64,000 bases of DNA from Acidobacteriota bacterium (GTDB lineage: Bacteria; Acidobacteriota; Vicinamibacteria; Vicinamibacterales; SCN-69-37), in contig JADYYY010000019.1 in the NCBI GenBank assembly GCA_020853395.1, forward strand, positions 248,001 through 312,000. Reading direction: 5' to 3'. Position numbers and translations under genes: made by a program. Under the pieces are notes generated by a model that saw nothing but the letters and a program-made list of their open reading frames with translations, was not told the origin of the DNA and made no database searches. Shown here one piece after another: positions 1 to 64,000 of this stretch (position 1 is the first letter of the stretch; the number at the start of each line of letters is the position of its first letter).

Positions 1-2
1 TG

Positions 3-1757
3 CACGGCTATCTCGACACGCGGCGTTGGCGGGCGCTCGCGATGGCGGGTGGTGCCTGGCTCTTGAACGGGCTGACCTGCGGCTACTACCTCGCCTACTT
101 CGCGGTGCTCGTGGCGTGCTGGATGCTGTGGTTCGCTCGCACGCGGCGCGACTGGCAGGCGGTGGGCGGCGCGCTCGCATGTGCGTCGCTGTGGCTCGCG
201 CCTCTGCTGTGGGGCTACCGGCGGTATCAGCGCGCACTCGGCGTCTCCCGTCCCGTCGAAGAGATCCAATCGTTCAGTGCCGACGTCTCGGCGTTCTGGG
301 CCGCTCACGAGAAGGTGTGGCTGCCGGCGCACTGGACCTGGACGCCCCGGCCGGAAGCCGAGCTCTATCTCGGCGTCGTCATCGTGCTGCTCACCGTGAT
401 CGGCGCGCTGGTCTCGTGGCATCGGCATCGGACGGCAGGCCGCCGCTGGCCGGCGCTCGTGCCCGCAATCGCCGGCCTCGTGCTGGCGGCCGCCGCCGCG
501 TCGGCGTGGAACGGCGGATGGAGGACGTCCATCGCCGGCGTCGCAATCTCGCTGACGCGTCCCGTCAGAACGTTCGGCATCGCCATCTGCCTGCTCGTCT
601 TCGCTGCACTCGTCGATCCCCGGCTTCGGGCGGCGTGGCGGCGCCGATCGCCTCTCGTCTTCTATGCCGCTGCAACCCTCGTGATGGGCGTCTTCGCGCT
701 CGGCCCGTCGGCCCATGCGTTCGGGACCTTGTGGCTGCACGACGCGCCGTACTCGTGGCTCATGGCGCTGCCGGGCGGCAACGCGCTCCGCGTGCCGGCG
801 AGGTTCGGCATGCTGTGCGCGCTCTGTCTCTCCACTGCCGCCGCCGTTGGCTTCAGCCGCGTCGCCCGCACGCGCGCGGCGAGGCCGATCGCCGCGGCGA
901 TCGGCCTGGCGATCCTGGCCGACGGCTGGATGCCGGACTTCACGATCGCGCCACTGTCCCCCGCGACGGTGACCGCGCCCGGAGAAGACCGCGGCCTGCC
1001 GCTGCTCGAGCTGCCGATGGAGAACGTGTTCAGCGACACGGCGGCGATGCTTCGATCGACGATGCACCGGCATCCGTTGATCAACGGGTTCAGCGGCTAC
1101 GCCCCCGCGCACTACGGTGTGCTGCAGCACGCGCTCACCGTGGGCGATGACGCCGCTCTGGAGGCGTTCCAGCGCGGCGGTCCGTTGCTCGTCGCCGTGG
1201 ATCGCTCGCGCGATCCCGCGGGCCGCTTCGTCCGATTCGTCGAGGAAGTGCCGGGGGTGCGCGAGGTGGCGCGCACCCCGCTGGGCCCGCTGTTCCGTCT
1301 GCCGGCCGTCGCCGAGCCGCCCGCCGAGACGGGCGTCTTCGAGCTGCCGATCTCGTACGTGGATGCGTCGAACTACCTGCGCCTCGAGGCGATGCTCGAT
1401 CGCGATCTGCGCACGATCTGGCAGACCGGCGGCCCACAGCGCGCCGGCGACCAGGTGATCGTCGTGTTGGACCGGCCGATGACCGTCGCGCGGTTCGAGC
1501 TGGATCTCGGCGGGTCCAGGTTGGAGTACCCGCGCGAGCTCGAAGTCGATCTCGCCGAGCCTGGGCATCCCCCCGTCCGGCTCTGGGACGGACGCACTGC
1601 CGGTCTCGCGATCCTGGGCGCGCTGAACGACCAGGCGCGGATGACGATGGCGATCCCCGTGTCGGCGCGCGGCCGGCGGTTCACGTTCACGCTCCGGCAG
1701 GGCGCCGACTACGCCTGGTCGATCGCGGAGCTTCGCGCGTTCGGCACCCCCCAGTAG
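3..1757 (+). CDS. Multi-pass membrane protein (GT-C-like) with C-terminal discoidin-like domain, 5' partial
   Basis: The reading frame is open from base 3, so the true start lies outside the window; the first visible ATG is at base 42. The visible part has about ten hydrophobic segments over its first 280 residues, as in GT-C type glycosyltransferases and related polytopic enzymes that use polyprenyl-linked sugars. A soluble region follows. The last 130 or so residues (a [14 protein letters not shown] start, then alternating beta-like strands ending SIAELRAFG) look like an F5/8 type C (discoidin) carbohydrate-binding fold. A GT2 gene follows 38 bases downstream and another large membrane protein after it, so a role in surface glycan assembly is likely. 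Substrate and family are not recognised. The RVPARF patch near residue 250 has a counterpart in the gene at 2519, suggesting the two are related. Confidence 0.75.
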
Positions 1758-1795
1758 GCCGGCCGCCCGAGCCCATTGGTATACGATCATCGGCC

Positions 1796-2500
1796 GTGAA
1801 GCTGTCGATCGTGATGCCCGCCTACAACGAGCGGGCCACCATCCGCGAGATCGTGGACGCCGTCCTGGCGGTGAAGCTCGAGCACATCGAGAAGGAGCTC
1901 ATCATCGTCGACGACGGGTCGGTGGATGGCACGCGGGACATCCTGCGTGAGCTGGACGGCCGCAACGGCGTCCGCGTGCTGCTCCAGCCGCAGAACTTCG
2001 GGAAAGGCGCTGCGGTCGGCCGCGGGTTCCGCGAGGCGACCGGCGACATCGTCCTGATCCAGGACGCCGACCTCGAGTACGATCCCGGCGAGTACCCCGT
2101 CCTGCTGAAGCCGATCCTCGATCGAAAGGCCGACGTCGTCTACGGGTCGAGGTTCCTCGGCACGGCGAGCGGTCATCGGGTGCTGTACTTCTGGCACTCC
2201 GTCGGCAACTGGCTGCTGACGCTCTTGTCGAACATGATCACGGACCTCAACCTCACCGACATGGAGACCTGCTACAAGGCGATGACGGGCGAGGTCGCGA
2301 AGAAGCTCGACCTGCAGTCGCAGCGCTTCGGTGTGGAGCCGGAGATCACCTGCAAGGTCAGCCGGCTCGGCGTGCGCATCTACGAAGTGCCGATCTCCTA
2401 TCACGGCCGGACGTACGCGGAAGGCAAGAAGATCGGGTTCAAGGACGCCGTGCAGGCCGTCTGGACCTTGTTGCGCTATGCGAGGTGGACGCCATCGTAG
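1796..2500 (+). CDS. Family 2 glycosyltransferase, DPM1-like (polyprenyl-phosphate sugar transferase)
   Basis: This 234-residue protein is a soluble GT-A fold enzyme. It starts with [13 protein letters not shown] and has the nucleotide-binding IIVDDGS motif at residues 36-42. A DAD metal-binding motif is at residues 90-92, followed by VVYGSRF. These are the hallmarks of dolichol-phosphate mannose synthase-like GT2 enzymes, which move a hexose from a nucleotide sugar to a polyprenyl phosphate on the cytoplasmic face. No C-terminal membrane anchor is present, so it is the short type. The start is GTG at 1796, since the family motif begins three residues later. It lies between two polytopic proteins that could use the lipid-linked sugar. 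The sugar cannot be told from sequence. Confidence 0.88.
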
Positions 2501-2518
2501 CGTTTCGTCTTTTGCGCG

Positions 2519-4348
2519 ATGAGCATTCTCCGCAACGTCTTGATCGCCGCCGCATCGCTCGCGTACTTCCAGCACATCTGTCGTGTGTCCTCATGGAGGC
2601 TGCCGGTGGACGGCCTCGGCACCTGGCTGGACTCCTACTTCATCAACTTCCTGCTGGAGCACTGGTACCTGAGCCTCCCGCACCCGTGGACCGCGGCCTC
2701 GCCGCCGATGTACTTCCCGGTGCAGGGCACGCTGGGGTACTCACACGGGCTGATTCTCTTCGTGCCGTTCTACAGCCTGGCGCGCCTGTGGTACGAGCCG
2801 TTTCAAGCCAACACGCTGATGCTCCTGCTGGTGCTCGAAATCGGCGCGCTGTGCCTCTACGGCGTGCTGCGCCGGCACCTGAAGCTCGGCGTCGTGAGCG
2901 CTGCGGCGCTCTCGATGCTGTTCATCACGTCGCAGAACATCGTCAACCACACGCTGGCGTTGTGGAACCAGCGCGCGTCGGTGTACCTCGTGCCGCCTGT
3001 CGTGTGGATGGCGATCGAAGCGACGCGGCATCCCGGCCGCACCGGCGATGCCCTGGCGTTCCTCTCCGCCTGTGCGGCGGTGCTGCTGTTCGTCCAGGAC
3101 TTCTACACCGCCGCGTTCGCGGCCCTGCTGGGCGGGCTGATGCTCGCCGGCGTCGCGGTCCATGAGCGATCGACGATGTCGGCGGACATCGGCGGCGTGT
3201 GGCGGGAAGTGCGCCGCGGCCTGCACGCACGTCCGGCCACGCGTGCCGACCGGCGCTGGCTCATGGCGGCGCTCGCCTGCGCCGCGGCCGCGCTCATCGT
3301 CGCGGTCGCGCCGCTCGATCGCACGCTGATCGGGCCGTTTCGGCTGTCGGCCAGGAACCCGATCCGCGCCGTGCAGCTCGCCGTGCTGTTCGCTGCCGTG
3401 GCGCTGCGATACCCCATCCGGAACGCCGTCAGGGCGACGGTGCAGTTGCTGGCCGTCTCCTACCGAATACCACTCCGCCGCCTCGCGGCCATCGTGGTAG
3501 GCGTCGCGGTCGGCTCGGCGATCTTCGCCTGGATCTACCTTCCGACCTACCGGGAGCACCGGGCGTTTCCAGACGAGCATCTCTGGGCGATGCTCACGCG
3601 CGTCGAAAGGATTCCTTGGCTGGATCCGCCGGCCTTGCTCCGCACGTTCATCGTGTACGAGAGCGCGCGGACGTTCGGGCTCGCCGTCGTGCTCGCGGCG
3701 ATGGTCTCGCTGCCCGGCACCAGCCGATTCAGCCGGTTCATCGCGTGGTGGTTCGTCGGCGTGTCGGCGATCGCCGCTGCCGCGCCGCTGGCCGTCGGCG
3801 GCGTGTCGGTGTGGCAGGTCTTGTTCGGATGGATGCCCGGGCTCTCGATCATCCGCGACCCGACGCGAATCATCTACCTGTACGAGCTGATGGCCGTGCT
3901 CGTCGCCGGCGTGCTCCTGTCACGTGAGTCACGGCGGCTGGTGCGCTTCGGCGTCACCGCGGTGGCGCTGGTGATGGTCGTGACGGGCTGGAACGCACGT
4001 CAGCTTCCGTTCGATCGGCGTGCCGACGTGTTCGAGCGATGGGTCGAGGCCCCCATCGCGATTTCGTCGTCGTGCCGCAGTTTCTACGTGAAGGGCGCCT
4101 CGCCGGAGTACATGGCGCGATTCGACAACAGGTGGGGTCAGTACGCGATCGACGCGGGCTTCATCGCGCTACGGTCCGGGCTGCCCACCTTGAACGGCTA
4201 CAGCGCATGGCAGCCGACCGGCTGGAACCTCGCGAATCCGCAGCAACCTGGCTACCTCGCGCACGTCAGCGACTGGATCGAGCAGCAACGGCTGACCGAT
4301 GTCTGCGAACTGGACATCGACCGTCGGGTCATGAGACCGATCGAATGA
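2519..4348 (+). CDS. Polytopic membrane protein, putative GT-C-like glycosyltransferase
   Basis: This 609-residue protein has roughly ten to twelve hydrophobic segments spread over residues 5-470 and a soluble C-terminal tail of about 120 residues. It begins 18 bases after the GT2 gene and is probably co-transcribed. The order of long membrane part, a conserved I(R)DPTR / VPAR-like patch and a tail with an NGYSAW motif parallels the protein at the left edge (NGFSGY). The two are therefore probably divergent relatives within one surface-glycan locus. No catalytic motif can be named with certainty. A GT-C transferase using a polyprenyl-phosphate sugar is the best guess from the neighbourhood. 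Confidence 0.7.
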   Translation: MSILRNVLIAAASLAYFQHICRVSSWRLPVDGLGTWLDSYFINFLLEHWYLSLPHPWTAASPPMYFPVQGTLGYSHGLILFVPFYSLARLWYEPFQANTLMLLLVLEIGALCLYGVLRRHLKLGVVSAAALSMLFITSQNIVNHTLALWNQRASVYLVPPVVWMAIEATRHPGRTGDALAFLSACAAVLLFVQDFYTAAFAALLGGLMLAGVAVHERSTMSADIGGVWREVRRGLHARPATRADRRWLMAALACAAAALIVAVAPLDRTLIGPFRLSARNPIRAVQLAVLFAAVALRYPIRNAVRATVQLLAVSYRIPLRRLAAIVVGVAVGSAIFAWIYLPTYREHRAFPDEHLWAMLTRVERIPWLDPPALLRTFIVYESARTFGLAVVLAAMVSLPGTSRFSRFIAWWFVGVSAIAAAAPLAVGGVSVWQVLFGWMPGLSIIRDPTRIIYLYELMAVLVAGVLLSRESRRLVRFGVTAVALVMVVTGWNARQLPFDRRADVFERWVEAPIAISSSCRSFYVKGASPEYMARFDNRWGQYAIDAGFIALRSGLPTLNGYSAWQPTGWNLANPQQPGYLAHVSDWIEQQRLTDVCELDIDRRVMRPIE

Positions 4349-4414
4349 CCGCCGTGCTCGGCGTCTGACGGTCTCGGACGTGCGAGGAGGAGTCGGGGTG
4401 GTACGGGCCAGCGG

Positions 4415-4975
4415 TCAGGACGCGACCGCGACCATCGCCGGCCGGAGGACCTCGCCGCCGATCAGGTAGCCCGGCCGGATCACGCCGGTGATTCGGCCGG
4501 GCGGTGCCGAGTCATCCGCGGGCGTGCTGGCCACCGCCTCGTGCACGGCCGGATCGAACGGCTGGCCGATCGGATCGATCCTCGCGATCCCGAGGCCGTC
4601 GAGCACGTTCAGGAACTGCTGCCGGACGAGGGAGACCCCCTGGACGAAGGGCTCGTCGGTGCGGCCGGAGGCCGCGGCGAGCGCACGATCGAGGTTGTCG
4701 AGCACCTCCAGGAAGCCGCCGAGCATCGCCCGGCGGCCGCGCTCGACGTCCTTCGCGACCTCTTTCCGGAGCCTGGCGCGCGCCTGCTCGAACTCGTCGG
4801 TCGCGCTCCGATATCGCGCCAGCAACTGCTGCAGCTCGCTGTCCTTGGCCGCGAGCCGGGCCTCCAGCTCCTCGACGTAGGTGGGCTTCAGGCTGCCGGG
4901 GGCGGTGTCGCCGCCCGCCTCCTCGCCACGTACCCAGAACCGGCGATCGGTGACCTTCAACTCAGACATCGACAT
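4415..4975 (-). CDS. grpE: GrpE, nucleotide exchange factor of DnaK
   Basis: The 186-residue product has the GrpE plan: an N-terminal tail, a long coiled coil (about residues 33-85, ELEARLAAKDSELQQLLARY onward), and a beta-rich C-terminal head. The head carries the family signature FDPAVHEAV and ends with RPAMVAVA. GrpE releases ADP from DnaK in the cytoplasm. It is the last gene of a minus-strand operon, starting 30 bases after clpA, so a co-chaperone and a Clp protease are made together. No dnaK or dnaJ is next to it, which is less common for grpE. The start could be either of two nearby ATGs (4975 or 4969). Confidence 0.93.
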   Translation of the reverse strand: MSMSELKVTDRRFWVRGEEAGGDTAPGSLKPTYVEELEARLAAKDSELQQLLARYRSATDEFEQARARLRKEVAKDVERGRRAMLGGFLEVLDNLDRALAAASGRTDEPFVQGVSLVRQQFLNVLDGLGIARIDPIGQPFDPAVHEAVASTPADDSAPPGRITGVIRPGYLIGGEVLRPAMVAVAS

Positions 4976-5005
4976 CTGGCAATCTGCGCCCCAAACGGCG
5001 GTTTG

Positions 5006-7273
5006 CTACCTGGCCTGGTAGTCGAAGGTCAGCCTGTCGTCGGCGACGCCGATCGTGACGGTGCCGCCGTGCTCGAGCTTGCCGAAGAGCAGCTCGTCGG
5101 TGAGCGGATCGCGGACCTCGCGCTGGACGACGCGGGCGAGCGGGCGCGCGCCGTAGACCGGGTCGTAGCCTTTCGCGGCGAGCCAGGTCCGCGCCTCCGG
5201 CGTGAGCGTGATCGCCACGTGCTTCTCGGAGAGCTGCGCCTCGAGCTGCAGGATGAACTTCTCGACGATGGTCTCCATCACGTCGGGCGAGAGGCGGCCG
5301 AAGGTGACGATCGCGTCGAGCCGGTTGCGGAACTCAGGTGAGAACACCCGCTCGAGCGCCGCGCGCGATTTGCCCTCCGCCGCCCGGCGCGCGCCCTCGT
5401 CGCCGCCCGAGACGCGCTCGGAGAACCCGATGCTCTGCGCGCTCAGCTCGCGGGAGCCGGCATTGGACGTGAGGATGAGCACGACGTTCCGGAAGTCGGC
5501 TTTCCGGCCGGTGTTGTCGGTGAGCGTCGCGTGGTCCATCACCTGGAGCAGGATGTTGTAGATGTCCGGGTGCGCCTTCTCGATCTCGTCGAGCAGCACG
5601 ACGCTGTACGGGTGCGTGCGCACGGCGTCGACGAGCAGGCCGCCTTGCTCGAAGCCGACGTAGCCCGGCGGCGCGCCGATGAGCCTGGCCACGGCGTGCT
5701 TCTCCATGTACTCGCTCATGTCGTACCGGATGAACTCGTTGCCGAGCTGGATCGCGAGCTGCTTTGCGAGCTCCGTCTTGCCCACGCCCGTCGGCCCGGT
5801 GAAGAGGAACGAGCCGGCCGGGCGCTCCGGCGCGCCGAGCCCCGCGCGCGACCGCTTGATGGCCTGGGCCACCAGGTGGACCGCTTCCTTCTGACCGAAC
5901 ACCACCCGCTCGAGCGACTCCTCGAGCGTCCGAAGTCGCTCGCGATCGGACGATGACGCCTGGCGGGCCGGGATGCGCGCCACGCGGGCGACCGTGACCT
6001 CGATCTCTGGCGCGTCCACGACGGACGCCTTCGACAAGCGCGCCACCGCGCCGGCTTCGTCCATCAGATCGATCGCGCTGTCGGGCAACCGGTAGTCGCG
6101 CAGGTGCCTGGCGGCGAGCCGCGCGGCCGCCTCGAGCGCCGCCTCGGTGTAGGTGACGTCGTGGTGCTCCTCGTAGCGGCTGCGGAGGCCGGTGAGGATC
6201 CTGACGGTTTCCTCGATCGACGGCTCGTCGATCACGATCCGCTGCAGCCGGCGGGCGAGCGCGCGGTCCTTCTCGATCTGCTTGAACTCTTCGAACGTCG
6301 TCGACCCGATGATCCGCAGATCGCCCGCCGTGAGGATCGGCTTGATCATCGTCGCCAGGTCCATCGTGCCGCCGGCCGTGGCGCCGGCGCCGACGGTCGA
6401 GTGGATCTCGTCGATGAACAGGATGGCGCGAGGCCGCGCGCCGAGCGCGCGGATGATGGCCTTGAACCGCTCCTCGAAGTCGCCGCGGAACCGCGTGCCG
6501 GCGAGCAGCGCGCTCGAATCCAGCGAGAACACCTCGGCGTCCTTCAGCGGCTCCGGCACGTCCTCGGACAGCAGCTTCGCCGCCAGGCCTTCGGCCATGG
6601 CGGTCTTGCCGACGCCGGCTTCGCCGACGAACACCGGGTTGTTCTTGCGGCGGCGGCAGAGAACTTCGATTGTGCGCTGCAGCTCCTCGGTCCGCCCGAT
6701 GAGCGGATCGAGCAGACCCATCCGCGCGCGGTCGGTGAGGTTCTGGCAGTACGCCGCGAGCGGATCGCGCGGCGAGGCGCCGCCGTCGGCATCGGGCGAG
6801 GGCGTCTCGCCGGAGCGGGCGCCGGCGGCATCCGCGGAGGCCGCGTGCGTGATCCCGTGCGAGATGTACTCGAGGATGCGCAGCCGCGTGACGCCTTCCG
6901 CCTCGAGCACGCGCGCGGCCTGCGACTTCGGCTGGAGCAGAATGGCCGCGAGGATGTCGCCGGCGTTGACCTCGGCCCGCTGCGCGCTCTGCACGTGGAG
7001 CACGGCGGTGGACAGCACGCGCTTGAAGGCTGCGGTCTGGTCCGGTTCGCGCTCCTGGCCGCGGCGCAGTTGCTCGACGGACGAGTCGAGGTAGTCGTTG
7101 AGCTCGCGGCGGAGGCGCGGCAGGTCGGCGCCGCACGCCTCGAGAATCCGCTCGCCCTCCGGATCGTGCGCGAGCGCGTAGAGCAGGTGCTCGAGCGTCA
7201 GATACGCATGCCGGCGCGCGACCGCCTCGCGGTACGCGATGGTGAGCACGATTTCGAGCGAAGCGGAGAACAC
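5006..7273 (-). CDS. clpA: ClpA, ATPase subunit of the ClpAP protease
   Basis: This 755-residue protein has the ClpA layout. A double Clp-N repeat spans residues 1-145. AAA domain 1 has Walker A GEAGVGKT at about 217-224 and Walker B ILFIDEIH at 284-291. AAA domain 2 has GPTGVGKT at 493-500 and VVLLDEIEKAH at 558-568. There is no long middle coiled-coil as in ClpB, which separates the two. It unfolds proteins and feeds them to ClpP in the cytoplasm. The GTG start at 7273 gives the usual N-terminus (MFS.SLE..L..AYREA) and has a GAGGG ribosome site just upstream. It lies 27 bases after clpS, its adaptor. clpP itself is not in the window. Confidence 0.95.
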   Translation of the reverse strand: MFSASLEIVLTIAYREAVARRHAYLTLEHLLYALAHDPEGERILEACGADLPRLRRELNDYLDSSVEQLRRGQEREPDQTAAFKRVLSTAVLHVQSAQRAEVNAGDILAAILLQPKSQAARVLEAEGVTRLRILEYISHGITHAASADAAGARSGETPSPDADGGASPRDPLAAYCQNLTDRARMGLLDPLIGRTEELQRTIEVLCRRRKNNPVFVGEAGVGKTAMAEGLAAKLLSEDVPEPLKDAEVFSLDSSALLAGTRFRGDFEERFKAIIRALGARPRAILFIDEIHSTVGAGATAGGTMDLATMIKPILTAGDLRIIGSTTFEEFKQIEKDRALARRLQRIVIDEPSIEETVRILTGLRSRYEEHHDVTYTEAALEAAARLAARHLRDYRLPDSAIDLMDEAGAVARLSKASVVDAPEIEVTVARVARIPARQASSSDRERLRTLEESLERVVFGQKEAVHLVAQAIKRSRAGLGAPERPAGSFLFTGPTGVGKTELAKQLAIQLGNEFIRYDMSEYMEKHAVARLIGAPPGYVGFEQGGLLVDAVRTHPYSVVLLDEIEKAHPDIYNILLQVMDHATLTDNTGRKADFRNVVLILTSNAGSRELSAQSIGFSERVSGGDEGARRAAEGKSRAALERVFSPEFRNRLDAIVTFGRLSPDVMETIVEKFILQLEAQLSEKHVAITLTPEARTWLAAKGYDPVYGARPLARVVQREVRDPLTDELLFGKLEHGGTVTIGVADDRLTFDYQAR

Positions 7274-7300
7274 GAGGCCCTCGTCCGATTATACGGAACG

Positions 7301-7603
7301 CTACGCTTCTTCGGTGACGGCCTTCAGCGGGTAGCCGGCGGTCCGCGCCAGCGAGACGACGGTCTCCGCCTTCGTCTCGGCGACCTCCCACGGATAGAGC
7401 CCGGCGATGCCGCGGCCCGTCGTGTGGACGAGCATCATGATGCGGTAGGCTTCGGCCGGCGTCTTCTGGAAGACCGACATCAGCACTTCCACCACGAACT
7501 CCATCGTCGTGTAGTCGTCGTTGAGCAGCACGACCTTGTAGAGGAGCGGCTCGCGCTTCTCGGTCTTGATGCGCTCCTTGACGGCGTCGCCGGTCTCGGT
7601 CAT
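7301..7603 (-). CDS. clpS: ClpS, N-end rule adaptor for ClpAP
   Basis: This 100-residue protein matches ClpS: a flexible N-terminus, then YKVVLLNDDYTTMEFVVEVL (the substrate pocket starts with the NDD/TTMEFV motif). These are followed by the conserved VHTTGRGI segment and the AETK helix. ClpS delivers proteins with bulky hydrophobic N-terminal residues to ClpA. The start is fixed by a 4-base ATGA overlap with the end of the upstream UPF0182 gene, which implies translational coupling. clpA follows after 27 bases. Confidence 0.94.
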   Translation of the reverse strand: MTETGDAVKERIKTEKREPLLYKVVLLNDDYTTMEFVVEVLMSVFQKTPAEAYRIMMLVHTTGRGIAGLYPWEVAETKAETVVSLARTAGYPLKAVTEEA

Positions 7604-10410
7604 GGCGTGCTCTGCATCTTCTCCAGCACGCGCTCCAGTTGCCGCAACTGCTCGCCGTACGTGCTCCAGTCGCCTTCGCGCTGCGCCTTCACGGCGTTCT
7701 CGTAGTGCTGCTTGGCCTCTGCCGCCAGCGCGCCGAGCGTGCTCGCCGCCTGGCCCGGCGGCCGGACGACGCCCTCGACCTCGGGACCGACGTCGGGTGC
7801 TTCGATCACCGACGTGGCCGTGCTCGACAGCAGATCCGGCGCCAGCGCGGCCGCCACGCTGCGGCCGAAGATCTGTGAGAGCGCCTGCGTCAACGTGACG
7901 TCCATGACGATCCGGCTCTGATAGGCGACGATCACGCGCTTGAGCTCGGGAATGCTGCTCTGCGGGGACCGCAGGTAGAGCGGCTGCACGTAGAGCAGCG
8001 ACTCCTTGATCGGGATGACGAGCAGGTTGCCCCAGATCACCTCGGAGCCCTGCTGGTTCCACAGCGTGATCTGCGGCGAGATCACCTGGTCCTGCTTGAT
8101 GCGGCCCACGACCTGGCGCGGGCCATAGACGATCTTCTGCTTCGGGAACTGGAACACCTGGAGGCGGCCGTAGTGCTCGCCGTCGCTCCGCGCCACCATC
8201 CACGCGGCGAGGTTGTCCTTCGCCCGCGGCGTGAACGGCAGCATCTGGATGAACTCCGTGCTCTTGCCGCCCGGCAGCGTCATCACCGTGTAGTACGGCT
8301 GCATCGGCGTGCTGCCCTGCTGCGCGGCGTCGAGCACGGGCCACTGCCACTGGTCTTCCTTGTTGTAGAAGACCGTCGGGTTGGTCATGTGGTACGTCTG
8401 GTAGACCTGCGCCTGCGTCCGGAACAGCTCCTCGGGGTACCGCACGTGGCGCCGCAGCTCCGGCGGCATGGCCGACAGCGGCTCGAGCACGCCCGGGAAG
8501 ATGCGGTCGATCGTCTGCGCCAGCGGATCGTCCGGATCCGACAGGTAGAACGCCACCGTGCCGTTGTACGCGTCGGTGACGATCTTGACGGAGTTGCGGA
8601 TGTAGTTGAGCTCGGACGCCGGACGCTGCCGCGGCGTCGAGTACGGGTAGTTCGACGTCGTCGTGTACGCGTCCTGGATCCAGAAGATCCGGCCGCCGCT
8701 CAGCACCGGGTAGGGATCGAAGTCGTACGACAGGAACGGCGCGAGCACCTTCACCCGCTCGGCGATCTGCCGGTGGAACATGATGCGGCTCTCGCGGGTG
8801 ATCTGGTTGCTCACGAGGATGTCGGTGCTGCCGAAGCGGATCGCGAAGAGCATCCGGCGCGCCAGCGAGCCCACCGGGACGCCGCCCGTCCCCTCGTACG
8901 TCGTCGTCGCGTAGCCCACGTCCGCCGACGCGCCGCCCTCACCGCGCGGGTAGTCGAACTCCGGCTGCCGCGTGTTCACGAGCACGTAGCCCGCCGTCAG
9001 CTCGCCGTAGTACACGCCCGGGCGATCGACCCGCAGATCCACCGTCGACACCGGCGGAATGTCGCGGATGAACAGCACGGGCAGCCCTTCCGGCGCGGTC
9101 ACCTGGTTGACCGGCCCGAGCGTCAGGCCGTAGCCGTGCGTGAACGTCAGCCGCTCGTTGACGAACGACGGGTTCGGCATGCTCTCGGTGTTCAGCTCGC
9201 GCACCGACAGCATCACCTGGCGCAGCTTGCCGTCGATCGTGTAGCGGTCGTTGTCCACGTTCACGAAGTCGTAGTACGTCCGGATCTCCTGGATCTGGCC
9301 GAAGGTCTGCAGCAGCGGGCCGTGATCCCAGAGCCGCACGTTCTCGATCGTGCCGGCGTTCTCGACGATGTCGGCCGCCGTCAGCTCGGCGTCGCCCGAC
9401 AGCTCGCGCTCCTCCACGCGGTCGATCGCATAGGCCCGGCGCGTTGCCGCGATGTTGTGCTCGATGAACGGCCGCTCCACGTTCTGCTCGTTCGGCCGGA
9501 CGATCAGGCGCTGGACGATGCTGGCGTAGACGCCGCCGGCAATCGAGACGAGGAGGTAGAGGCTGAGAGCGAGCGGCACCAGCCAGCCTCGGCCGCCGAC
9601 GCCGTGCCACACGGCCAGTCCGGCGCCCACGACGAGGACGGCCACCGACGCCCAGAGGAAGGGCATCGTGGCGTGCACGTCCGCGTACGAGGCGCCGAAC
9701 GCCACGGCCGAGTCGGTGGGCGTCAAGAGCATCGCCGGGATGTCCAGCCAACTGCCCCAGGCCATCAGCAGGAAGACCAGCGCGAGCAACGCCGCCAGGT
9801 GGCGGCGCGCCGACGGGGCGAGCCGCACGCGCGGCCACGAGGCGGCTCCCGGCCGCGACTCGAGGACGAAGTTGCCGCTCAGCACGTAGGAGGCGAGACA
9901 GCCGACGAGCGCCAGGATGAAGAGGAACAGCAACTGCTGCTGTAGCGTCTGGTAGACCGGCAGCCGGAACACGTAGAAGCCGACATCGCGCCCGAAGAGC
10001 GGGTCGCGATCGCCGAACGGCGCCGCGTGGAAGAACGACAGCCAGCGCAGCCAGTTCGACGCCCCGGCGATGCCGAGCAGCAGAGCCACGCCCGCGGCGA
10101 TCGGAACGGCCAGCCCGCCCACGTCCTGGCTACCCAAAGTGACGGGCCGTCCGCCGACGTCGATGATCATGCGCGGGCGCGAGCCCGCCCGCCGCCGCGC
10201 GAGTTGCAGGTTGAACGAGAGGATGGAGAAGGCCACCGCGAACGTGGCGGCGAAGACGAACGTCTGGGCCCGGAGCGTCCGCGTGAAGATCTGCTCGTAG
10301 CCGAGCTCCCGGAACCACAGCCAATCCGTGTAGTAGCCGGTGGCCGACGGCACCACCAGCAGAGCGACGACGATCAGCAGCAGGAATCCCGGCAGGCCCC
10401 GCAGCCTCAT
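7600..10410 (-). CDS. UPF0182 family large membrane protein
   Basis: This 936-residue protein has about seven transmembrane helices in its first 330 residues, beginning with a hydrophobic helix right at the N-terminus. A large periplasmic or extracellular part follows (about 350-860), with a short acidic/amphipathic tail. The size and order fit the UPF0182 (PF03699) family, whose function is unknown; typical members are 850-1000 residues. A strong GAGGAGG ribosome-binding site sits seven bases before the ATG. It is the first gene of the operon leading into clpS, clpA and grpE, so it is produced with a proteolysis module. That context hints at an envelope quality-control role, but this is inference only. 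Confidence 0.9.
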   Translation of the reverse strand: MRLRGLPGFLLLIVVALLVVPSATGYYTDWLWFRELGYEQIFTRTLRAQTFVFAATFAVAFSILSFNLQLARRRAGSRPRMIIDVGGRPVTLGSQDVGGLAVPIAAGVALLLGIAGASNWLRWLSFFHAAPFGDRDPLFGRDVGFYVFRLPVYQTLQQQLLFLFILALVGCLASYVLSGNFVLESRPGAASWPRVRLAPSARRHLAALLALVFLLMAWGSWLDIPAMLLTPTDSAVAFGASYADVHATMPFLWASVAVLVVGAGLAVWHGVGGRGWLVPLALSLYLLVSIAGGVYASIVQRLIVRPNEQNVERPFIEHNIAATRRAYAIDRVEERELSGDAELTAADIVENAGTIENVRLWDHGPLLQTFGQIQEIRTYYDFVNVDNDRYTIDGKLRQVMLSVRELNTESMPNPSFVNERLTFTHGYGLTLGPVNQVTAPEGLPVLFIRDIPPVSTVDLRVDRPGVYYGELTAGYVLVNTRQPEFDYPRGEGGASADVGYATTTYEGTGGVPVGSLARRMLFAIRFGSTDILVSNQITRESRIMFHRQIAERVKVLAPFLSYDFDPYPVLSGGRIFWIQDAYTTTSNYPYSTPRQRPASELNYIRNSVKIVTDAYNGTVAFYLSDPDDPLAQTIDRIFPGVLEPLSAMPPELRRHVRYPEELFRTQAQVYQTYHMTNPTVFYNKEDQWQWPVLDAAQQGSTPMQPYYTVMTLPGGKSTEFIQMLPFTPRAKDNLAAWMVARSDGEHYGRLQVFQFPKQKIVYGPRQVVGRIKQDQVISPQITLWNQQGSEVIWGNLLVIPIKESLLYVQPLYLRSPQSSIPELKRVIVAYQSRIVMDVTLTQALSQIFGRSVAAALAPDLLSSTATSVIEAPDVGPEVEGVVRPPGQAASTLGALAAEAKQHYENAVKAQREGDWSTYGEQLRQLERVLEKMQSTP

Positions 10411-10499
10411 GACGGCCTCCTCACAGATCCCACAACCTTATCATGTGGGTTCGGGCGGCCCGCCGTGCGACGATGGCGCCGCTCGGAGGAGGACGCATC

Positions 10500-10979
10500 G
10501 TGCTTGCCGTCGGATCCGTCGCGCCAGATTTCACGCTGCCCAATCAACATCGTCAGAACGTGACCTTGTCGAGCTTTCGCGGCCGCCGCCACGTCGTCGT
10601 CGCCTTTCACCCGCTGGCGTTCACGCCCATCTGCAACGCGCAGGGGCAGTCCTACGAGCGGGAGCGCGCGGCGTTCGACGCGCTCGACGCCCACGTGCTC
10701 GTGATCAGCAGCGATGCCGGACCGTCGAAGAAAGCCTGGGCCGACTCGATCGGGCTCTCGTACGACGCGCTGAGCGACTTCCATCCCCAGGGCGCCGTCG
10801 CGGCCCGCTACGGCGTGCTGCGCGACGACGGGCTGGCCGAGCGATCCGTGTTCCTGGTGGACAAGGACGGCGTGGTCCGCTGGGCGAAGGTGTATGGGAT
10901 GGAGGGCCATCCCGACGTGAACGACGTGCTGGATGCGCTGCGGGCACGTCCGCCGCGTCCTGCACGGAATGCCACGTGA
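10500..10979 (+). CDS. Peroxiredoxin of the AhpC/TSA superfamily (AhpE/BCP-like)
   Basis: A thioredoxin-fold peroxidase of 159 residues. The peroxidatic site appears as PLAFTPIC, the PxxxTxxC motif of peroxiredoxins. No clear resolving cysteine follows, so it is probably a one-Cys type or depends on an external thiol. It would reduce hydrogen peroxide or organic hydroperoxides in the cytoplasm. A start at GTG 10500 is chosen because GGAGGAGG lies seven bases upstream and the family begins close to this point (VGSVAPDFTLPNQ). The longer frame from 10443 has no such site. It stands alone, divergent from the UPF0182 operon, and the 92 bases between the two starts must hold both promoters. Confidence 0.88.
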   Translation: MLAVGSVAPDFTLPNQHRQNVTLSSFRGRRHVVVAFHPLAFTPICNAQGQSYERERAAFDALDAHVLVISSDAGPSKKAWADSIGLSYDALSDFHPQGAVAARYGVLRDDGLAERSVFLVDKDGVVRWAKVYGMEGHPDVNDVLDALRARPPRPARNAT

Positions 10980-11135
10980 CCTGGCCAGCCAACCCGTCGC
11001 GCCGGCACGGCGGCCGTGCGACGGCGACCGCAAACACTCGTGGCACGGCCACGCGATCGTTGCGGTACCGTCAGCGCGCGATCGGGCCGGCGAGCACCCC
11101 GCTCGTGCGGAGCGCGACGACCCGATCCTCCGGCG

Positions 11136-12317
11136 TCACGGCTGCGCCGGCGGCGCCACGAGGCGGGCCATCAGCACGCCCTTGATGCCGGCCACGGCCG
11201 TGACGACCTCGCCCGGCACCGGCTCGTCGAGATCGACCACCGTGTAGGCGACCTCGCCCCGCGACGAGTTGACCATGTCGTGGATGTTCAGCCCGGCCTT
11301 GCCGAAGACCTCGGAGATCTTGCCGAGCATGTTGGGCACGTTCGCATTCGCGCAAATGAGCCGGTGCGCCGTCCGCCGTGCGACCACGACCTCGGGGAAG
11401 TTGACCGCGTTGCGGATGTTGCCGTTCTCGAGGAAGTCCCGCACCTGGTCGACGACCATGATCGCGCAGTTGTCCTCCGCCTCCTCGGTGGAGGCGCCGA
11501 GGTGCGGCAGCGTCACGCAGCGCCGGTGGTTCTTCGTGAGGTTCGTCGGGAAGTCGCTGATGTACGCGTGGACCCGGCCGGCGTCGATCGCGTCCACCAC
11601 GGCCTGATCGTCGATGATGCCTTCGCGCGCGAAGTTGAGGATCACGGCCCCCTTCTTCATCAGCGCGAGCCGCTCGGCGCTCACGAGCTTCCGCGTGGCG
11701 TCGCTGAGCGGCACGTGCACGGTGAGGAACTCGGCCGTCCGGAACACCTCGTCGAGCGAGCGCGCCTTCTTGACCGCCGACGAGAGCTGCCAGGCCCCTT
11801 CGACCGTCAGCCCTGGATCGAAGCCGACGACGTTCATGCCGAGCGAGACGGCGGTGTTCGCCACCAGCCGGCCGATGGCGCCCAGGCCGACGACGCCGAG
11901 CGTGCGCCCGGGCAGCTCGTACCCGGCGAAGTTCTTCTTCCCCGCCTCGACCGCCTTGCTCAGCTCGTCGTCCGAGCCCTCGAGGTTGCGGGCGAAATCC
12001 CAGGCCTCGCAGATCTGGCGGCAGCCGAGGATCAGCCCGGCGACGACGAGCTCCTTCACCGCGTTGGAGTTCGCGCCCGGCGCGTTGAACACCGGGATGC
12101 CGCGCTCGGTCATCCGCGTGACGGGGATGTTGTTCACGCCGGCGCCGGCTCGTCCGACGGCCTTGAGGGTCGCCGGGATGTCGCCGCTGTGCATGTTCGC
12201 CGACCGGACGAGGATCGCGTCGGGATCCTTGACGTCGTTGCCGACGGCGTAGCTGCTGGCCGGGAGTCTGGTGAGGCCGATCTTCGAGATGTTGTTGAGG
12301 GTCAGGATCTTGAACAC
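11136..12317 (-). CDS. serA: D-3-phosphoglycerate dehydrogenase with ACT domain
   Basis: The 393-residue product is a D-2-hydroxyacid dehydrogenase. Its NAD-binding motif GLGAIG is at residues 144-149, an Arg is at 231 (NFAREGI), and the catalytic His is at 272 (PHLGAST). A C-terminal ACT domain (about 318-390) probably senses serine. It would oxidise 3-phosphoglycerate in the first step of serine synthesis. The segment where E. coli SerA has its catalytic Glu reads SDFPTNL here, so the usual Glu seems absent. From memory, similar short forms occur in clostridia and Bacteroidetes. It starts ten bases after ilvC and is the last gene of the ilv operon, tying serine to branched-chain synthesis. 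Another 2-hydroxyacid dehydrogenase activity cannot be excluded. Confidence 0.88.
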   Translation of the reverse strand: MFKILTLNNISKIGLTRLPASSYAVGNDVKDPDAILVRSANMHSGDIPATLKAVGRAGAGVNNIPVTRMTERGIPVFNAPGANSNAVKELVVAGLILGCRQICEAWDFARNLEGSDDELSKAVEAGKKNFAGYELPGRTLGVVGLGAIGRLVANTAVSLGMNVVGFDPGLTVEGAWQLSSAVKKARSLDEVFRTAEFLTVHVPLSDATRKLVSAERLALMKKGAVILNFAREGIIDDQAVVDAIDAGRVHAYISDFPTNLTKNHRRCVTLPHLGASTEEAEDNCAIMVVDQVRDFLENGNIRNAVNFPEVVVARRTAHRLICANANVPNMLGKISEVFGKAGLNIHDMVNSSRGEVAYTVVDLDEPVPGEVVTAVAGIKGVLMARLVAPPAQP

Positions 12318-12327
12318 GATGCGCTCT

Positions 12328-13377
12328 CTACGATTTCTTGCCCGAGGCGGCTGGGGTCTGTGAGGCCGTCTGGTCCGGCGCCGTGACCGGGTTGACGAAC
12401 GGCATCATCGCGCGCAGGTCCGCGCCCACCTTCTCGAGCAGTTGGTGGCGCTCCGCCGCGCGGGTGGCGTTGAACGTCGGACGGCCAGCCTCGTGCTCGG
12501 CGACCCACTGGCGCGCGTACTCGCCGGTCTGGATGTCCGTCAGGATCTGCTTCATGGCTCGCCGGGTGTCGTCGGTGACGATGCGGGGTCCCGCGGTGTA
12601 GTCGCCGTGCTCGGCCGTGTCGCTGATCGAGTAGCGCATGAAGTTCAGGCCGCCACGGTACATCAGGTCGACGATCAGTTTCAGCTCGTGAAGGCACTCG
12701 AAGTAGGCGACCTCGGGCTGATAGCCGGCCTCGACGAGCGTCTCGAACCCGGCCTTGACGAGCGCGCTCGTGCCGCCGCACAGCACCGCCTGCTCGCCGA
12801 AGAGGTCCGTCTCCGTTTCCTCTGCGAACGTCGTCTCCACGATGCCGGCGCGGCCGACGCCGATGGCGCTGCCGTACGACAGCGCGATCGCCTTCGCCTG
12901 TCCGGTGGCGTCCTGGTGGACGGCGACGAGCGCGGGCGTGCCGCCGCCTTCGACGTACAGCTCGCGCACGCGGTGCCCGGGCGACTTGGGCGCGATCATC
13001 GCGACGTCCACGTCTTTCGGCGGCGTGACGGTGCCGAAGCGGATGTTGAACCCGTGCGCGAACATCAGCATCTTGCCGGCGCTCAGGTTGGGGCCGATCG
13101 CTTCCTTGTACAACTGGGCCGCCGCGGTGTCGGGCACGAGGACCATGATCACGTCGGCCCACCGCGTGGCCTCGGCGGGCGTCATGACCTTCAGCCCTTC
13201 CTTCTCGGCCGCCGCGCGGGACCGGCTCTCGGCCGGCAGGCCGACGCAGACGGTCACGCCGCTGTCGCGGAGATTCAGCGCATGGGCGTGACCCTGCGAA
13301 CCGTAGCCGAGGACGGCTACCTTCCGTGCACGGATGAGAGACAGATCAGCGTCGCGGTCGTAGTAAATCTTGGCCAT
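12328..13377 (-). CDS. ilvC: Ketol-acid reductoisomerase (NADP+)
   Basis: A class I acetohydroxyacid isomeroreductase of 349 residues. It has the N-terminal [12 protein letters not shown] start, the nucleotide-binding [13 protein letters not shown] motif near residue 25, and the knotted C-terminal domain with [14 protein letters not shown]. The metal-binding acidic residues lie in the latter motif and in [13 protein letters not shown]. It converts acetolactate or acetohydroxybutyrate to the dihydroxy acid in valine and isoleucine synthesis. The start at 13377 is favoured over the ATG at 13410 because family members begin at MAKIYYD and AAGGA precedes it. It follows ilvH after 58 bases that contain a short TCATAAC doublet. 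Confidence 0.96.
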
Positions 13378-13435
13378 GGGTTCCTTGAGGACGAGGTCTC
13401 CTGAGTTCATAACTCATAACGCCACGAATCACCAA

Positions 13436-13987
13436 TCACACCGAGAACGACACGCCGGCGTCGAGCTCGACCGTCTTGTCGGCCGCGCCGGCGGCCGCGC
13501 CGGTCTTGGCCGACGATCCGCGCGTCATCGCGAGGCAGCCGGTCTTCGCGAGCTCGAGCACGCCGAACGGCCGGAGCGCCTCGAGCAGGCTGTCGATCTT
13601 GTCGTCGGCGCCCGTGGCTTCCACGATGAGCGAGTCGGACGCCACGTCCACGACCCGCGCGCGGAACACGTCCACGAGCTGGATGACCTGGCTGCGCGAC
13701 TGTGCCGTCGCCGCCACCTTGATGAGGGCCAGGTGGCGGAACACGGTCGGCACGTCCGTGACGTTCTGGACGCTGCGCACGTGCACGAGCTTGTAGAGGT
13801 TCGCTTCGATCCGCGCCGCCGCGTCGGGGTTCGCCTCGACGACGAGCGTGATGCGCGACATGCCCGGCGTGCTGGCGTGGCCGACCGTCAGCGATTCGAT
13901 GTTGTAGCCGCGGCGCCGCACGAGCGACACCACGCGGTTGAGCACGCCGGGTTTGTCGGCGACCTGGACGACGTACGTGATGGACAT
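13436..13987 (-). CDS. ilvH: Acetolactate synthase small (regulatory) subunit
   Basis: This 183-residue protein has an N-terminal ACT domain (residues 3-78, TYVVQVADKPGVLNRVVSL) and the C-terminal ACT-like half typical of IlvH/IlvN. It binds the catalytic subunit and confers feedback inhibition by valine. The tail after residue 155 is low-complexity and alanine-rich. The start ATG at 13987 has GGTAGGAG just upstream. It begins eight bases after ilvB, as in most ilvBH pairs. The C-terminal part resembles other small subunits of the 160-185 residue class. Confidence 0.94.
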   Translation of the reverse strand: MSITYVVQVADKPGVLNRVVSLVRRRGYNIESLTVGHASTPGMSRITLVVEANPDAAARIEANLYKLVHVRSVQNVTDVPTVFRHLALIKVAATAQSRSQVIQLVDVFRARVVDVASDSLIVEATGADDKIDSLLEALRPFGVLELAKTGCLAMTRGSSAKTGAAAGAADKTVELDAGVSFSV

Positions 13988-13995
13988 AGAGGCTC

Positions 13996-15708
<1,713 letters not shown>

Positions 15709-15724
15709 GTCAACTCCTCGAGAA

Positions 15725-15795
15725 CGGCTTACGACTTACGACTTACGGCAAGCGGCGTACGTCGGCCCAGGTCCTACGCCTCAAGCCCCAAGCCA
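15725..15795. repeat. GCCGTAAG-type short repeat between ilvD and ilvB
   Basis: The spacer contains three head-to-tail copies of a 7-8 base unit (CTTACGA, read as TCGTAAG on the other strand). Degenerate copies such as GCGTACG and CAAGCCCCAAGCC follow. The same unit recurs at 46.18, 48.75, 48.88 and 49.61 kb. Here it lies inside an operon, so it is probably transcribed. Confidence 0.6.
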
Positions 15796-15817
15796 GGCTC
15801 GAGCCGTACGCCCCTTG

Positions 15818-17488
15818 TCATCCCGTCACCGCGCCGAGCGCGGCGGACGAGACCAGCTTCGCGTACTTCGCCAGCACGCCGCGCGTGGCGCGTGGAGGCG
15901 GGGCCGTCCAGGCCGCGAGCCGCGCCTGGAGCTCCGCCGCCGGGATTTCGAGCTCGATCGTATGGGCATCCTCGTCGATCGTGATGACGTCGCCGTCGCG
16001 CACGACCGCGATCGGGCCGCCCGAGGCGGCTTCCGGTGCGACGTGGCCGACCATGTATCCGTGCGTCGCGCCGGAGAAGCGGCCGTCGGTGACGAGGGCC
16101 ACGGTGTCGCCGAGCCCGGCGCCCATGATCGCGCCCGTCACGGCGAGCATCTCGCGCATGCCGGGCCCGCCGCGAGGCCCTTCGTAGCGGATGACGACCA
16201 CGTCGCCTGGCCGGATCCGCCCGGCGCGGACGGCGTCGAACGTCGCCTCCTCGCTGTCGAAAACGCGCGCCGGGCCCCGATGGCTGTGCCGCTTGTGGCC
16301 GGCGACCTTCATGACCGCACCCTCGGGCGCGAGGCTGCCGCGCAGGATCACGAGCCCGCCAGTCGGCGCCAGCGGCCGGTCGAGCGGCCGCACGACCTCC
16401 TGCCCGGGCGCTTCGGCCGCGCCCGCCGCTTCGTCGGCGAGCGTGCGCCCCGTGACCGTGATGGCGCCGCCGTCGATGGCGCCGAGCTTCAACAGCCGAT
16501 CGGCGACGAGCTTCGTGCCGCCCACCTCGTGCAGATCCGTCGCGACGAACCGGCCGGCCGGCTTCAAGTCCGCCAGCCAGGGCACGGCCGCGCTGACCCG
16601 GTTGAACGCCTCGATGTCGAGATCCACGCCCGCCTCGCGCGCGATGGCGAGCAGGTGCAGCACCGCGTTCGTCGACCCGCCCGTTGCGACGACCGACGCG
16701 ATCGCGTTCTGAAACGCGGCGGGCGTCATGATCGCTTTCGGCGTCAGGCCCCGCCGCACGAGGTCGACGACGAGCCGGCCCGCGGCCCGCGCGACGTCGG
16801 GCTTCGCCGGGTCCACCGCGGGCACGTTGTTCGCCCCGAGCGGCGAGATGCCGAGGAACTCGCAGACGCCCGCCATCGTGTTCGCCGTGAACTGGCCGCC
16901 GCACGCCCCGGCGCCCGGGCAGGCGACGTTCTCGAGCGAGACGAGCTGATCCATCGTGATGCGGCCGGCGGCCTGGGCACCGACGGCCTCGAAGACGTCC
17001 TGAATCGTCACGCTCCGGCCGCCGTAGTGGCCCGGCGCGATCGAGCCGCCGTAGAGCACGAGCCCGGGCACGTTCACCCGCGCGAGCGCCATCGCGGCGC
17101 CGGGAATCGTCTTGTCGCAGCCGACGAGCGCGATCACGCCGTCGAGCTCGTTGCCGTCGACCACCATCTCGATCGAGTCGGCGATGAGCTCACGGCTGAC
17201 GAGCGACATGCGCATGCCGCTCGTCCCCATCGTGATGCCGTCCGAGATCGACACGGTGTTGAACTCCATCGGCGTGCCGCCGGCGGCCTTGATCCCTTCG
17301 CGCACGTACTCGGCGAGATGGCGGAGGTGATACGTGCAGGGGCCGATCTCGATCCAGGTGTTGGCGACGCCGATGAGCGGGCGCTGCAAGTCGCTGTCGG
17401 TGAACCCGACCGCCTTGAGCATCGCGCGCGCCGGCGCCCGATGCGGACCCTCGACCAGTTGCGAACTGCGCTTCGTCGACTCGCTCAT
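15818..17488 (-). CDS. ilvD: Dihydroxy-acid dehydratase
   Basis: The 556-residue protein carries the iron-sulfur cysteines of IlvD/Edd enzymes in CDKTIPG and [15 protein letters not shown], plus the conserved GGSTNAVLH and GRFSGATHG motifs. It makes the 2-oxo acid precursors of valine and isoleucine. The start is set at ATG 17488 (MSESTKRSS) because CAGGAG lies upstream of it; a GTG at 17512 would place this ribosome site inside the gene. It is the first gene of the minus-strand ilvD-ilvB-ilvH-ilvC-serA run and is divergent from pheA across a 169-base AT-rich spacer. Confidence 0.95.
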
Positions 17489-17552
17489 GCCGGATCGGAT
17501 CTCCTGCGGCACGCAACGGCCGCCGTTCCGTCCACGATATCGGGCGGCTATC

Positions 17553-17569
17553 TATTTGACAATCAAATA
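17553..17569. promoter_or_regulatory. AT-rich palindrome, candidate operator between ilvD and pheA
   Basis: Perfect 7-base arms TATTTGA and TCAAATA flank a CAA centre. The site lies in an unusually AT-rich stretch (17550-17600) between two divergent amino-acid operons, in otherwise very GC-rich DNA. Such symmetry suits a dimeric repressor or activator controlling one or both promoters. The regulator is unknown. A TTGACA at 17556 overlaps the site, but its matching -10 is poor. Confidence 0.45.
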
Positions 17570-17657
17570 ATGTTGGAATCTGAATCACTTATATTTATGT
17601 AGCCAAGCCGACCCCGGCCTGAAATCATTCTGAGCCGCCAGGACGCGCCGGAGAGAC

Positions 17658-18854
17658 ATGGACGCACACGAGGACGGGCAGATGCCGGCGGCCGACCGGC
17701 TCGATACGCTGCGCCAGGAAATCGACGGCATCGACGACGCGTTCGTCGACCTGCTGGCCCGGCGCCAGCAGGCGATCAAGCGCGTGGCGGCCGTCAAGTC
17801 CAGGACCGAGGCGCCGCTCCGCGACGTCGAGCGCGAGTCGCAGCAGATGGCCCGGCTCGTCGAGCGTGCCCGAGCCCACGGCCTCGACGAGATGTTCGTC
17901 GTCCGGCTGTTCCGCGAGATCGTGGACCTGTCGGTGCGGACGCAGGAGCTGCACCTCGGCGGCGTGCACCCGGGCGGCGTGCCGGCCAGGCCGATCACCG
18001 TCGTCTACCAGGGCGCCGAAGGCGCGTTCAGCCACATCGCGGCGCGCCGGTTCTTCGGGCCTCGTCCGGGCCCGGTGACGTACCGCGGCGTGCAGACGTT
18101 TCGCGGCATGCTCGAAGAGGTGCGATCCGGGGCGGCCGACTACGCGATGCTGCCGATCGAGAACACGACGTCGGGCTCGGTGCACGACGCGTACGACGCG
18201 CTGTCGCACACCGACCTCGCCATCGTCGGCGAGGAGGTGCTGCGGATCGAGCTCTGCCTGATCGGCGTGGCCGACGTCCCGCTCGAGAGCATCCGGCAGG
18301 TCTACTCGCACCCGCAGGCGATCTACCAGTGCACCGCGTTTCTCGCCTCGCTGCCGCAGGCCGCCGTCGAGTCGTTCATCGACACGGCCATGAGCGTCGA
18401 GCGGGTGAAGCAGGAGCACGACCCGACGCACGCGGCCATCGCCAGCGCGGAAGCCGCCGCGCTCCACGGCCTGCACATCCTGCGGCGCGACATCGCGAAC
18501 CATCGCGAGAACTACACGCGCTTCCTCGTGATCGCGCGCGAGCCCGAGCCGTGGGATCCGCGCGTGCCGTGCAAGACGTCGGTGATGTTCGTCATCCAGC
18601 ACCGCGAAGGCGCGCTGCTCGCCTGCCTGAACGTGCTCGCCGGCCACGGCCTGAATCTCACGAAGCTCGAGTCGCGGCCGCGTCCGGGGCGGCCGTTCGA
18701 GTACCTGTTCTACGTCGAGTTCGAGGGCAACGTCGCCGAGCCGCCCGTGCAGCAGGCGATGAACGAGCTCGCCGAGCTGACGCTGTCGCTCAAGATCTTC
18801 GGGTCGTACCCGGCGAGGACGATGCCGAGAGGCCAGGCGGAGGACGCGTCGTAG
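17658..18854 (+). CDS. pheA: Bifunctional chorismate mutase / prephenate dehydratase (P-protein)
   Basis: This 398-residue protein combines three parts. An AroQ-type chorismate mutase helix bundle spans residues 12-92 (LRQEIDGIDDAFVDLLARR). A prephenate dehydratase domain spans about 112-295 (YQGAEGAFSH, LPIENTTSGSV, NHRENYTRFLVI). A C-terminal ACT domain (about 303-385, with GLNLTKLESRP) binds phenylalanine for feedback control. It performs the last two committed steps to phenylpyruvate. GGAGAG precedes the ATG by a few bases. The P-protein is encoded alone and divergent from ilvD. Confidence 0.95.
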   Translation: MDAHEDGQMPAADRLDTLRQEIDGIDDAFVDLLARRQQAIKRVAAVKSRTEAPLRDVERESQQMARLVERARAHGLDEMFVVRLFREIVDLSVRTQELHLGGVHPGGVPARPITVVYQGAEGAFSHIAARRFFGPRPGPVTYRGVQTFRGMLEEVRSGAADYAMLPIENTTSGSVHDAYDALSHTDLAIVGEEVLRIELCLIGVADVPLESIRQVYSHPQAIYQCTAFLASLPQAAVESFIDTAMSVERVKQEHDPTHAAIASAEAAALHGLHILRRDIANHRENYTRFLVIAREPEPWDPRVPCKTSVMFVIQHREGALLACLNVLAGHGLNLTKLESRPRPGRPFEYLFYVEFEGNVAEPPVQQAMNELAELTLSLKIFGSYPARTMPRGQAEDAS

Positions 18855-18860
18855 CGACAA

Positions 18861-18881
18861 CGCCAGGAGGGCATCCTGGCG
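18861..18881 (+). terminator. Hairpin after pheA, possible terminator
   Basis: The arms CGCCAGGA and TCCTGGCG are perfect 8-base complements around a GGGCA loop, six bases after the pheA stop. No T-run follows, so if it ends transcription it does so weakly or with Rho. It could instead protect the 3' end of the mRNA. Confidence 0.35.
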
Positions 18882-18995
18882 GCGCGACTCCGGCCGCGCG
18901 TGCCCGGCGCGCGCATCGTCTCTCTACGGCCGTTCGCCGCCAATCGGTTCGCCAACCGAACCGGCCAGCACTCGACGCGTCGTAATAGCTCGCCG

Positions 18996-19017
18996 CCTCG
19001 GACGTATCTGTCCGAGG
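18996..19017 (+). promoter_or_regulatory. Hairpin overlapping the ribosome-binding site of the ECF sigma gene
   Basis: Perfect 8-base arms CCTCGGAC and GTCCGAGG surround the loop GTATCT. The 3' arm contains the first half of the GAGGAG Shine-Dalgarno (19014-19019), which lies five bases before the GTG start at 19025. When folded, the stem would hide part of the ribosome site. As DNA it could also be a symmetric operator for autoregulation. Both readings are inference. Confidence 0.5.
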
Positions 19018-19024
19018 AGACGTC

Positions 19025-19612
19025 GTGTTCAGTCGAGACATCACCGCGGGGCCCTCTCTCGGGCTGACGTCACGGAGCGCGCCCGCCGCGCGCCCGGACG
19101 TCGAGCGCGTGTTCCGCGACGCGTGCGACACGCTGCTGCCGCCTGTCCACCTCTACGTGCGGTATCGAGTCGGCCGCGGCGCGGCGGACGATCTCGCCGC
19201 GCAGGTGTTCCTGAAAGCCTTGGATCGTCTCGACAGCTTCGACTCGGCCAAAGGCGACATGCAGACGTGGGTCTTCGGCATCGCCAGGAACGTCGTCCGG
19301 GATCACCTCCGCGCCGGCCGCCGCTGGCGATGGCTGCCCGTCGAGTGGCTGAGCCATCGAGCGAGCACCGGCCCCGATCCCGAGCGGACGGCCATCGACG
19401 GCGAGCAGCATCGGCACCTCGCCGAAGCGCTCGCGACGCTGTCGGACCGCGAACGTGACGTGCTCGGGCTGAAGTTCGGTGGCAGCCTCACGAATCGCGC
19501 GATCGCGTCGCTGATGGGTCTCTCCGAGAGCCACGTCGCCGTGGTCGTCTACCGTGCTCTCGGAAAGCTCCGTCAACGTCTGGAACAACGACAAGGGGTG
19601 CGTCATGCGTGA
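19025..19612 (+). CDS. ECF-type RNA polymerase sigma factor
   Basis: This 195-residue protein has sigma-70 region 2 (about residues 20-95: DDLAAQVFLKALDRLDSFD, then MQTWVFGIARNVVRDHLR). Region 4 (about 140-190) has a helix-turn-helix, LSDRERDVLGLKFGGSLTNRAIA. No region 3 is present, as in ECF factors. The GTG start has GAGGAG five bases upstream. The next gene starts eight bases before its stop and encodes a membrane protein, the classic sigma/anti-sigma pairing. The signal and promoter targets are unknown. Confidence 0.92.
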   Translation: MFSRDITAGPSLGLTSRSAPAARPDVERVFRDACDTLLPPVHLYVRYRVGRGAADDLAAQVFLKALDRLDSFDSAKGDMQTWVFGIARNVVRDHLRAGRRWRWLPVEWLSHRASTGPDPERTAIDGEQHRHLAEALATLSDRERDVLGLKFGGSLTNRAIASLMGLSESHVAVVVYRALGKLRQRLEQRQGVRHA

Positions 19613-20549
19613 TGCCGATGCGGCTCGTCTGCTCGAGGAAGCGCTGTCGAATGGCGCGGCCGGCCCCGTGGGCGGCCCGCCAGGACTTGCAGGCCGTCTC
19701 GAAATCGCCGCCGAGCTCAGGGCCGCCAGCGCCGCGTGGGCCTCGGATGTGCCCGCTGCTGCGGGCACGTTCGTCATCGCGCATCGACAGGCCATCCCGA
19801 GCATGGCGCCGCCCGCGGTTCCCTTCTTCTGGCATCGTGCCCTCATCGCGACACCTGGGGTCGTCCTGCTGCTCGTGTCGCTGATGACGGCGATCCCCGG
19901 TGCCGGCAAGACGTTCGCCCGTCCGCTCGTGCAGATCCTGCAGTCCGTGCTCGTCGGCGGACACACGGAGCTCTCGCAGTTCGGGCCGCAGGATGCCGGA
20001 GAGGTCGACAGGACGTTGGGCAGGTTTCGTTCAGACCTCGCTGCCGGAAGCCACTGGTTCGTGCACACCGGCTATGTCGGGATGGGAGGCAACGTCCCAC
20101 CGGGCAAGTCTTCGCAGGCCGTGCGCATCGAGACCGTGGCTGAGCTGACGAGGGTGTCCGACGTGCACATCCACGCACCCAGAGTGGGTTCGATCGGTCT
20201 TCCCGCGGAGTTCACGTATGCCTTCGTCGCGCCCGACGGCATGGTCATGGCGTTCTTCGGTGAGGGCGACAACGAGGTCCTCATGATCGAAGCGCCCGTT
20301 GGCAACGGCCTCTCCGTGGGGTTCTCGCGAGTCATCGTCGGTCCGGAAGGGTCCGTCAGCCCGGAGCTGCGCACGGAGACGGTGACGGCCGATGGGCAGG
20401 ACCTGGTCTGGGATCCAGATCCGACAGGGAGGATGCCGCTGACCTCGTCGCTCCACTGGGAAGCCGACGGCGTCAGCTACTCGATCTTCGGGCGATCGCT
20501 GACCAAGGAGCGAGCGGTCCAGATATTCGAATCGCTCGAGCCGCTCTAG
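19605..20549 (+). CDS. Putative membrane anti-sigma factor with DUF4367-like outer domain
   Basis: The 314-residue product starts at ATG 19605, overlapping the sigma stop by eight bases. Residues 1-70 are a cytoplasmic segment without a clear zinc-finger (no HxxxCxxC). One transmembrane helix follows near residues 78-95 (ALIATPGVVLLLVSLMTAIPG). The remaining 200 residues are exported. The C-terminus (SSLHWEADGVSYSIFG...KERAVQIFESL) resembles the DUF4367 motif found at the ends of sigma-linked membrane proteins. The overlap, topology and position argue for an anti-sigma role, with the outer domain sensing an envelope signal. This remains inference because the N-terminal binding domain is not recognisable. 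Confidence 0.65.
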   Translation: MRDADAARLLEEALSNGAAGPVGGPPGLAGRLEIAAELRAASAAWASDVPAAAGTFVIAHRQAIPSMAPPAVPFFWHRALIATPGVVLLLVSLMTAIPGAGKTFARPLVQILQSVLVGGHTELSQFGPQDAGEVDRTLGRFRSDLAAGSHWFVHTGYVGMGGNVPPGKSSQAVRIETVAELTRVSDVHIHAPRVGSIGLPAEFTYAFVAPDGMVMAFFGEGDNEVLMIEAPVGNGLSVGFSRVIVGPEGSVSPELRTETVTADGQDLVWDPDPTGRMPLTSSLHWEADGVSYSIFGRSLTKERAVQIFESLEPL

Positions 20550-20640
20550 ACGAGAAGTCGCGCCGGCCGCAGTCCCCTCGCGCATCGCCGCCGATCTCAC
20601 GTGCGGCGTCATCCAACGCGCGCGCTCGAAAATGTGAACC

Positions 20641-20748
20641 CGTCGACCGGACCGCGGAACCGCGGACCACAGCCCGCGACCGACGGACCCGGAACCGACG
20701 CGCGCGAACCCTGGACCCGGGACCCGGAACCCGGAACCAGCGGACCGT
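20641..20748. repeat. GGACCC-rich intergenic repeat block
   Basis: About 108 bases made of variants of GGACCC, GGAACC and GACCGACGGACC, ending directly at the stop of the MoeB-type gene. It is non-coding and of low complexity, and belongs to the same family as the blocks at 22.51 and 25.5 kb. The rest of the 20550-20640 spacer shows no other signal. Confidence 0.6.
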
Positions 20749-22209
20749 CTAATACCCGTGCAGCGTCGGATCGATCCGCGAGATCCAGGCGAGGATGCCG
20801 CCCTTCAGGTTCTTCACGCGGTCGAAGCCTTCGTCGCGCAGCAGGTTCACCGCCTTCGCGCTGCGCACGCCCGACTTGCACTGCACGATGATGTCGGGCG
20901 CGCCGGGGCCCTGCGGCAGCTCGTCGAGACGCTTCGGCAGCTCGCCGAGCGGGATGAGCGTGGCACCCTCGATGTGGGCGATGTCCCACTCGCGCGGCTC
21001 GCGGACGTCGAGCAGGAACACGTCGCCGCGATCGAGCCGCGCCTTCAGCTCCTCGACGCTCGTCTCGAGCTCGGCGGGCAGCGTGCCCTTGTCGGCCGCC
21101 TTCACTTGAGGCGTGATGCCGCAGAACTGCTCGTAGTCGATGAGCGTCTTGACGGTCGGGTGATCGCCGCAGACCGGGCACTCGCGGTCCTTCTGCAGCT
21201 TGAGCGTGCGGAACTTCATCTGCAGCGCGTCGAACAGCAGCAGGCGGCCGATGAGCGGATCCCCCGCGCCGATGATCAGCTTGAGCGCCTCGGTCGCCTG
21301 GATCGTGCCGACCACGCCAGGCAGCACGCCGAGGACGCCGCCCTCGGCGCAGCTCGGGACGAGGCCGGGCGGCGGCGGTTCGGGATACAGGCAGCGATAG
21401 CACGGGCCCGCCTTCGTCGCGAAGATCGACACCTGACCGTCGAAGCGGAAGATGCTGCCGTAGACGTTCGGCTTGCCGAGCAGCACGCACGCGTCGTTGA
21501 CGAGATAGCGCGTGGGGAAGTTGTCGGCGCCGTCGACGATCACGTCGTAGTTCCGGAAGATCTCCAGGGCGTTGGACGAATTGAGCGCCACCTCGTGTCC
21601 GATGACGCGGATGTTCGGGTTCAGGCCGTGCAGCCGATCGTAGGCCGCCTTCAGCTTGGGACGGCCGACGTCGTCCGAGCTGTAGAGGATCTGCCGCTGC
21701 AGGTTGCTGAAGTCCACCGTGTCGAAATCGATCAGCCCGAGGGTGCCGACGCCGGCCGCGGCGAGGTACAGCGCCGCGGGTGATCCGAGGCCGCCCGCAC
21801 CTACGCACAGGACCTTCGCCGCCTTGAGCTTCTTCTGCCCGTCGACGCCCACCTCCGGCATGATCAGGTGCCGGCTGTAGCGCCGGACCTCGTCGCCCGT
21901 CAGGTCGGGCATCGCCGGCGCGTCGACGGCCGACGTGCCGCCGGCGACCGACGGCACGATGCTGACCGTGTCCTTCTCGCCGACGGTCGTCTGTTCCTTG
22001 CTCAGGTACCGGATGTCCTCGTCGTTGACGTAGATGTTGACGAAGCTGCGCAGCTTGCCGTCCGCGTTGTAGAGGTGATTCCGCAGCTCGGCGTGGGCTT
22101 TCACGAGGTTCTGCAGCACCTCGCCCACCGTCGCGCCGGCCACCTGCACGGACGCCTGTTGATCGGTGAACGGACGAAGGGGGGTGGGGATGAACACGGT
22201 CGTCGGCAT
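20749..22209 (-). CDS. Fusion: CysO-like ubiquitin-like carrier + MoeB-type E1 enzyme + rhodanese
   Basis: A 486-residue three-domain protein. Residues 1-91 form a beta-grasp sulfur carrier very like mycobacterial CysO (SFVNIYVNDEDIRY, ending PSVAGG with Gly 90-91). Residues 103-345 are a ThiF/MoeB adenylyltransferase, with GAGGLGSP at 137-144 and zinc cysteines 270, 273, 344 and 347. Residues 368-486 are a rhodanese with Cys444 in CKSGVRS. The last two domains match MoeZ, which adenylates and thiocarboxylates CysO and MoaD. The carrier diglycine is internal, so the fusion must be cut, or work in another way, to make a thiocarboxylate. Likely roles are sulfur supply for cysteine or molybdopterin. 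No cysM, mec or moa genes lie nearby. Confidence 0.9.
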   Translation of the reverse strand: MPTTVFIPTPLRPFTDQQASVQVAGATVGEVLQNLVKAHAELRNHLYNADGKLRSFVNIYVNDEDIRYLSKEQTTVGEKDTVSIVPSVAGGTSAVDAPAMPDLTGDEVRRYSRHLIMPEVGVDGQKKLKAAKVLCVGAGGLGSPAALYLAAAGVGTLGLIDFDTVDFSNLQRQILYSSDDVGRPKLKAAYDRLHGLNPNIRVIGHEVALNSSNALEIFRNYDVIVDGADNFPTRYLVNDACVLLGKPNVYGSIFRFDGQVSIFATKAGPCYRCLYPEPPPPGLVPSCAEGGVLGVLPGVVGTIQATEALKLIIGAGDPLIGRLLLFDALQMKFRTLKLQKDRECPVCGDHPTVKTLIDYEQFCGITPQVKAADKGTLPAELETSVEELKARLDRGDVFLLDVREPREWDIAHIEGATLIPLGELPKRLDELPQGPGAPDIIVQCKSGVRSAKAVNLLRDEGFDRVKNLKGGILAWISRIDPTLHGY

Positions 22210-22318
22210 CTCAGTTGTCCTTCTCTACACGCTCTCAACACGCTCGACACGACGTGGCCGATAGCGCCGCAGCCACGGTCGACACATACGACGCGCACCG
22301 GTTCCGGCTCACAACACG

Positions 22319-22351
22319 AAAAAGGCCCGGAACGAGAATCGTTCAGGGCCT
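22319..22351 (-). terminator. Rho-independent terminator after lutC
   Basis: On the minus strand the arms AGGCCCTGAACGA and TCGTTCCGGGCCT pair at 12 of 13 positions around a TTC loop and are followed at once by five T residues. It lies downstream of lutC and before the next minus-strand gene, so it should separate the lut operon from the fusion gene. Confidence 0.7.
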
Positions 22352-22505
22352 GGCGGCGTGCGATCCGAACCGGTGCTACTCGATCGTCGTGGATCCGCGC
22401 GCGTGAGGCCGGCCCTTGCCGGGGCTACATGGGGTCGTACAGCCGGCCAGACGGGGAATCATACCCTTCTTAGATATCAAAGAACGGTCCTCTGGTGCCA
22501 GGTCC

Positions 22506-22577
22506 GGGGTCCCGGGTTCGACGATTCGGTCCCTCGGTCCAGGGGTCCCGGGTCCGACGATGCGGTCCCTCGGTCCG
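22506..22577. repeat. Two tandem 36-base GGTCC-rich repeats
   Basis: Copies at 22506-22541 and 22542-22577 both read GGGGTCCCGGGT, then CGACGAT, CGGTCCCTCGGTCC, and differ at about three positions. Shorter GGTCCGG units continue to 22605. With only two copies, no spacers and no cas genes nearby, this is a minisatellite rather than a CRISPR array. Confidence 0.7.
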
Positions 22578-22617
22578 GGGTCCGGTCCAGCGGTCCGGCG
22601 GTCCTTCGGCGAGCGTC

Positions 22618-23289
22618 TCATCCTTCGGCGAGAATCACGTGGATGTCGCCGGGGCCGTGGACGCCGCGAGCGAGCACGTGTTCGATATCGGCGGTGCGGC
22701 TTGGGCCCGTGATGCAGACGAAGTTGGCTCCGGACGTGACGAGGTCGGGGCGCGAGGTCATCACCGCGGGCAGCGACGCCACGATGTCGCGGCGGCGCAG
22801 GATCGCGATGTGGACGCGGGGCAGCAGCGACGCCAGCCGGCCCCGGCCTGGCCCCGACGCCACGACGATCGATCCGGTTTCGGCCAGCCCTGCGTCCGCA
22901 CCCGTGAGGCCCACGGACGCAGCCGCGAGCTCGACACGATGCGGCTGCGATCTCGCATGGTCGGGCCGCTGGTGAAGGACGCCGACACCTTGCGCCGCGA
23001 GCGCCTCGAGGACGCCCGGCACGGGCAACCATCGAGCGTCCCACGCCAGCACCGTGCGAGTCGGCTCGCCGGCCAGTACCTGCAACACGACCGCCGTGAC
23101 GTCGTCGCGGCCGGCAGCGTCGTGCACGACGCCGCCGAGCGCGGCGAACTCCGTTCGAAACCGCTGCTCGAGATCGCCGTCGAACGGCGGCGGGTCGAAA
23201 CGGCCGGGATGTCGCGCCTCCGCGTCCGGCAGATGTCCTTGCCGGACGGCGGCTCGCACGGTCTCGATCATGCGCGCGCGATTCGTCAT
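22618..23289 (-). CDS. lutC: LutC/YkgG family lactate utilisation protein (LUD domain)
   Basis: This 223-residue protein has the LUD (DUF162) domain with the family signatures GLTGADAGLAETGSIV, then LLPRVHIAI and TGPSRTADIE near the C-terminus. In Bacillus, LutABC oxidises L-lactate to pyruvate, and LutC is one of the subunits. Its ATG overlaps the lutB stop by four bases, so translation is coupled. It ends the operon, with a strong terminator about 270 bases downstream. Confidence 0.92.
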   Translation of the reverse strand: MTNRARMIETVRAAVRQGHLPDAEARHPGRFDPPPFDGDLEQRFRTEFAALGGVVHDAAGRDDVTAVVLQVLAGEPTRTVLAWDARWLPVPGVLEALAAQGVGVLHQRPDHARSQPHRVELAAASVGLTGADAGLAETGSIVVASGPGRGRLASLLPRVHIAILRRRDIVASLPAVMTSRPDLVTSGANFVCITGPSRTADIEHVLARGVHGPGDIHVILAEG

Positions 23290-24743
23290 CGAGCCGGGTT
23301 CTCCCGATTGTCACGAACGCCGGCCGTCTTGGCGTCCTCCCACCGTTCCTGAAACGACGTCGCGGCCAGGGCCGGGAAGTCGCGCGATCGCGTCCACGCC
23401 GACAGGTGCCCGGGCAGCCGGCGGATCCATCCGCCGCGCGCCAGCATCCGCGAGGCGCGCGCCGCCAAGGCGCCAGCCGTGCGAAACAGGCCTGGGCGGA
23501 CGCCCGCGAAGACGAACGCCCTGATGCCCGCCGTCACCCAGAGCGGCGACTTGCCCTGCGCGACGCCCTTCGCGCGCAGCTCGAGCAGCATGCGCGGGAT
23601 GTCGATCCGCACGGGACAGACGTCGCGGCACGCGCCGCACAGCGTGCTGGCCTGCGGCAGATCGTCGAACTTCTCCATGCCGTGCATGGCGGGCGTGAGG
23701 ACGGATCCGATCGGGCCGGGATACACGCTGCCGTACGCGTGCCCGCCGATCTGGTGGAAGACCGGGCAGGTGTTCAGGCACGCCCCGCACCGGATGCAGT
23801 AGAGGATCTCGGCCTGTCCGGACGCGAGCACGCGGCTTCGTCCGTTGTCCACGATCACGACGTGGAACTCGTCCGGACCGTCGCCCTCGGCGCGATCGCC
23901 CTCGCGCGGGCGCGGCCCGTTGACGACGTTCGTGTACACCGTGAGGTTCTGTCCCGTCGCGCTGCGCGCCAGGACCTGCAGCATGACGCCGAGATCCGCC
24001 ACGGTGGGGACGATGCGCTCCATCCCCATCATCGCCACGTGAATGCGCGGCATCGTCGTCGTCAGGCGGCCGTTGCCTTCGTTCGTGCAGGTCGTGATGC
24101 TGCCGGTCTCCGCGACGGCGAAGTTGCAGCCGCTGATGCCCATGTCCGCGTTGACGAACTCCTCGCGGAGCACGCGCCGCGCGAGCTGCGTCATCGACGC
24201 GATGTCGGCGACGTCCTCCTCGGTCGCGCCGATCTTCCGCTTGAAGAGGTCCGCCACCTGATGCCGGGTCATGTGCATGATCGGCATCACGATGTGCGAT
24301 GGGCGATCGTCGGCGAGCTGCACGATGTACTCGCCCAGATCGGTTTCGACGACGCGGATGCCGGCGCGCTCGAGGTGGCCGTTGAGGTCAATCTCCTCGG
24401 TCACCATCGACTTGCCCTTGACGGCCAGGCGCACGCCGCGTGCGATCGCGAGATCGCGCACGTACGCGACGGCCTCGGCCGCCGTGGCGGCGTAGTGCAC
24501 GTGACCGCCGCGCGCTTCGACCGCGCCGGCGAACTGGTCGAGGTAGCGGTCGAGGTTCGCGAGCGTGTGCGCGCGGATGCGGCGCGCGTGATCCCGCCAG
24601 CCGTCCGACGCCGGAAGGCGGCCCAGGCCGGCGCGACGATAGCCCAGGATGGCGGTCGTGACGGTGCGAAGCGTGTGCCGCAGGTGGGCGTCGGCGAGCG
24701 CCTCGGCGGTGCGCTGCGCGAACGGGCGCTCGTCGACGTTCAT
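23286..24743 (-). CDS. lutB: LutB, iron-sulfur subunit of lactate oxidation
   Basis: The 485-residue product has an N-terminal LUD domain (about 65-300, with GISGCNFAVAETGSI) and then two 4Fe-4S motifs, CIRCGACLNTCPVF and CGACRDVCPV. A C-terminal tail follows. These match LutB (YkgF), which passes electrons from lactate. It overlaps lutA upstream and lutC downstream by ATGA, giving a tight lutA-lutB-lutC unit. The tail after the second cluster holds a hydrophobic stretch (WVTAGIRAFVFAGV) that may dock at the membrane. Confidence 0.93.
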   Translation of the reverse strand: MNVDERPFAQRTAEALADAHLRHTLRTVTTAILGYRRAGLGRLPASDGWRDHARRIRAHTLANLDRYLDQFAGAVEARGGHVHYAATAAEAVAYVRDLAIARGVRLAVKGKSMVTEEIDLNGHLERAGIRVVETDLGEYIVQLADDRPSHIVMPIMHMTRHQVADLFKRKIGATEEDVADIASMTQLARRVLREEFVNADMGISGCNFAVAETGSITTCTNEGNGRLTTTMPRIHVAMMGMERIVPTVADLGVMLQVLARSATGQNLTVYTNVVNGPRPREGDRAEGDGPDEFHVVIVDNGRSRVLASGQAEILYCIRCGACLNTCPVFHQIGGHAYGSVYPGPIGSVLTPAMHGMEKFDDLPQASTLCGACRDVCPVRIDIPRMLLELRAKGVAQGKSPLWVTAGIRAFVFAGVRPGLFRTAGALAARASRMLARGGWIRRLPGHLSAWTRSRDFPALAATSFQERWEDAKTAGVRDNRENPAR

Positions 24744-25531
24744 CGGGCCGCCCCCGTTTCGGCGAGCACGTCGGCGATGTGACGGACGCGAACGGTGCTG
24801 CCGCGCCGGCGAAGGCCGCCCTCAATGTGCAGGGCGCAGCTCACGTCCGTGACGACCACGGTGTCGGCGCCGCTCTCCTCGATCCGATCGAGCTTGCGAT
24901 CGAGCATCGCGGCCGAGATGTCGGGCAGCTTCACCGAGAAGAGGCCGCCGAACCCGCAGCACACGTCGCTCTCGGCGAGCGGGCAGATCGTCGCGTGTGT
25001 CACGGCGTCGAGCAGCGCTTCGGGTTCGCGCCTGACGTTCAGCCCGCGCAGCCCATGACAGCACGCGTGATACGCGAGCCGCCCGTGGCAGGCCGCGCCC
25101 ACGTCGGCCGTCCCCATCACGTCCACGAGGAACTGCGTGAGCTCGTACGTCCGTCCGGCGACGGCCTCGGCCTTCCGCGCATAGACGCCATCGTCGCGAA
25201 GCAGGCTGGCGTACTGGTGAATCACCATGTCGGCGCACGAGCCCGAGGGCACGACGATGGGGGCGTCGGAGCGCGAGAGGACGTCGATGGTATGTCGAGC
25301 GAGCGCGCGCGCTTCGTCGAGGTAGCCCGCGTTGAAGGCCGGTTGACCGCAGCAGGTCTGCCCGGCCGGGCACTCGACCTGCAGCCCGAGACGTTCGAGC
25401 ACGCGGACGACGGACATGCCGGTGTCGGGAGCCACGCGGTCGATGAGACACGTGACGAGGAGCTGGACGCGAGAACACGGTTCCGGGTCCCTGGTCCTGG
25501 GTCCCAGGTTCGTGGAAGAAGTGGAAGACAC
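24740..25531 (-). CDS. lutA: LutA, cysteine-rich CCG-domain subunit
   Basis: This 263-residue protein contains two CCG-type cysteine-rich modules: TCCGQPAFNAGY in the first half, and HACCHGLRGL with DVCCGFGGLFSVK in the second. These bind iron-sulfur or noncubane clusters in heterodisulfide-reductase-like subunits, including LutA (YkgE). The GTG start at 25531 is the only usable one in frame; GGAG lies about 11 bases upstream. The first 20 residues, including NLGPRTRDPEP, are encoded by a GGACCC-type repeat that elsewhere is intergenic. The conserved protein begins only at VQLLVTCLID. Confidence 0.88.
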   Translation of the reverse strand: MSSTSSTNLGPRTRDPEPCSRVQLLVTCLIDRVAPDTGMSVVRVLERLGLQVECPAGQTCCGQPAFNAGYLDEARALARHTIDVLSRSDAPIVVPSGSCADMVIHQYASLLRDDGVYARKAEAVAGRTYELTQFLVDVMGTADVGAACHGRLAYHACCHGLRGLNVRREPEALLDAVTHATICPLAESDVCCGFGGLFSVKLPDISAAMLDRKLDRIEESGADTVVVTDVSCALHIEGGLRRRGSTVRVRHIADVLAETGAAR

Positions 25532-25640
25532 GCGCCAGCTTTCTCCGTCCTGGTCTCACGAGTGAGTGACGATGGCGCCGGTCCAGACGGGTTCGTCGAA
25601 CTCGGGACCCGGCACCACGGACCAGGGACCGTGCCCCATC
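25478..25640. repeat. Facing GGTCC/GGACC repeats at the lutA-argC divergent spacer
   Basis: One block (25478-25515) reads GGTTCCGGGTCCCTGGTCC and lies inside the start of lutA. The other (25604-25635) reads GGGACCCGGCACCACGGACC and GGGACCGTGCC and lies upstream of argC. They are in opposite orientation, so the two can pair across the spacer. Both belong to the family at 20.64 and 22.51 kb. Confidence 0.55.
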
Positions 25641-25670
25641 TTATTCCAGCAACTCCTTTATGCTCTTGGA

Positions 25671-26612
25671 ATGACGTTCGTCGTCTACGTTGACGGGCAG
25701 GAGGGCACGACGGGGCTGCGGATTCGCGAAGTGCTCGCGAGCCGGCCCGACGTCGAGCTGCTCCGCATCGACGCCGACAAGCGGAAGGATCCGCACGAGC
25801 GCGCGCGGCTGTTGAATGCGGCCGACGTCGCGTTCTTGTGCCTGCCAGATGCCGCGTCGCGGGAAGCCGCCGGCTTGCTCACGAATCCGAAGACGTGCCT
25901 CATCGACGCGAGCACCGCGTTCCGGACGGATCCGGGCTGGGCCTTCGGCCTGCCGGAGCTCATGTCCGGGCAGCGCGAGCGCATCCACGCGTCGAAGCGC
26001 ATCGCGAACCCGGGCTGCCATTCGTCGGCATTCCTGCTGATCGTCAGGCCTCTCGTGGATGCCGGCCTCATCCCGCGCGCGCTGCCGATCTCGGCGACCT
26101 CCCTCACCGGCTATTCGGGAGGCGGACGGAAGATGATCGCGCAGTACGAATCAGGAGACGATGCGCGCTTGCGGTCGCCGCGTCCGTATGCGCTGACGCT
26201 GGCGCACAAGCACCTGCCGGAGATGCACGTCCATTCCGGCCTCGAGGCCGCGCCGATCTTCCAGCCGGTGGTGGCGAGCTTCTACAAGGGGTTGACGGTG
26301 AGCGTGCCGCTGCACCTGTCGCAGCTCGCGCCCGGCGCCACCGCCGAGGCGCTCCACGCCGCGCTCGAGCGGCGCTACGCGAACGAGCGGTTCATCCGCG
26401 TGATGCCGCTCAACGACCCGGCGACGCTCGAGGCCGGGTACTTCGACGTGCAGGGGTGCAACGACACCAACCGCGCCGACCTCTTCGTGTTCGGATCGGC
26501 ATCGCAGGTCGTCCTCATGTCGCGCCTCGACAACCTCGGCAAGGGCGCGGCGGGCGCCGCGGTCCAGTGCATGAACGTACACCTGGGCATCGACGAAAGC
26601 CTCGGACTCTAG
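25671..26612 (+). CDS. argC: N-acetyl-gamma-glutamyl-phosphate reductase, short (type 2) form
   Basis: A 313-residue NADPH-dependent reductase of arginine synthesis. The N-terminal motif [13 protein letters not shown] binds nucleotide, and the catalytic Cys is in [21 protein letters not shown] and the late AHKHLPEMH segment match the short, type 2 ArgC subgroup of about 310 residues. The ATG at 25671 is preferred because the frame upstream (to 25566) is made of GGACC repeat sequence and lacks family similarity. No other arg genes are nearby; it is divergent from lutA. Confidence 0.92.
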
Positions 26613-26627
26613 AGCACCGGCGTTCGC

Positions 26628-27215
26628 TCAACGGCGATAGAAGTTGATCCCGATCATGATCGCGCCGACCGCTGGGGCGCCTTCAGTGAAAGGCAGCGTC
26701 CTGTGCTCGTACTGGATGTCGAGCATGAGGTTGGTGCCGTGCGTGTTCTGGGGCGAGAACTCGTAAGCCGCCAGCTCGACGCCGGCGGCGCCCAAGACGA
26801 CGAAGCCGCCGCGCGTGCGGGGGAGTGTGACGAGGCCTGCCTCGGTGAGCTCGCTCGTGTCGATGCTGCCGATACCGACCCCGCCGCGTACCCACGTGCG
26901 CGGTGACAGCCATCGCTGGATGGCGCCCGTGAGGAAGATGACGCCCGTCAGCGCGACGGGCTCGCGCGATTCGTCCCTCGTCAGCGCGACCTGCGCCAAG
27001 GTGTTCGGACCGAGCATCTTGCCCGCTGAGGCGCCGAAGGCCGTCAGCCGAAAGTCGCCGGCGCTCGCCGGCATCGTCGCACCGCCGACCAACAGGCCGT
27101 AGTGCCATCCGACACGCTCGTCGGCTCCGGCCATCCACGGGTGCGCGAGAACGCAGGCCGCTACGACGAGCCAGCGACAGAGACGATCGACCCTGGAAGA
27201 TCTCGCACGACGCAT
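26628..27215 (-). CDS. Exported small beta-barrel-like protein
   Basis: This 195-residue protein starts at ATG 27215, with GGAGG seven bases upstream. A signal peptide covers roughly the first 32 residues (LCRWLVVAACVLAHPWMAGA). The rest has alternating short strands rich in Gly, Tyr and Phe (FVVLGAAGVELAAYEF; LMLDIQYEHRTLPF; IMIGINFYRR), like a small outer-membrane barrel of about eight strands. It ends in aromatic plus charged residues. Family and ligand are unknown. It is transcribed divergently from the secreted protein at 27324, and its stop faces the argC stop. Confidence 0.6.
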   Translation of the reverse strand: MRRARSSRVDRLCRWLVVAACVLAHPWMAGADERVGWHYGLLVGGATMPASAGDFRLTAFGASAGKMLGPNTLAQVALTRDESREPVALTGVIFLTGAIQRWLSPRTWVRGGVGIGSIDTSELTEAGLVTLPRTRGGFVVLGAAGVELAAYEFSPQNTHGTNLMLDIQYEHRTLPFTEGAPAVGAIMIGINFYRR

Positions 27216-27323
27216 GGTGCCTCCGGCTGCCGCTGTGTAGGAGAGCAATCCGCGTACCCCGCTGGCAGGTACGGGCGTGCTGCACCGCGGTACGTCGATT
27301 GCAGCCCGTCGCATCGGAACGCC

Positions 27324-28940
27324 GTGCGATTCGAACGGCTCGCGATTACCCTGTGCCTCTCCAGCCTGTGCGCTGTCGCGCCCGCGGCCGCGCAGCCGGT
27401 GGCGGCGGAGCCGGGTCCAGCCGAGTGGTTCGCTTCAGAACAGGATCTGGCGAGCGGTCTCGACACCGTGACAGCCAGCGGTCGTCGCGTCGTGAGCCTG
27501 GAAACGGACTGTCGCGGGTTCGTGCTGGTGACCCAGCAGTCGCCGGAGCCGGCCGCGCGCGACTATCGCATCGTGCGCGCCCGTCCCGACCGTCTGGCCG
27601 CTGCGCTCGAGCCGGCAGGCTCGGAAGGTTTCCGGATCGACGGCGGGATTTCGCCGACCGAGACCTGCGACCGCGACACGACGCTGTGGGGAACGCGCCG
27701 TCCGAGCGAAGCGCTGCTGCTCATGGTCAGGTCGCCCGGCGCGCCGCCGGTTCGTCATCGGGTCGTCGACGCGTTCGGGAAGTCCGCCGTCGGCATGCCG
27801 GAGATCGACGGTTGGGCGCGGCAGGGCTTCCGGCCGGTCGCGATCGTGAGCGGGCGCCTGCTGCTCGAGCACGACCCGCAAGCGGGCGACAGCGCCACGG
27901 GAACGTCGCTGCTGATCCGGGGCACGTTCGAGCGCGCAGTCGAAGACGTCCGCCAGATGGCGCGGCTCCGATACCGGATGGTCGCGGCTGGCGCTCGCAA
28001 GGGCGAGATGCTGGTCGTCCTCGCGACGTCTGTCCGGAACGAACCTTCGCGAATCGAGCTGCAACTGGCGCCGGATCTGGACCAGTTGATCGCCGCGATC
28101 AATCCGCGCACGGCCGACGGCCTCCGTCTCTGGCGCCCGCCGACGATCGCCGAGGGCCGGACCTACGCGTTTCTCGTGTCGTCGCCCGAGCCGGTCGACG
28201 CCGTCGAGTACTCCATCGTGGGCCCTGCCGAGGGGCAGGCCGTCGTTCAAGGCGTCGGTCGCCGATCGCTGCTCGGCTTCGCCGGGCAGTCCGATCCCAG
28301 AGAGCCGACGGTGTTGGCGATTGTCGAGAGACGGAGGCCCGGCGGCGACGCGGCGGCGTCCGCCGTTCAGCCGAGCGGTCCAGGCAGCGTGCTCTACGCG
28401 CGCCTGCTCGACCGCGCACGGCGGGGCGACGAGGTCGTCGTCGCGACAGCCCGCGAATCGCTTCTCGGCGCGCTCGTCGACTTCGATCGTGAGTCGGTCT
28501 CCATCGTGAGGCACGGTGCGTACCGCCGGTTCCCCGTGTCGACCGTGACCAAGGTCAGGCATCGAGATCACACCGACCTCTGCGCCGGTCTCGGGACCCT
28601 GATCGGGCTCGCGGCCGGCGTAACCGTTGCGGCCGTGGCGACGGCGCACGCGGACACGCCGCTGAAGAAGGAAGGCGCGCTGCTGGCCTGGCTCGCTGCG
28701 CCGACCGAGTTCGGTGCTGCGGGCTTCGTCGTGGGCTGGTCGATCGGCAGCGTGTGGCGGGGCGCGACGATCTACGTGGCCTCCACCTCCACGTTGTCGC
28801 CGTCGGCGCCCGCAATCTCGCTGGGTCACCATTCGGGCTCGCGGTCAGCACCGGGCGTGGCTGTCCACGGCACGCCGGCGTCCGGCACGGCTATCGGCCT
28901 GCAGATCGATCTCAATCGAACCGAGCTGCGCCGTCGCTGA
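27324..28940 (+). CDS. Secreted protein of unknown function with internal duplication
   Basis: The 538-residue product from GTG 27324 starts with a signal peptide (RLAITLCLSSLCAVAPAAAQ). Two segments, near residues 55-150 and 225-320, look alike: each has a VLVT or VVLAT start and an LAA.L.P or LIAAINP middle, and each ends in a TLW/RLW-P turn. This suggests a duplicated beta-rich domain. A small barrel-like piece follows (GDEVVVATARESLLGALVDF). A glycine-rich hydrophobic segment (about 440-500) could span or sit in a membrane. No known family is recognised. The upstream frame to 27102 is rejected for lack of a signal peptide and because it overlaps the divergent promoter. Confidence 0.6.
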   Translation: MRFERLAITLCLSSLCAVAPAAAQPVAAEPGPAEWFASEQDLASGLDTVTASGRRVVSLETDCRGFVLVTQQSPEPAARDYRIVRARPDRLAAALEPAGSEGFRIDGGISPTETCDRDTTLWGTRRPSEALLLMVRSPGAPPVRHRVVDAFGKSAVGMPEIDGWARQGFRPVAIVSGRLLLEHDPQAGDSATGTSLLIRGTFERAVEDVRQMARLRYRMVAAGARKGEMLVVLATSVRNEPSRIELQLAPDLDQLIAAINPRTADGLRLWRPPTIAEGRTYAFLVSSPEPVDAVEYSIVGPAEGQAVVQGVGRRSLLGFAGQSDPREPTVLAIVERRRPGGDAAASAVQPSGPGSVLYARLLDRARRGDEVVVATARESLLGALVDFDRESVSIVRHGAYRRFPVSTVTKVRHRDHTDLCAGLGTLIGLAAGVTVAAVATAHADTPLKKEGALLAWLAAPTEFGAAGFVVGWSIGSVWRGATIYVASTSTLSPSAPAISLGHHSGSRSAPGVAVHGTPASGTAIGLQIDLNRTELRRR

Positions 28941-29053
28941 ACCTCCTCGACACTCCGCGCCGCGGCGTGGTACTCTCCGCCACCTTTGTCAGCAAGACGG
29001 AACGCGTCGCCGGCCACGTCGTGACGTGCGTCCGGGACGAGATGGAGCGTGCC

Positions 29054-31420
29054 ATGTCGTTGTCTGCCTCTCTGTCCGTACGATCGGGTCCTTCCCGCTG
29101 GCGTCGCCGGCTGCCGGGTGTCGTGTTCGCAGCCGTGACCGTGGCGCTCGTCGGGGTGGCCGGGCACAGCGTCGGCCGCGCCGCGCGCAGCGACAAGTGG
29201 TGGTGGGACAACCTCGGCGGACCTGACAGCTCCAACTTCATGAAGCTGGACCAGATCAACAAGTCGAACGTCGCCCGCCTCGAGGTCGCCTGGTTCTACC
29301 CGCACGCGACCACCGTGTTCAACCCGGTCGCCGTCGACGACGTGATCTACACGTACGGGCGGGGCAGCTCGCTGATCGCGCTCGACGCGACGACCGGTAA
29401 GGAGATCTGGATTCACGAAGGGCTGCCGGGCATCAACGCGCGCGGCATCAACTACTGGCAGAGCAGCGATGGCAAGGACAAGCGGCTCCTCTTCTCGGTG
29501 AACAGCTTTCTCCAGGCGATCGACGCGAAGACCGGGAAGTCCATCCTCACCTTCGGCAACAACGGCATCGTCGATCTCCGCGAGGGGTTGCTGCGAGCCG
29601 AGGGGACCGGCATCAACGTGCAGTCGGGCAGTCCCGGCAAGGTGTGGCGCAACCTGTTGATCCTCGGATCCGCGCCGGGAGAAGGGTTCATCTCGCCGCC
29701 CGGCGACATCCGGGCCTACGACGTCGTCACGGGCCGCAAGGTCTGGCAGTTCCACACGGTGCCGCAGCCGGGTGAGTTCGGCTACGAGACCTGGCCGAAG
29801 GACGCGTACAAGTACGTCGGCGGATCGAACAACTGGGGCTCGATGTCGGTGGACGACGAGCGGGGCATCGTCTACATCCCGACCGGCTCGGCGACGTACG
29901 ATTTCTACGGTGCCGATCGCCACGGCGCCAACCTCTTCTCGAACTGCCTGCTCGCGCTCGACACGCGGACCGGCCGCCGGCTGTGGCACTTCCAGACGAT
30001 TCACCACGACATCTGGGATCTCGACAACGTCTCGGCGCCGCAGCTCGTCACGATCCGCAACAACGGCCGGCGCGTGGACGTCGTCGCGCTCGCGGGCAAG
30101 ACGGGGTTTCTGTACGTCTTCGATCGCGTGACCGGCCAGCCGATCTGGCCGATCGAGGAGCGGCCGGTGCCCCAGACCGACGTGCCGGGCGAGATGACCT
30201 GGCCGACCCAGCCCTACGTGACGAAGCCCGCGCCGTTCGCGCGTCAGACCTTCACGGTCGACGACGTGAACCCCTGGCTGCTCACGCCGCAGGCGTACGA
30301 GGAGATCAAGGCGCGCGTGGCCAAGGCCCATGTCGGTCCCGGTCCGCAGGGCGGTCTCTTCATCCCGACCCGCGTCGGCGAGGACTCGATCTCCATGCCC
30401 GGCAACATGGGCGGATCGAACTGGGGCACGACCGCCGCGAATCCGGAGAAGGGGCTCGTGTTCGTGCTGAACATGGAGGCGGTCTCGATCCTCAGGCTGG
30501 AGGACGTGAAGACGCGCGGTGTCGCGCTCAGCGGCAACGCCGCGAACCAGGGCGCCGTGCCGCAGGGACGTGCCGTCTACATGCAGAACTGCCAGGTGTG
30601 TCACGGCGCGAACCTGCAGGGGGCCGTGCCGGGCGCGCCGTCGCTCGTCGGCGTCACGTCGCGCCTGAGCGACGACGCGATCCGCGCCGTCGTGACCGGG
30701 GGCCGCGGGCTGATGCGGCCGGTGTCGGACGTCACCGCGGACCAGCTCACGCAGGTGATCGCGTACCTCGCGAGCACGAACCCGATGGGCCGAGGCATCG
30801 GCGCGGCCAGCGCCGCGCCGGGTTTCCCGCCCGGACCGATCGTCGCCCGCGGCGGCGCCCCGCAGCCGCCGCTGCCCGCTCGCGGCGTCGGGCCGTTCTT
30901 TCCGGGCGTCGGCGGCAACGCCGGCAACCTGCCGTATCCAGACGAGGTGAGAGACATCGTGCCGCAGGATCGCTACATGAGCGAGTACGCGGTCATGTCG
31001 GCCGCGACGAAGCCGCCGTACACGACCCTGACGGCCTACGACCTCAACACCGGCGAGATCAAGTGGCAGGTGCCGACCGGCGATCATCCGCCGACGATCG
31101 CCGCCGGCGGTCCGCGCAACACCGGCGGGCTCGCGCTGCGCACCGGCATCATGCCGACGAAGGCCGGCATCGTGTTCGAGGCGGGCGGCGACGGCAAGCT
31201 CCGCGCCTACGACGAGGACACCGGCAAGATTCTGTGGATGGGCGACTTCGCGGGACAGTCGCGCGGCGTGCCCGTCATGTACGAGTCCAAGGGGCGGCAG
31301 TACCTGGTGATCGCGGCGGTCGCGGGCGGCGCGCCGGCGGCGCCGGGCCAGCCGGCCGTGCAGGAGCTGCCGCCCGGCACGCCCATCGGCCACATCGCGT
31401 GGGCGTTGCCGAGGCGGTGA
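29054..31420 (+). CDS. PQQ-dependent dehydrogenase with internal cytochrome c domain
   Basis: An exported quinoprotein of 788 residues. An Arg-rich N-terminus and hydrophobic helix (PGVVFAAVTVALVGVAG) send it to the periplasm. Tryptophan-docking repeats of the eight-bladed propeller include VIYTYGRGSSLIALDATTGK and RLWHFQTIHHDIWDLD. A heme c domain, CQVCH at residues 513-517 with a likely Met ligand in GLMRPV, is inserted before the last blades rather than placed at the end. The final blades (TLTAYDLNTGEIKWQVPTGD) resemble membrane glucose dehydrogenase. The substrate may be an aldose or alcohol. ATG 29054 has GGAG six bases upstream. Confidence 0.88.
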   Translation: MSLSASLSVRSGPSRWRRRLPGVVFAAVTVALVGVAGHSVGRAARSDKWWWDNLGGPDSSNFMKLDQINKSNVARLEVAWFYPHATTVFNPVAVDDVIYTYGRGSSLIALDATTGKEIWIHEGLPGINARGINYWQSSDGKDKRLLFSVNSFLQAIDAKTGKSILTFGNNGIVDLREGLLRAEGTGINVQSGSPGKVWRNLLILGSAPGEGFISPPGDIRAYDVVTGRKVWQFHTVPQPGEFGYETWPKDAYKYVGGSNNWGSMSVDDERGIVYIPTGSATYDFYGADRHGANLFSNCLLALDTRTGRRLWHFQTIHHDIWDLDNVSAPQLVTIRNNGRRVDVVALAGKTGFLYVFDRVTGQPIWPIEERPVPQTDVPGEMTWPTQPYVTKPAPFARQTFTVDDVNPWLLTPQAYEEIKARVAKAHVGPGPQGGLFIPTRVGEDSISMPGNMGGSNWGTTAANPEKGLVFVLNMEAVSILRLEDVKTRGVALSGNAANQGAVPQGRAVYMQNCQVCHGANLQGAVPGAPSLVGVTSRLSDDAIRAVVTGGRGLMRPVSDVTADQLTQVIAYLASTNPMGRGIGAASAAPGFPPGPIVARGGAPQPPLPARGVGPFFPGVGGNAGNLPYPDEVRDIVPQDRYMSEYAVMSAATKPPYTTLTAYDLNTGEIKWQVPTGDHPPTIAAGGPRNTGGLALRTGIMPTKAGIVFEAGGDGKLRAYDEDTGKILWMGDFAGQSRGVPVMYESKGRQYLVIAAVAGGAPAAPGQPAVQELPPGTPIGHIAWALPRR

Positions 31421-31423
31421 GCG

Positions 31424-32923
31424 CTACTTCAAGAACATCTCGTACGCCGCGTTCTCCCGCTCGCGCTGGTATCGGTAGCCGAGATCGTCGAGGAAGCGCT
31501 CGAAGCGCGGCGTGTCGTCCGGCGGGACCTCGAATCCCGCCAGCACGCGGCCGAAGTCCGCGCCGTGATTGCGATAGTGGAAGAGGCTGATGTTCCAGCG
31601 GCCGCTCAGCCGATCGAGGAACGTCATGAGCGCGCCGGGCCGCTCGGGAAACTCGAAGCGGCAGAGCTGCTCGTTCGCGACCTCGGCGCTGCGGCCGCCC
31701 ACCATGTGCCGCACGTGCAGCTTCGCCAGCTCGTTGTCGGTGAGCACGACGGTCTGATAGCCGGCGCGCGTGAGCGTCTCGGCGACGGCGTCGGCATCCT
31801 GGCGCGACGAGGTGGCGACGCCGACGAAGATGTGCGCCGCCGTCCGCCCGCTGAGCCGGTAGTTGAACTCCGTCACGATTCGGCGGCCGATCGCGGCGCA
31901 GAACTCGCGAAACGCGCCGGGCCGCTCGGGGATCGTGACGCCGAACAGCGCCTCGCGCGCTTCGCCGAGCTCGGCGCGCTCCGCGACGAACCGCAGCCGG
32001 TCGAAGTTCATGTTGGCGCCGCTCAGCACCGCGAGCAGGGCGCCGTCGGCGCGTCCGTCTTCCGCGAGCCAGCGGCGCAGGCCCGCGACAGCCAGCGCAC
32101 CGGCCGGCTCGAGGATCGATCGCGTGTCGTCGAACACGTCCTTGATCGCGCCGCAGATTTCGTCGTTCGTGACGCGCACGACCTCGTCCACCGTCTGGCG
32201 GGCGAGCGCGAACGTCAGCGCGCCGACCTCGCGCACCGCCACGCCGTCGGCGAAGATCCCGACGCGATCGAGCGCCACGCGGCGGCCCTCCTGTAGCGAT
32301 CGGTACATGGCGTCGGCCTCGAACGGCTCGACGCCGATCACGCGGATGGCCGGCTGCAGCGCCTTGATGTAGCTGCCGATGCCCGCGATGAGCCCACCGC
32401 CGCCGATCGGGACGAACACGGCCGCGACGTCGCCGAGGCGATGACGCAGGATCTCGCTCGCGATCGTGCCCTGGCCGGCGACGACGAGCGGGTCGTCGAA
32501 GGGCGGAACGAAGACGCGGCCGGTCTCGGCGGCGAGCACGTCGCAGCGCTCTCGGGCGTCCGAGTAGCTGTCGCCGGCGAGCACCACCTCCGCGCCGAGG
32601 TCGCGGACCGCGTCGATCTTGATGTCGGGCGTCGTCTGCGGCATCACGATGACGGCGCTGAGACCGAGATGGCGGGCCGCGTACGCGACACCCTGCGCGT
32701 GGTTGCCGGCGCTCGCGGTGATGACGCCGCGCGCGCGCTCGGCGGCCGTGAGATGGGCGATGCGGTTGTAGGCGCCGCGCAGCTTGAAGCTGAACGTGCG
32801 CTGGAGGTCCTCGCGCTTGAGGCGGATCTCGCGGCCCAGCCGGTGCGACAGCCGCGGCGCCGGTTCGAGCGGCGTCTCGACGGCGACGTCGTACACGCGG
32901 CTCGTGAGGATGAGCCGCAGCAT
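31424..32923 (-). CDS. ilvA: Threonine ammonia-lyase (biosynthetic threonine deaminase)
   Basis: This 499-residue PLP enzyme has its Schiff-base lysine at residue 47 in RTFSFKLRGAYNR and the phosphate-binding loop GGGGLIAG. The C-terminal 180 residues contain two ACT-like regulatory domains (VTIPERPGAFREF and FEFPERPGALMTF). This is the long, isoleucine-inhibited form, like E. coli IlvA (514 residues). It makes 2-oxobutyrate, the entry to isoleucine, from the threonine produced by the thr operon some 6 kb away. It starts at ATG 32923. It is downstream of the mutase gene in the same direction (25-base gap) and faces the PQQ gene with a 3-base gap. Confidence 0.95.
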   Translation of the reverse strand: MLRLILTSRVYDVAVETPLEPAPRLSHRLGREIRLKREDLQRTFSFKLRGAYNRIAHLTAAERARGVITASAGNHAQGVAYAARHLGLSAVIVMPQTTPDIKIDAVRDLGAEVVLAGDSYSDARERCDVLAAETGRVFVPPFDDPLVVAGQGTIASEILRHRLGDVAAVFVPIGGGGLIAGIGSYIKALQPAIRVIGVEPFEADAMYRSLQEGRRVALDRVGIFADGVAVREVGALTFALARQTVDEVVRVTNDEICGAIKDVFDDTRSILEPAGALAVAGLRRWLAEDGRADGALLAVLSGANMNFDRLRFVAERAELGEAREALFGVTIPERPGAFREFCAAIGRRIVTEFNYRLSGRTAAHIFVGVATSSRQDADAVAETLTRAGYQTVVLTDNELAKLHVRHMVGGRSAEVANEQLCRFEFPERPGALMTFLDRLSGRWNISLFHYRNHGADFGRVLAGFEVPPDDTPRFERFLDDLGYRYQRERENAAYEMFLK

Positions 32924-32948
32924 GGCGCTCAGGGAATCTGGCCGTTCT

Positions 32949-34385
32949 TCATCCACGTCGGGACACCCAAGGGTTTGCCGTGAGGAACGCGCCCGAGTTG
33001 GCCAGGCCGGGCGACTCGAGCGTGGTTTCCGGCTCTCCGAAGACGAGCCGGTCGACGAGCTCGACGCCCTGCATGAAGCTGTGGTCCTGGTTCGCCACCT
33101 CGTACTTCCAGGCGCCGAAGCGCCCGCGGCTGAACACCCGCTGCGCCTCCAGCGCCGGCCCGATGGCGCGCAGGACGTCGTCGCGGCCGAGGAACGGCGT
33201 GGGATAGCCATGCTCCTCGCGGCGATGCCATCGGCTGACGACCTGCGCGCCTTCAGGAATGAGCCGGTCGTGGCGCATCGCGGCGACGGTGTCGTCGACG
33301 AGCGACGCGAGGGCGACCGGCCTGGCCGGGGATTCACACACCTCGGCCATGAGCGACCAGTAGTCGGGCCCGTCCGGCACGTGATTGGGCGAGTAGTTCG
33401 AGAACACCGTCACGCGGTAGTACGGGCTGTTGGGCTCTGGAAAGTACATCCAGCACTTGCGGGCGAGCGTCTCTGGCCGTGGACCTCGCAGACCGATGCC
33501 GATCACGTGCACCGCGCTGTGGCGAAGCTGCGCGGCCGCGCGCCGGACGTCCGCATCGATCGGCGTCGCGATCGCGCAGCACCGATCGAGCGGCATCGTC
33601 GTCACGATCGTGTCGTAGCGGAGCGTGTCGCCGCCGTGGAGCTTCACCGTGCGAGCGTGCGTGTCGATGGCCGCCACGTCGGCGCCGTACCGGAGCCGCT
33701 CGCGTGGGAGCAGGCGCGCCATGCCGGTCCACATCGCGCCGGTGCCGCCGAATCGCGGAAAGCGGAACGTCCTGTTCGGACCCCAAGACACGTCGTCTTT
33801 GCCGGCGGCGACCTGCTCCCTGATGCGCGTGAGATCGGGAACCGCGACGCGCTCGCCCATCCAGCCGGTGTCCATTTCCTCGAGCGGATAGCCCCACACC
33901 TTGAAGTTGTAGGGGCGCATGAAGAGATCCGCCAGTCCCGGGCCGAACGTGCGATCGATCCACTCGCCGAAGTTGGCCGCTTTCGAAGTCTGTGTCCTCG
34001 CGTGGGCCTGCTCCAGCCCGGCGAGCGCGCGATCGCGGTCGGCCGCGTCGAGCCGGTGCAGGTTGTTCTGAAACGGGTACGGGACGAACCGGCCGCGAAT
34101 CCACACCCATGACTCGCGTTCGTGCGTCAGCCACTGACCGCCGACGGCGCGGTCCACCGCCTCGTCGTAGTACGCGTAGTGGCTGAACTGTACGTGGCCG
34201 CCGATGTCCCACGTGAAGCCCTGCGGATCGACGACGCTCGCCGCGAGCCCGCCGGGGCCGGCGGCGCGGTCGAGCACGACGAAGTCGTCGTGCCCGAGCT
34301 CGACGAGCCGATGCGCCGCGCCCAGCCCGGTGGGGCCGGCGCCGACGATGAGCACGCGGCCGGGGTCGGCGCGCGGCGTCGTCAT
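32949..34385 (-). CDS. glf: UDP-galactopyranose mutase, eukaryotic-type
   Basis: A 478-residue flavoprotein with the FAD motif VLIVGAGPTGLGAAHRL (11-27) and the GGHVQFSHY loop (62-70, His64). Further motifs are VPYPFQNN (101-108), LADLFMRPYNFKVWGYP, WGPNRTFRFP, KCWMYFPEPNSP, VFSNYSPNHVP and, near the end, YEVANQDHSFM. From memory these follow the fungal and protozoan UGMs closely and are unlike the short bacterial Glf. The enzyme interconverts UDP-galactopyranose and UDP-galactofuranose using reduced FAD, for surface glycans. Its ATG overlaps the GT2 stop by four bases (ATGA), so the two are co-translated. ilvA follows, probably only as a neighbour. Confidence 0.9.
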   Translation of the reverse strand: MTTPRADPGRVLIVGAGPTGLGAAHRLVELGHDDFVVLDRAAGPGGLAASVVDPQGFTWDIGGHVQFSHYAYYDEAVDRAVGGQWLTHERESWVWIRGRFVPYPFQNNLHRLDAADRDRALAGLEQAHARTQTSKAANFGEWIDRTFGPGLADLFMRPYNFKVWGYPLEEMDTGWMGERVAVPDLTRIREQVAAGKDDVSWGPNRTFRFPRFGGTGAMWTGMARLLPRERLRYGADVAAIDTHARTVKLHGGDTLRYDTIVTTMPLDRCCAIATPIDADVRRAAAQLRHSAVHVIGIGLRGPRPETLARKCWMYFPEPNSPYYRVTVFSNYSPNHVPDGPDYWSLMAEVCESPARPVALASLVDDTVAAMRHDRLIPEGAQVVSRWHRREEHGYPTPFLGRDDVLRAIGPALEAQRVFSRGRFGAWKYEVANQDHSFMQGVELVDRLVFGEPETTLESPGLANSGAFLTANPWVSRRG

Positions 34386-35149
34386 CGCGATCGTCCGCGC
34401 CGGCGATCGGCCAGCGCGGCGGCGACCGTCTCGCGCGCGGCGCGCGTGCCGAGCTTCAGCGTCTTGATGCCGACGATCGTCGTCTCTCCGAGACGCCGCG
34501 CGACGGCCGGCACCGGCACCTCGACGAACCGCACCCGATCGCGCGCGACCAGGCCCGAGAGCACGACGTTCGGCGCGAAGGTCTCCGGCGGAATGCGCGG
34601 CAGGAGCCGCTCGAGCACGGCGCGCCGGATCAGGCGGAAGGGCACGTTCACGTCCGTCGGACCGCGGCCGAAGAGCAGACGCACGCACCACGACGCCCCA
34701 GCGGTGAGCAGGCGCCGCGCCGGTCCGGAGGGCCGGCCGGTGCGGATGCCGAACACGGCGTCGGCGTCCTGGCGGGCGCGCCACAACGGCTCGAACGCCG
34801 ACGCAGGGATCTCGTCGTCGCTATCGGTCTGAAAGACCCACTCGCCCTGCGCTTCGTGGTAGCCGCGCAGGACCGTCGGCCCGTGTCCCTGATTGCGCTG
34901 GTGCGTGACGCGCACGGCGGGGTGGCGGAGCGCGATGGCGTCGAGCCGGGATCCCGTGCCGTCCTTCGACCCGTCGTCGTAGAGCAGGAGCTCGTAGCGG
35001 AGGTGAAGGCGATCGAGCGACGCGACCCACGAGTCCACGACGGCGTCGATGCCGAGCTCCTCGTTGTAGACGGGCATCACGATCGACAGATCGCAGGCAG
35101 AGCGCAAGCGGCGAGAGTATATCTGCGCCGCCGGGCTATCGACTATCAT
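34382..35149 (-). CDS. Family 2 glycosyltransferase (GT-A, polyprenyl-type)
   Basis: The 255-residue protein has the GT2 motifs LSIVMPVYNEELGID (21-35), LLYDDGS (55-61) and a DSD metal site at 109-111. It ends without a membrane anchor. It precedes and overlaps the mutase gene, so it could transfer galactofuranose or build its carrier. The donor is not deducible. The start is uncertain: ATG 35149 leaves only 11 bases to the divergent gene at 35161. A start at the TTG around codon 15 would free room for promoters. The conserved part begins near residue 20. Confidence 0.83.
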   Translation of the reverse strand: MIVDSPAAQIYSRRLRSACDLSIVMPVYNEELGIDAVVDSWVASLDRLHLRYELLLYDDGSKDGTGSRLDAIALRHPAVRVTHQRNQGHGPTVLRGYHEAQGEWVFQTDSDDEIPASAFEPLWRARQDADAVFGIRTGRPSGPARRLLTAGASWCVRLLFGRGPTDVNVPFRLIRRAVLERLLPRIPPETFAPNVVLSGLVARDRVRFVEVPVPAVARRLGETTIVGIKTLKLGTRAARETVAAALADRRRGRSR

Positions 35150-35160
35150 CGCCTGACCGC

Positions 35161-36963
35161 GTGGATCGTCTGAAGCCTCTCCTCGTCGCGCTGGCGCTCA
35201 TCGTGTGTCTCGTCGCGCCGTCGCCGCCGAGCATCCCGGGCGACGGCGGCGAGTACGTCGTGCTCGCGCTCAACTTCGCCGAGCTGAAGGGGCCGTCGAT
35301 CGCCGCCGGGGACCTGCCCGGCTACATGCAGGAGCTCGCGAAGATCCGCCCGGACATCGTGTCGTTCGATCCGAGCCCGTTCATGCGCCGCGCGCGCGGA
35401 TCGCTCGACTACCTGCACTTCTGGTTCTACTCGCTCTTGGCCGTGCCGGGTGTCTGGCTGACACGGCTCGTCGGCGCGTCGCCCGTGTACGGGTTCGCCC
35501 TGCTCAACGCCGCGCTCCTGCTGGGGGCGCTCGCGGTGGCCCTGCCGCGGCTGGGCACGCCCGTGTCGGTGCTGCTGTTCGCGAGCCCGATCGTCTGGTG
35601 GATCGACAAGCCCCACACCGAGCCCTACACGTTCGCGATGTTGACGATCGCGATGGTGCTCTTCGAGGAACGGCCGTGGTGGGCCGTCCTCGCCGCCGGC
35701 GCCGCAGCGGTGCAGAACCCGGTCGCGTACGCGTTTCTCGGGCTCACGCTGGCGGGCGGCGTGCTGCAGGGGCGTCGCGTGTTCCTCGATCGCCGCTGGA
35801 TCGCGGCGGCGCTCGCGGCGATCGCGCTCGCGTCGGTGCACGTGATCTACTTCTGGACGCGATACCGCACGCCGTTTCCTCTCGTCGACACGACGCAGCC
35901 CGGCATGCCCGACATGGCCGAGACGCTCGTGCCGCTGCTCGATCCGAACCTCGGCCTGTTGCCGAACTTCCCGGCGCTGGCGATCGCCGTTGCGGCCGCG
36001 GCCGCCCTGCTGGCCTGGCGCCGGCCGCGCGCGCTCGTTCAGCCGGACGTGCTGGTCGCCGGCGCCGCCGCCGTCGTCTTCCTGCTGGGATTCGCGCGCA
36101 ACGTGAACTACCACCACGGCGGCACGCCGAGCGTCAGCCGCTACGGCCTGTGGTTGATACCGCTGACGATCCCGCTGGTCGGCGGCGCGGCGCGGATCGG
36201 CGGCGCGTGGTGGCGCCGGAGTTCGTGGGGGCTGGCGGTGACCTCGGCCGTCGTGTCGATCTACGCCTTCCATCCCGTTGTCGTGCAGAACAGCCGGGAG
36301 CCGACCTGGGCGGCCGACTATCTGTGGACGAAGCACCCACTCTGGAACGACCCGTTGCCACAGACGTTCGTCGAATCCCAGCAGAAGACCGAGGACCTGA
36401 ACGTGCCGGTGGCGACGTCCGGGTGCGAGAAGATCCTGATCAACGGCCGGCGCAAGATGAACATCTGGCCCATGCCGTGCTACCCGGAGCCGCTGCCCGA
36501 TTGGTGCGTGAGCAACCTCTGCTACGCCAACCTCGTGAACGGAAAGTACGTGTTCAGCCATGCGCCGGGACGGGATCGCGGCCCCGGCAACCCGCTCGAG
36601 CACACGGCCTGGCCGCCCGCGGCTGAACCGAGGGTTCGCGAGTTCTACAACCGCATGTCCTGGTGGACGCTTCGCGCTGGCCTCGAGCTGGCCCCGATGG
36701 TGCGGCAGGTGGTCGGCGCGAGCGTCGAGTCGCTGCAGGGACCGTCCGGCACGATCCTCGTGCTCCAGGAAATCAAGTCCGACGCGGTCGTCGTCCTGCG
36801 CCCGCCCGGGCCTTACATCGCCACGGTGGTGGACCCGATCGGCGCGAACGGGGAAACCGTGCTGTCGTTCGACGGGCCGGCGTTCGAGCGATGGGAGATC
36901 CGTGTGCCGGCCGGCGACGTCATGCTCGTGGGGCTCGTGCCGCAGAAACCTTCGGCCGGCTGA
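35161..36963 (+). CDS. Polytopic membrane protein, putative GT-C-like glycosyltransferase
   Basis: This 600-residue protein begins with GTG 35161 and a hydrophobic helix (LLVALALIVCLVAPSPPSI). Eight to ten further hydrophobic helices run up to about residue 370. A periplasmic tail of about 230 residues follows, with several cysteines (GCEK, PCYPEP, DWCVSNLCY). An early DGGEYV segment sits just after the first helix, where GT-C enzymes carry acidic catalytic residues. With the divergent GT2 and UGM genes it suggests a surface-glycan locus. It is not clearly homologous to the two membrane proteins at the left edge. Confidence 0.65.
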   Translation: MDRLKPLLVALALIVCLVAPSPPSIPGDGGEYVVLALNFAELKGPSIAAGDLPGYMQELAKIRPDIVSFDPSPFMRRARGSLDYLHFWFYSLLAVPGVWLTRLVGASPVYGFALLNAALLLGALAVALPRLGTPVSVLLFASPIVWWIDKPHTEPYTFAMLTIAMVLFEERPWWAVLAAGAAAVQNPVAYAFLGLTLAGGVLQGRRVFLDRRWIAAALAAIALASVHVIYFWTRYRTPFPLVDTTQPGMPDMAETLVPLLDPNLGLLPNFPALAIAVAAAAALLAWRRPRALVQPDVLVAGAAAVVFLLGFARNVNYHHGGTPSVSRYGLWLIPLTIPLVGGAARIGGAWWRRSSWGLAVTSAVVSIYAFHPVVVQNSREPTWAADYLWTKHPLWNDPLPQTFVESQQKTEDLNVPVATSGCEKILINGRRKMNIWPMPCYPEPLPDWCVSNLCYANLVNGKYVFSHAPGRDRGPGNPLEHTAWPPAAEPRVREFYNRMSWWTLRAGLELAPMVRQVVGASVESLQGPSGTILVLQEIKSDAVVVLRPPGPYIATVVDPIGANGETVLSFDGPAFERWEIRVPAGDVMLVGLVPQKPSAG

Positions 36964-36994
36964 TCGGCGGGGCACGACGAGCGCGTCGCGTCGC

Positions 36995-37312
36995 TCACGA
37001 TCGCAGCCACGTGTACATCGTTGTGCCTGCCGCGATGGCCAGCGGCAGCGCCGCGCCGGCAGCCGGGACGCCGACGGCCGTCATCGCCGGCGCCAGAGCG
37101 ACGATGAGCGCCGGCACGAGGATCCAGAGGGCGAACACCATCATCGCCGGCAGGACGACGAGGTTCAGCGCGCGCTCCAGAGCAAGCCAGCCGGCGCGCT
37201 GGCGGGTCGTCGAGATCCGCCGCGCGACCTCATCGACGAACCCGTCATCGTCGAGCTGGACCTCCTCCTGCGCGAGCCGTCGCCTGAGCTGACGCTCGAG
37301 CTCGTCGGTCAC
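36995..37312 (-). CDS. Small membrane protein coupled to an ECF sigma factor
   Basis: This 105-residue protein has a charged N-terminal 35 residues (DELERQLRRRLAQEEV) and then two hydrophobic segments (about 48-72 and 80-98). It overlaps the sigma gene by an ATGA 4-base junction, the usual place for an anti-sigma factor. No zinc-finger motif is seen, so the anti-sigma role is inferred from context only. Confidence 0.6.
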   Translation of the reverse strand: MTDELERQLRRRLAQEEVQLDDDGFVDEVARRISTTRQRAGWLALERALNLVVLPAMMVFALWILVPALIVALAPAMTAVGVPAAGAALPLAIAAGTTMYTWLRS

Positions 37313-37866
37313 GACTCCGCTCCTTTCAGGATCGGTGAGGCGAAGAGCTGTCGCAGCCGGCCCATCCCGCGCGTCATGTGCGACTTCACCGTGCCGAGCG
37401 GCAGGCCAGTGGCTTCCGCGATTTCAGTCTGGCTCAAGCCTTCACTGTAAGCCAGCACGAGGCAGAGCCGTTCGGCAGGCCGAAGGCGGGCGAGGGCCTC
37501 GTGAACTTCGAGGTGCTGGCCGATCGGCGGCGCGGAGCTGTCGGCCGGTAGGTCGTGGTCGTCGAGGGCTTCGATCGCCACCTGTTTGCGGCGGGCGTGC
37601 TGCAACCAGACCGACACCGCGATCCGGCGCAACCACGGGCCGAAGGCCGCGGCTTCCCGCAACTGGCGCAACGACTGCCAGGCTCGCACGAACGCATCCT
37701 GCGCGAGATCGTCGCCGAGCGCCGGCTCGCCGCAGAGCCGCCGGAGCAGCATCCGGACCTGCGCCTGCCGCCGCCGCACCAGCTCGCCGAAGGCGCGATC
37801 GTCGCCCTCACGAGCGAGCATCACGAGCGCCGCCTCCGTGCTCGCCGAACGTGCTCCATCGGTCAC
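37309..37866 (-). CDS. ECF-type RNA polymerase sigma factor
   Basis: A 185-residue sigma factor with region 2 (DDLAQDAFVRAWQSLRQLRE, then FGPWLRRIAVSVWLQHARR). Region 4 has a helix-turn-helix (RLCLVLAYSEGLSQTEIAEA, then PLGTVKSHMTRGM). The LPLGTVKSHM signature is typical of ECF sigma-24 family members. The start is GTG 37866, one base after the stop of the upstream gene. The three-gene unit (membrane protein - sigma - membrane protein) is probably one transcript. Its signal is unknown. Confidence 0.92.
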   Translation of the reverse strand: MTDGARSASTEAALVMLAREGDDRAFGELVRRRQAQVRMLLRRLCGEPALGDDLAQDAFVRAWQSLRQLREAAAFGPWLRRIAVSVWLQHARRKQVAIEALDDHDLPADSSAPPIGQHLEVHEALARLRPAERLCLVLAYSEGLSQTEIAEATGLPLGTVKSHMTRGMGRLRQLFASPILKGAES

Positions 37867-37867
37867 G

Positions 37868-38272
37868 TCAGAGACGAGGAGCGTCGGTGTCCGCGGCCTG
37901 CCGCGGGCGGACGACGTGCGCCACGATCAGCAGAGCCAGGCCCATCAGCAGCAGCATCGATCCGACCCCGACGAGCGGCAGCAGCGCGTCGCGCGATCCG
38001 CCCAGGTAGATGAAGACGCCCATGAGCGGCAGACCCAGGCCGATCGCCACGAGGACGGCGCCGCCGGCCAGCAGGTCCGTTTTGCTCTTGCGCGCCGGCG
38101 TGCGCAGCATCTTCTCGATCAGCGCGCTGTCGATCGGGTAGTTCTTCTCGATGGCCAGGCGAACCGTCTGCTGCGCCTCACGGCGCGCGGCGATTTCCCG
38201 CCAGACGTTGGCGACGATCACGAGGGCCAGGAACAGCCACAGCATGCCTCCGGCGAACAGCGATTCCCCCAT
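37868..38272 (-). CDS. Small membrane protein, DUF6249-like
   Basis: The 134-residue product has an N-terminal helix (LWLFLALVIVANVW). A short cytoplasmic linker follows with the pattern REAQQTVRLAIEKNYPID and ALIEKMLRT. Two further helices then end in a charged tail. This linker pattern is characteristic of small DUF6249-type proteins often encoded beside ECF sigma genes. Function is unknown; it may help sense membrane state. It begins the sigma operon, 75 bases downstream of the thrA stop. Confidence 0.65.
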   Translation of the reverse strand: MGESLFAGGMLWLFLALVIVANVWREIAARREAQQTVRLAIEKNYPIDSALIEKMLRTPARKSKTDLLAGGAVLVAIGLGLPLMGVFIYLGGSRDALLPLVGVGSMLLLMGLALLIVAHVVRPRQAADTDAPRL

Positions 38273-38347
38273 ACGACCTCCTGTGAGAAGAGATGCGGCG
38301 AGCGAGCCGATCGGATGCAGGAGTCTCGCTGAGCGCCTGCGGCGCTG

Positions 38348-40858
38348 CTACTTGCTGCCGAGCGCGTAGATGTCGTTGAGGATGCCTGCGGCCGTGACCG
38401 CCGCGCCGGCGCCCGGGCCGCTGACGACGAGCGGCTCGGTGCGGTAGCGCCGCGTCGTGAAGGCCACGAGATTGCGCGTGCCCTGCAGCGCGCCGATCGG
38501 GCTGTCCTTCGCGACGGCCACGAGCCTCGCGGACACGCTCCGCGGCGTCGCCGCGACGACGTAGCGCAGCACCCGTCCGCGCGCGGCTTCCTGCTCGGTA
38601 CGCGTCCGCCACTCGTCGTCGACCGAGGGCAGTTGCCTCATGAACTCTGGGAGCGGCAGTTTCGCGAGCGCGCGCGGGACGAGATCGTCCGGCATCGGCG
38701 CCGGGCCGCGATAGCCCATGAGGCGCGCCAGGATCAGCACCTTGCGCGCCGCATCGCGTCCGTTCAGATCGTCGCGCGGATCCGGCTCCGCATAGCCTCG
38801 TTCGACCGCCAGGCGGACGGCCTCCGAGAACGGCATGCCCGACGACACGGCCGAGACGACGAACATGAGCGTGCCGCTGACCGCGCCCTCGATGCGGAGC
38901 ACGCGGTCGCCGGTTTCGGCGAGCTTGGCGTAGGTGTCGATGATCGGCAGCCCGGCGCCGACCGTCGCTTCGTACTTGATCCGCCGGCCGCCTCGTGCGG
39001 CCGCGGTCATCAGGGCGGCGTAGGACTCCCACGTGCCGGCCACGGGCTTCTTGTTCGCGAGGACGACGTCGAACCCCTGACCGAACGCGGCGGTCAGCAG
39101 CGGGCCATTCTCCTCGCTGGTGACGTCGACGACGACCGGGTGTGACACCGCGTGGCTGGCGATGTGCGCCAGCGCCTCCGGGGCCCTGGCCTCGACGCCG
39201 CCGAGCGCCGACACGAGCGCGCCGCGATCCTTCTCGCGCGCCAGCTCGAGCAGGCGCCGCGCGGAGAAGCCCTTGGGTTCGAACAGGTATCCGGAGCGGT
39301 CGAGCACGCCGACCACGCGCACGGGCGGCGCGTCGGCGCTCGCGCCGGCGATCTGGTCGGCCAGCGCGCGCCCCACGCGCCCGAAGCCGAGGAGGACGAC
39401 ATCCACGTAGGGAATCGTGATGGGCCGGCCGCCGCCGATCTTCGACAACTGAAACGCGGCGTGCACGCGGCGCACCGCTTCGGCGACCTCGGCGTCGTTG
39501 ACGACGAACGAGATGTTCCGCTCGGACGATCCCTGCGCAATTGCGATGACGTTCACGCCCGCCGAGGCGAGCGCCGAGAACACCCGGGCGGCGACGCCGG
39601 GCGTCCCCACCATGCCGTCTCCGACGACCGCGACGACCGCCATGCCGGGACGCGAGGTCACCTGATCGATGAGCCCGCTCGCCAGCTCTCCCTGGAACGC
39701 GCGCCGGACGGCGGACACCGCGCGGTCGGCTTCGCCTGCCGGAAGCGTGAACCCGATCGAGCTCTCCGACGAGGCCTGGAAGATCGTCGACACCGAGAGG
39801 CGTTCCGCGTCCACGGCGACGAACGTCCGTGCCGCGATGCCGTGCACGCCCGCCATGCCCTTGCCGGCCACGGTGACGACCGCCTGGCCGCGGACGATCG
39901 CGATCGCCTTCACCGGGTGCGTCAGATCGGAGCGCCGCGCCGACACCTCGGTGCCGGGGTTCTCGGGCGTGAGAAACGACCGCACGCGCAGGACGATCCG
40001 GCTGCCCGCGATCGGGATGAGCGCGCGCGGGTGCAGGACCTTCGCGCCGTAGTGCGCGACCTCCGCGGCCTCGCGGTGATGGAGCTGCGGGATCAGGCGT
40101 GCGTCCGGCACGAGCCTGGGATCCGCGGTGAGGATGCCGGGCACGTCCTTCCACAGGACGGCTTCGGTCGCCCCGAGCGCGTTGGCCACGAGCGTCGCGG
40201 TGAGATCCGATCCGCCGCGCCCGAGCGTCGTCACGCTGCCGTCCGGCGCCGCGCCGATGAAGCCCGGCACCACGGGCGTGACGCCGACGGCGACGAGCGG
40301 CCGCAGCACGCGGCGCGCGAGGCGTCTCGTCTCGGTCAGATGCGGTGCCGCGCCGCCGTGCTGTCCGTCCGTGCGGATGAGCTCGGCCGCGTCGACGATC
40401 CGCGCGTCGTGCCCGCCCGCCTTCAGGGCCGCCGCGAGGATGGCGGCCGACATCCGCTCGCCGCGGGAGACCAGCCGATCGCTCGCCCTCGGCTCGACGA
40501 CGCCGAGCACGCCGATGGCCGTGCAGAGGTCCCGGTACTCGCGCGCCGAGGCGTCGAGGTCGGCGAGCAGCGCGCGCCGCGCCGCGCCGGCCGGCACGAG
40601 ATCGTGGACGAGCGTCCGGTGCCGCCGCAGGAACTCGGCGGCGAGGCGCGCCGCCAGCTTGGGCCGCCCGTCGACCGCGTGGCCGGCGCCCTCGAGCAGC
40701 AGGTCCGTCACGCCGCCGAGCGCCGACGCGACGACGACGAGCGGGCCGTGGTGCGCCGAGACGAGCGACACCGCGCGGCGGATGCCGTCGGCGTCCGCAA
40801 GCGACGCGCCACCGAACTTCCAGACCTGCAGGGGCGCGCGTTTCGTCCGCGCCGTCAT
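38348..40858 (-). CDS. thrA: Bifunctional aspartokinase / homoserine dehydrogenase
   Basis: This 836-residue protein fuses an N-terminal aspartokinase ([13 protein letters not shown] near residue 14, [23 protein letters not shown]), a central pair of ACT domains (about 310-460, [10 protein letters not shown] and [10 protein letters not shown]), and a C-terminal homoserine dehydrogenase. The dehydrogenase has nucleotide motif [12 protein letters not shown], then VLANKKPVA and [11 protein letters not shown]. It opens and continues the aspartate route to threonine, and the ACT part should give threonine inhibition. Length is close to E. coli ThrA (820). Its ATG overlaps the upstream threonine synthase by four bases. 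Confidence 0.95.
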
Positions 40859-42192
40859 GATCGCGCGGCGGCCGCCGCGCCCGTCAGCATGTCGACGGCG
40901 TGCCGCACGCGGTCGTAGTCGTTCGGCAGCTCGAGCGGCGGGTTGGCGAAGCGCCCGGGCGGCAGGCCCGTGTGGTACTCCACCTTGAAGTCGGTGAACT
41001 TCAGCCCGTTCGCCGTCGAGATCACGATGACCCGATCGGTCGACTTCACCTCGCCGCGTGCGAGCAGCTTCTCGAGCGCAGCGAGCGCCACGCCGGTGTG
41101 CGGGCAGTTGAACAGGCCGGTGAGGTCCCCGCGCGCCGCCGCGTCGGCCAGCTCCGTCTCGCTCGCCTGCTCGACGATGCCGTCGTACCGGCGGAGCGTG
41201 CGGATCGCCTTGCGGATCGAGACCGGGTTGCCGATGCGGATCGCCGAGGCCATCGTCGGCGCGGCGACGATCGGCGTGAACTCCCAGTTGTTCTTGTACG
41301 CCAGGTAGAGCGGGTTGGCCGCCTCCGCCTGTGCCACCACGATCCGCGGCCGCTTCGTCGTCACGCCGAGATCGATCAGCATGTCGAAGCCGGCGCCGAG
41401 CGCGCTGACGTTGCCGAGGTTGCCGCCGGGGATGACGATCAGGTCCGGCACCTGCCAGTCGAACTGCTGGACGATCTCGAACGACAGCGTCTTCTGGCCT
41501 TCGAGCCGCAGGCTGTTCATCGAGTTGGCGAGGTAGACGCCTTCCTCCTCGGCCAGCCGCGTGACGATCTTCATGCAGCCGTCGAAGTCGGTGTCGAGCG
41601 CGAGCACCTTGGCGCCGTTGGCGATCGGCTGGACGAGCTGCGCCGGCGTCACGAGGCCGCGCGGCAGGATCACGATCGCCGGGATGCCGGCCGCCGCCGC
41701 GTACGCGGCGAGCGAGGCGGACGTGTCGCCGGTCGACGCGCACGCCACCGCGCGGATGCCGGCGCCGTCCGCCATCATCTGCTTGACGACCGAGGCCAGC
41801 ACCGTCATGCCGAGATCCTTGAAGGATCCGGTGTGCGAGTTGCCGCACATCTTGACCCACAGATCGTCGAGCCCGTACTGCTCGCCGAGCCGCTCCGCCC
41901 AGAAGAGGTTCGTCCCGCCCTCGTCCATCGACACGACGTTGTCGTCGCGCAACTCCGGACAGACCCATTCCTTCTTGCCCCAGACGCCCGAGCCGTAGGG
42001 CCAGGAGGTGCGCTTGTAGCGATCGTCGAAGAGCCGCATCCACGTCGCCGGCGAGCGATCGCGGAGCGCCGCGAGGTCGTGCTCGACCTGCAGCAGATCG
42101 CCGCAGGTCGGGCAGTGATAGATCGGCCGCCAGATGGAGTACTCGCCCGGGCACCCGGCCGAGCAGCGGAAGACGGCGCGATAGCTGCTCAC
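40855..42192 (-). CDS. thrC: Threonine synthase, paralog 1
   Basis: A 445-residue fold-type II PLP enzyme. The lysine is in [11 protein letters not shown], the phosphate loop is [10 protein letters not shown], and the ISTANGLKF motif lies near the end. A zinc-ribbon-like N-terminus ([18 protein letters not shown]) precedes the catalytic part. It would convert O-phosphohomoserine to threonine. The GTG start overlaps the previous stop by GTGA. A second, clearly different threonine synthase lies directly upstream, so one of the two may have a narrower or altered role. Confidence 0.9.
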
Positions 42193-43436
42193 GACGGTAC
42201 TCCCGGCGCGGTCGTCGTCGTGCCGACCGCGGCCTCGAAGTCGGCCAGCGAGCGGCCGATGTGAATGGGCGCGACGCCCTTGCCCTGCAGGATCTCCACG
42301 GTCTTGTAGCCGTTGCCGGTGATGCAGATGACGATCGACTCGTCGCGCGGAATCGCGCCGCGCTCGATGAGCTGCTTGGTGGCCGCCACCGTCACGCCGC
42401 CGGCGCCCTCCGTGAAGATCCCCTCGGTTTCCGCGAGGAGCTGGATGCCGCGGATGATGTCGTCTTCCTCGACCTTCGCGCCCGATCCGCCCGTCGAGCG
42501 CACGGCGCGCACCACCTGGAAGCCGTCGGCAGGGTTGCCGATCGCGATCGACTTCGCGAGCGTCTTCGGCTTCACCGGATCGGGGAACTCGAGGCCGTCG
42601 GCGAGCGCGTTGACGACCGGTGCACAGCCGGCGGCTTGCGCGGCGTGGATCGCCGGCAGCGGGCCGTCCACGAGCCCCATCTGCACGAACTCGTCGAAGC
42701 CCTTGAGGATGCGCGGCAGCAGCGTGCCGCCCGCCACCGGCGAGACCACGTGCTTCGGCAGACGCCAGCCGAGCTGCTCGGCGATCTCGAATCCGTACGT
42801 CTTGGCGCCTTCGGCGTAGTACGCCCGGAGGTTGATGTTCGCGAAGCCCCAGCCGTACTGATCCGCCACCTGCGTGCACAGCCGGTTCACGTCGTCGTAG
42901 TTGCCGCGCACCGCGATGAGCCTCGGCCGGTAGACGCTGGCGCCGGTGATCTTGCCGATCTCGAGATCGTCGGGGATGAACACCGAGCACTCGAGCCCGA
43001 GCCGTGCGGCGTGCGAGGCGACGCTGCCGGCGAGATTGCCCGTGGACGCGCAGGCGAACGTGGTGAAGCCGAGCTCGACGGCGCGCGTCGCCGCCACCGA
43101 GACGACCCGGTCCTTGTAGGAGCAGGTCGGGTGGTTCACCGAGTCGTCCTTGACGTACAGCTCACGCACGCCGAGCCGGGCCGCGAGCCGATCCGCCTTG
43201 ACGAGCGGCGTGCAGCCCGAGTGCAGCCCGGTGCGCGGTGCTCCCTCGATCGGGAGCAGCTCGCGATAGCGCCAGAGGTTCTTCTCCCGCGACGCGACGA
43301 TCTCCCGCGTGATGCTGCCCTTGATCGCCGCGTAGTCGAAGGCGATTTCCAGCGGGCCGAGACAGCCGCTGCAGACCCAGAGCGGACCCGCAGGGTACTC
43401 GGTGTGGCAGAGATGACAACGAAGGCGGAACGTCAT
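42189..43436 (-). CDS. thrC: Threonine synthase, paralog 2
   Basis: The 415-residue protein starts with a four-Cys zinc ribbon ([19 protein letters not shown]) and has the PLP lysine in [11 protein letters not shown]. Further motifs are [19 protein letters not shown], the phosphate loop [10 protein letters not shown], and CITGNGYKT near the end. The SYKDR version and zinc ribbon are common among archaeal and many bacterial threonine synthases. It begins five bases after thrB and is followed with overlap by paralog 1. Both copies keep catalytic residues, so neither looks dead. Confidence 0.9.
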
Positions 43437-43441
43437 GAGGA

Positions 43442-44362
43442 TTACCTGGGCTGATGGGCGGAGAGCGTTCTGATCGTATACGGGAGGCCGAGCCGTTCGT
43501 AGACGTCGGTGATGGCGGCAGCGGCCTCGCCTTCGCCTCGCTCCGTGGCCAGCACGGCCACCGACGGCCCGGACCCGCTGAGGCAGACGCCCAGCACGGC
43601 CGGATGATCGATCGCGAGCGCCTCGCGCAGGCCCGGGACGAACGCCTGGCGCGTCGGCTGATGCCAGCGGTCCTTGAGCGACTCGCGCAGGTCCTCGTAG
43701 CGGCCCGTCTCGAGGGCGCGCACGAAGAGCAGGGCGCGCTGCAGATTGAAGATCGCGTCGCGCAGCGGCAGCGTCTCGGGCAGCACCTTGCGCGCGGCCG
43801 CCGTCTCGACCTCGGCCGCCGGCGTGACGATGAGGAGCCTGAGGTCCGCCGGCCAGGGCCAGGCCCGTGCATCGACCCGTCCGTCCTCGTACTGACAACT
43901 GACCGTCAAGCCGCCGAGCAGCGCGGCCGCCGCGTTGTCGGGATGGCCCTCGATCTCGCTCGCGAGGGCGAGCCAGTCCGACGCGGGCCGGGGCTCGGTG
44001 AACGCTTCGTACAGGCGCAGGCCGGCGATCGTCGCGGCGGCGCTGCTGCCGAGACCGGCGCGCATCGGGATGTCGCTTCGCACCTCGATCTCGAGGCCCG
44101 GAAGGTCCCCGCCGAACCGCTCGATCGCGAGCCGCACCGCCCGCTCGATGCGGTTCTCGCCGACGAGCGGCGGACCCTCCACGAACCTGAACGCGAGGCA
44201 GCCGCGCGCGTCCGGCGCGTCACGGTTGACGCGCACGATCGTGAGCCGCAGGTACACCTGAACCGCCACCGACAAGGCGTCGAAACCAGGGCCGAGGTTG
44301 CTGACCGAGCCGGGCACGACGATGTCGCGGGGAACGCTGCTGGGGGCCGGGGCGCTTGCCAT
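43442..44362 (-). CDS. thrB: Homoserine kinase (GHMP family)
   Basis: This 306-residue GHMP kinase has the N-terminal PGSVSNLGPGFDALS motif, the ATP loop RAGLGSSAA near residue 105, and the C-terminal VCLSGSGPSVAVL motif. It phosphorylates homoserine to the substrate of threonine synthase. It leads the operon thrB - thrC - thrC - thrA. ATG 44362 is chosen over TTG 44368, though no clear ribosome site is visible. The promoter must lie in the 55 bases shared with the divergent aldo/keto reductase, where TTTATAAGAAA is the only AT-rich patch. Confidence 0.93.
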   Translation of the reverse strand: MASAPAPSSVPRDIVVPGSVSNLGPGFDALSVAVQVYLRLTIVRVNRDAPDARGCLAFRFVEGPPLVGENRIERAVRLAIERFGGDLPGLEIEVRSDIPMRAGLGSSAAATIAGLRLYEAFTEPRPASDWLALASEIEGHPDNAAAALLGGLTVSCQYEDGRVDARAWPWPADLRLLIVTPAAEVETAAARKVLPETLPLRDAIFNLQRALLFVRALETGRYEDLRESLKDRWHQPTRQAFVPGLREALAIDHPAVLGVCLSGSGPSVAVLATERGEGEAAAAITDVYERLGLPYTIRTLSAHQPR

Positions 44363-44417
44363 GGGCAAATGGACAGTTTATAAGAAACCGTTTGTTGGAG
44401 TCCTGCGGCGCGTGACC

Positions 44418-45449
<1,032 letters not shown>

Positions 45450-45476
45450 CGCGGCGCAGGCCAGCCGTCGGCGGCC

Positions 45477-46187
45477 GTGCCTGAACCGTACGCCCTCATC
45501 GCGAAGCCGAAGCACATGCCTGCAGAGACCTGGGCGGCCGTCGATCGTTACCTCGCCGAGCTGCTGATCGGCCCGGATCCGTCGCTCGACGCCGTGCGTG
45601 CCGCGAGCGATGCCGCGGGGCTGCCGTCGATCCACGTGCCCGCGATGGAGGGCAAGTTGCTGATGCTCCTCGCGCAGATCGTGGGCGCGCGCCGGATTCT
45701 CGAAATCGGCACGCTCGGCGGCTACAGCACGATCTGGCTGGCGCGCGGCGTCGCGCCCGGCGGACGCGTCGTGACGCTGGAGCTCGACGAGGGGCGCGCT
45801 CGAGTCGCGCGCGAGAACTTCGCGCGCGCGGGCATGTCGGCCGTCATCGAGCTCCGCGTCGGCCCTGCGTCCGACGCGCTCGATGGGCTGGTGGCCGAAG
45901 GGGCCGGGCCGTTCGATCTGATGTTCCTCGATGCCGACCGGCCGCACTACGCCGAGCTCTTCCGCTCGATGCTTCGGTTGTGCCGTCCCGGCACGCTCAT
46001 CGTCGCCGACAACGTCGTTCGCGCGGGCGCGGTGGCGGATCCAGACACGAGCGACGCCGGCGCGCAGGGCGTACGACGATTCCTCGAGGCCATCGCTCAG
46101 GAGCCGCGCGTGACGGCGATCGCGCTCCAGACGGTGAGCGGCAAAGGGCACGACGGCGTCGCGCTCCTGCGCGTGGAACGTGCGTAA
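45477..46187 (+). CDS. SAM-dependent O-methyltransferase (caffeoyl-CoA/COMT-like)
   Basis: This 236-residue class I methyltransferase has the SAM motif ILEIGTLGGYSTIWLAR, acidic motif VVTLELDEGRARVA, and the metal/substrate motif FDLMFLDADRPHY followed by TLIVADNVVRAG. This is the family 3 O-methyltransferase pattern, which uses a divalent cation to methylate catechols. The true substrate is unknown. It starts with GTG 45477, 27 bases after the reductase. Its TAA stop is part of a GCCGTAAG-type repeat. Confidence 0.9.
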   Translation: MPEPYALIAKPKHMPAETWAAVDRYLAELLIGPDPSLDAVRAASDAAGLPSIHVPAMEGKLLMLLAQIVGARRILEIGTLGGYSTIWLARGVAPGGRVVTLELDEGRARVARENFARAGMSAVIELRVGPASDALDGLVAEGAGPFDLMFLDADRPHYAELFRSMLRLCRPGTLIVADNVVRAGAVADPDTSDAGAQGVRRFLEAIAQEPRVTAIALQTVSGKGHDGVALLRVERA

Positions 46188-46213
46188 GCCGTAAGCCCAT
46201 GCCGTAAGCCCTG
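46182..46213. repeat. GCCGTAAG short repeat at the end of the methyltransferase gene
   Basis: Reads GCGTAAGCCGTAAGCCCATG then CCGTAAGCCC: three units of CGTAAGCC with one interruption. The first unit contains the gene's stop codon. The remaining spacer up to 46368 has looser CAAGCC copies and no gene. Confidence 0.65.
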
Positions 46214-46368
46214 CGAGCGCGGGTCCTGTCGCCGGACAGCCCCCACGTGGTGCTCGGCACAACGCGCGTGATCACGGACGTCGCCGGCGCGCAGGGCGGC
46301 CCCGTCCGGCGCCACCCGCGCCGCGGGAGTTCTGAAACGCGCTCCAAGCCTCGCGCCCAAGCCGTGCG

Positions 46369-46743
46369 CTACACCAGCCGCAAGCCCGGGACGTCCTTGA
46401 AATCGGTGGGATTCAGCGTCAAGAGCGAAGCACCCGCGACGATCGCGCATGCGGCGATCGCCAGATCGACCTCACGTCCGCGTGGCCGGGCGAGCGCGCC
46501 GTACAGACGCGCGGCCATCGCCGCTTCGGCGGCCCCGAAGACCGCCGATTGCTCTGAAGGAAACAGGGCTTCCTGCGCGGCGCGTTCGGCCCGTGTGCGC
46601 GGCCCGCGCAGCCACTCGTAGAGGACGATCGTCGAAATCGCGAGGCGGTGTCCCTGCTCGGTGAGGTCCATCAGGGCGCCGAGCGACCGGCGTGGGCCGG
46701 TGAGCGCGTCCACGAGCGCCGACGTGTCGACGTGGACGGTCAC
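46369..46743 (-). CDS. vapC: PIN-domain toxin of a VapBC-type pair
   Basis: The 124-residue protein has the PIN acidic residues: Asp6 (VDTSAL), Glu43 or so (LYEWLRG), Asp92 or so (REVDLAIAA) and Asp in NPTDFKDVPGL. These coordinate Mg and cut RNA, in VapC typically tRNA. It overlaps its antitoxin by four bases. GGAG is not obvious, consistent with coupling to the upstream gene. The target RNA is unknown. Confidence 0.88.
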   Translation of the reverse strand: MTVHVDTSALVDALTGPRRSLGALMDLTEQGHRLAISTIVLYEWLRGPRTRAERAAQEALFPSEQSAVFGAAEAAMAARLYGALARPRGREVDLAIAACAIVAGASLLTLNPTDFKDVPGLRLV

Positions 46744-47021
46744 GGGGAGCGATGCCGCCGGCCGCCCCCGCGCCGCGCGGCGCGGATCTCGGCCAGTTCC
46801 CGATCGACGTCGGCCGCGGAGCGCGAGGGTTTGGTCCCGCGCAGCCGCGCGAGCACATCGATCACGTGCAGCCGTTCCCGTTCGCTGAGGCGGTCGGTCC
46901 GCGCCGCGTAGTCGGCGATCGCCTCGCGGACGACGTGACTCTGCGGCTTGCGCAGCCGCGCGGCCGTCCGCTTGATCTCGAGGATGGTCTCTTCATCGAG
47001 CGAGAACGTCGCCCGTGGCAT
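46740..47021 (-). CDS. vapB: Ribbon-helix-helix antitoxin (VapB/CopG-like)
   Basis: This 93-residue protein begins with the ribbon-helix-helix pattern ATFSLDEETILEIKRTA and KPQSHVVREAIADYA. A basic C-terminal tail (RRGGGRRHRSP) would wrap the toxin. It should bind VapC and repress the pair. It is the first gene of the module; the 57 bases up to the next gene are AT-richer (GGGAATACTACCATACAGACGG) and may hold the promoter and operator. Confidence 0.85.
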   Translation of the reverse strand: MPRATFSLDEETILEIKRTAARLRKPQSHVVREAIADYAARTDRLSERERLHVIDVLARLRGTKPSRSAADVDRELAEIRAARRGGGRRHRSP

Positions 47022-47078
47022 AACGAGGGAATACTACCATACAGACGGAGGGTGGCGGCTCGATCGAGGCTCGACGCG

Positions 47079-48695
47079 TTAGCGTTGGAGCGGTGCACGA
47101 ACGCCGGCGAAGTCCTCCGTGACGCGTTGGACGATCGCGGACGGGATCGTGCGCGTCTCGCTCCTGCCGGGATCCTTCACCGACGAGAGGACGATCGACA
47201 CGGTGCCGCAGCCGGGTCCGATGGCGAGCGGATCGAACACGTAGAACCCCTCGTCGATGGCGTCCGCCTCGGTGACGCGCGTACGGATGCGGAACGGATG
47301 GATCGGCGTCACCTCACGGTCGCCGCACACGAGCCGCATGCGCGAGAAATCGGGGCGCAGCCGCTCGATCGGCGGAAACGTCGCGCCTTGTGTGGACGCC
47401 GCGGCTCGCGCGACTTTCGTCCAGAACGCCTCCGCCAACCTGGGCGTGGCGCGCACGAACAGCAGCGGCGGCGCATCCGCCACGTACCGGCTCCAGCCGC
47501 CGAAGTCCGTGGCGACGCGGCGGCCGCTCAGTCCCGCCTCCCGGCCCCCAGTCCACCCGTCCTTTCCGCGCAGGGCCCGCAGCACTTCGGGTGTCACGAA
47601 GGTGACGTCGAAGTCGGAAGACGAGATCTGGTAGGCGTCGAGCGTGAACGTGCCGCGGACCGGCGTGGCGATCGCGCGCGCCTGAGCTCCTCGAGCCCGT
47701 TCCACCGGAAGGCGCGTGGCCGCCGGCGGCGGCGTGGAGGCGAGCGTGGCGCTCGCCGAGGCCAGCGCGCGGCAGAGGCTCTCGAGGCCGATGACGCGAA
47801 TGTCGGTGCGTCCGTGAATGGCGTCCGGCTCGACCGGCGACGCGAGACCGACCAGATCGCCACCGGCCGTGAACACGGGCCCACCGGCAGCACCGGCCGG
47901 GACGTCGGGGAACGTATCGACGTCTTTCGGGCCGAAGAGCGGCACGGACATCACGTAGCGGTCGCCCTCGGCCGTCGGCACCGCGGCCGCGCCGCAGGCG
48001 ACGACAACGGGGACGATGCCGTCGATTGCGGACGGATGCACGCGCACGACGGCGACGTCGCTCGCCGCGTCGGCGGCGATCACTGCGCCGGCCACCTTCA
48101 GGGACGGAGAGACCTGGACTTCCATCGCAGTCGCGTCGCCGACCGAGCGCGCGCTCGTCGCGACGAGCCCGCGACCGTCCACGAGGAAGCCGGCTCCGTG
48201 TCGATCGGGCGTCCACAGCTCGAACGCGCTCGCCTGCCAGGCGGAGAGGATGGCGGCGGCAACCGGCACGCGTGCGCGGCTGTCGGCCGCCGCCTCGCGC
48301 GCGAGCTCCGGCGTCAGCGCGCTGGTGCTCGCGTTCGCCGGCGTCAGCTCCAGCGTCGTGTCGTGCCCGGCGGCGACGTCGATCGTCGCGGTCCATTCGT
48401 AGGCGCGTCCATTCACGACGATCGGCCGTTCGGACTCGACCACGTACGTACCCGGCTGGACGCGAAGCTGGGCCACGCCGTCCGGCGACGTGACGACGCG
48501 CGCTGGCGGCGCCGAGGGGGGCATCTGGCTCACGAGCAGCGCGAGTCGTGCGATTGGGGTCGGCCGCCCGTCGGCATCCGGCACCGAGACCGTCAGGCGG
48601 AGCCACGGCAGCGTCTGCGCCGGGACCGGTCGTCCGGCCCCGATCACGAGAGAAAGCGCGACGGAAATCAGGCAAGCGCCACCGGCCCTGCGCAC
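47079..48695 (-). CDS. Secreted protein with a degenerate (non-catalytic) trypsin-like domain
   Basis: The 538-residue protein from GTG 48695 has a signal peptide (CLISVALSLVIGAGRPVPAQ). A carboxypeptidase-regulatory-like beta domain (about 28-120) follows. Then comes a DegP-like fold: GAGFLVDGRGLVATSARSVG, AASDVAVVRV and PAGAAGGPVFTAGGDLVGLA. Where active proteases have AHxV and GNSGGP, here SARSV and GAAGGP appear, so both the His and Ser of the triad are lost and only the Asp remains. A novel C-terminal part follows. A binding role is more likely than proteolysis. The longer TTG start (48734) is rejected because it would put 13 residues before the signal peptide. Confidence 0.75.
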   Translation of the reverse strand: MRRAGGACLISVALSLVIGAGRPVPAQTLPWLRLTVSVPDADGRPTPIARLALLVSQMPPSAPPARVVTSPDGVAQLRVQPGTYVVESERPIVVNGRAYEWTATIDVAAGHDTTLELTPANASTSALTPELAREAAADSRARVPVAAAILSAWQASAFELWTPDRHGAGFLVDGRGLVATSARSVGDATAMEVQVSPSLKVAGAVIAADAASDVAVVRVHPSAIDGIVPVVVACGAAAVPTAEGDRYVMSVPLFGPKDVDTFPDVPAGAAGGPVFTAGGDLVGLASPVEPDAIHGRTDIRVIGLESLCRALASASATLASTPPPAATRLPVERARGAQARAIATPVRGTFTLDAYQISSSDFDVTFVTPEVLRALRGKDGWTGGREAGLSGRRVATDFGGWSRYVADAPPLLFVRATPRLAEAFWTKVARAAASTQGATFPPIERLRPDFSRMRLVCGDREVTPIHPFRIRTRVTEADAIDEGFYVFDPLAIGPGCGTVSIVLSSVKDPGRSETRTIPSAIVQRVTEDFAGVRAPLQR

Positions 48696-48747
48696 GAGCT
48701 CATGGTGGCGGCCTCGGATCTGCTCTGTCAACAAACCCGCGCGTGAG

Positions 48748-48935
48748 GCTCACGGCTCACGGCGTACGGCCTACGGGAAACCGTCGTAGCCGCAGGCCTT
48801 CAGGCTTGCGGAGTCCATCGACGCTTCGTCGATTCAGCAGGCTGAAGCCGTCGCCTACGAGGACGGAGCGGCGGCAGTCCCTGCGTGAGCCCTAAGCCGT
48901 ACGTCTAAGCCCGCCCCCAGCCAGCGATAAGCCAA
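48748..48935. repeat. Repeat cluster: GTAAGCC-like units flanking a REP-like inverted repeat
   Basis: Two blocks of GCTCACG/GCGTACG/CCTACGG units (48748-48776) and GTGAGCC/CTAAGCC/GTCTAAGCC units (48882-48935) surround a larger inverted repeat at 48782-48866. The rest of the 48696-48962 spacer shows nothing else. The units match those at 15.73 and 46.18 kb. Confidence 0.6.
48782..48866. repeat. REP-like imperfect inverted repeat with CGTAGCCGCAGGC arms
   Basis: A left arm CGTAGCCGCAGGCCTTCAGG and a right arm whose complement is CGTAGGCGACGGCTTCAGCC enclose a perfect small hairpin ATCGACG-CTT-CGTCGAT (48817-48833). The layout resembles repetitive extragenic palindromes. No transposase is present in the window. 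Confidence 0.55.
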
Positions 48936-48962
48936 ACGCCCCCTCAGCCCGATACCCTCCAT

Positions 48963-49364
48963 ATGGCAGACGGGCGGTGGGCGCCAGGGGAGACTTCCGC
49001 GACAGGCACATCGGTCGCGAGTCTGAATCCGTTCGTCGTGAGCGCCGTCACCGGCTTCCTGGTCGTCGGCGCGATCGGCGTGCTCAGCCGCCGCAACGAG
49101 GCGATCGACGACCCGGCGTACTACGTGGTCGGCATCCCGATCATGTGCGTCGCCGTGCTGGCACTCGCCTACCGGCATCCGCACCGTCCGTGGCGGTGGA
49201 CTCTGAGCATGGCGGCCGGCCAGGCCACCGCGCTAGCCCTTGGCGGCAGCGGCCTCTCGCTCTGGCCTCTGGCGCTCGTCTTCATGACCGTCTGTTCGCT
49301 GCCTCAGTTCATCGCGGGGTGGATCGGCGGTCGTCTGCGGCAGCGTGCGGCTGCAAGCCCGTGA
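48963..49364 (+). CDS. Small four-helix membrane protein, unknown function
   Basis: This 133-residue protein has four hydrophobic segments (about 25-43, 55-70, 78-98 and 102-122) after a soluble N-terminus. The last helix ends in GGRLRQR, a positive-inside cap. No family recognised. It is not close enough to pepF to be in an operon with it (274 bases, including a GTAAGCC unit near 49615 and no other evident feature). Confidence 0.65.
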   Translation: MADGRWAPGETSATGTSVASLNPFVVSAVTGFLVVGAIGVLSRRNEAIDDPAYYVVGIPIMCVAVLALAYRHPHRPWRWTLSMAAGQATALALGGSGLSLWPLALVFMTVCSLPQFIAGWIGGRLRQRAAASP

Positions 49365-49638
49365 TCGAGCCGCGGCCCGTACCCGTGGCAATCCAAGCAA
49401 TGTCCCGGCGCGCGTTCTGAATCTCCGCGCTGAAGAACGCTGAGGCCGCGAGCGGCGGTTCGTCGCCTGCGCGTTCACGAAAACGGTATTCGGATACGAC
49501 GAGCGATCCGGCCAGTCAGCACGTTGTGATCGCGCGACGACGGGCTGCCGTTGCACCTTGGCGGATGGAAGGACCGAAGCGCGGCCGGCTGCGTGACCCT
49601 GCCGCACGCCGCACGTCGTAAGCCTCCATAATCATCAG

Positions 49639-51450
49639 ATGTCCACCACCGTCGACCGCCCGCGATCGGAAATCCCCGAGCAGTACACCTGGAAGCTCGA
49701 CGACGTCTATGCGTCGAGCGAGGCATGGCGCACCGCCAAGGATGAGGTCGCGGCGGGGCTCCCGCACCTGCGCCAGCACGCCGGCACGCTGGCCGCGTCC
49801 GCCGCGACGCTCGCCGACGCGCTCGAGCTGCTGTACGGCCTCGAGAAAGAGCTGTCGCGGCTATTCGTCTACGCGAGCATGCTCGCCGATCAGGACACGC
49901 GCGACGCGGCGCACGAGGGCATGCGCCAGCAGATGGTGCAGCTCGCGGCGTCGCTCGCCGCCGAGGCAGCCTACATCGAGCCGGAGATCCTGCGGTTTCC
50001 CGACGGCACCGTCGCCCGATTCCTCGAGGCCGAGGCGCGCCTCGCGCCCTATCGGTTCCTGCTGCAGGACATCGCGCGCCGGGCGGCGCACACGCTTTCG
50101 CCGGCCGAAGAGAAGCTGCTCGCCGACGCCGCGCCGGTCGCGGGCGCGTCCGCGACCGTCTACACGATCCTCTCGAACGCAGACTTCCCGTATCCCGCCG
50201 TGCGCCTGCACGACGGGCGCGAGGTCACGCTGACGCCGGCGGCGTTCGCGGCCCATCGCGCGAGCCGGCATCGCGACGATCGGGCGCTCGCGATGCAGCA
50301 GTACTTCGGCAGCCTCGGCCGCTTCGCCCGGACGTTCGGCTCGACGATGAGCGCGAACCTGCAGCGCGCGATCTTCTACGCCCGGGCGCGGAAGTACGGG
50401 TCCACGCTCGAGGCGGCGCTCGACGGCCCGAACATCCCGGTGTCCGTCTACACGCGTCTCGTCGACGGCGTCAACCGGCACCTGCCCAGCTTCCACCGGT
50501 ATCTCGCGCTCCGCCGGCGGATGCTGGGCGTCGACGAGCTGCACTACTACGACCTGTACGCGCCGCTCGTCGAGTCCGTCGACCTCGCCTACTCGCCCGA
50601 AGCGTCCCAGCGGCACATCGTCGACGCCATGGCGCCGCTCGGCCGCGAGTACACGGACGTGCTGCGGCGGGCCTTTGCGGAGCGGTGGATCGACTTCTTC
50701 CCGAGCGCCGGCAAACGCTCCGGCGCGTACTCGCAGGGCGGCGCGTACGACGTCCACCCGTACATGCTGCTCAACTACAACGGGAAGTACGACGACATGA
50801 GCACGCTCGCGCACGAGCTGGGCCACACGATGCACAGCTACTTCTCGAACCGGACGCAGCCGTACGCGACGGCCGGCTACCACACGTTCGTGGCCGAGGT
50901 GGCCTCGACGTTCAACGAGTCGCTGCTGAACGATCACATGCTCGGGACGATCGCCGACCCGGCGCAGCGCCTGGCGCTCCTCGGCAGCTACCTCGAAGGC
51001 ATCAAGGGCACGGTCTTCCGGCAGACGCAGTTCGCCGAGTTCGAGCTCGCCATGCACCGGCTGGCCGAAGCCGGCGAGCCGGTCACCGGCGAGGCGCTGG
51101 CGGCGCTGTACTACGAGATCACCTGTCGCTACTACGGCCATGCCCAGGGCGTGGCCGTCGTCGACGACTACATCCGGCACGAGTGGAGCTACATCCCGCA
51201 CTTCTACCGCAGCTTCTACGTCTTCCAGTACGCCACGTCGTTCACCGCCTCCCAGGCGCTCGCCCAGAAAGTCAAGGCCGGTGACGCCGACGCGACGCGC
51301 CGGATGATCGAGTTCCTGTCGTCGGGCGGCTCGGACTATCCGATTGCGCTGCTCGCGCGCGCCGGCGTCGACATGACCACCGGCGAGCCGCTGGAACTGA
51401 CGATCGCGGCGATGAACCGCGTGATGGACGAGATGGAACGCCTGCTGTAG
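49639..51450 (+). CDS. pepF: Oligoendopeptidase F (M3 family)
   Basis: A 603-residue M3B metallopeptidase. The zinc motif HELGHT is near residue 392 with the downstream Glu in TFVAEVASTFNE. It has the usual N-terminal EIPEQYTWKLDDVYAS segment and the late NRVMDEME helix. It cuts medium-length peptides in the cytoplasm for recycling. No signal peptide is present. ATG 49639 fits the family start. It stands as a single gene followed by 107 bases to a lipoprotein gene. Confidence 0.95.
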   Translation: MSTTVDRPRSEIPEQYTWKLDDVYASSEAWRTAKDEVAAGLPHLRQHAGTLAASAATLADALELLYGLEKELSRLFVYASMLADQDTRDAAHEGMRQQMVQLAASLAAEAAYIEPEILRFPDGTVARFLEAEARLAPYRFLLQDIARRAAHTLSPAEEKLLADAAPVAGASATVYTILSNADFPYPAVRLHDGREVTLTPAAFAAHRASRHRDDRALAMQQYFGSLGRFARTFGSTMSANLQRAIFYARARKYGSTLEAALDGPNIPVSVYTRLVDGVNRHLPSFHRYLALRRRMLGVDELHYYDLYAPLVESVDLAYSPEASQRHIVDAMAPLGREYTDVLRRAFAERWIDFFPSAGKRSGAYSQGGAYDVHPYMLLNYNGKYDDMSTLAHELGHTMHSYFSNRTQPYATAGYHTFVAEVASTFNESLLNDHMLGTIADPAQRLALLGSYLEGIKGTVFRQTQFAEFELAMHRLAEAGEPVTGEALAALYYEITCRYYGHAQGVAVVDDYIRHEWSYIPHFYRSFYVFQYATSFTASQALAQKVKAGDADATRRMIEFLSSGGSDYPIALLARAGVDMTTGEPLELTIAAMNRVMDEMERLL

Positions 51451-51557
51451 CCCTCGCCGGCTGCCGCCAGATCTGTGATGACAAGGGTGAAGCCCGGCGA
51501 CTGCGGGGCATAAGCCTCCGGCCGGGTCGTGCCGATAAGGGCGAGGTGGTGTACCGC

Positions 51558-52421
51558 ATGTCTCGACGCGCCGTGTTGTTCTGCCTCGGGCTGGCGGCGG
51601 CCGCCTGCTCGAGCGTCTTGCCGACCCAGCCCGGCGAGACGCCGACCGCTCCCGGCACCAGCGCCGTGAGCTATACGGCCGTGGGCGCGAGCGACGCGAT
51701 CGGCTACGGGTCGAGCGTCACGTGCGTGCCGTTCACGGACTGCCCCAATGGCAAGGGCTACGTCCAGCTCATTGCCGGGCGGCTGCGCGCCGACGGCAAG
51801 ACCGTCAAGGTGCTGAACCTCGGCGTGCCGGGCAGCACCGTGAGCCGCGAGTTCCAGACGCTCGGCCAGCAGTTCGGCATCGACGTCCTGACGAACTTCC
51901 TCGACAACGAGATCCCCTTCGTCGCCACCGATTCGACCGTCGTCACCGTTTTCGCCGGAGGCAACGACGTCAACGCGGTGGCGCGGGCGGCGCGCTCGGG
52001 CATCGGCGGATCGGACGTGAGCGGCTACATCCGGACGATGCGGCAGAGCTTCGCGCGCGATCTCAAGGCGCTCGTCGGCGGCATCCGCGATCGCGCGCCG
52101 TCGGCGCGCATCGTCATGTTCAACCTGCCGAACCTGGCGGCGCTGCCGTACTCGGCCGGGCTGTCGTTGACCGACAAACGCGTGGTGCAGGAGATCGCGG
52201 TCGGCTTCTCGGCCGAAGTCAACGCGTTCGGGGCGCAGGGTGCGCTCGTCGTGGACCTCATGTGCGACGCGTCGTTCTACCAGTCGAGCCGGTACTCGGC
52301 CGACGGGTTCCATCCGAACGACACGGGCTACGCCCGGATGGCCGAGGTCGCCTACCCGGCGGTGTCGGCCGGGCAGGCATCCGCGCCGAAGGCCAGTTGC
52401 TCGCAGATGACGACGTTCTGA
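51558..52421 (+). CDS. SGNH/GDSL-family hydrolase, predicted lipoprotein
   Basis: This 287-residue protein has a lipobox with Cys17 (GLAAAACSS) and so is probably anchored to a membrane. Block I is GASD with Ser45 rather than GDS, block II is LNLGVPGST, block III is AGGND (133-137), and block V has Asp249 and His252 in DGFHPND. All catalytic elements are there, so it is likely an active esterase or deacylase outside the cytoplasm. Start choice: ATG 51558 follows GAGG by 11 bases; GTG 51546 is possible. Confidence 0.87.
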   Translation: MSRRAVLFCLGLAAAACSSVLPTQPGETPTAPGTSAVSYTAVGASDAIGYGSSVTCVPFTDCPNGKGYVQLIAGRLRADGKTVKVLNLGVPGSTVSREFQTLGQQFGIDVLTNFLDNEIPFVATDSTVVTVFAGGNDVNAVARAARSGIGGSDVSGYIRTMRQSFARDLKALVGGIRDRAPSARIVMFNLPNLAALPYSAGLSLTDKRVVQEIAVGFSAEVNAFGAQGALVVDLMCDASFYQSSRYSADGFHPNDTGYARMAEVAYPAVSAGQASAPKASCSQMTTF

Positions 52422-52443
52422 TGGCGTACGGCTCGCGCCCCCG

Positions 52444-55290
52444 TCACTTCTCCGGCACGAGCTTCACCGTGATCACGTTGTTCGCGTTGAAGTAGCGTCG
52501 CGCGGCTTCCTGGATCTCCGGCCCGTTGATCTGCTCGTAGAACTTCGGCAGCGCGAACAGATCGGCCAGGTCCTCGCCGTTCTGATAGCGCGCCGTGATC
52601 TCGCGCAGCAGGAAGCCGTTCTGCCGGCTGCTCGATTCGTACTCCCTCGTCAGGATCTCGCGGATGTTGCGGACGTCGCGCTCGTCGGGGCCGTTCGTCT
52701 TGAGCGCGTCGATGTCGTCGAACACCGTGCGGATGAGCGCGTCGGTGCGCGCCGGATCGGACCCGAAGCTGATCGACAGCGTGTAGCCGGGCACCGGCAC
52801 CTTGGCCGCGCTCGACGAGACGCCCACGCCGTAGGTCCCGCCGAGATCCTCGCGGAGCGAGTTGCGCAACGCGCCCTCGAGCACCATCGCCATCGCGCGG
52901 AGGGTCACGCGGTGCGCCTGGTCGTACTGGAACGGTCCGGTGAAGACGATGCTCGTCTGCGCCTTGGGCTCGGTGCCCTTGCGGACGGTGCGCTCGATGA
53001 CGCCGGTCGCGCGCCGCAGCCCGACGTCACGCCATTGCTCCTGCCGGCCGCTCGACGGCAGCGACGCCAGGTATCGCTCGGCGAGCGGCTCGATCGCCGC
53101 CGGGTCGAAGCTGCCGACGAACACGAACGTGAACCCGCCGGCGTCGGCGAACCGCTCCTTGTAGAACGCGAGCGACTTCTGCAGGTCCATGCGGTCCAGG
53201 TCCTCGGCCGACAGGATCTTCGACCGCGGGTGCCCCTGCCACAGCGCGTTCGTCAGCGCCTCGTTGAACGCGAACTCCGGCGAATTGCGCTGGTTGGCCA
53301 GCGCGACGCGCGTCTGGTCGGTGATGACCGAGAACATCGCCGGATCGGCCCGCGGCTGCGTGAACCGCAGGTACACGAGCTGGAAGAGCGTCTCGAGATC
53401 TTTCGGCGACGCGGTGCCGTTCAGCTCCTCGAAGTACTCGCCGATCGACGGCCCCGCGGCCGCGGCCTTCCCGGTGAGCGCCTTGCGAAGGTCGACCGCG
53501 TTGAACGCGCCCACGCCGCCGGCGGCCACGACGTGCGCGGCCGTTTCGGCGGGGATGTAGTCCTGGTCGGGGACGAGCGACGTGCCACCCGGGCTGAACG
53601 CCCGCATCAGCACCTCGTCCTGCCGGAACGTCGTCGGCTTGAGCACGACGGTCGCGCCGTTCGAGAGCTTCCATTCCGTGATGCCGAACTCCGGCTTCCT
53701 CGTCGTGCTGGCGATGGTGCCCGGTCGTGGCGCGTTCGCCACGAGCGGCTGCGCGCTGACGGTGTCCTCGTACGCGGTGAGCGTCTTCTTCGACGCGGAG
53801 GCCATCACGGCGGCGAGCCGCGCCTCGGTCGGCAGCGCGGCGGCCGCCTTGGCCGGCGCGCTCACGACGACGATGCGGTTGTTGTCGGGGGCCCAGGTGC
53901 GGGCGAGCGCGTTCATCTCGTCGAGGGAGATCTCGGGCAGGAAGCGCTTGTACAGCTCGTACTCGTAGGCGAGGCCGGGGATCGGCTCGTCGGTCGTGAA
54001 GTTGCGGATGTACTCCGCCGCGAGGCTCGCCGACTGCTGGTTGTCGAACTCGGCCATCGCGCGCTCCAGGTTGCGCAGCATCGTCGTCTTCTGCCGTTCG
54101 AACTCGGAGGGCGTGAAGCCGAAGCGCGCCACGCGGGCCGCCTCGGTGAACAGCGCGTCGAGCCCTGGCTCGACGCCGGTCTCGCGCACGCTCGCGGCCA
54201 GCGTCGTGGTGCTCACCGTGCGGACGAAGGCCCCGATGTCCGCGCCGGCGCCGAGGAACGGCGCGCCGGGCTTCACCGCCAGCTCGCTGAGCCGCGCGTT
54301 GAGCATGCCGGTGAACAGCCGCTCGACGACGAGCTGCTGGCGGTAGGCCGCGATCGTGGACTGATCGCGCGCCGGCACCGTGTGGTAGACGCTCACGCTC
54401 GTGCCGCCGAGCTCCGGATCCGTCGCGATGGCGTAGCGCGTGCCCGGATGATCGGGCAGCGTGTAGACCGGCCGCGGCCGCGGGTTGACCGCCGCGGGAA
54501 TCGGCTCGAAGTGCTTCTTGATCAACGCCTGGATCTGGGCGACGTCGAAGTCGCCGACGGCGACCACGGCCATGAGATCGGGCCGGTACCAGTCATTGTA
54601 GAACTGGCGCAGACGATCGTGCGGGAAGGTCCGGAGCGTCTCGGGCGTGCCGATCGGCAGGCGCGTCGCGTAGCGCGAGCCCTGCAGCAGCACCGGGAAC
54701 TGCTTGTCGCGCAGCCGCCCCTGCGCGCCGAGGCCGAGGCGCCATTCCTCCAGGACGACGCCCCGCTCTTTGTCGATCTCGGCCGGATCGAAGGTGACGT
54801 TCGTCGCCCAGTCGCGGAGGATCAGCATCGCGCGATCGAGCACCGGCGCGCGGTCCGTCGGCACCTGCAGCATGTACACGGTCTCGTCGAACCCGGTCGA
54901 GGCGTTCAGGTCGTTGCCGAACCGCATGCCGATCGACTGCACGAAGTTGACGATGTCCTGCTTCGGGAAGTTGGTCGTGCCGTTGAAGGCCATGTGCTCG
55001 ACGAAGTGCGCGAGGCCGCGCTGGTCGTCGTCTTCGAGCACCGAGCCCGCGTTCACGGCGAGCCGCAGCTCGGCGCGGCCTTCCGGCTTCTTGTTCGCGC
55101 GGACGTAGTAGCGCAGCCCGTTGGGGAAGCGGCCCGTCGTGATCCGCGTATCGACCGGCATCGTGTCGGTGAGGGCCGCGGCCGCCGGGTTCGCGGCCGG
55201 TGGCGGCGCCTGGGCGGTGCCGACGAGCCAGCTCGAGACGACGAAGGCCGCGGTGATCAGCAGGAGGAGCGCGCGCCGGGCAGAGGTCAT
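52444..55290 (-). CDS. M16-family zinc peptidase (PqqL/insulinase-like), exported
   Basis: This 948-residue protein has a signal peptide (LLLLITAAFVVSSWLVGTAQA) and the inverted zinc motif HFVEH at residues 95-99 in the first of four M16 domains. A third-domain region near residue 540-700 has lost the motif, as is normal. The tail has conserved R-Y region NGPEIQEAARRYF. It resembles periplasmic PqqL-type proteases of about 930 residues. It could cleave peptides imported through TonB receptors; a TonB receptor gene lies about 5.5 kb away, though not in the same operon. Confidence 0.93.
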   Translation of the reverse strand: MTSARRALLLLITAAFVVSSWLVGTAQAPPPAANPAAAALTDTMPVDTRITTGRFPNGLRYYVRANKKPEGRAELRLAVNAGSVLEDDDQRGLAHFVEHMAFNGTTNFPKQDIVNFVQSIGMRFGNDLNASTGFDETVYMLQVPTDRAPVLDRAMLILRDWATNVTFDPAEIDKERGVVLEEWRLGLGAQGRLRDKQFPVLLQGSRYATRLPIGTPETLRTFPHDRLRQFYNDWYRPDLMAVVAVGDFDVAQIQALIKKHFEPIPAAVNPRPRPVYTLPDHPGTRYAIATDPELGGTSVSVYHTVPARDQSTIAAYRQQLVVERLFTGMLNARLSELAVKPGAPFLGAGADIGAFVRTVSTTTLAASVRETGVEPGLDALFTEAARVARFGFTPSEFERQKTTMLRNLERAMAEFDNQQSASLAAEYIRNFTTDEPIPGLAYEYELYKRFLPEISLDEMNALARTWAPDNNRIVVVSAPAKAAAALPTEARLAAVMASASKKTLTAYEDTVSAQPLVANAPRPGTIASTTRKPEFGITEWKLSNGATVVLKPTTFRQDEVLMRAFSPGGTSLVPDQDYIPAETAAHVVAAGGVGAFNAVDLRKALTGKAAAAGPSIGEYFEELNGTASPKDLETLFQLVYLRFTQPRADPAMFSVITDQTRVALANQRNSPEFAFNEALTNALWQGHPRSKILSAEDLDRMDLQKSLAFYKERFADAGGFTFVFVGSFDPAAIEPLAERYLASLPSSGRQEQWRDVGLRRATGVIERTVRKGTEPKAQTSIVFTGPFQYDQAHRVTLRAMAMVLEGALRNSLREDLGGTYGVGVSSSAAKVPVPGYTLSISFGSDPARTDALIRTVFDDIDALKTNGPDERDVRNIREILTREYESSSRQNGFLLREITARYQNGEDLADLFALPKFYEQINGPEIQEAARRYFNANNVITVKLVPEK

Positions 55291-55382
55291 GGACAATCCT
55301 CGCGCAAAAGCCGCCAGGGTGCCAAGATTCCGGCGCCCGACGGGCCGAACCGCCGGTTCGGCGACAATACGGTGATCATTGG

Positions 55383-56204
55383 ATGGGGAACCGCCTCTTG
55401 AGACGCCGCGCGCGGGTGTTCTGTTTCCTCGGAGTGTTGGCCGCCGGCGTCGCGGCGACGGGCCTCGCGGCCGGCGGCGGCGTCGCCGCGCAGGGCGGCG
55501 TGCCGCGATACGGCTATCGCGTCGTCAACAGCTACCCCCACGATTCCCGCGCCTTCACCCAGGGGCTCATCGTCCGGGACGGCTACTTCTACGAGAGCAC
55601 CGGGCAGCACGGCCAGTCGACGATCAGGAAGGTGAGGATCGCGACGGGCGAGGTCGTGCAGCAGCGCCAGCTCGAGCCGAAGTACTTCGGCGAAGGGCTC
55701 ACCGACTGGGGCAGCCAGCTCGTCCAGCTCACCTGGAAGAACAACGTCGGGTTCGTGTACGACCTGGCGTCGTTCAGGCCGGTGAAGACGTTTGCGTTTG
55801 CGGGCGAGGGCTGGGGCCTGACGCGCAGTCGGACGCACCTCATCATGAGCGACGGGCAGCCGTCCGGTCAGCTCCGGTTCCTCGATCCGGCGTCGCTCGC
55901 CGAGGTGCGGCGCATCACCGTGCGCGACCAGGGCCGGCCGGTCGATCGGCTGAACGAGCTGGAGTTCGTGCGCGGCGAAGTGTTCGCCAACGTCTGGTAC
56001 ACCGACGAGATCTGCCGGATCGATCCGGCGACCGGACGGGTGACGGGATGGATCGATCTCAGCGGCCTGCTCCCGGCCGCCCAGCGCGCCGGCAGCGATG
56101 CGGTGCTCAACGGCATCGCGTACGACGCGGCGGCCGATCGGCTCTTCGTCACGGGCAAGTACTGGCCGCGCGTGTTCGAGATCGCGCTCGAGAGACGCCG
56201 ATAG
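55383..56204 (+). CDS. Glutaminyl-peptide cyclotransferase (plant/bacterial type)
   Basis: The 273-residue protein has a signal peptide (RVFCFLGVLAAGVAATGLAA) followed by the five-bladed propeller of the glutamine cyclotransferase family (PF05096). Visible motifs are PHDSRAFTQGLI, FGEGLTDW with the likely catalytic Glu at 104, and RLNELEFV and VWYTDEICRIDP. It forms N-terminal pyroglutamate in exported proteins. It is divergent from the M16 peptidase, sharing a 92-base spacer. Confidence 0.9.
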   Translation: MGNRLLRRRARVFCFLGVLAAGVAATGLAAGGGVAAQGGVPRYGYRVVNSYPHDSRAFTQGLIVRDGYFYESTGQHGQSTIRKVRIATGEVVQQRQLEPKYFGEGLTDWGSQLVQLTWKNNVGFVYDLASFRPVKTFAFAGEGWGLTRSRTHLIMSDGQPSGQLRFLDPASLAEVRRITVRDQGRPVDRLNELEFVRGEVFANVWYTDEICRIDPATGRVTGWIDLSGLLPAAQRAGSDAVLNGIAYDAAADRLFVTGKYWPRVFEIALERRR

Positions 56205-56212
56205 GTGAAGGT

Positions 56213-56253
56213 CGGCAGTGGAGGCGGCGGGCCTCGAACCACCGCGCGTCGCT
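56213..56253 (-). other. Remnant of a tmRNA (ssrA) 3' end
   Basis: Read on the minus strand this piece contains GACGCG, GTTCGA and CCCGCCGCCTCCAC, in the order found at the 3' end of bacterial tmRNA (GGACGCGGGTTCGA, then CCCGCCGCCTCCACCA). About five extra bases sit in the T-stem and the terminal CCA reads CTG, so the T-arm does not pair. It is not a working gene. Such 3' ends are common integration sites for islands, so it may be an attachment-site scar. Confidence 0.5.
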
Positions 56254-56268
56254 CGCACGAATCCAGCG

Positions 56269-56801
56269 CTACGACGGCTTCCGGATCTCGGCCCTGAGCT
56301 CGCCCGGCACGTGCGGCCACAGTTCCTCGTGCGCCTCGACCAGCCGCGCGATGTCGGCAAGATCCTTCAGGCGCCTGCTGGGCCGGCGGCCCGCCTCCGA
56401 CAAGGCTTTGAGCTTCCCCGGAAACGTGTCCTCGAGCGACGCGACACGCATCAGGATCCCGTGCACGTCCGCGGCCACGGCGCGGGCAGGGAACTCGCGG
56501 TAGAAGTCCTCGGTGCTGAGCTGCAGGCTGACCGTGGACCGGCCCTTGAAGTCGACCGACCAGGGGAAGCGCTCGTATTCGAAGCCGGCCTGCTCCAGCG
56601 TTGCGACCGCCCGCTCGACGTCGGGGTTGACACGACGAAATCCACGTCACGCGTGACCATCGGCTCGCGCGCCCAGTGGTTGACCGCCACGCCCCCGATC
56701 GTGCATCAGGGGATGTCGGCACGTTCGAGGGAGTCCACCAGCCGCATGACGTCGTTGGTACCGCCGCCGGTCTGCCAGTCGAAGAACTGCTTGCCAGTCA
56801 T
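56269..56801 (-). pseudogene. Broken nucleotidyltransferase (AbiEii/DUF6036-like)
   Basis: Reading from ATG 56801 gives MTGKQFFDWQTGGG and, after an in-frame TGA at 56706-56708 (between ADIP and CTIGG), the nucleotidyltransferase core GGVAVNHWAREPMVTRDVDFVV. The frame then shifts near 56625-56636 and continues as VNPDVERAVATLEQAGFEYE, ending RLVEAHEELWPHVPGELR. A toxin-like minimal nucleotidyltransferase is therefore interrupted twice. About 175 residues would be the intact length. An upstream partner may once have ended just before it, but only scraps of reading frame remain. Confidence 0.75.
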
Positions 56802-57636
56802 GTCGCCGAGATCAGTCTACGCCGGCAGGAAGGCCGTCCCGCCGCCGGCGGCGCTTCGTTGCCAAACGTACCCGCACACCTGCTCGGCCAACGCTTCTGA
56901 GCGAATCGTGGAGGTCGGCGCCGACGATCTGCTGGAGGTGCCGTGCCCGCGCCTGCAGCAGGGCCTGACGTGCCAGCGCACCAGGGTGACGACGTCTTGG
57001 GGAAGGCGTGCGACGATGTGTACACAGCAATAGGATCCGCACGTACTTGCCGGAGCATTTCGCGGATCGCTCGAACCCTCGGCGCGACGAACGGATCACC
57101 GGCCTGAGGGCACCCTTGTCCGGCTGCGGACCTCCGCAACCGAGCGGCGTGCCTGCTGAACCGCCACCCGGGTACTACATTTCGAAAGTGAGGACGGAGC
57201 CTGCGCGGGCCAGGTGAACCGCCGTGGTGCAATCACTTGCAATTGCAGATCGACGGAACGCGACTCCGGCCGGTGCTGACACCTCGTGCGACGGCTGGAT
57301 CAGGTCGATCGGAAGGCACCGCACGACAGGCTCGAAGGATCGCGCGTGTCGGTCGCGTCGCCCGAATCGGAGGTCAGGCGGCGGCGTGGGGCCGTTCACA
57401 TGGCGGGTGCTCCGCTCGTCGAATCCGCGTGTACCTCGGTGCGGAGACGGCGTGCACCGTGATCACCGCGCGCGTTCAACAGGTCGTGCGGTGGCGTCAC
57501 GTCGTCCAATCCCTGCGAACCGTCAAGTGCGCGGCATGCCGATCCTCGGTCCCTCGAGTCGTGACCTGTGTTCGATCGTTCGAAGAGCCTGCGCAACTCG
57601 TGTAGTAGGGTGAGCGCAGAATCCCGATCGGGTCAG
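56802..57636. other. 835-base stretch without a convincing gene
   Basis: Several short frames overlap here on both strands but none has a full family pattern. On the minus strand pieces such as VRAIREMLRQVRADPIAVYT and LAEQVCGYVWQRS look once-coding but are in different frames, as if a gene upstream of the broken nucleotidyltransferase had decayed. Base composition is less GC-biased than the flanks. No repeats, RNA gene or promoter is recognised. Confidence 0.55.
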
Positions 57637-58029
57637 ATGAGTGCCGACGCGCGCCGATCCCTCTTCCGTGCTCTCGCCGGCGTGCTGCTCGTCGTCGAAG
57701 GTCTCTCGTCGGCTTTCAGGTTCGCGCGGTTCGTGTCGATCGCCGCGATCTACCCTCCGGTGGCGATCGCGCTGCTCGTCGGCCGTGCGCTCGTCGGTGC
57801 GGCGCTCCTCACGAGCGGTGTGTGGCTCGTGCAGGGCCGGCCCGCGGCGACCGTGCTCGCCCGCGCGGCGCTCCTCGCGTCCGCATCGCTCGCGGTCGCG
57901 GAGATCGGCTGGGCGCTGGCGCCGACCAGCATCTTTCCTGCCTACCGCTGGCCCGTTGTCGCGCTCTACTGGCTGTACGCCGTCTCGATGGCGGTGTGGA
58001 TCGGAAGGGCCGCGGGCGAGAGGTCTTGA
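57637..58029 (+). CDS. Small four-helix membrane protein, unknown function
   Basis: This 130-residue protein has four hydrophobic helices (about 10-28, 40-57, 68-85 and 100-120; for example VAIALLVGRALVGAALLTSGV). It starts at ATG 57637; the longer frame back to 57568 lacks support. No family recognised. It ends 117 bases before a cupin gene on the same strand. Confidence 0.6.
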   Translation: MSADARRSLFRALAGVLLVVEGLSSAFRFARFVSIAAIYPPVAIALLVGRALVGAALLTSGVWLVQGRPAATVLARAALLASASLAVAEIGWALAPTSIFPAYRWPVVALYWLYAVSMAVWIGRAAGERS

Positions 58030-58146
58030 GCGCGCCGAATGCCTGCACGGCCGGATGCCGTTGCGGAGCGCCGGACGGCCGATCGACAATCACCAGTCCG
58101 CTTCCCGCATCGATCGCCGGATCGCCGCGAGGAAGGAGCCACGTCC

Positions 58147-58509
58147 GTGCCTGTGCTGATCGAGCGTCCCACCGTCGTGCCGGCCGTCGGTACGAAGCCG
58201 AAGCAGATCGAGGAGTACGTCGGCCGCGTGAACTCGGGCCATGCGAGCGTCAGCGTCGCGCGCATGGTGTCGCCGGCCGGATGGACGGAGCCGGGGCAGC
58301 GGCCCGAGTTCGAGGAGCTGACGATCGTGCTGCGCGGGATGCTGCGGGTGGAGCACGAGCGCGGCGCGATCGACGTGCACGCCGGGCAGGCCGTCGTCAC
58401 CCGGCCGGGTGAGTGGGTGCGCTACAGCAGCCCGGCCGAAGGTGGCGCCGAGTATGTCGCCGTGTGCGTGCCCGCGTTCTCGCCCGACACCGTGCATCGC
58501 GATGGCTGA
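58147..58509 (+). CDS. Single-domain cupin protein
   Basis: A 120-residue protein with the beta-barrel pattern of cupins (FEELTIVLRGMLRVEHERG and VVTRPGEWVRYSSPAEGG). The usual first metal motif (HxH) is missing: position ARMVSPAGWTEPGQ lacks His, so a bound metal is unlikely. It may bind a small ligand or be a divergent isomerase-like protein. GTG 58147 has AAGGAG eight bases upstream and fits the conserved start; earlier frames overlap non-coding sequence. Confidence 0.8.
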   Translation: MPVLIERPTVVPAVGTKPKQIEEYVGRVNSGHASVSVARMVSPAGWTEPGQRPEFEELTIVLRGMLRVEHERGAIDVHAGQAVVTRPGEWVRYSSPAEGGAEYVAVCVPAFSPDTVHRDG

Positions 58510-58678
58510 AGGTTTTTTGCGCGGCCCGGCGCAACAACCATCTGAACGGTGTCTTATTACGTCTAAGGACACACATCACGACCTCACGTTCGTCGTGAAG
58601 CCGTGCGGCGCCGGGCGATCTCCGGGCGGCCGGTCGGGGGCGCGTGCGTGCAGTCGGGCGCTCCGGAGGGTGACGAGC

Positions 58679-59758
58679 ATGCGAAGAGCCAACGGCGCGG
58701 CCGTGGTGAGTGCGTTCGTCGTGGCGCTGGTGTTGACGGCGCACGGACAGTCGGTGCCGCCACCGGCAGCAGGCCCTGCGCCGGAAGGCGCGCCAGCGGC
58801 GGCGCCGAAACCGTCGCCGCCACCGCCGCCGTCGCCCGCCGCCATCGAGCGGGCCGAACGCGTGCTGGCGGCGGCGCGCGAGGCGCTCGGCGGCACCGCG
58901 CTCGCCAACGTCAAGACCGTCGTCGCCGAAGGGCGCACGCGGCGGCTCCGGGGCAACAACATCCAGCCCATCGAGTTCGAGATCTCGATCGAATTGCCGG
59001 ACAAGTACCTCCGCAAGGACGAGTTCCCCGCCGAGGAGAGCGAACCGGTCGCGACCGGCTTCAACGGCGCCACTCTGATCCAGCCGCCGTCTCCCGCTGC
59101 GCCGCCGGGCGCAGCGGCTCGACCGGGCGGACCGCCGCCAGCCGCGGCCCGTCCTGGCGGACCCGCGCCGGGCCGGCCCGGCGGTCCTCCAGGGGGAGGC
59201 GCGGGCGCGGCCGTCAAGCAGGACTTCGCGCGCCTCGCGCTCGGCCTGTTCGCCGCGAGCTTCCCGGCGTACCCGCTCACGTTCGGGTACGTGGCCCAGG
59301 CGGAGGCGCCGCAGGGCAAGGCCGACGTGCTCGAGGCGCGCGGCGACGGCAACCTCGTGATGCGGCTCTTCGTCCACGCCGAGACGCACCTGCCGATCAT
59401 GGTGAGCTGGCAGCTTCCGCCGACGAACGTCGTCGTGACGGCGCCGGGGCAGCCGCCGCCGCAGACCGTGGCGCCTGGCGCGGTCGTCGTCACGGCACCC
59501 GCGGCGCCGCCGGCCACCGCGACGCAGGAAGAGAAGGACAAGTACGCCAAGGACATCCTGGCGCTGCGCGCGAAAGCGCAGGCCACGCCGGTGGAGCACC
59601 GGCTGTACTACGCCGACTATCGGGACGTCGACGGCGTGAAGTTCCCGTTCCGCCTGCGCCGCGCGATCGGCGCCGACACCACGGAAGAGACCACGTTCGA
59701 TCGCTTCCGCCTCAACACGCGCATCGATCCGCGCAAGTTCGCAGTGGCCAGCAAGTAG
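58679..59758 (+). CDS. Exported Pro/Ala/Gly-rich protein, first gene of a secreted cassette
   Basis: This 359-residue protein has a signal peptide (VVSAFVVALVLTAHGQ) and a proline-rich region at 24-52. A LolA-like beta half begins with RAERVLAAAREALGG and TVVAEGRTR. It is interrupted by a second P/A/G-rich insert at about 135-175, and ends with YADYRDVDGVKFPFRLRR. The edges resemble outer-membrane lipoprotein-sorting folds that carry hydrophobic ligands, but no lipobox is present. GGAGG lies ten bases before ATG 58679. The VWFA gene begins 17 bases downstream, so they are one operon. Confidence 0.75.
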   Translation: MRRANGAAVVSAFVVALVLTAHGQSVPPPAAGPAPEGAPAAAPKPSPPPPPSPAAIERAERVLAAAREALGGTALANVKTVVAEGRTRRLRGNNIQPIEFEISIELPDKYLRKDEFPAEESEPVATGFNGATLIQPPSPAAPPGAAARPGGPPPAAARPGGPAPGRPGGPPGGGAGAAVKQDFARLALGLFAASFPAYPLTFGYVAQAEAPQGKADVLEARGDGNLVMRLFVHAETHLPIMVSWQLPPTNVVVTAPGQPPPQTVAPGAVVVTAPAAPPATATQEEKDKYAKDILALRAKAQATPVEHRLYYADYRDVDGVKFPFRLRRAIGADTTEETTFDRFRLNTRIDPRKFAVASK

Positions 59759-59775
59759 TTCGGAGGACAACGGCA

Positions 59776-60813
59776 ATGGCATCCAGCACGAAGGTACGGC
59801 AAGGCCTGGCAGTTCTCGTGGCGGCGGTCTGCGGCATGGTGCTGACGTCGATCCCGATCGCGGGGCGTGACGGGCCGGCTTCCGTCGCCGGACGCGACGT
59901 GAGAGCCCCCGGCGCGGCACGCGACGTGAGGGCCCCCGGCGCGGCACGCGACGTGAGAGCAATGATGCGGACGGTGTACGCGTCGGTGACCGACAAGGAC
60001 GGCGCGCCGCTGAAGGACCTGACGGCCGCCGACTTCGAGGTGAAGGAGGGCGGCAAGGTCCGCGAGATCAGCGACGTGAAGCCGGCGGCCTCGCCGTTGC
60101 GGCTCGCGTTCATCGTGGCCGACGGCGGCATCGGCGGCATGCAGCCGGCGCTCGCGTCGATCCTCCAGAAGATGCCGGAGAACACGGAGACGTCGATCAC
60201 GGCCGTGGTCGAACAGCCGCAGTTGCTCGTCGACTACACGACCGACGTGGACAAGCTGGTCGAAGGCATCCAGAAGCTGTCGCCGCGATCGAACAAGCCG
60301 CTGAGCGGCCAGCTCATGGAGGCGATCAACGACACGATCAAGACGCTGCCGAAGCCGGGCACGCGCCCGGCGCTCGTCGTGATCCGGGCGGTGCCCTCGG
60401 CGTCGAGCTCGATTCGCGCCGACGTCGTCCGCGAGGCGCTCCGCAAGAGCGGGGTCCGGATGTACGTCATCGCGGCCCGCAACACCGGTGCGTCCGGGGC
60501 GTCGAGCGGCGGCGGTGGCGGCGGCGGCGCGGCGGGACAGGCGCGATCGGATCTCGCGAACTCGGAGGCGGCGACGCGCGGGCGCGATCTGGAGACCGTG
60601 CTGAACGACGGGTCGAAGGACACCGGCGGGCGCTACGAAGAGTTCAGCGGCCAGGCCCTGATCAAAGCCGCCGAGCAGGTCGCCGGCGAGCTGACGTCGC
60701 AGTACGAGATCTCGTACCTGCTGCCGGACGGCGTCGATCCGTCGGATCGCATCGAGGTGACGACGAAGCGCAAGAACGTGAAGGTGCAGGCGCCAACCAG
60801 GATCGCGAATTGA
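59776..60813 (+). CDS. Exported VWFA-domain protein (acidobacterial type)
   Basis: The 345-residue product has a signal peptide (GLAVLVAAVCGMVLTSIPIAG), then a short repeated arm (RDVRAPGAA twice) and a VWFA fold from about residue 64. It shows the pattern TVYASVTDKDGAPLKDLTAADF, then EVKEGGKVREI, of acidobacterial VWFA proteins (TIGR03436-like), followed by a Gly-rich linker (SSGGGGGGGAAG) and the closing QYEISYLLPDG. A clear metal-binding DxSxS is not seen (IVADGGIGG), so ion-dependent adhesion may be altered. It sits between the LolA-like gene and the TonB receptor with 17 and 18-base gaps. Confidence 0.87.
   Translation: MASSTKVRQGLAVLVAAVCGMVLTSIPIAGRDGPASVAGRDVRAPGAARDVRAPGAARDVRAMMRTVYASVTDKDGAPLKDLTAADFEVKEGGKVREISDVKPAASPLRLAFIVADGGIGGMQPALASILQKMPENTETSITAVVEQPQLLVDYTTDVDKLVEGIQKLSPRSNKPLSGQLMEAINDTIKTLPKPGTRPALVVIRAVPSASSSIRADVVREALRKSGVRMYVIAARNTGASGASSGGGGGGGAAGQARSDLANSEAATRGRDLETVLNDGSKDTGGRYEEFSGQALIKAAEQVAGELTSQYEISYLLPDGVDPSDRIEVTTKRKNVKVQAPTRIAN
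59893..59961 (+). repeat. 27-base tandem repeat inside the VWFA gene
   Basis: Two full units (59893-59919 and 59920-59946) of CGCGACGTGAGAGCCCCCGG plus CGCGGCA and a partial third unit (to 59961). Each unit encodes RDVRAPGAA in frame. The unit lies between the signal peptide and the domain, so length changes would be tolerated and could alter display. Confidence 0.8.
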
Positions 60814-60831
60814 TCGTCCAAGGAACACATC

Positions 60832-63501
60832 ATGGATTCCTTGGTCCGGTGGACCGCTGTCGTCGGGATCTGGCTCGCGCTCGCGGTGCCCGGAGGTGTG
60901 GCGGCGCAGGCGCGTAACGGCAAGCTGATCGTGACCGTGATCGATCAGACCGGCGGCGTGCTCGCCGGGGCTGACGTCACGGTGGTCGGGCTCGAGGACG
61001 CGACGAAGCGCACGGCGGTGGCGCCCGTCAAGGCGAACGACAAGGGGATCGCGACGGTCGAGTCGCTCCTGCCGGGCCGCTACACGCTCAGCGCGGAGTT
61101 CCCCGGCTTCGAGAAGGCGATCCTCAAGGAGCTGCGCGTGCGCGCCGGCGACAACCGGCAGACGCTCGTGCTGCCGATCAGCCGCATGGCCGACTCGGCG
61201 ACGGTCGAGCTGGATCGCCAGGAAGCGGCCGCCGAGCGGGCGACGACGTTCGGCACCGTGCTCACGCGCGAGCAGATCGACGCGCTCTCGGAGGACCCGG
61301 ACGAGCTGCGCCGCCAGTTGCAGGACATGGCCGGGCCCGACGCGGTCATCAGCGTCGATAGCTTCGAGGGGCAGCAGCTCCCTCACAAGTCGCAGATCCG
61401 GTCCATCCGCATCTCGCGCGATCAGTTCGCCGCCGAGATCCACCAGGCGGGCTTTCCACGGATCGAGGTCGTCACCAACCCGGGCGGCGGGCCGTTCCGC
61501 GGCGGCGTCAGCTTCAACTTCTACGACAGCGCGCTCGACGGCGTGAACCCGCTCGTCGCGCGCAAGGGGCCGGCGCAGAACAAGCAGTACAGCACGTACC
61601 TCAGCGGCACGCTCGTGCCGGAGAAGCTCGGTTACTTCCTCTCGCTCTACGGCAACTCGAGCTACTCGACGCCGATCGAGTACCTGAACACGGCGGAGGG
61701 GCGCGTGACGCGGCTCTCGAGCGTCCGCTCGCCCAACCGATCCAACCAGTTCTTCGGCGGGTTCGAGTACGCCCTGACGAAGGATCAGTTGCTGCGCGTG
61801 CAGGCCGGCCGGTACGGGTTCAAGAACGAGAACATCGGCATCGGCGCCTACAACGAGGTGAGCCGCGCCTACACGACCGACGTGGACAACTTCATGTTCT
61901 ACGCGCAGGAGATGGGCCCGCTCGGCCGGCGGTTCGCCACGAACACCCGCCTCTCGATGAACTGGTCCGACGAGACGACGCGGTCGGCGGCCGAGCTGCC
62001 GACGATCGTCGTCACCGAAGCGACGACGATGGGCGGCGCGCAGCAGCGCGGCGGGACGCGCACGCTGTCGATGTCGTTCGGATCGGATCTGGATTACGTC
62101 CGCGGCATCCATTCCTTCCGAACCGGCGTGCAGATCGACGGGTCGAGCTATCGCAGCGATCAGACGTCCAACTACCTCGGCACCTACACGTTCGAGAACC
62201 TCGACGCCTATCTCGCCGGCCGCCCGCGAAGCTACACGCGGCGCATCGGCGATCCAGAGGTCAGCTACCGGAGCCTGCAGGCCGGCGTGTACATCCAGGA
62301 CGACATCCGCCTGCGCAAGAACCTCACGCTCTCGCCGGGCATCCGGTACGAAGCGCAGGCGCATCTCGGGGACTACCTGAACCTCGGCCCGCGCTTCGGC
62401 GTGACCTGGGCGCCGTTCGCGAGCGGCCGCACGACGCTGCGCGCGAGCGCCGGGATCTTCTACGACTGGCTGAGCATGAACACGTATCGCCAGACGCTGC
62501 AGGTCGACGGCTTCCGGCAGCAGGAGATCAACATCATCGACCCGGCGTACCCGGATCCCGGAACCGGCGCCGGCGTGACGCCGCCGATGAACCGGTACGT
62601 GCTCGCCGACACGCTCACGATGGGGCGGAGCGACCGGTTCAGCACGGGCGTGTCCCAGAGCTTCGGCCGGCCGTTGACGGTCAACTTCACCTACGCGTAC
62701 ATCCGCGCGGAGCACCTGCTCGTCGGCGCCAACCTGAACGCGCCGATCGACGGCGTTCGTCCCGATCCGGTGTTCGCCAACGTGATCCAGGCCGTGGATC
62801 TCGGGCGGTCGCGCCAGCACACGCTGACGACGAACTTCAACGTGAACCTCGCGCCGCCGGGGCCACCGCCGGTGCCGGGTACCGGCAAGCTCTTCGTGGG
62901 GCGCCGGCAGCTCACGCTCAACGGCACCTGGACGCACGCGTATCTTCGGAACAACACCGACGGCGCGTTCTCGACGCCCGCCACCAATGACCTGTCGCAG
63001 GAATGGGGTCCCGGCCTCGGCGACGTCCGGAACCGACTGAACCTGTCGATCCTCACGGGCGCGATCAGGAACTTCACCGCGCGGTTCGGCGTGTCGATGA
63101 GCTCGGCGCCGCCGCTCACCGCGCGCACGGGCACGGACGACAACGGCGATCTCGTGTTCAACGATCGGCCGGACGGCTACGGGCGCAACTCGCTGCGCAC
63201 GACCGGCACGTTCAACGCGGATGCCGGCTTCAGCTACGCCTTCGCGCTCGGCACGAAGCGCGTGCAGAGCGGCGGCGGGATCTCCGTCTCCGGCTCGTCG
63301 TCGGGCGGCTACACGGTGACGCAGATCGCGTCGCAGGAAGTGCCGCGCTATCGGCTGAACGTCAACGTCAGCATCAACAACATCACCAACCACGCGAACT
63401 ACAGCGGCTACGGCGCGGTCGTCACGTCGCCCGGCTTCCTGAAGCCGAACGCGGCGTTCGGGACGAGGCGGATCTCGTTCAATACCAACCTGAGCTTCTG
63501 A
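60832..63501 (+). CDS. TonB-dependent receptor with N-terminal carboxypeptidase-regulatory domain (Oar-like)
   Basis: This 889-residue protein has a signal peptide (WTAVVGIWLALAVPGGVAAQ), a carboxypeptidase-regulatory/CnaB-like beta domain at about 30-110 (KLIVTVIDQTGGVLAGADVT) and a plug (about 130-235, IRSIRISRDQFAAEI). A long barrel ends in Phe (NTNLSF), the usual outer-membrane sorting signature. Oar-type receptors of acidobacteria and myxobacteria import or export large ligands such as glycans or proteins. AAGGA lies eight bases before the ATG. It is the third gene of the cassette; the ligand is unknown. Confidence 0.92.
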   Translation: MDSLVRWTAVVGIWLALAVPGGVAAQARNGKLIVTVIDQTGGVLAGADVTVVGLEDATKRTAVAPVKANDKGIATVESLLPGRYTLSAEFPGFEKAILKELRVRAGDNRQTLVLPISRMADSATVELDRQEAAAERATTFGTVLTREQIDALSEDPDELRRQLQDMAGPDAVISVDSFEGQQLPHKSQIRSIRISRDQFAAEIHQAGFPRIEVVTNPGGGPFRGGVSFNFYDSALDGVNPLVARKGPAQNKQYSTYLSGTLVPEKLGYFLSLYGNSSYSTPIEYLNTAEGRVTRLSSVRSPNRSNQFFGGFEYALTKDQLLRVQAGRYGFKNENIGIGAYNEVSRAYTTDVDNFMFYAQEMGPLGRRFATNTRLSMNWSDETTRSAAELPTIVVTEATTMGGAQQRGGTRTLSMSFGSDLDYVRGIHSFRTGVQIDGSSYRSDQTSNYLGTYTFENLDAYLAGRPRSYTRRIGDPEVSYRSLQAGVYIQDDIRLRKNLTLSPGIRYEAQAHLGDYLNLGPRFGVTWAPFASGRTTLRASAGIFYDWLSMNTYRQTLQVDGFRQQEINIIDPAYPDPGTGAGVTPPMNRYVLADTLTMGRSDRFSTGVSQSFGRPLTVNFTYAYIRAEHLLVGANLNAPIDGVRPDPVFANVIQAVDLGRSRQHTLTTNFNVNLAPPGPPPVPGTGKLFVGRRQLTLNGTWTHAYLRNNTDGAFSTPATNDLSQEWGPGLGDVRNRLNLSILTGAIRNFTARFGVSMSSAPPLTARTGTDDNGDLVFNDRPDGYGRNSLRTTGTFNADAGFSYAFALGTKRVQSGGGISVSGSSSGGYTVTQIASQEVPRYRLNVNVSINNITNHANYSGYGAVVTSPGFLKPNAAFGTRRISFNTNLSF

Positions 63502-63535
63502 AGAGCGGCGCAGGCTTGGGGCCGCGCCTCCGCAT

Positions 63536-63562
63536 CCCGCCGGCCCGAAGGCTGGCGGCGGG
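63536..63562 (+). terminator. Stem-loop after the TonB receptor gene
   Basis: Arms CCCGCCG-GCC and GGC-TGG-CGGCGGG pair with one bulge around a CGAA loop and lie 34 bases after the stop. Only scattered T residues follow. It could end transcription of the cassette and shield the convergent PIN gene. Confidence 0.4.
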
Positions 63563-63592
63563 CGTCTGTCTGGATTGGCCGTTGGCGAGCGG

Positions 63593-64000
63593 CTACTTCG
63601 GGTTGAAGACCGGAACACCGAGCCCGGCGAAGTCGCGCTCATTTCTCGACACGATCGTCAGGCCGTGTACGCGGGCCGTGGCGGCCAGCATCGTGTCGAT
63701 GACGGGAACCGACCGCCGGACATCGGCTCGCAGCCGTCCCCAGGCCTCGGCCACCGTCTCGTCGACCGGCAGCAGGCGATCCGAGTAGACGGTCGTCAGC
63801 GTGGTGAGCCAGGCGTCGAGCGTGCGGGCACGCGCCGCCTCCTTCGTGCGCAGGCGTTCGACGCCTTCGCGGATCTCGCCGAGCGTCAGGACGCTGACGA
63901 ACAGGTCATCGGCGTCCTGCCGGTCGAACCACGCGGTCAGCCCGGCCGCCGGGCGAGGCCGGCGAAGCTCGGACAGGATGGTCGTATCGAGCAGGAACGT
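63593..64000 (-). CDS. PIN-domain ribonuclease toxin (VapC/FitB-like), 5' partial
   Basis: The frame is open to the last base of the window, so at most a few N-terminal codons are missing. The 135 visible residues begin TFLLDTTILSELRRPRP and end VPVFNPK. PIN acidic residues are in LLDTTIL, LTLGEIREG, VIDTMLAATA and RNERDFAGL. This matches FitB/VapC toxins of 135-140 residues. The cognate antitoxin should lie just past 64000. Confidence 0.85.
   Translation of the reverse strand, partial: TFLLDTTILSELRRPRPAAGLTAWFDRQDADDLFVSVLTLGEIREGVERLRTKEAARARTLDAWLTTLTTVYSDRLLPVDETVAEAWGRLRADVRRSVPVIDTMLAATARVHGLTIVSRNERDFAGLGVPVFNPK

Follow-up and report, generated by a model that had tools for sequence, protein, structure and literature searches.

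A candidate autoregulatory promoter overlapping the hairpin at the ribosome site of an ECF sigma factor gene in an Acidobacteriota genome

Genes and elements at the locus

The window (the whole stretch of 64,000 nucleotides that was analysed, positions 248,001 to 312,000 of contig JADYYY010000019.1 from an Acidobacteriota bacterium) contains a sigma factor gene that begins just after a perfect hairpin and overlaps a second gene at its end. The elements discussed below are as follows.

18982-18988, forward strand: proposed -35 element GTAATAG, placed by a position and spacing like those of GTGATA(C/G) in eight of nine class homologues
18996-19017, forward strand: hairpin with perfect 8-bp arms (18996-19003 and 19010-19017) and the loop GTATCT
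19003-19009, forward strand: proposed -10 element CGTATCT, 14 bases after the -35 element, as in the relatives
19014-19019, forward strand: Shine-Dalgarno-like GAGGAG, recognised from its sequence and ending five bases before the GTG at 19025
19016, give or take about 2 bases, forward strand: predicted transcription start, derived from the start mapped for Tt-RpoE1
19025-19612, forward strand: ECF sigma factor gene (195 aa, GTG start, TGA at 19610-19612), with Pfam Sigma70_r2 and Sigma70_r4
19605-20549, forward strand: partner gene (314 aa), a candidate single-span membrane anti-sigma factor judged from its position, a membrane span seen by eye and a sub-threshold match to DUF4367

The open frame after the hairpin had been called an ECF sigma factor gene in the initial annotation, and the domain profiles agree. 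The Pfam listing of the protein holds Sigma70_r2 (1.2e-12, at 37-100) and Sigma70_r4 (7.5e-10, at 135-184) and no further sigma domain, as expected of an ECF factor, and the NCBIfam model sigma70-ECF scored 84.6 bits against a cut-off of 42.9. The top NCBIfam match was TIGR02952 (BldN family) at 108.5 bits, yet this is well under the curated cut-off of 206.45 and the protein is therefore not assigned to that family. The best solved relative of the sigma family profile was 6dxo_A, which we take to be the BldN-RsbN complex.

The partner gene starts at an ATG (19605) inside the sigma gene, and the two share 8 bases. According to PMC8103513, ECF operons are mostly autoregulated and an anti-sigma gene is often co-transcribed. 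The position of the partner suggests that it is probably a membrane anti-sigma factor. The protein had no accepted Pfam family match and no TolB-like domain, and its match to DUF4367 (E 0.052, 14.5 bits) was below the cut-off of 22.1. The partners encoded in the class relatives have a layout that is alike by eye. A relationship with those proteins was rejected, as BLAST gave nothing better than E 2.5 and the hhalign probability was 0.3% against a profile built from the partners of 8 of the 12 selected relatives (the picks at L014 and L017 were excluded as unreliable).

The hairpin itself stands as first described: its arms, the GTATCT loop, the overlap with the Shine-Dalgarno (SD) sequence and the spacing to the GTG are all correct in the sequence, and the GAGG of GAGGAG is common to the right arm and the SD. 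A bare hairpin of this size is not rare. Within the window there are 35 perfect hairpins (stem of at least 8 bp, loop of 3-10; one place is counted twice, with two loop sizes), whereas 15 dinucleotide shuffles averaged 25.8 (range 13-31), and shuffling the 91-nt leader gives folds that are just as good (z 0.16). Hairpins overlapping the SD are rarer, arising in 0.13% of 200,000 simulated leaders in which the -35, -10, SD and start were held fixed, a figure that applies to a single gene selected post hoc.

A promoter-like motif in distant homologues

We found no close relative carrying the sigma gene, which at E 1e-15 was present in none of the 13 other genomes of the family. Two of these 13 have a match to pheA at 1e-60, neither of which has the sigma, partner or ThiF gene within the flank examined. 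Across the 193 genomes of the class, at least nine besides its own have a sigma homologue at E 1e-18, and a protein-profile search of 396 genomes of the phylum gave matches at E 1e-30 in at least nine, three of which were already known (its own, G192 and G018); at most 16 candidates per genome were scored in the class search and at most 8 in the phylum search, so homologues may be missed. The relatives are distant; across the aligned protein, ten of them share 33-41% identity.

Among the homologues found, the nearest comes from outside the class: it is L009 from a Chloroflexi genome, 46% identical in the best segment. In a protein tree the window sigma factor groups with L009 (support 81/80), a placement that carries a long-branch warning, and we therefore do not claim transfer from Chloroflexi. 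The gene that follows the L009 homologue (3485-5908) codes for a protein of 808 aa that contains LysM and PD40 repeats and recalls the TolB-type anti-sigma factor of Tt-RpoE1.

The leaders of eight of the nine class homologues found contain the motif GTGATA(C/G)-N14-CGTATA, its first base lying 35-37 bases 5' of the start codon. The motif was absent from the ninth, L022, which is the weakest match (matrix score -0.6). When the exact pattern was scanned across the 193 class genomes, 14 sites were obtained in 13 genomes as compared to six with the reversed control. Eight of the 14 are the homologue leaders; the other six are not at homologues found, and each overlaps an open frame. One of these six, a second exact site in relative genome G191 (L046, 1501-1527), lies 47 bases 5' of a frame that by eye resembles an FtsX-type permease, which is a possible additional target of the sigma factor.

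Two held-out homologues from outside the class, in G251 and G240, had not been used in defining the motif. Both carry an exact GTGATAC-N14-CGTATA, with scores of 23.2 and 25.4, at 68 and 107 bases 5' of the chosen start codons. The motif was absent from four weak homologues of the phylum (L052-L055, E about 1e-31; best score 5.3). A search of genome contigs added five loci, L009-L013: L009 has the near form GTAATAC-N14-CGTATT (matrix score 17.0), L010 only a weak form (6.5), and L011-L013 no motif (best 2.8, with about 76 bases 5' of the start covered for L013). Among the seven other sigma-matching loci of the own genome, the best score was 5.2 for the four that could be scored (L002, L004, L007 and L008), as L003, L005 and L006 gave no local match to score.

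The window site, GTAATAG-N14-CGTATCT, scored 16.3 with a matrix built only from the eight relatives and ranked above every other place on the two strands of the window (next 12.2). No place scored as high in 2 Mb of random sequence with the make-up of the window, and seven did in 2 Mb with the make-up of the leader. A widened pattern, drawn up with the letters of the window site in view, had this site as its only exact match in the own genome; allowing one mismatch gave four more, compared to none in the control. The window departs from the consensus of the relatives in both boxes (GTA for GTG and CGTATC for CGTATA), and the -10 box is 22 bases from the start codon as opposed to 14-16 in the class relatives.

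The classical ECF promoter has AAC in the -35 and CGT in the -10, hallmarks later abandoned as defining, as PMC8103513 describes. Here CGT is present in the -10, while AAC is absent from the -35 both in the window (GTAATAG) and in the relatives (GTGATA(C/G)). A generic ECF-like promoter could also be seen by eye slightly upstream (CGAACC at 18957-18962 and CGTC at 18978-18981). It was set aside in favour of the conserved motif, which starts at the base that follows and is backed by the relatives.

From this motif we infer dependence on the sigma factor, and we consider it quite likely that this site serves the ECF sigma factor operon as its autoregulatory promoter. It looks like a feedback promoter of a mostly ordinary kind. 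The motif offers a testable promoter sequence for a group of ECF sigma factors that extends over this class and another class of the phylum, with a closely similar form in a genome of the Chloroflexi.

Predicted start and the place of the hairpin

A mapped promoter with a similar arrangement is that of Tt-RpoE1 from Thermoanaerobacter tengcongensis, an ECF sigma factor that transcribes its own gene and is followed directly downstream by the gene for its anti-sigma factor, Tt-TolB. In PMC3397946, the C of CGTC lies at -13 and a G that is important in the -35 lies at -34, 21 bases apart. The -35 to -10 register of the window and of its relatives is likewise 21 bases, and in both systems the -35 begins with GT and the -10 with CGT. 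The two also differ. The determinants of the Tt-RpoE1 promoter (PMC3397946) are tGTTAC-N16-CGTC, compared to GTAATAG-N14-CGTATC in the window; it was mapped and mutated, whereas the window promoter is predicted only; and its partner is Tt-TolB, while the window partner is without a TolB-like domain in Pfam.

By this register the sigma mRNA is predicted to begin near 19016, its leader of about 9 nt opening with GGAG at the SD. The eight class relatives would have leaders of 1-3 nt and would thus be almost leaderless, and leaders of about 34 and 73 nt are calculated for L049 and L050, respectively. Since the window matches the layout of the relatives, its proposed -10 box, CGTATCT, consists of the final base of the left arm and the whole loop of the hairpin. 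A start near 19016 would therefore leave most of the hairpin out of the mRNA made by the sigma factor.

The initial annotation had suggested that translation could depend on opening of the stem and had named two findings that would count against its reading, a start downstream of 18996 and pairing that is not kept in relatives. The predicted start is downstream of 18996. Moreover, a stem of at least 5 bp with a loop of 3-10 across the -10 box was seen in none of the 13 relatives (the eight class homologues, L009, L010, L022, L049 and L050, all distant; the best-scoring though weak motif position was used for L010 and L022) and occurs in the window only.

These data bear on the proposal that the hairpin is an RNA thermometer or a stem opened by a factor, in which the main sigma mRNA would carry the hairpin and the SD would stay hidden until heat or a protein opened it. 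The stem does take in the GAGG of the SD and is predicted to be stable (-14.2 kcal/mol for the isolated 8 bp at 37 C), and in an RNA from 18860 the predicted accessibility of the start codon climbs from 0.25 at 20 C to 0.46 at 65 C. However, accessibility of the SD in the same RNA is nearly flat over that range (0.16 to 0.18), and across RNAs starting at 18860, 18945 and 18990 it goes from 0.15-0.21 at 37 C to 0.18-0.27 at 65 C. Even at 70 C, the stem taken alone remains stable (-7.5 kcal/mol). By prediction, then, the stem does not open in the physiological range, and the conserved promoter predicts a start 3' of the left arm. On the promoter, the relatives and the predicted accessibility, we rejected control of translation by stem opening as extremely unlikely.

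A second proposal placed the function in the DNA, as a binding site for the sigma factor or a partner. One part of this survives, as what is likely the sigma -10 box does lie there; the palindrome does not, as conservation lies in the -35/-10 pair. A dimeric regulator bound to the palindrome could block the promoter, and a perfect 8+8 repeat around the -10 box is well placed for repression. On the other hand, the palindrome has no other exact match in the own genome, its 35 sites at up to 3 mismatches compare to 34 with the reversed control, and no counterpart was seen in the 13 relatives. We rejected a palindromic operator on these grounds and regard it as very unlikely.

Instead, polymerase carrying the sigma factor would read GTAATAG as the -35 and CGTATCT as the -10 and start near 19016, giving an mRNA with about 9 nt of leader from the SD to the GTG. 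The candidate anti-sigma partner probably keeps the sigma factor inactive, and release of the sigma factor would set up a positive feedback loop. In this self-made mRNA the inverted repeat that surrounds the -10 box would not form, and it is probably a functionless by-product.

The overlap of proposed promoter and ribosome site

The hairpin is most likely a by-product of the overlapping promoter or, less likely, a filter against read-through like that of phage T4 gene e. In the leader of that gene, as given in PMC3014915, the promoter lies within the 5' strand of a stem that hides the SD, and its transcripts are without the stem. Likewise, an RNA that started upstream of the window hairpin would hide the SD, and the mRNA from the promoter inside the hairpin, lacking the left arm, would be translated. 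If this were true, well-translated mRNA would come only from the sigma factor itself and stray read-through would be kept from firing the positive feedback.

The geometry fits, with the proposed -10 (19003-19009) in the 5' strand and loop and the SD in the right arm. The predicted accessibility of the SD at 37 C, low in the longer RNAs, is about 0.6 in RNAs from 19014 or 19016, and the low frequency of hairpins over the SD in the simulated leaders also favours a filter. In contrast, shuffling the left arm did not single out the 5' strand as what hides the SD in longer RNA: 26 of 200 and 73 of 200 shuffles were at or below the real accessibility, and the shuffled means were 0.244 compared to 0.159 for the real arm (start 18860) and 0.233 compared to 0.211 (start 18945). 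At 37 C the short RNA leaves the start codon no more accessible (0.09-0.12) than the long ones do (0.09-0.26), and the arrangement was not seen in relatives. The T4 effect was shown by experiment (about 100-fold) and is predicted in related phages (PMC3014915), while the window shares the geometry alone, which is not conserved and for which the arm-shuffle control is unfavourable. We therefore consider a filter very unlikely. As a by-product, the hairpin is an example of how such a structure can arise at a ribosome site from an overlapping promoter.

Among the literature titles listed we recognised no ECF gene with a hairpin acting as thermometer or against read-through, and no leaderless autoregulated ECF genes; we make no claim that either is absent in print.

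Three further repeats lie in the region upstream. A perfect 8-bp hairpin with a loop of 5 (18861-18881) directly follows the pheA stop, with no T run next to it, and might limit read-through into the sigma operon. The same intergenic region contains a perfect 7-bp inverted repeat, CGGTTCG/CGAACCG (18945-18963). Finally, an exact 11-base direct repeat, GACGCGTCGTA, occurs at the end of pheA (18843-18853) and over the start of the proposed -35 element (18974-18984).
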